DNA of 21,266 nt from a virus: the IMG/VR virus record IMGVR_UViG_3300044715_000101, positions 1 through 21,266 of that record; one strand, written 5' to 3'. The translations under genes and the position numbers were made by a program. Shown piece by piece: positions 1-21,266 of this stretch (positions are counted from its first letter, which is position 1; every line of letters starts with the position of its first letter). The notes beneath the pieces are model-generated. The model saw only the letters and a list, made by a program, of their open reading frames with translations, did no database searches and was not told the DNA's origin.

Positions 1-3000
1 TATAGGGCTTGTCGTTCGTCTCATCGTTGAAACGCCGCATGCTTTCGATGTCCAGTTTAATGGGAGCGTCAGGGCTTTGGTAGAAAGCGGACTTGTTAAT
101 CCTAGAGCGAACACGAATACCTCCAGCCTCAGTTCCTAGGTCAATGCTTCTAGAAAGTCTTCTTACAACTTCTTTGTCAGTAGCAACCTGTATTTCTGTG
201 TCCCAGTCTTTTGCCATTATGTATGTGTTTCCAGCACCAAACATATTGTCTCTAACGCCAACAGGGGCTCCTTCTGTATTTATAATTTCTCCATCAAAGT
301 TTTCTACTCCCAAGGCTCTGACTCTTTCTAGCAATTCAGAATAGAACATGTTTCCATATCCTTGGCCTTGATATTCTCCAATAGCATAAACGCTAACATT
401 CTTAAGAGTTTTACCGTCTTGTGAAAGTTCGCCTCCAATGCTTCCATAGGAATCGCCAAAATTGTCTTCAAACTCCAAGCCTATGTCGAAGTAATGCTTA
501 CCTTTTCCAGCAGACATTTTCTTTATTCTAAACACTGTCTTGTGACCAACGACATCTCCCTTCTTTGTTTTGCCATTAGAACCAACATATTGCCATCTTC
601 CTCCATTTCGAGTAGCCCAATTGCCAACAAATCCAGTATTCCACGCCTCTGAAGTCATGTCATATCTTGTCCCGCCAAGGGTAGGAGTCATGTTCTCTTT
701 CTTGGAGAAATAGTTTCTCTTACCCATCGGGCCTTTGCCCTTACCGTAGAAGGCATCGTAGTTAAGGTCTGTGATTTCGTCAGCGGTCTGGAACATCTGG
801 CGACTGCCAGTTGAGTCAACGACACCTTCCTTGCCTTCTAGGAAGTCAAGTTTGGCTTGGAATTCTCTCTTCAACTGAAGCATTCTTGTAGCCTCAGGGG
901 AGTATCTCTGCATGCCTCTGACACCAGCCATGACCTCGCTAATCTTGAGCAACTTGGCTCTCAGGTCTGTGATTTGCTTTTCTCTGTCAACGCCTCCAAT
1001 TTCGTCAGGATTCTGGAACATAGTTCCACCCTGAGCCCTGTTGATTTCGTTAAGCCTATTCTGGGCAACTCTTCTTCTGTCCTGCAAAGAACTATAAGAA
1101 GGGTTGTTTCCACGCCTACCAAACTTGTCTTGCTGTGCAATCTTTTCGCCAAGTCTTTGAACTTCATTTTCAAGTGAAGCCTTTTCTTCTGCAATTGTTT
1201 CGTATCTTGGGCTAGGCGTAAGTGCATCAGGGTTCTGATACATCTGGTTCATCATCACGCCATTAGGTCCGACAGCACCCTCGCTAGTAGGCGTAGGAAT
1301 CATCGCTCTGTAATAGCCCTTCTCATTCATACGCATCCGCATGACTTCGCCATCGACTGTGTGGAGGCCGTGTAGACCATCCATGTGCATCCAGAACCAC
1401 GGGTTGTTCTGCTCAGCACCACGGTCACGCTTCTGGTAAGGATGCCATTCGGTCTCAGCCGCAGAGAACAGCAACTGAGCCTTTGTGTTCGGGCTTGCAC
1501 CGATAGCCGCAACGACATGCTTTCTCTTAAGTCTGGCATTATCGTCAGCACCGAAGAAGTCGGTGGCAGGAATCATCCCGCTACCGCTGTATTCGTCCAT
1601 CGTCTTGAAGATGTCCGCCTTGAATTCGTGGAGACCGTTGTAAAGTTTCTGCAACTCAGGGCTTTGATTCCACAGGATAGTGCCTCTTCTGTTAAGGGCA
1701 TCGATATCGACCGACCTGACATTGAATCTGAAGTGAGGACGCTTGTAGTCCTGATTCGGGTTCTTCAGGTCTTTGAGCGTTATCTTAAACTGCATGTCAT
1801 ACGGAACGAATGTGACATCTCTGGGAGAGAACTCGTCACCCCATTCACGGCTTAGGATAGTTCCGTCACGCTGAGCCTGTGTGAATCCAAGATACTTGCC
1901 GTTAATAACATTCGGGCGAGAGAAACCACCATCAGCAATGATAGGAGCAAGCAGTCTGACATTGTCAGCCACAGCCTTAGGGACATACTTCTCGATAATC
2001 TTGAAAGCCTTTTCCGTAGGAATGCCTCGGAAGACGACATGCTGGCCCTTGGCAAGAGCCTCTTTCATCATCTCGCCCATCTTACCCGTAGGGGTGGTTC
2101 TGGCTCTGCCTCTCTTGCCAAAAGAAGTGGCATCTCTAGCCGCATAAATACCGTCACGCTTAGCCTTTTCAATCTGAGCATTAACAATGTCGTCAAGGCC
2201 AAGACCCATTCCCTTGTAGTCAGGAGACTGGAACAGGAAGCCCTGACCACTCTTACCGACAGTGTCGAGAGTGCCGTCTGTGCCATCCATCGCAAGGTCA
2301 ACATCGTCCTTGTCGTTATAGACATAGAAATCCAGACCGTTAAGGGCGGCTTCGTCAACCGTGGCAAGTTCAGCCAACTCTTCAATCATAGCCTTACCAG
2401 CCATGTGGGTCTCCTGATTATACTGGAGCATCGGCTTAAGGCCAGTCACCTCACCATTGGGGCCATACTGAAGTCTGTTTTCGTAGCCGTAGATTCTGGC
2501 GTGGTCCTTAATCTGGGCAGGGCTAAAGCGAACAAGGTCTGTCCTGTTAAGGCCAGCGTTCTTCATGTTCTTGTCGTTGTAGAAACGGACAAGGTCTTTA
2601 AATGTGTCGGCAAGAATCGGGTCGATTCTGACACCGCTGTTTCTGCTCTTCTTGAACCAGTCCACAAAGGCATCCTTAGTTCTAATGTCAGCACCAAGGT
2701 TGGTGGCATCACGCAGGGCTCTATTATAGAACGAGTCAGCAATGTCGTTCAGAAGACCTCTAGCAAAGCCAAGGTCTCCGCCTCTGAAAATATAGTCAAA
2801 CGGCTGACCATCTTCCCAACCAAGGAAAATAGCCTCGCCAAGTTCTTCGCAGAATCTATTAAACGAGTCAGCGACCTCAGGGTTTTCAATCTTGCCAGTC
2901 TGTTCAAACTCGTTGATGGCCTTAATCCATCTTCCGCCTTCGGCTCCCATGTCTCTGGCTCTACCGCCAATGCGGTCATAGGTCTCAAGCATGAACTTTA

Positions 3001-6000
3001 CCGTGTCGGCCCTGTTAGTAAACGCTCTGTTAAGGAGCCAGTTTCTGACTTCATTTGTGATTGTCTGCTGATGATTCACCTCACGGTAAACCTGATTCAT
3101 CACATGCCACAGTTCGCCAAGGGGGGCTGTTTTGGCAATCTGAACCATCTGCGTTCTGGACTCAGATGGCATAGGGCCAACAAACGGAACTTTCTTTGTC
3201 TTAGGCGTAGCAGTCCTATTCATGTTCTTCTTTCTGGCTCTTTCCTCAATCCTACGAAGATTTTCATACGAAACACGAAGTCTTTCGGAGATTTTCTTAC
3301 CCTGAGGGGTCTTGTAAAACAATTCCATAGCCCTAGCCATTTCCTTGGGCAACATCGTCTGAGTCATCTTTGGGTCGTTATCCTTAAAGATGCCACGCAG
3401 GTCTTCAGGCTTACCTCTATTGAAGATTTTTCTAAGGAATTGGTCAAATAACTTGTCTGATTCAGCACCAAGTTCTTCAGCCTCTTTTTGGGCAGTCTTA
3501 ATTTCTGCGTCAAGTTTAGGGTCTCCAACAGTTTCATCAAGAGCCTTCACGCTTTCGATTTTCTTTTCTATGGCTTTGCTTGCTTCCCCATACTTAGCGT
3601 TTGCTTCATCGTGTCTTTTAACAAGTTCTGGGTTAGCCTTGTCTACCGCTTCGCCAACTTTCTGCATCTGCTCCCAAGTAAGGTCATTAAATGTAGTATT
3701 TTCTGGCAGATTTTCTCTATTCGCAAAGGCTTTTGTTTCTTTTTCAATTGCGGCGTTTCTTTCTTCATTAACCTTGCCCATTTCTCTTTCGTAAATAGCG
3801 ACTTTTTCGGCCTCAAGTTCTTTGATTTTGGCTTTCTTTGTTTCTCTTGTTACGGTTCTTTTTTTCTTCGGAGTAGAGGGTTCTTGGGCTTTGGGAGGAA
3901 GGACATTGCCATCCTTATCCATAGCACCTGCATCCTTGAGAATCTCAACAACCATACTGTTTACTTCTTTTGCAAACTCTTCAGCCTGTTGACGAAGAAG
4001 TTTTTCGTGCGGAGTTTTAGGGTCTTTTATAAATCTCTTTTCAAAATTATTCTTAGTAGGCCATCCGCTTGTTCCTGCTTCTATTTCTTTTAAGAACTCT
4101 GCCCTTGCCTCAGGGGTTGCCGACAAAAGCCATTCTGCATCGGCAAGAGCATCCATCATTACTTTTCTTTTAAATTCAGAAATTTCCAGTTCTTTTTTTA
4201 TTTCGGCCTTACGCTTTTCAATTTCATTGGCCTCTTCAGTTAGTTTTCTTATGGCTTCCTTGTCTTCTAACAAATTTGCCTCTTCAATCTCCTTGTTAAT
4301 TTGTTGAATTCTTTCATTAAGCGGTTTATGCTGTTCTTTTATTGCTTCATTTTCTGCGGCCCTCGCTTCTTCAAATTTAGCATTAGCACTATCTACCTGT
4401 TTTGCGACTCTTTCCTTTTCTTTGTCGCTGAGTTTGTCCCACACCTCCTTTATTGGGCCTTCTGTCATTCCAGACACAATCTTCAAAAACGAATCTTTTG
4501 TTGGGCCAATGTTTGCTATAAAAAATTTAGTCGCATTAAATTGTCTTACATTTGTATCAGCAAGCCATTCCTCTCTTGTCCAAGTCTTAGGTTTCCACGA
4601 ACCGTCAGAAGAAGTTCCAGCCTGAGTCGCTGTAGGGTCAATTATGTTACCTTCTTCGTCAAAGTCTATCCGTTCCTCAGGCTTAGGCTCAAAGGAATAA
4701 TCAACGCCATCGGAAACTTCAACATCAGGTCTAGCCTTTTCAGGGCCATAACGCACAACAACATTGCCAGCCGCATCTCTTACAGACTGGACATTATCAA
4801 TGTTGATAATCACATGATACATGCCAGTTTCCCCATTCTTCCAAAGAGCGTAAGGCCGTGTTTCGACCCTGCCAGTAATGGGGTTCATGTTCGTAAACAT
4901 TCCGTTCCAACCCTGACCACCAGCATTCTTAGCCGCAACAGCCTGAAATAGTGTTTCACCCATAGGGGTGAGTTTCTGTGTTCTCTTCTTTTGCTTTGTA
5001 GGCGGATTGGGAGCCTGAGTCTGAACAGGTGCATTAGGGTCAACAGGCTTAAGCGTATCAGGCTTAATCTCCATCTGAGGAACAGCAACATCAACCTCGG
5101 TTTCCTCCCAGTATGTCATGTTGGGGTCGTTTTCCAACGCCTTCACCATGTCATCATAATTCATGTATGAGACGGTAACATTCTTACTCTTTTCAAGACC
5201 CATCACATGACTGATGGCACGAAGGGCTTCATCCTGACCATGCTGTTCCTTGATGTCGTTGATGAACTTCATCACACGCTCTTGCTTCAGCAGGTCTCCC
5301 TTGTCCTTAAGGTTGACCATGTGTTCGTCAAACTCCTTATAAAGAGACTCTTTGGCAAACTTTCCGCTAAGTGTGCCGTAAGCATAGCCGACATTGTGAC
5401 CGATAGCACCGATGGCAACGCCAGTTCCGATACCGCCAGCCGCACCTTCTTCACCAGCCGTGGCATAACCAATAGCACCGCCATAGATACCACCGTGGAT
5501 AGTTGTCTTGGCAAGGTCAGACATGTAGATGCCGATAGGACTGGAAGCCCTGATAGCATTACCAACTACGGAATCGGCATTCTTAGCACCCTTTGTGGCA
5601 AGGTCAGAGATGCCTTCTCCAAGATACTTAAGACCCTTAAGGCCAGCATAGACGGAGGTTATAGGAAGAGCATACGGAATAGAGAAGGCGGAGTAGACAC
5701 CGCCAACGCCCATCAATGCGTGAGTAAGAGACCTCGGCCCCCTTTCGCCACCATGACCAGCATGGACACGCTGAGCCTTTACATCCCCAGTAACGGGAGA
5801 CACATTGTGCCTAACGCCAGTAAGTCTTTCCATGCCACCAGTGATGGCATCAAACATGGCATCGACAGGCTTGGTGAGCGTGTTAGATGTCTTAATCATC
5901 ATCTCACCGAAAGAATTAAGGAATGTAGCCTTAGCCGCATTTCTGCTGGCTGTAGCCGCAACAGCGTGACCAACAGCGTTGCCAGCCTGACCAGACTTAA

Positions 6001-6919
6001 GAGCCGCCGCACCAGCCTTAGCCGCAACATTCTTAGCCGCCGCACCGCCACCAAAAGTCATAAAGGTTGTCGGGTCTAGGACATAGGAAGCGGCTGTTGC
6101 CAGTTCCTTGTTCACACCGACAAAGTCATCAATCGTGTCGCCAAACTGCTTACCGAAAAGTTTTTCGTATGTCTGTCTGTCAGGCATGAACGCATTCGTC
6201 TTGCCAGCCAGAATCTTTTCGGACTGAGAGTTCCACCTAGACAGGTCAAGGAAGTCTTCATAAGCCACATCCTTGTCGTCAGTTGGGTTCACAAACATTC
6301 TGTAAAGCGGAGAGTCTGGATGATTAGCCGCCATGACAGCAAGACCACCAAGGTCTCTTGTGCCTCTAGCAAAGCCTTCAACAGCAGAAGCACCAAACGC
6401 AACAGCAAGACCAGCAACAGGAGTTCCTACAAGGCCAACGCCAATAGCAAGACCGACTTTCTTCCAGTCTGTAGCGGCAGAAAGAACACCACCAGCGATT
6501 TCTTTGCTTGCTTGAACAGCACCATCACCGACAGCACCCCAAAAGTTGAAGTGTTGCTTTCTACGCCAGTCGTCATAGGCAATAAATTCTTCCTTAGAAA
6601 TTGTGTTGGCATCGATATCAACGCCATTTGCATTAAGGTCAGCAATCTTAGCCGCAACTTCTTCGCCAGTAAGCGGAGCCTTCATCATCTCTAGTAACTT
6701 CTCGTCAGAGAAATCTCCCATAGACGGAGCCTTTCTCATAGCGTTAGGGCTCATGCCCTGAACGCTTGCTACTTCGGCATACGAAGGTCTTGTTCGAAGA
6801 ACTGGCTCTTCACCCTCCATGCCAGATGCAAAACTGGCATCCCTTATGGGCTGTTCAGTCGCACTGGACTTTAAAAACTGTTTAGGAGATTGAAAGAGAG
6901 GGTCGTTATTCTGAGCCAT
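1..6919 (-). CDS. Giant modular internal virion / polyvalent-type protein (C-terminus beyond window)
   Basis: One uninterrupted frame begins at the ATG at 6919 (MAQNNDPLFQ...) and stays open for at least 2306 codons to the left edge, so the C-terminus is missing. The start overlaps the end of the 733-residue gene by 14 bases. Visible parts in order: short charged N-terminus; several Gly/Ala-rich hydrophobic segments (about residues 150-180, 275-330, 395-430, 475-515) that could enter membranes; a Pro/Lys-rich linker (about 608-650); a small beta-like domain (about 655-740); a long Lys/Glu coiled coil (about 825-1165); a helical region rich in Asn, Asp and Arg (about 1170-1890); then linker-separated small modules including an acetyltransferase-like segment. 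Position after two other probable internal virion proteins suggests a protein packaged in the capsid and ejected with the DNA, as inferred for other very large podovirus proteins. No catalytic domain such as a polymerase or transglycosylase was recognised. A DarB-like or polyvalent defence-countering role is inference. Confidence 0.85.
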   Translation of the reverse strand, partial: MAQNNDPLFQSPKQFLKSSATEQPIRDASFASGMEGEEPVLRTRPSYAEVASVQGMSPNAMRKAPSMGDFSDEKLLEMMKAPLTGEEVAAKIADLNANGVDIDANTISKEEFIAYDDWRRKQHFNFWGAVGDGAVQASKEIAGGVLSAATDWKKVGLAIGVGLVGTPVAGLAVAFGASAVEGFARGTRDLGGLAVMAANHPDSPLYRMFVNPTDDKDVAYEDFLDLSRWNSQSEKILAGKTNAFMPDRQTYEKLFGKQFGDTIDDFVGVNKELATAASYVLDPTTFMTFGGGAAAKNVAAKAGAAALKSGQAGNAVGHAVAATASRNAAKATFLNSFGEMMIKTSNTLTKPVDAMFDAITGGMERLTGVRHNVSPVTGDVKAQRVHAGHGGERGPRSLTHALMGVGGVYSAFSIPYALPITSVYAGLKGLKYLGEGISDLATKGAKNADSVVGNAIRASSPIGIYMSDLAKTTIHGGIYGGAIGYATAGEEGAAGGIGTGVAIGAIGHNVGYAYGTLSGKFAKESLYKEFDEHMVNLKDKGDLLKQERVMKFINDIKEQHGQDEALRAISHVMGLEKSKNVTVSYMNYDDMVKALENDPNMTYWEETEVDVAVPQMEIKPDTLKPVDPNAPVQTQAPNPPTKQKKRTQKLTPMGETLFQAVAAKNAGGQGWNGMFTNMNPITGRVETRPYALWKNGETGMYHVIINIDNVQSVRDAAGNVVVRYGPEKARPDVEVSDGVDYSFEPKPEERIDFDEEGNIIDPTATQAGTSSDGSWKPKTWTREEWLADTNVRQFNATKFFIANIGPTKDSFLKIVSGMTEGPIKEVWDKLSDKEKERVAKQVDSANAKFEEARAAENEAIKEQHKPLNERIQQINKEIEEANLLEDKEAIRKLTEEANEIEKRKAEIKKELEISEFKRKVMMDALADAEWLLSATPEARAEFLKEIEAGTSGWPTKNNFEKRFIKDPKTPHEKLLRQQAEEFAKEVNSMVVEILKDAGAMDKDGNVLPPKAQEPSTPKKKRTVTRETKKAKIKELEAEKVAIYEREMGKVNEERNAAIEKETKAFANRENLPENTTFNDLTWEQMQKVGEAVDKANPELVKRHDEANAKYGEASKAIEKKIESVKALDETVGDPKLDAEIKTAQKEAEELGAESDKLFDQFLRKIFNRGKPEDLRGIFKDNDPKMTQTMLPKEMARAMELFYKTPQGKKISERLRVSYENLRRIEERARKKNMNRTATPKTKKVPFVGPMPSESRTQMVQIAKTAPLGELWHVMNQVYREVNHQQTITNEVRNWLLNRAFTNRADTVKFMLETYDRIGGRARDMGAEGGRWIKAINEFEQTGKIENPEVADSFNRFCEELGEAIFLGWEDGQPFDYIFRGGDLGFARGLLNDIADSFYNRALRDATNLGADIRTKDAFVDWFKKSRNSGVRIDPILADTFKDLVRFYNDKNMKNAGLNRTDLVRFSPAQIKDHARIYGYENRLQYGPNGEVTGLKPMLQYNQETHMAGKAMIEELAELATVDEAALNGLDFYVYNDKDDVDLAMDGTDGTLDTVGKSGQGFLFQSPDYKGMGLGLDDIVNAQIEKAKRDGIYAARDATSFGKRGRARTTPTGKMGEMMKEALAKGQHVVFRGIPTEKAFKIIEKYVPKAVADNVRLLAPIIADGGFSRPNVINGKYLGFTQAQRDGTILSREWGDEFSPRDVTFVPYDMQFKITLKDLKNPNQDYKRPHFRFNVRSVDIDALNRRGTILWNQSPELQKLYNGLHEFKADIFKTMDEYSGSGMIPATDFFGADDNARLKRKHVVAAIGASPNTKAQLLFSAAETEWHPYQKRDRGAEQNNPWFWMHMDGLHGLHTVDGEVMRMRMNEKGYYRAMIPTPTSEGAVGPNGVMMNQMYQNPDALTPSPRYETIAEEKASLENEVQRLGEKIAQQDKFGRRGNNPSYSSLQDRRRVAQNRLNEINRAQGGTMFQNPDEIGGVDREKQITDLRAKLLKISEVMAGVRGMQRYSPEATRMLQLKREFQAKLDFLEGKEGVVDSTGSRQMFQTADEITDLNYDAFYGKGKGPMGKRNYFSKKENMTPTLGGTRYDMTSEAWNTGFVGNWATRNGGRWQYVGSNGKTKKGDVVGHKTVFRIKKMSAGKGKHYFDIGLEFEDNFGDSYGSIGGELSQDGKTLKNVSVYAIGEYQGQGYGNMFYSELLERVRALGVENFDGEIINTEGAPVGVRDNMFGAGNTYIMAKDWDTEIQVATDKEVVRRLSRSIDLGTEAGGIRVRSRINKSAFYQSPDAPIKLDIESMRRFNDETNDKPY
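62..2239 (-). repeat. Recurring [F/L/M][F/Y]Q-x-[P/A]-D linker motif in the giant protein
   Basis: Five short matches lie in frame in the C-terminal half of the giant protein: LFQSPD at 2216-2239, MYQNPD at 1223-1243, MFQNPD at 998-1021, MFQTAD at 773-796 and FYQSPD at 62-85. Each sits at a change of character in the protein, for example just before or after a coiled-coil stretch or before the acetyltransferase-like segment. A sixth, weaker relative (LFQAV) is at 4943-4951, at the end of the proline-rich linker. Similar aromatic-Gln linkers precede domains in large phage and conjugative-element polyvalent proteins, as I recall them from that family. They may mark domain boundaries or protease sites; which one is inference. 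Confidence 0.6.
215..550 (-). other. GNAT acetyltransferase-like segment within the giant protein
   Basis: This segment reads as beta strands (HKTVFRI, KHYFDIGLEF), then a strand ending in EYQGQGYG, followed by an amphipathic helix (NMFYSELLERVRALGV) and a further strand. The Q-G-Q-G-Y-G run after a hydrophobic strand matches the acetyl-CoA-binding motif A (Q/R-x-x-G-x-G/A) of the GNAT superfamily, and the helix after it is where GNAT proteins place the pyrophosphate-binding helix. The later N-T-E-G-A-P-V-G-V-R-D-N segment would correspond to the motif B region. A substrate cannot be deduced. Small enzymatic modules of this kind are known in phage polyvalent proteins. The assignment rests on motif and secondary-structure pattern only. 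Confidence 0.45.
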
Positions 6920-9107
6920 TAGCGTATAGAGTTCCTTTTGCGTATTCAAGAGCCTCCTGCTCGGTCATATTCCTAGCAAGGGCAGAATTGAATCGAACCC
7001 TAAACTGACTCAAGTTGGAGTCAAGTCCATCATTATTTCCGTTTCTTTCAAAGGCAAAGCCATAGGCTGTTCCCTTGTCAACCATGCCAGCAAGAAGTCT
7101 AGCCCTGTATTCTTTAAGGGAGGCAATAGCCTGAGTAGAGAATATGGCATTAAACCCACTAGACGGGTCTCTAATAACCTTGTCCATGTAGATTTGGTCC
7201 TGATTAGACCACGCACCAGAACCACCAATTTCAGTTCTATTGGCGGATTGTGCGGCGTTTGTCAACGACTGGGCAATGCCAGAGATTTCAGTAGGTAGTA
7301 ACTTGTCAAACAGTGAAGCGTTTTCAGCAATCTCAAGCATTCGGTCAACTGACGCAAGGGCTCTTGTAGAAGTAAAGATTTCCTGTTTAACTGTGTTAGC
7401 CTTGTCAATGTCACCAACACGGACTTCGCCAGAGAACCTAAAGCCGTTAGCAGTAACACCGTTAAGGTTTCTAGCCTTGGCAAACTCTCCAGCCTTCCAC
7501 ATGGTCTGTTCATCGGCAAGGGACATGCCCTGAGATTGAACATCGGTGACAATCTTTGACTCGCCTCCGTAGGAGACAAAACGATGACCACCGCCAAGTG
7601 ACACGGAAACAGGTCTGACAATACCTTTCATCTGGTAAAAGGCTTCCTTAGTAAACGAATCAGGGACACCACCGTTGGCGTTAAAGAAGTTTGTCATTAT
7701 AGCATACTCGTCATCGGTTTGCTCTTCCATCGAGCGAGCCAGTTCAACCTGAGTGTTTCTATATTCTTCACGGTATCCTTCAGGAGACAGTGTAACGCTA
7801 CCAGCCTTGTATTCAGGGGTTGGTGCTTCAAGGGTTTTAAGTTTTGTCTGAAGTTGTTCCTTTCTTGCAGTTAACTTTTCTTCAAATCCTTTTCTTTTTT
7901 CTGTAAGTTGCTGAATTTTTGTTCTTGCTTTAAGTTGCTCATCCTTAGTCGGAGTATATTCTACATAATCTCCAGAAAGAGGGCTAGACCAACCTTGCAG
8001 TTCACCTTTAACTATAGATTCGTTTGCTGAAATCGCTATATTAAGTCTATCAATTTCAGTTTGAAAACCCCTTAGTGTCGTGTCATTATATTGAGTTTTC
8101 TTGCTTGTTCCAACTGGGCTTTGCCCAAGACTCCATTTGGCTGTATCTACATCGAGGTCTTTCTTTTCTGCCGTAAGGTCACGGATAGCCTTCATTTTGG
8201 CTAGTTCAGCCCTGATAAATCCAGTAGTTCTTCCAGCATCAATAGAGGGGTCAAGTGGCTTTTCGCCCTTGGATGTGTTCCATTCTGTTTGAGAACCAGC
8301 ATCAAACGCACTCTGGAAAGGTTTATAAAGAGGGTTTTTAATTGTGTCTATTTCTTCGCCAGTTCCTTCAAGTCCTTCAATGGCTTGCTGGTCAAATTCT
8401 CTGCTAATTCTGGACTTGCTGTAAAGATACTTTTCAACAGCCATGTTAGCATCCTTGACTGCCTTGGCTCTTTCCTTCTGGTCTGTAATCTTTTCGGCAG
8501 ATTCAACGGCTTCAAGCAACGGAGTAATTTCCTTTGTGTCAACCTGAACATCTTCAGCACCAACCTTGACGACAAAGCGTTCCTTTCCTTCGCCCGTCTT
8601 GGTCTTTGCAACGCCCTTTCTAGCATCTTCGGTAGCCTTAAGAGCCGCCTTAATTTTAGCCTGTTCGTCACGGACACGCTGGGCTTCTTTAAATTGCATC
8701 TCAGCAATGTCGTTCTGAGTCTTTCTAGCCCTAAGGTTTTCTCTAGCACCCTGAAGTTCTAGTTCCTTAGCGGAAACACCAAGGCCAGTTTCATAAGCCT
8801 TGATACCAGCAATCATCTGGCTTCTGGACATGTTGGCTACGCCGCCTTCATTGTTGACCGACTTAAACAGGTCGTGAACATACTTCGGAGCCGTATCATC
8901 TGGCTTGCCCTTTTCGTCTACGCCATACTGAGAAAGGATAGCACCTGTCTGTTTCTGGAGCATCTCCATGTCTTGTCTAGATGTGTTGAATTTCTCAACA
9001 GCCTGAAGCATGGAGTCGTGTATGCCTTGCTGTCCCTTGAGGACATCACGCATGTTTCCTGCGACATTAAATTGGTCGCCGCCCTGATATTGTCCAAATA
9101 TAGCCAT
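6906..9107 (-). CDS. Internal virion-like coiled-coil protein (733 aa)
   Basis: The protein begins MAIFGQYQGG and is mostly charged and helical, with coiled-coil-like stretches at about residues 110-175 and 325-445 (EKRKGFEEKL). A C-terminal domain at about 590-700 carries TEIGGSGAWSNQD, a pattern (R/T-E-I-x-G-x-G-x-x-S-x-x-D) that I associate with the C-terminal region of phage internal or injected structural proteins. There is no signal peptide, membrane segment or enzymatic motif. It lies between a glycine-zipper protein and the giant protein, 11 bases after the former and overlapping the latter by 14, so the three are probably co-translated. Context suggests the second of three internal/ejection proteins (compare T7 gp14, gp15, gp16), but sequence similarity to T7 gp15 is not visible. 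The start at 9107 has an A/T-rich leader and no Shine-Dalgarno. Confidence 0.75.
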   Translation of the reverse strand: MAIFGQYQGGDQFNVAGNMRDVLKGQQGIHDSMLQAVEKFNTSRQDMEMLQKQTGAILSQYGVDEKGKPDDTAPKYVHDLFKSVNNEGGVANMSRSQMIAGIKAYETGLGVSAKELELQGARENLRARKTQNDIAEMQFKEAQRVRDEQAKIKAALKATEDARKGVAKTKTGEGKERFVVKVGAEDVQVDTKEITPLLEAVESAEKITDQKERAKAVKDANMAVEKYLYSKSRISREFDQQAIEGLEGTGEEIDTIKNPLYKPFQSAFDAGSQTEWNTSKGEKPLDPSIDAGRTTGFIRAELAKMKAIRDLTAEKKDLDVDTAKWSLGQSPVGTSKKTQYNDTTLRGFQTEIDRLNIAISANESIVKGELQGWSSPLSGDYVEYTPTKDEQLKARTKIQQLTEKRKGFEEKLTARKEQLQTKLKTLEAPTPEYKAGSVTLSPEGYREEYRNTQVELARSMEEQTDDEYAIMTNFFNANGGVPDSFTKEAFYQMKGIVRPVSVSLGGGHRFVSYGGESKIVTDVQSQGMSLADEQTMWKAGEFAKARNLNGVTANGFRFSGEVRVGDIDKANTVKQEIFTSTRALASVDRMLEIAENASLFDKLLPTEISGIAQSLTNAAQSANRTEIGGSGAWSNQDQIYMDKVIRDPSSGFNAIFSTQAIASLKEYRARLLAGMVDKGTAYGFAFERNGNNDGLDSNLSQFRVRFNSALARNMTEQEALEYAKGTLYANGSE

Positions 9108-9118
9108 ATTATTTTAAA

Positions 9119-10297
9119 TTAAAAGTTCTGGAAGGTTGGAACTGTAAGAGGTGTTGTTGTCAAACCAAAAGAGGGACGAGGCATTCCTAGCGTTGTAGTG
9201 CCAATGTTATACCCTGAAGCACCCGTAGTTCCTCCATAAATACCATTAAAGTCTCCCATTGTGTATGCACTTCCGTCTGCATTAAAGCCTAGGTTGTTAC
9301 CTCCCACATTAAGATTCATTCCCGCTGTAGCGGACGGGGTTGAATTCATCTTAAACAAATTAGGATTCTGTGCGGCAAACGAACCAAAAGAACCAAGAGA
9401 AGACAGCAGGTTGGCTTGAGACTGTTGCTTGCCCATAGCGATACCCATGCCGTGTTGATACTTCATGCCTTGAGCCTGAGCCCCCATCTGGGATTCGGGC
9501 TGGAATATCTGAGGCTGATACTGACCAAGCATTTGATTAGCCTGACCCATGAACTGACCGCCAGCGTTATACTGGGCCATAGCACCGCCAGCCATCTGCA
9601 TTGCGGCAGACTGAAGGGCAGAGTCTTGGCTTATGACATTACCAGCAAATTGTCTGGCTCTATCTTGACGCTGTAGACCCATGCCGTAGTTACTAAGGAC
9701 ACCAGCCGCAACGCCCTGTCTTCCAGTAAGGCCACGCTGAGCCATAGCCATGTTAGCGGTCTGGAATGCTTGCCGTTTGTCCTGAGCCGTAAGGCCAGTG
9801 CCAGCATCAACGCCAGCCTGAGCCTGAGCCATAAGGCTCTGTTGCATAGCCGCCGCCTGAGGCGTAAGCATCATGCTTCTAGCCATAGGGGTAAGGCCAG
9901 CCATAGTCCCCATGAAGCCCTGTGCGGCATTAGCCTGAACGCCAGCAAGTGCGGCGTTAGACTGGTTAAGCATGCTAATGTAACCAGCATTGCCTTCGCC
10001 ACCGTAAAGTTGATTATTAAGCGTAGTCTCCTGAAGCCCCTGATACTTAGGTCTCCAAGTAGATTCCAGTCCAAGAAGTTTTTCCTGTATGCCAGCCTGA
10101 GCGTCAAGGTTGGCATTCATCATCTGGCTGTAAGTCGGAGGCTTAGGAACCTTCGTCTTCTTCTTGCCAAACAAGCCACCGATAACCGCACCTATGCCCA
10201 TTCCGATGGGACCGAAGGCCGCACCAGCCTGAGCCCCAGAAAGAGCCCCAGAAATTGCACCAGATGTGCCTCCACCTACTGTATCGTAATCGGACAT
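9119..10297 (-). CDS. Gly/Ala/Met/Gln-rich internal virion or DNA-ejection protein (392 aa)
   Basis: The N-terminus (about residues 8-46) is a glycine-zipper-type hydrophobic stretch with GxxxG spacing (SGAISGALSGAQAGAAFG followed by an Ile/Gly-rich run), ending in a basic KKKTKVPK patch: a likely membrane-inserting helix pair. The middle is low in charge and rich in Met, Gln, Ala and Gly, including AMAQRGLTGRQGVAAG, which resembles the R-G-L-x-G segment common in phage DNA-transfer/injection proteins. The C-terminus is Gly/Asn/Thr-rich. The gene sits 4 bases after the collar protein and 11 bases before the 733-residue protein. Role as an ejected protein that contacts or crosses the host membrane, like T7 gp14 or P22 ejection proteins, is inferred from composition and order; a specific family was not recognised. 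Confidence 0.7.
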   Translation of the reverse strand: MSDYDTVGGGTSGAISGALSGAQAGAAFGPIGMGIGAVIGGLFGKKKTKVPKPPTYSQMMNANLDAQAGIQEKLLGLESTWRPKYQGLQETTLNNQLYGGEGNAGYISMLNQSNAALAGVQANAAQGFMGTMAGLTPMARSMMLTPQAAAMQQSLMAQAQAGVDAGTGLTAQDKRQAFQTANMAMAQRGLTGRQGVAAGVLSNYGMGLQRQDRARQFAGNVISQDSALQSAAMQMAGGAMAQYNAGGQFMGQANQMLGQYQPQIFQPESQMGAQAQGMKYQHGMGIAMGKQQSQANLLSSLGSFGSFAAQNPNLFKMNSTPSATAGMNLNVGGNNLGFNADGSAYTMGDFNGIYGGTTGASGYNIGTTTLGMPRPSFGLTTTPLTVPTFQNF

Positions 10298-10301
10298 AAA
10301 A

Positions 10302-10997
10302 TCAGGACATTCTCATTATGTAAGCCACAGCATAATAGCGAGGCGTTGTGTTGATAGGCTCAGGAGTAGCCGAACCAAAAGGAGATGTTAGTCTCTTTTG
10401 AGTGTATCCTGTATCGCCCCAATTAGGAAGCGTGTCCCAAATTGATATCACAGAGGAACCAAATATTTCAACTTGGTCTGCCTGTCTGACTCTAAATTCG
10501 TGGGAATGCTCAGGGAGATTGGTGGCAGTGAGCGTAACGCTTTCTGTGCCTCCAATGTCGCCAATGTCATAGTCATTTCCAGCACCGACAATAAATCTAT
10601 CTCTAAGGTCAGGGGTTCCATTTGTGCCATCGCACAACTTCCAGTTGTCAGGAATAAGGTTTGCGGCGGCTTCGTCTCCAGACCACATTATAATACTGCC
10701 GACAGGGACAAATCCTGAGCAGTTCTGAGCAACAAGGTTCGTTACAATGGCATTTACTGTAGTTATAGTCCCAGAGTCAATGACGCTGGTAAACTGCCCC
10801 TTTGTCTGCTTAAACAGGTTGTCTCCCTTCTTTACAAGAAGTTCGTCTCCGTTAGTGGTGACGGAATTAGGGATTTGCTCCCCAATAGCACCACCAATAA
10901 GTTTTGCGTTCTCAACATGTGCGTTGAGGTTAGTGTGGGTAACAAACGACATGTCGCCTGTTGCCGTGTAATTTGTGCCTTTAGATAGTTGTGCCAT
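10302..10997 (-). CDS. Phage tail-collar-domain protein (231 aa)
   Basis: Residues about 94-170 match the phage tail collar family well: a G-x-I-I-M-W-S-G start, PDNWKLCDGTNGTPDLRDRF, IVGAGNDYDIG, GGTESVTLT and NLPEHSHEF. The C-terminus NTTPRYYAVAYIMRM is the usual ending of these proteins. The HSH at 165-167 is in the position of the HxH motif that commonly ends the collar repeat. The first 90 residues are a non-conserved N-terminal part that probably attaches to the tail. Such proteins form distal trimeric fibre tips or collars that contact the host surface. The gene follows the stabilisation protein by 2 bases (TAA-AT-ATG) and precedes the glycine-zipper protein by 4, with no Shine-Dalgarno at its start. 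Confidence 0.9.
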   Translation of the reverse strand: MAQLSKGTNYTATGDMSFVTHTNLNAHVENAKLIGGAIGEQIPNSVTTNGDELLVKKGDNLFKQTKGQFTSVIDSGTITTVNAIVTNLVAQNCSGFVPVGSIIMWSGDEAAANLIPDNWKLCDGTNGTPDLRDRFIVGAGNDYDIGDIGGTESVTLTATNLPEHSHEFRVRQADQVEIFGSSVISIWDTLPNWGDTGYTQKRLTSPFGSATPEPINTTPRYYAVAYIMRMS

Positions 10998-10999
10998 AT

Positions 11000-13360
11000 T
11001 TATTCTTTGTTTTTAACATTTCTCCCGACTGGGTTAGCCTCTATGACCACCGACCTTATAATAGGTCTGCCACTTAGCGACTTAAATTCTACATCCAGAC
11101 CAACGGCTACTTTCCTAACTGGGAAAGTGCTTGTTTTATCTTCTGCATTGTAAGCGGAAGTTGTGTCAAGAACCTTGTAAGAGTCTGAATTATATGTGTA
11201 AACCGCTGTTTGAACAGAGCCAGTTTGCTCAAAGTCCAAGTCAACAGTGATTGTAGAGAACCTCTTATCTTGAAGAGAATTGAATTCGTATCGTCTTGAT
11301 TTTGCATAGCCTTGTATTTGTTGAGATTCGTAGTCAGCCTGTTTAAATTTGAACGAGAAAGGTATACCAGCGGCTCCAAAGTTAGCAAATGAAAGGCTTC
11401 CTACGGACTCACCGAACTCGTCAAAGTCTAGTTCCTCCATTAAGAATAGTCCATTCGTGCCGTCAAGGGTAAAAAGTTTTCTTTCGTTGCCTTTTGTGGC
11501 TGTAAACATTGTCTGGAAGTTCAAAGACTGGATGATTGACCATTTCAGACTGCCGATTCCAACAAATCCAAGTTCGCTGGACGGCTGTTCGCTAAGTTCG
11601 TTTCTGACTCTACCCTGTATAATGACCTCGGAATTAGGAACATTTGAGCCGTTCTGGATAATGTCATGTATTTTGTAGACTCCAGCCTCAGGAAGAAGGG
11701 GGAAATCTACGGCATTCCAGTGTTCTGCGTTCCTGCCAAGGTTTAGACCGTCTCCTTGCCTAAGTCCAACCCTGTAAGGGAAGTATCCAGCACTGATATA
11801 GCCAAGTCTAATCTTACCACCAACAGAAAGAAGCCCAGAATTAGGCGTTCTTCCAGAATCGTTAGCATCCCAGTCATATGTAATGAACAAAGAGGTTTTG
11901 CTGGTATCGTTCTGGTAGATAAGATACGGGGAATTAAAGTCTGCGTTAGTGTAAGAGGCTATGTCGGCGGGATAAGTGTCTACCGACTCCCACATCTTGT
12001 TGTTAATATTATATACCAAGATGTGATTAATCTCAGAACTGTCGTCAATAGGGACTCCAAGGTAGTATCTGCCGCCGTAGACTATGCCAACTGACTTGTG
12101 GACAAAGTTTTGGTTAATCCTGTCGATGTATTTTTGGATACCGATAGACAGAGGCTGTGTATTAGACAGCAGGTTTGTGTCAAGTTGAGGCTCAAGGGCG
12201 TAGATACCCTTTGATGAAAGGAAAAAGACCACGCCACCGACATTGGCTACGCTTCTGCCAGCCACACACCCCATGTCAAAGGTAAGACTTCGAACATAGG
12301 ACTCGGCTAGGATTATGTCAGGGCTTGAGGTATTGTCTGCAAACTTAGCGGCGTAAATGCTGTTTGTCTTGAACACAAGTATTTCGTCTCTTGTCCAAGG
12401 ATAAAAGCCTACAATGTCCTGCTCGTCACCCTGATTGATTGTAAGAGCCTGAATAGTAAGGTCAAACTTCCAGTTCCCTTCTTCGTCTACAAGGTAATCT
12501 GATACCGCAATCTCGTCCTTGCTGTATTTGCAGTAGATTCGATTCTTGTGATAAACAGCCCGTCCAGTAGGAGGAAAGTCGCAAGCCGTAGAGGTTTCAC
12601 CGCCTAGTATGCTTCCGTCTATAGTTCCTTGATTAGCAACAACCACATTGATTCCGTCAAATACCAATACGGGCTTTGCGACCTGTATGACATAAGGGCC
12701 GTGATTGTTTTGGTTAAAGGCTACAGGAATTGTATATGTAAATGAGTTAGTGCTTATTACAGTCTGAACAAAGAAGTTTTTAACAACAGTAGGCCCGTTT
12801 AGTTGTATATGCGGAGTCTCAATCACAAACTCATCACCAACTGCCAGTTCGTGTGGAAGATTTGTGGTGACAGTGACAAGGGTAGAGCCGTTTGTAGCAG
12901 AAACACGCTGACCAAGAGTTCCGTTTCCATCTATGTATCTTGTGGTTTCTCCACGAAGAATATAGAGTTTGTCAGCCGCTTGAATGACCTGAGTCTGTTC
13001 TTCGGTAACAGAGCGATAATATGTGTTCCCGTTTATGTGTATATGTGGGTAGTCATATCTAGACGAGATGCTTTCACTGTTAATATCGTAAAGATACAGG
13101 CCATCCTGAGCCAGAAGGACTATCTTTTCAGACCCAGACTTGGTTACATATACACCGCTTCCGTAAATCTTGCCAATGGTCGCAACAGTGCCAGACTCAA
13201 GGAGTCTTTTAATGCCCTTACGGACCTGCAATGTCTGCAAGTCCATACGGACATTCTTAGCATCCTGAAGGACACCAGCCTTAAGCGTGGCAGGATTAGA
13301 CCTAGTATCTACGCCGTAGAAACCATTGTCTCCGTCCAATGCACGATTAGCGTTAGGCAT
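11000..13360 (-). CDS. Tail stabilisation / tail tubular protein B-like protein (786 aa)
   Basis: A large beta-rich protein with a typical N-terminus: GFYGVDTRSNPATLKAGVL, then AKNVRMD and QVRKGIKRLL. The pattern G-x-D-T-R-x-[ND]P-x-x-L-x-x-G-x-[LA]-x-x-A-x-N-[VM]-x-x-x-x-x-x-x-x-R-x-G is characteristic of podovirus tail tubular-B-like and tail stabilisation proteins, which form the nozzle or the ring below the portal-connector. The rest shows repeated beta-blade-like units with YGGRYYLGVP, NNKMWESVDT and GVVFFLSSKGIYAL, as in beta-propeller nozzle proteins. It follows the fibre gene by 2 bases and precedes the collar gene by 2, which fits a tail-tip assembly block. The start at 13360 (MPNANRAL) is supported by the tight junction TAA-TT-ATG. 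I find no lysozyme or depolymerase motif. Confidence 0.8.
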   Translation of the reverse strand: MPNANRALDGDNGFYGVDTRSNPATLKAGVLQDAKNVRMDLQTLQVRKGIKRLLESGTVATIGKIYGSGVYVTKSGSEKIVLLAQDGLYLYDINSESISSRYDYPHIHINGNTYYRSVTEEQTQVIQAADKLYILRGETTRYIDGNGTLGQRVSATNGSTLVTVTTNLPHELAVGDEFVIETPHIQLNGPTVVKNFFVQTVISTNSFTYTIPVAFNQNNHGPYVIQVAKPVLVFDGINVVVANQGTIDGSILGGETSTACDFPPTGRAVYHKNRIYCKYSKDEIAVSDYLVDEEGNWKFDLTIQALTINQGDEQDIVGFYPWTRDEILVFKTNSIYAAKFADNTSSPDIILAESYVRSLTFDMGCVAGRSVANVGGVVFFLSSKGIYALEPQLDTNLLSNTQPLSIGIQKYIDRINQNFVHKSVGIVYGGRYYLGVPIDDSSEINHILVYNINNKMWESVDTYPADIASYTNADFNSPYLIYQNDTSKTSLFITYDWDANDSGRTPNSGLLSVGGKIRLGYISAGYFPYRVGLRQGDGLNLGRNAEHWNAVDFPLLPEAGVYKIHDIIQNGSNVPNSEVIIQGRVRNELSEQPSSELGFVGIGSLKWSIIQSLNFQTMFTATKGNERKLFTLDGTNGLFLMEELDFDEFGESVGSLSFANFGAAGIPFSFKFKQADYESQQIQGYAKSRRYEFNSLQDKRFSTITVDLDFEQTGSVQTAVYTYNSDSYKVLDTTSAYNAEDKTSTFPVRKVAVGLDVEFKSLSGRPIIRSVVIEANPVGRNVKNKE

Positions 13361-13362
13361 AA

Positions 13363-15012
13363 TTAGACCTGTCGGCAGGGAATACGATAGTTAACTGAAT
13401 TTATAGTAATCGCTATTTCTTTGTCATATGTGCCAGTAGCAACTACAGGAGCCGAAATATTTTGAATTCTTGCCGTGTTTATTCCAAATGCAATTCCGTC
13501 ATAAAATCTTGCAACACCACCAGTAGTCGTAAGGGCATTTTTACTTGTATCTGCAATTTGAATGTAAAGACCATGCCCAGTTCCTCCAGTAAACATGTAT
13601 CCAACATACTGATTTTCTGCCCTTCCTTGAACCCAGAAATCTGAATATGTATTTATTGGGCTTGCAGGATTTGAATTTATACTAACACGACCAGCAGAGT
13701 CAACAACTAAAGAAGATGTATCTGGTGTTGTAGAGTCTTCAATAATAAGGGCATTTCCAGTTCCCTTTTGCGTAACACGCAGGGCTGGTGTAGAGTTATG
13801 CGTTGTATCAATTATCTGCGGAGACCCAAAAACATTAGTTGCATTTGTAGCCGCACCATAAATAAGAGTTCCGTTTGCAGTCTTGTAGGCCATTTGCCAA
13901 GTCCCAATCCAAACATCGCCAGCAACAGAGTTAGTAAGGTTTCCCGTGGAATTAATTGTTCCGATGTTAATGCCAGCATCGGTAGCGGTAGGAGGCAAGA
14001 GGGCTAGTTTCTTGTTAAAAACAAAATTGCCAGCATTAGTGCCAGTAAGGGGATTGCTTATTGTAGTTGAACCATCCCAAGTAAGCACACCATTTTCTAT
14101 GGTAAACAATCTAGCCATATCAACACCCTCAATCCAAGTCTGAGGAACTGTAAGTTTAGAATTTAGGGCTGTCTGAAGGCCAGTCACATCAGCAATTGTA
14201 TGCGTATGTCCCCAGTCAGCCTTTGTGTCAACCCATGTGCCAACTGTAGCAATCTGGGCATCGGATTGAGCCTTTGAGTAAGACGCAGTAGACTGAATAG
14301 TAGCGTCTGGGTAGACTAGACCGCCACCATTAGGGGCAAGAACAAACTTGCCGTCAAACGGAGTGAACTTGTGGTAGTAATGAGTTCCAGCACCCGTGTC
14401 ATTGTATGAATCAATGACCAAATCTGTGTTAAGAACATTGCCAATCTGCGGAGCCTCTATTTCGCCACTAAATGTAGCACCTGTTAGCAGAGCGTAACCT
14501 GTATGCGTGTGTGTCGTGCTTGCCTTGCCGTCAAGGGCTGTCTGCAATCCAGTAGTATCAGCAATTGCGTGTGAGTGCGTAGCAGGTGCGTAAACGCCAG
14601 TATGCAAATGCGAAGTGCTTGCCTTGCCATCTAGGGCAGTCTGAAGGCCAGTAACATCTCCAATTACATGTGTATGTGTAACGCTGGCCTTGGCTTCTAG
14701 GGCCGCAGGAAGACCAGTCACTTCACCGATGCCGTGATTATGCCCAACCCCAGCCTTTGAATCAAGCGTGTTCTGAAGGTTGGTGATGCTAGAAATAGCG
14801 TGTGTATGGTCTCCCTCTACCTTACTATCCAGTGCGGTCTGAAGACCAGAAATGTTTGCAATAGTATGGATATGGCTAGCAGTCGCAAACGGGTTTATAG
14901 CCGAAGGACTGTTAGCCGCCGTGATTGCCGCCAACTGGTCAGCACTTATCTCATTGCCAACCTCAACGACATTGGAGGGAATTATATTCCCAACATTTAC
15001 ATTGATGCTCAT
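13363..15012 (-). CDS. Tail fibre with 22-residue HxH repeats (549 aa)
   Basis: After a 46-residue N-terminus the protein carries six copies of a 22-residue unit of the form HTHxIxxVTGLQTALDxKxxx (residues 47-134, 146-167 and 269-290), with an 11-residue HLH spacer at 135. Such repeats form trimeric fibre shafts, and HxH motifs in phage fibres often bind metal ions on the trimer axis. The second half (about 290-549) has no repeats and contains Gly/Thr/Asn-rich beta sequence (GGTGHGLYIQIAD, GGVARFYDGIAFG), a likely receptor-binding head or fold-back domain. No carboxyl-terminal chaperone (S74-type) motif was seen. The ATG overlaps the stop of the preceding 99-residue gene by one base (TAATG), and the next gene starts 2 bases after its stop. 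The fibre role is well supported; the receptor is unknown. Confidence 0.85.
   Translation of the reverse strand: MSINVNVGNIIPSNVVEVGNEISADQLAAITAANSPSAINPFATASHIHTIANISGLQTALDSKVEGDHTHAISSITNLQNTLDSKAGVGHNHGIGEVTGLPAALEAKASVTHTHVIGDVTGLQTALDGKASTSHLHTGVYAPATHSHAIADTTGLQTALDGKASTTHTHTGYALLTGATFSGEIEAPQIGNVLNTDLVIDSYNDTGAGTHYYHKFTPFDGKFVLAPNGGGLVYPDATIQSTASYSKAQSDAQIATVGTWVDTKADWGHTHTIADVTGLQTALNSKLTVPQTWIEGVDMARLFTIENGVLTWDGSTTISNPLTGTNAGNFVFNKKLALLPPTATDAGINIGTINSTGNLTNSVAGDVWIGTWQMAYKTANGTLIYGAATNATNVFGSPQIIDTTHNSTPALRVTQKGTGNALIIEDSTTPDTSSLVVDSAGRVSINSNPASPINTYSDFWVQGRAENQYVGYMFTGGTGHGLYIQIADTSKNALTTTGGVARFYDGIAFGINTARIQNISAPVVATGTYDKEIAITINSVNYRIPCRQV
14143..14208 (-). repeat. Isolated sixth copy of the fibre HxH unit
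   Basis: A single further 22-residue unit (HTHTIADVTGLQTALNSKLT) lies about 100 residues downstream of the tandem block in the fibre gene, after a non-repeat segment containing a GAGTHYYHK stretch. It may mark a second shaft section between two globular parts. Confidence 0.8.
14512..14874 (-). repeat. Tandem 66-bp repeats coding the fibre HxH unit (five copies and a half-unit spacer)
   Basis: Four 66-base units run in tandem from 14874 down to 14611, followed by a 33-base HLH spacer and a fifth unit ending at 14512. Each codes 22 residues starting with H-x-H and containing an L-x-x-x-L-[DE]-x-K core. The copies differ at many codon positions, so this is an old protein repeat rather than a recent DNA duplication. 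Confidence 0.85.
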
Positions 15013-15311
15013 TAGACAATGGCGTAGGCAACATGGACGGTGGTAGCGGCGGTGTCACTGATACAGCGAATCGGGCCGTTGTAGTTGTCAAGAGAGAGGT
15101 TGCTATTAGCAGGAATAAGGATGCCAACATCGCCTGTAGCATTCAGGATAACCTGAACCTTTGCGGTAGCATGCTTATTCTGAATAACAGTAAGGATTCT
15201 ACGCTGACCAGCGGAAGCGGCGGCGAGAAGTTGAGAACTGGTAGTGCCAACCGAATTATCAGCATGCGTAAGCGATGTGAGGAACGGTGAAGATATGGAT
15301 ATTGTAGACAT
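15012..15311 (-). CDS. Small beta-rich virion protein, possible head decoration or fibre-associated protein (99 aa)
   Basis: The sequence alternates hydrophobic and polar residues in the manner of a small beta sandwich: QRRILTVIQNKHATAKVQVIL, GILIPANSNLSL, GPIRCISD and TTVHVAYAIV. The scheme R-x-x-L-x-[IV]-x-N ... v-x-v-[IL]-x-x-x-G ... G-I-x-[IL]-x-A-x-x-x-[LF] ... Y-x-G-x-[IV]-x-x-I-S is common to small phage structural proteins encoded near head and fibre genes, sometimes annotated as head decoration or fibre proteins. There is no signal peptide. The gene starts 2 bases after the connector and its stop overlaps the fibre start by one base, so a fibre-attachment role is also possible. Function is inferred from fold pattern and position only. 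Confidence 0.6.
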   Translation of the reverse strand: MSTISISSPFLTSLTHADNSVGTTSSQLLAAASAGQRRILTVIQNKHATAKVQVILNATGDVGILIPANSNLSLDNYNGPIRCISDTAATTVHVAYAIV

Positions 15312-15313
15312 GA

Positions 15314-16078
15314 TTATTGATATGTTTGAATGAAGTTATACTTTTGAACTTGGCCTTGCTGTCTTACTATCTTATCAATCTCAAGGTCAAGGAAATACTT
15401 GGCTTCCGCTTCAGCAACCTGAGCAGAATCAAACTGACCTTCGGACCTGAGGTAGTCTCCAAGACAACCACGGGAAATGTATTGACCAAAAATATAGGGA
15501 ATGCTTACCTTCTTCCAATTGACCGTGTTAATGCTAGGGTCGGTGTTGGTATTCTTGACTAGGCAAGTATAGAAATTGCCATTGAAAGGCTTGCCTTCCT
15601 CTTGTGTTAGTCCGCCAGTAGCAGAACCGCTATCAAAGAAGACCTGACTGCCAGCAAAGTATTCAGTGCTAGAATTCCAAGGGTCGCCCTCAAGGACGGC
15701 AGGTTCAAGTCTGTATTCAATAATCATGTCTTCGCTAGAAGAGCCGCTAATTATAAGACGCTCCTGCGTGTCTGTATGCACGATAGAAAAGTCAACATTG
15801 ATAGCCCTAGTGCTTGAGTTGGGGTCTTTTGACCAAATTGCATATACCTCGCCAGCACCTGATGGCTTAATTAGGTATTTAGTGTCTCCATCGGTCTGAA
15901 CTGTAGAATTGCTAAACCTGACAATATCAGGCCATCTGTCATACTCCCAAGCCATCTTAAGCCTAGTGTTAGCAAAATCCCGCATCTGGGAAAATGTATC
16001 ATAGGTGATATCTGTCCTGTCAAGGCCGCAAAGTTGAATTGCGTCTATCAGGATTCGGCTAAAATCTACTGTTTTCAT
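15314..16078 (-). CDS. Head-tail connector / adaptor protein with carbohydrate-binding-like insert (254 aa)
   Basis: The first 60 residues are helical (DFANTRLKMAWEYDRWPDIV), as in podovirus adaptor or tail-tubular-A-like proteins, and the last 60 (ISRGCLGDYLRSEGQFDSAQ and A-E-A-x-A-K-Y-F-L) form the matching C-terminal helices. Between them sits a beta segment at residues 134-192 with the pattern W-x-S-S-x-x-Y-x-x-G-x-x-V ... G-N-F-Y-T-C-L ... P-S-x-x-x-x-x-W-K-x-V, which resembles small carbohydrate-binding modules of the CBM5/12 type. The product probably forms the ring joining portal and tail, with the insert facing outward. The start ATG overlaps the stop of the 121-residue gene (ATGA). 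Without comparison the family cannot be fixed; connector assignment rests on order (capsid, small protein, this gene, tail) and this pattern. Confidence 0.7.
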   Translation of the reverse strand: MKTVDFSRILIDAIQLCGLDRTDITYDTFSQMRDFANTRLKMAWEYDRWPDIVRFSNSTVQTDGDTKYLIKPSGAGEVYAIWSKDPNSSTRAINVDFSIVHTDTQERLIISGSSSEDMIIEYRLEPAVLEGDPWNSSTEYFAGSQVFFDSGSATGGLTQEEGKPFNGNFYTCLVKNTNTDPSINTVNWKKVSIPYIFGQYISRGCLGDYLRSEGQFDSAQVAEAEAKYFLDLEIDKIVRQQGQVQKYNFIQTYQ

Positions 16079-16440
16079 TTTACAAGGAAACCGCTGGCAT
16101 CGAAGACAGCACCGCCCACAACCGTTTTCTTGCAGTAGTTTCTAACTGCAACCTCAGGGTTGTCTCTGAGGAACTCCTTAAGAAATTGTTTATCCTCCCA
16201 GCATTCATAGCCAAGGCGGATACCCCACATGTGAAACGCATCAGGGGGGATGCGAGCAACGAGTCTGCCAACGCCGTCAATGTTATTGGCCTCGTTACTA
16301 TGCCCAAACTGGGCGAGTTGCTTTGCTTCATGCTGGGCTTTCACTGCCCTGATTTTCCATCCATGAAGGAGTTCCCTCTCCACCTCATGCTTGAGGTGGG
16401 AGGGAATCACATCGGCAAATGACTGAAGGATATCAGCCAT
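16075..16440 (-). CDS. Hypothetical protein after the capsid gene (121 aa)
   Basis: Not recognised. It begins MADILQSFADVIPSHLKHEV and is mostly helical and basic in the first half (RELLHGWKIRAVKAQHEAKQ), followed by DGVGRLVARIPPDAFHMWG, YECWEDKQFLKEFLRDNPE and a short C-terminal tail (VFDASGFLVK). There is no membrane segment or signal peptide. It lies 8 bases after the capsid gene and overlaps the connector start by 4 (ATGA), so it is expressed with the head genes. A minor head or head-completion role would fit the position, but nothing in the sequence proves it. Codon use and length support a real gene, since it fills the space between two firm genes exactly. Confidence 0.75.
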   Translation of the reverse strand: MADILQSFADVIPSHLKHEVERELLHGWKIRAVKAQHEAKQLAQFGHSNEANNIDGVGRLVARIPPDAFHMWGIRLGYECWEDKQFLKEFLRDNPEVAVRNYCKKTVVGGAVFDASGFLVK

Positions 16441-16448
16441 GTCGCAGG

Positions 16449-17534
16449 TTAGCCGACATAGTCGAACTTACCGAAGGCCAGCGGGTTCTTCACGCAGACC
16501 GAAGCGATAGCGTTGATGAGGCGAGCAGGGCCACCACCGTTGTCGGTGAGTTCCTTAACGCCAGCAACCGAGCCACCGTAGCGGATTTCCGTATGCTCAA
16601 TCGGCATCACATAACCGCAGAAGTTGTTCTTAAGGAACAGCGAGGGGTGCAGACGAATCGAACCGAAATCGCCTTCGAAGATATCGATGGACGATGTGTA
16701 GGTGGATTCGGAGGCACTGCGGTTGAATGTGCGGATTGTGGTCTGGGAGTTAGCCGTGGAGGAACGCTCAGTGTAAACGAGGTTCGTGAAGGCTCTCTTC
16801 AGGTTCGGGCCAACGAGGGCATCGTAGGCTCTGAACTGGCCCGTTTCCTGATACATGGCGGTCAGGATGTCCTGAACGACCAGTTCGGTAAGGGACGAGA
16901 CAGTGGCTGTCGATTCGGCTGTGGCGGTAGCGTTACCAGCGACAGCGGCGGCAGGGGTGCGGAAGGCATCGGGGACGGCAAGGTAAGTGTCGTCAGCGAA
17001 GTCACCAGTGCTACCGTTACCAGTCGGACGGACGGGGCGAATCCAAGAGTCAAGACCACGGGAAGCGTAGCCCTGAGAGGAACCGTTGTCTTCCTTCGGG
17101 AGATTGTTGGAGCAGAAGGTCTTTTCCATGTCACGCTTGAGCATTGTGATGCCCTTGGCGACATTGTTAGCGAGTTCGTCCTTCACGCCAGCGGTGACAG
17201 CGATATCCAGAGTCAGGGGCGAGACACGGACGGCCTTGCGGAATTCCTGAATGTGGTTCGACAGTTCGTGACGATACTGTTCAGAGCCATCCTTAACGAA
17301 GTTCTGGATGGTAGAGCCGTTCGGGTCAACATCTGTGCCATCGACAACGCCAGCCTGAGAAGCCTGAGCAGTCGGGAGACGGTCAACCTGCCAGCGAAAC
17401 AGCGTATTTCCAGGTTTTTGGCCCTTGGGAGCCATAGAGGTGAACGGGGTGTCCTTGGCATCGATGAGGGCGATGAGGTCAGCGAGGTCTTCTCGCTTAC
17501 CAGAGACGATTGTGGGTTCTGTGAGTTTAGCCAT
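16449..17534 (-). CDS. Major capsid protein, SU10-type family-like (361 aa)
   Basis: The sequence carries features of the phage SU10-type capsid family: DLADLIALIDAKDTPFTSM (residues 16-34), LFRWQVDRL (45-53), an E/DGxD loop at 65-68, then RHELSNHIQEFRKAVRVS (88-105) and the helix LANNVAKGITMLKRDMEKTF (121-140). These correspond to the N-arm, the E-loop region and the spine helix of an HK97-type fold. The end contains a KNNFCGYVMPIEHTEIRYGG stretch, again typical of such capsids. Length (361) is right for an unprocessed capsid protein. It follows the scaffold by 18 bases, consistent with co-translation of scaffold and capsid. The gene is higher in GC than the tail genes, with AAG, GTT and ACC-type codons, as expected for a very highly expressed gene. 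The start at 17534 has no Shine-Dalgarno. Confidence 0.88.
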   Translation of the reverse strand: MAKLTEPTIVSGKREDLADLIALIDAKDTPFTSMAPKGQKPGNTLFRWQVDRLPTAQASQAGVVDGTDVDPNGSTIQNFVKDGSEQYRHELSNHIQEFRKAVRVSPLTLDIAVTAGVKDELANNVAKGITMLKRDMEKTFCSNNLPKEDNGSSQGYASRGLDSWIRPVRPTGNGSTGDFADDTYLAVPDAFRTPAAAVAGNATATAESTATVSSLTELVVQDILTAMYQETGQFRAYDALVGPNLKRAFTNLVYTERSSTANSQTTIRTFNRSASESTYTSSIDIFEGDFGSIRLHPSLFLKNNFCGYVMPIEHTEIRYGGSVAGVKELTDNGGGPARLINAIASVCVKNPLAFGKFDYVG

Positions 17535-17552
17535 AGTAGTAGTGTATTTAGA

Positions 17553-18548
17553 TTATATGAACTTGGACTTTATGATTGCCGCAAGGTCATTCTGGGAGTT
17601 AGATTTAACATATCTTCTGGTCGCATCAGGGTCGGCATTGTCCTTATACCTATTGCTGGGTGCGTAGTTAGATGTGGGCTGAACGGGGGCTCTCTGAATG
17701 TTGCCATTCTTGTTAGCCTGTTCTCTGAGTTTCATACCAGAAATATAGTCTCCAAGCACAACATTATAGTCGGGGAAACGGGTGATTTGGGGAAAAGCCT
17801 TGATGAACGATTCTGCAATTTGTCGTTCCTTGCTGGTCTTATCCTTGAGCCACGGATATGTCTTGTATGCAACGGAATCAACCTGAGCCTTTGTCTGAAT
17901 ATAATTCAGTCTCTTAGGTAGGTTTTCTTCCAGAGCGTCTATGGCGTTGAGTTTGATTCTCTTGACATCTTCTGCCGAGTATTCCGATTCAGTCCCGTCA
18001 GGGTTCGTAACAATGACACCGTTAGAGTTTTCTTCGCACCATCGTCTAACCGACCTAGCCTGAACAACTTCTTGTTCGATTTCTGCTATCGTGTTAAGAT
18101 TGGCGTAAGGAACCTTCTCGTCTGCCTTAATCACTATCTCTGTGGGCTTATCGGCCTCAACCTTAGCCTTCAGGTCGTTTAGTTCCGCTTCCAGTTTCGT
18201 AGCATGCTCTTCAGCCTGTTTACGAAGTGCCGTCAACTTATCTATACGCTTCTGAACGCCTTTGGTATTTTCACCATTGCCGCTTTCATTTGCCTCTTCG
18301 TCCTGTGAATGAACTTCTTCGCCTGTATCGTTCAGTGAGTCCGAGAATCCCAATAGCCCCGTATCACCAAACTGGTCTTCAGAACCGTCATTGTTGGCAG
18401 GTTCAGCCGCCATTTCGGAGCCATCTAGGTTTCCGAAATCCCTGCGGAGGATAGCCGCAAGGCTTTGTTCATTAAACTCACTAGACTGAGTTCTGTTTAC
18501 ACTTTCGCCGTTAGGCTGGGAAATGTCACCCGTTTCGTCTGTATTCAT
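17553..18548 (-). CDS. Scaffolding-like protein (331 aa)
   Basis: The first 95 residues are acidic, low-complexity and probably disordered (many Asp, Glu, Asn, Ser, Gly). A coiled coil follows at about 97-132 (QKRIDKLTALRKQAEEHATK), then a mixed central part with YPWLKDKTSKERQIAESFIK, and a basic, polar tail (PSNRYKDNADPDATRRYVKS ... AAIIKSKFI). This is the usual build of podovirus scaffolding proteins, which assemble inside the procapsid and leave or are degraded. The position directly before the capsid gene agrees. It is the first gene after the only sizeable intergenic region and so probably the first gene of a head operon driven from there. The start at 18548 (MNTDETGD) lacks a Shine-Dalgarno (leader ...CTTCCTAGC). 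No protease domain was seen, so scaffold without maturation protease is the best reading. Confidence 0.78.
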   Translation of the reverse strand: MNTDETGDISQPNGESVNRTQSSEFNEQSLAAILRRDFGNLDGSEMAAEPANNDGSEDQFGDTGLLGFSDSLNDTGEEVHSQDEEANESGNGENTKGVQKRIDKLTALRKQAEEHATKLEAELNDLKAKVEADKPTEIVIKADEKVPYANLNTIAEIEQEVVQARSVRRWCEENSNGVIVTNPDGTESEYSAEDVKRIKLNAIDALEENLPKRLNYIQTKAQVDSVAYKTYPWLKDKTSKERQIAESFIKAFPQITRFPDYNVVLGDYISGMKLREQANKNGNIQRAPVQPTSNYAPSNRYKDNADPDATRRYVKSNSQNDLAAIIKSKFI

Positions 18549-18600
18549 GCTAGGAAGAGCAAGGCTTTGTTTTGACAGCGTTTAAAGTTCGCAGAAACTA

Positions 18601-18642
18601 GTAGTAAGAATACTACAAAATATCACAAAATCAAGTATTTTG
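18601..18642 (-). repeat. Nested inverted repeats overlapping the promoter candidate
   Basis: Three perfect inverted repeats share this stretch. GTAGTA and TACTAC flank a 4-base loop at 18601-18616. CAAAAT and ATTTTG flank a 5-base loop at 18626-18642. CAAAATA (18616-18622) and TATTTTG (18636-18642) form a longer alternative that would exclude the second. They could be operator half-sites over the -35/-10 region, or a weak transcript hairpin. They are A/T-rich, so a strong intrinsic terminator is unlikely. Confidence 0.5.
18607..18634 (-). promoter_or_regulatory. Sigma70-like promoter candidate for scaffold and capsid
   Basis: Reading on the minus strand, TTGATT (18634-18629) and TATTCT (18612-18607) are separated by 16 bases. 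Both match four of six consensus positions. The -10 lies inside an inverted repeat. Strength is moderate at best, and the host sigma factor consensus is unknown. Confidence 0.4.
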
Positions 18643-18667
18643 ACCTTATTACCGATTTTATAGCATT

Positions 18668-18913
18668 TTAGCCAATTATTTCGGACTTTCGGAGTTCAAT
18701 GGCATAGGAACGCTGTTCATTAAGCGTTCTAATTAGGTCTTTAAGCATTTCTGCACGACCACAGGCGTGAGCCCGTTTCTCTTCAGAAACATTGACGCTT
18801 ATGGCATTGAGGACTTCCGTTTCCGTGTTTTCCTCAAGAATGAACATAATGTGGTCCCAGACCTCGTTCTTTTCAAAACCAAAGGTCTTTATGTCAAAGT
18901 TAAACTTACTCAT
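18668..18913 (-). CDS. Small helical hypothetical protein between portal and scaffold (81 aa)
   Basis: Begins MSKFNFDIKTFGFEKNEVWD, with a short beta-like start and then a helical second half, VSEEKRAHACGRAEMLKDLI followed by a Arg/Glu/Leu-rich helix. The segment R-A-H-x-C-G-R-A-E-x-L-x-D-L is conserved-looking and I have an impression of similar small proteins next to portal genes, but I cannot name a family. Its ATG overlaps the portal stop by 4 bases (ATGA), so it is translated with the portal. It is the last gene before the intergenic region at 18549-18667. A minor head or packaging role is possible; nothing more can be claimed. Confidence 0.7.
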   Translation of the reverse strand: MSKFNFDIKTFGFEKNEVWDHIMFILEENTETEVLNAISVNVSEEKRAHACGRAEMLKDLIRTLNEQRSYAIELRKSEIIG

Positions 18914-21057
18914 TCAGGGAGACCCTCCTGTTGAATCTTGTCAGAGACGGGCGTTACGCCAGTTCTGCCAATCTGCTTGTTCTGCTGTTGCATAATTGAC
19001 ATCTGGAGGTTCTTGGTATAGTTTTCCATCAGGGCGGCTGTCATTTGGTCTCCCTGAGCCATTTGCTGAACCTTCGGGGACTTACCAGCGATTTCCTGAA
19101 GATATTGCATCTTAGTTCCAGCCGCAGGGTCGTTTTCGACATACTGAGGCTCGATACCCATAAGCATCTTAACAACATCGTTCTGGATGTCGTTATACAT
19201 CTTCTGGGACGCACTCTGCTGGTCGAGGATGATTTCCTTGGCAACATCAGGCGAGATGGCTTCCGTAAGTTTGGCAACCAACTTGTTTCTGTCGATAACG
19301 CCACCGCTGTCCAACGGAAGGACGAACTGACTGATAGCCTGAAGTTTCTTCATCACATATTCGTTGTCGAGGTCTCTGACATCAAACTTGACCTCAAAAT
19401 CAAACTGATTGGCAACATCCAGAGAGCCAAGGGCAAACTGATGACCAGTGATACGCTCAATTTCTTCCTTGGGCATATATTGGACGCAAAGTTGAAGCAA
19501 CTGCGTATAAATCTCAGCCCATGTGTTAAGCCAGCCGTCAACAGACATCTGCTGGAGCATCTGTGTCTTGTTAGGGTTGACCAGTTCGTGACTGAGGCCG
19601 AAATACATTGCGGCGTTCTTTTCAATCTGGTTAATAACCTCCATCGTGATGTTTACGGAACTGCGTGGAGTATCCATGAACCTGTAGTCATCTGGAGAAG
19701 TAACTGGCAGTTGAATGGCTGGACCAATTCTATTGATACCCTGAATTCTCTTCTTAACAAGAATTGGAGGCATGGTCTCAATGGCAGTTCTGTCTCTAAA
19801 CGCATCATGCTGAGCCTTAAGTTCGGCCTGTTCGGTAACAAGGATTTCAGGAATACCTCTGCTTTCCATTATTGACTTTCTAATGTGTTCTCTGCGGAGT
19901 TCGACAAACGGATACTTGCCGTGGGCATACTTCAACTTCTCATGCTTGAAGTAAGTATCCTTTTTTGCGTTAGGGCAGAAGATTGTGTAGTATATGCAAA
20001 GGTTGCCTTCTTCGTTAATCTGCTTTGTGTATGCGTAGATTATCTCAATCAGGTTTCTGGAACGATGCTCCTGCGAGCCCATGAGATTGGCAACCTGAAC
20101 AACATTGGGGTCCGTATACCAAGAAATGTTGCCAGATGTGGCGAGGGCATCCTCAACCGCTTCAGTGTCCCAGCCGTCAGACTTTACGAACGAACGAAGT
20201 TCGACTTCGCTCATGTATAGACGCTTAAATACAACACGGGCCTTCTGAAGTTCAATTGTTTCAGGCGGGAAGCACACTTCGTCATAAGGCTTAAGTGCCG
20301 TGAGTCTAGGAAGGTTCTTTGTAATTTGTTCGACAAAGACAGTTGCAACACCAGTGTTGCGAAGGTCTTCAATCATCTTTGTGATATATTCAGCCGAAGA
20401 ATTGGGCATGACAGACTGGAACATAGAAACAGCCATGTCGTCATCCTGACCAGACTTGATTGCTTCAGGCAGTCTTACGGCAGGATTCTCAGGTTCTTCC
20501 TGAGCAAGTTGAGCCGCCATTGCTTCAATTTCGTCCAGCCTTATTGTCTGAGGAAGCATTCCAATCATCTGCTCCCAAGAGATGTCCATTATAGCCCAAC
20601 CGTAGTGATTGGCATACTGAGCAAGAAGTTCTGCCTCTCTTCTGGACTCCATGCGAAGGCGAGAAGAAATGACATGAGTAAGAAGCGTAGACATCGAAGC
20701 CGCCATTGCACCGTCATCAACGGTAACGCCAGAAACTCTGAGTTTGGAGTTTTTCCAAGAGTTGACCCAAAGAGCGACCTGTTCGTTAATTACTCTGTCG
20801 ATGAGTCTGATTCTGACATCGGAAGCACCTTCAAACGGCATGGCGGGGTCGCCGTTGTTTCTCATGTCAGAATGTTTCTTGCCATCTGTCGTCTGACCAG
20901 CCCACTTGCAATAACGCAGGTCGTCCATGTCAGCCATGTCCTGAGTATTTCCGCCATTGTAAAGAGAACGCCTATACTCGCTGATAAGTTCCTGAATGTC
21001 AGGAACATCATTAGCCATAGCGAGTTTATCTCTCTTGGTGTTGTATTTATTGTCCAT
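18910..21057 (-). CDS. Portal protein (715 aa)
   Basis: Length and build fit the large podovirus portals (P22 type is about 725 residues). The N-terminal part has DDLRYCKWAGQTTDGKKHSD followed by MPFEGASDVRIRLIDRVINE, which I recognise as the usual start of this portal group: R-x-x-x-W-x-G-Q-[ST]-x-D-G-[RK]-K and P-[FW]-x-G-[AS]-S-D-x-R. The middle is a mixed alpha/beta body with a helix around NQIEKNAAMYFGLSHELVNP, and the C-terminus is Gln/Met-rich and helical (crown/barrel region), with MQYLQEIAGKSPKVQQMAQG. The portal forms the dodecameric DNA entry ring of the capsid. The gene overlaps the upstream helix-turn-helix gene by 11 bases and the 81-residue gene by 4. The start at 21057 has leader AAAATTTAAAAT and no Shine-Dalgarno; a later ATG (residue 14) is possible. 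Confidence 0.88.
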   Translation of the reverse strand: MDNKYNTKRDKLAMANDVPDIQELISEYRRSLYNGGNTQDMADMDDLRYCKWAGQTTDGKKHSDMRNNGDPAMPFEGASDVRIRLIDRVINEQVALWVNSWKNSKLRVSGVTVDDGAMAASMSTLLTHVISSRLRMESRREAELLAQYANHYGWAIMDISWEQMIGMLPQTIRLDEIEAMAAQLAQEEPENPAVRLPEAIKSGQDDDMAVSMFQSVMPNSSAEYITKMIEDLRNTGVATVFVEQITKNLPRLTALKPYDEVCFPPETIELQKARVVFKRLYMSEVELRSFVKSDGWDTEAVEDALATSGNISWYTDPNVVQVANLMGSQEHRSRNLIEIIYAYTKQINEEGNLCIYYTIFCPNAKKDTYFKHEKLKYAHGKYPFVELRREHIRKSIMESRGIPEILVTEQAELKAQHDAFRDRTAIETMPPILVKKRIQGINRIGPAIQLPVTSPDDYRFMDTPRSSVNITMEVINQIEKNAAMYFGLSHELVNPNKTQMLQQMSVDGWLNTWAEIYTQLLQLCVQYMPKEEIERITGHQFALGSLDVANQFDFEVKFDVRDLDNEYVMKKLQAISQFVLPLDSGGVIDRNKLVAKLTEAISPDVAKEIILDQQSASQKMYNDIQNDVVKMLMGIEPQYVENDPAAGTKMQYLQEIAGKSPKVQQMAQGDQMTAALMENYTKNLQMSIMQQQNKQIGRTGVTPVSDKIQQEGLPE

Positions 21058-21266
21058 ATTTTAAATTTTCGTTGATGTGGGTTATAAGTGAGTCTCTGTA
21101 AAATCTGTAATGACCCCCTTTAGTCTTGTAGACCTTAACGGTCCCAGACTTTCTAAGAGAGTCAAGGTATTGCCCTTCAAGCCCTGTCATAGTTTCTGCC
21201 ATTGAGCGAGTCAAGAGCAAAGGATACATAGACTCAGTAGGTATGTGTTGAGCCTCTGGCTTTAAA
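21047..21266 (-). CDS. C-terminal part of a protein with MerR/excisionase-like helix-turn-helix (N-terminus beyond window)
   Basis: The frame is open from the right edge to the stop at 21047, so at least 72 residues are present and the true start is outside the window. An internal ATG at 21229 need not be the start, because the 12 codons upstream of it (LKPEAQHIPTES) are also open. The segment LTRSMAETMTGLEGQYLDSL followed by KTKGGHYRFYRDSL has the scheme of winged helix-turn-helix domains in the MerR/excisionase class: a first helix pair, recognition helix, then the G-G-H-x-R-F/Y wing. It ends at about the second helix after the wing. It overlaps the portal start by 11 bases. A DNA-binding role, such as packaging-site recognition (terminase small subunit) or regulation, is inference. 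Confidence 0.65.
   Translation of the reverse strand, partial: LKPEAQHIPTESMYPLLLTRSMAETMTGLEGQYLDSLRKSGTVKVYKTKGGHYRFYRDSLITHINENLKYGQ

Follow-up and report, generated by a model that had tools for sequence, protein, structure and literature searches.

The described system nearest in concept to the locus analysed here is the leader pseudoknot of gene 32 in phages T4, T2 and RB69, an H-type pseudoknot in the 5' leader of a phage mRNA that PMC3014915 presents as the autogenous operator of gp32 and places, in T4, 67 nt upstream of the AUG with an A+U-rich stretch in between. The nearest tandem arrangement is STAXI, whose tandemly repeated pseudoknots are reported near DNA-handling genes and with frequent UUCG tetraloops (PMC2864571). 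A third point of comparison is the papA-type 5' stem-loop; according to PMC3997798, RppH and RNase E need single-stranded 5' ends, and 5' structures stabilise mRNA.

The leader reported here resembles that of gene 32 in having an H-type pseudoknot in a phage 5' leader upstream of a start codon, but it precedes scaffold and capsid genes rather than the gene of a single-stranded-DNA-binding protein, often consists of two knots of which the second includes the AUG, carries conserved CU and UG flanks and has no known protein ligand. With STAXI, as that family is described, it shares tandem pseudoknots but neither the gene setting nor the UUCG tetraloops. Like the papA-type stabilisers it would place a structure at or near the mRNA 5' end, where end-dependent decay would be hindered, although the structure is a pseudoknot instead of a hairpin, the 5' end is a predicted one and a second knot lies on the AUG. 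We class it only as an H-type pseudoknot leader, a member of neither the T4 gene 32 nor the STAXI class. Because many uncultured phages have these knots with compensating changes in sequence, it appears to be an RNA control element not described so far.

The gap before the scaffold gene and its pseudoknots

The window, that is, the whole stretch of DNA analysed, is a linear virus record of 21,266 bases with its head genes on the minus strand, and it fits a fragment because a frame of 2316 or more codons at 2-6949 runs off the record end. The genes around the leader are as follows.

21057-18910, minus strand: portal gene, a name that rests on the order of the genes and on weak similarity to an annotated portal protein
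18913-18668, minus strand: 81-aa ORF between portal and leader, with a match in 72 of 80 related loci
18548-17553, minus strand: scaffold protein gene (phrog_8865, E 6.8e-06)
17534-16449, minus strand: major capsid protein gene (SU10_MCP, PF17236; phrog_1328)

Upstream of the portal gene, a short ORF at 21047-21229 had an HTH-type match (phrog_668, E 4e-4). Related viral loci were collected by a capsid search, from which 80 of 185 were kept; scaffold and portal matches were each found in 78 of the 80. No host was found, the capsid profile matching two genome loci, one in a MAG (40% identity) and one in Pyramidobacter (24%). Two adjacent tRNA genes open locus L032 (47-208), and tRNA gene clusters of four and five occur in the long relatives L425 and L429.

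Scaffold and portal-side genes are separated by a gap at 18549-18667, whose 119 nt make it the largest between main genes in the ORF list, the runner-up being 18 nt; the preliminary description, which had singled it out as the one real gap of the record, was right in this respect. That description concentrated on inverted repeats in the gap. They are real but secondary. What is conserved stands immediately downstream of them, in minus-strand positions 18546-18599, where the leader of the scaffold and capsid genes consists of two tandem H-type RNA pseudoknots, a fold that is well supported by the comparison of related sequences. Its parts are listed below.

18576-18599, minus strand: pseudoknot PK1, AGUU-UCU-GCG-AACU-UUAAA-CGC-UG
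18599-18596 with 18589-18586, minus strand: PK1 stem 1 (S1), AGTT with AACT
18592-18590 with 18580-18578, minus strand: PK1 stem 2 (S2), GCG with CGC
18595-18593 and 18585-18581, minus strand: PK1 loops L1 (TCT) and L3 (TTAAA), followed by TG at 18577-18576
18568-18575, minus strand: A-rich linker between PK1 and PK2, TCAAAACA
18546-18567, minus strand: pseudoknot PK2, AAG-CCU-UGCU-CUU-CCU-AGCA-UG
18567-18565 with 18557-18555, minus strand: PK2 stem 1 (S1), AAG with CTT
18561-18558 with 18551-18548, minus strand: PK2 stem 2 (S2), TGCT with AGCA
18564-18562 and 18554-18552, minus strand: PK2 loops L1 (CCT) and L3 (CCT), followed by TG at 18547-18546

The two knots follow the same plan, with C and U on the 5' side of stem 2 and UG on its 3' side, and stem 2 could be extended by pairing the C with the G across a U.U (in PK1, C18594-G18576 over U.U 18593/18577). 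The scaffold start codon, 18548-18546, falls within the AGCA-TG of PK2, and its A is paired in the second stem. Plain RNA folding was unremarkable (z -0.86), by a pseudoknot-free method that cannot show such structures. In L373 and L374 a strong Shine-Dalgarno sequence, GGAGGTGAG, stands between PK1 and the start codon, and part of it could pair with CUCAC of PK1.

Searched against Rfam 15 at E up to 5, the window stretch gave no match overlapping the pseudoknots. At the gathering score no match lay over the leader either in the window plus 10 loci or in a set of 14 loci, and at E up to 2 there were three matches in 11 loci, none over a leader. The STAXI family model likewise gave no match overlapping the pseudoknots, whether in the window stretch or in the loci scanned. 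In size and topology PK1 is like the PreQ1-I riboswitch and other small ones of the H type; unlike them, the leader has no Rfam match in the window stretch and no metabolic gene downstream. Literature titles included none describing the element, which two surveys (gkx699; csbj 2023.11.010) may nevertheless have listed earlier.

Recurrence and covariation of the knots

We applied a strict pseudoknot descriptor (threshold 18) to 255 regions upstream of capsid genes, from loci that include near-duplicates, and obtained 141 matches, with at least one in 135 regions, as compared with 7.5 in shuffles and 7 on the reverse strand (553 kb). The position was narrowly defined, 140 of the 141 matches lying 780-1150 nt before the capsid start. 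Matched regions numbered 68 of 79 in the family of the window, 53 of 72 in that of L166, 12 of 55 in that of L126 and 2 of 49 in that of L104, most relatives of the last two capsid families having no strict match (43/55 and 47/49). Three loci of the window family had no match even at the loose threshold, and the loci with an L057-type gap (L057, L058, L059, L061, L063, L069 and L070) misfit the descriptor in stem 2 of PK1. When the flanks were not imposed (198 regions), CU and UG were both present in the best free pseudoknot of 42 of the 142 real regions matched versus 1 of the 86 shuffled ones. A PK2 ending in AUG was found at 52 of the 96 distinct scaffold ATG contexts, taken with up to three candidate ATGs per locus and with four of the 52 (L056, L060, L065 and L067) being PK1s whose end is an upstream AUG; the count was 0.28 in shuffles (maximum 2 in 40 rounds) and 0 of 104 at capsid ATGs.

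The stems were then followed in MAFFT alignments that were not fitted to structure, A1, A2 and A3 with 19, 12 and 8 sequences; a further alignment, A4, did not enter the counts because it was out of register. In A1, all 285 of 285 cells were paired and 22 were changed on both sides, against none in every slid control, a comparison that favours the counted structure over its slid versions because it was derived from the same sequences. The double changes in A1 are common to whole clades and therefore represent few events. Two counts did not rise above shuffles: four pairs carried a double change (shuffles 3.4, 262 of 500 reaching that value), and further pair types also numbered four (shuffles 5.4, 498 of 500 reaching it). 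Pairing was 96.5% in A3, with six pairs changed on both sides, and 93.8% in A2, where three sequences had their stem 2 displaced by one column in the MAFFT output. Stem 1 of PK1 does not vary in A1 and shows compensatory changes in A2 and A3, as stem 2 does in A1 and A3; the stems of PK2 have two variable pairs in A1, one per stem, and none in A3. Both interleaved stems of an H-type pseudoknot are thus kept by compensatory changes, for PK1 across A1-A3 and for PK2 in A1. The 63 distinct PK1 cores, from 141 loci, comprise 20 inner stem-1 types and 9 stem-2 types, pairing as such being required by the descriptor, and their loop L3 is 65% A and 1% G.

Stems alone cannot distinguish RNA from DNA, and a role of the conserved stretch in the form of single-stranded DNA, in replication or packaging for instance, has a parallel in what was considered for the STAXI pseudoknots (PMC2864571). 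The place in a 5' leader, the AUG inside PK2, the upstream box at -35 and the occurrence of G-U among the pairs (11/336) all speak for RNA instead, and we hold the single-stranded DNA role to be very improbable.

The exact PK1 pattern was present in 24 IMG/VR stretches and in none of the genome contigs searched. Those stretches include L093/L104, with capsid proteins of another family (phrog_1357, also Phage_capsid_4), and L095, where the capsid is Phage_capsid_3 and the element precedes the capsid gene itself; the L095 capsid search returned only L095's own contig. With a relaxed PK1 pattern, many of the matches listed were without stem 1 and in coding-like sequence. PK1 consensus near-matches in GenBank phages amounted to six records with a best E of 2, among which that in Vibrio phage 103E44.1 was inspected and does not fit. 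Nine distant GenBank relatives (L082, L083, L414, L415, L416, L417, L419, L420 and L421) had no match near the start codon in a leader scan that covered 81 nt of L417 and two gene starts of L420; L413 and L418, which begin at the capsid and the scaffold gene, respectively, fell outside it. There was also no match in the stretches scanned of L422, L423, L457, the MAG locus L456 and the L172 relatives L460-L463. On the MAG contig, a scaffold-like start at L456:340-365, ACTTGGTTGGATTACCATG, resembles the PK2 of the L020 group, although the descriptor does not match it.

Twelve long phage records contained 28 descriptor matches in 1.0 Mb of strand. In eleven of them exactly one match was followed, at a distance of no more than 63 nt, by the ATG of a scaffold or capsid gene, a long ORF of 329-375 aa; the twelfth, G004, had no match of that kind. 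The other 17 matches look like background, two of them preceding ORFs of 63 and 73 aa.

In phage P22 the scaffold is subject to post-transcriptional autoregulation, which counts in favour of a translational operator at which the scaffold or capsid protein would bind the pseudoknots and repress its own synthesis, as gp32 of T4 does. The position directly before the scaffold gene and the single such copy in 11 of 12 long records would suit such an operator, and gene 32 itself supplies a precedent (PMC3014915). Against this, the same plan stands before different capsid families (SU10_MCP, phrog_1357 and Phage_capsid_3) and the stem sequence is free, which together make one specific protein ligand less likely, so that we regard the operator as possible but doubtful.

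The upstream box and the inverted repeats

The features upstream of PK1 are given below.

18629-18634, minus strand: candidate -35 box TTGATT, 35 nt before the first base of PK1, mostly TTGAC in relatives
18607-18612, minus strand: candidate -10 box TATTCT, weak, a -10 signal being unsupported across relatives
18601-18606 and 18611-18616, no strand: dyad GTAGTA/TACTAC with a 4-nt loop, reported in the preliminary description and confirmed
18616-18622 and 18636-18642, no strand: repeat CAAAATA/TATTTTG, likewise reported earlier, not conserved
18626-18631 and 18637-18642, no strand: repeat CAAAAT/ATTTTG, whose right arm is common with that of CAAAATA/TATTTTG, not conserved

Read by eye, TTGATT-N16-TATTCT matches 8 of 12 consensus bases. 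It had been put forward as the only promoter-like site, which a consensus scan contradicted: 27 sites were listed in 20 kb, without excess over shuffles (23.9 +- 5.2), and this site was not among them. A promoter-like site in the gap is nevertheless upheld in part. Of 59 non-redundant regions, 31 have a TTGAC that starts 32-41 nt before PK1 (mean 1.1 and maximum 6 in shuffles), and in other sets the box was found in 28 of 54, in 14 of 30 (versus 0.4) and in 6 of 11 (versus 0.14), with TTGATT as the counterpart in the window; TTGA(C/T) is missing from the expected place in 20 of the 59 upstream regions. The other half of the proposed site did not hold up across relatives, the mean match to a TATAAT-like -10 being 3.41 versus 3.28 +- 0.14 in shuffles. 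As regards a sigma-70 type promoter, a -35 box at a fixed place was thus found and a TATAAT-like -10 was not. A promoter in the gap that serves scaffold and capsid is likely on this evidence.

The distance from box to PK1 is 31-40 nt with an sd of 1.8 (39 loci), a spread partly narrowed by the range searched, whereas that from PK1 to the AUG runs from -3 to 37 nt with an sd of 11 (58 loci). Because the recurrent TTGAC precedes PK1 by about 35 nt, transcription of the mRNA probably begins at PK1 or a few bases from it, as judged from box spacing. In the phrog_1357-capsid family (L353-L358 and L402) no TTGAC was seen before PK1, and the leader there may hence be transcribed from further upstream.

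The tight spacing of PK1 from the TTGA(C/T) box and its loose spacing from the AUG would also be expected if PK1 were a mere 5' stabiliser that blocks end-dependent decay, with PK2 and the AUG incidental, and the need of RppH and RNase E for single-stranded 5' ends points the same way (PMC3997798). However, PK2 lies exactly on the AUG in more than half of the scaffold contexts, with the four PK1s included, and at none of the capsid starts, and in the long records the element stands before one gene only and not at other promoters. We consider a purely stabilising role unlikely.

The repeats in the gap had been described as two alternative CAAAAT pairings and a GTAGTA dyad over the promoter-like site that may act as operators or as a switch between readthrough and new initiation. 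All are present to the base, including the shared right arm. The 119-nt gap holds three perfect inverted repeats of at least 6 bp with loops of 3-13, a mildly unusual set: in 1000 dinucleotide shuffles of the gap, at least three occurred in 4.1% and at least one in 33%. Conservation was examined in 54 distinct gaps from 79 loci, the window included, most of which have kept the sequence or the plan of the stretch that precedes the scaffold AUG. CAAAAT/ATTTTG and GTAGTA/TACTAC, and any inverted-repeat pair with a shared arm, were confined there to the window and to L002, a copy identical to it; L005 has the dyad one pair shorter, as TAGTA/TACTA. The switch between the two CAAAAT pairings was rejected, since these pairings are absent from every other gap read.

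What does recur in relatives is a dyad of other sequence near the presumed start. With arms of at least 6 bp at -30 to -1 of PK1, such dyads were found in 8 of 30 non-redundant loci (mean 0.8 and maximum 4 in 200 shuffles) and in 12 of 54 in another set (versus 1.7), upstream control windows showing no enrichment, and between L016 and L017/L018 both arms are changed with the dyad retained. In the strictest set of 11 loci, the same search gave 2 versus 0.2 +- 0.5 (maximum 2 in 200 shuffles), and arms of at least 5 bp at -45 to -1 were at chance, 3 versus 2.3 +- 1.3. Members of the phrog_1357-capsid family have a hairpin with lineage-specific arms directly upstream of PK1. The GTAGTA/TACTAC dyad therefore reflects, as far as these comparisons go, a looser, lineage-specific tendency toward a dyad at that place. 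Such dyads and the paired arm changes would fit operators or alternative hairpins, but the named repeats and shared-arm pairs are confined to the window sequence and the strictest set lacks enrichment at 5-bp arms, leaving only a slim chance that the repeats act as a switch.

Possible roles for the leader in scaffold and capsid expression

Comparison of the loci establishes the two pseudoknots, where they lie, and the box upstream of them. From these we infer, as a somewhat probable reading, a cis-acting 5' leader that would control scaffold and capsid expression after transcription has been initiated, PK1 shielding the 5' end and PK2 holding the AUG. The gap would carry the start of a scaffold-capsid transcript with a structured RNA leader; the TTGA(C/T) box would set the start at or near PK1, so that PK1 would form and shield the mRNA 5' end; and PK2, ending in the scaffold AUG and pairing its A, would occlude the start codon until the knot is opened by a ribosome or a factor. 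The near-fixed spacing between box and PK1 favours the 5'-end role for PK1, and a PK2 that sits on the AUG speaks for control of initiation. In 44 of the 96 scaffold ATG contexts PK2 was not seen, and start-codon gating would accordingly not be universal.

A probable 5'-terminal position before a long run of same-strand genes is also what would be expected of a nascent RNA that makes RNA polymerase resistant to terminators, as the put RNAs of phage HK022 do by acting on the polymerase. A PK2 on the AUG would be unexpected in that case, as would a single position in each of 11 of the 12 long records, and we find such antitermination highly improbable.

The window scaffold gene has no Shine-Dalgarno sequence before it, PK2 includes the AUG, and in relatives with PK1 only, PK1 lies 2-9 nt before the AUG. 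These observations would be consistent with knots that dock the 30S subunit for initiation without a Shine-Dalgarno sequence, like an internal ribosome entry site. However, AGGAGG is nearby at only one of 13 gene starts in the window, that of the 81-aa ORF, so that the lack before the scaffold gene is general rather than special, and some relatives (L298, L373) have a Shine-Dalgarno sequence between PK1 and the AUG. We rate docking as improbable. Its broader form, in which phages of low-Shine-Dalgarno hosts would use a pseudoknot-AUG to dock 30S for head proteins, as a bacterial counterpart of an IRES, with PK1 as the protected 5' end, has in our estimate just an outside chance.

Should a leader that shields the 5' end and holds the start codon be borne out, many uncultured phages would rely on a common RNA fold for control of the scaffold and capsid step, a fold which sequence searches miss because the stem sequence drifts freely. 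How scaffold synthesis is tuned post-transcriptionally is an old question of phage assembly, as in P22, and the leader would offer a short, testable RNA that bears on it.
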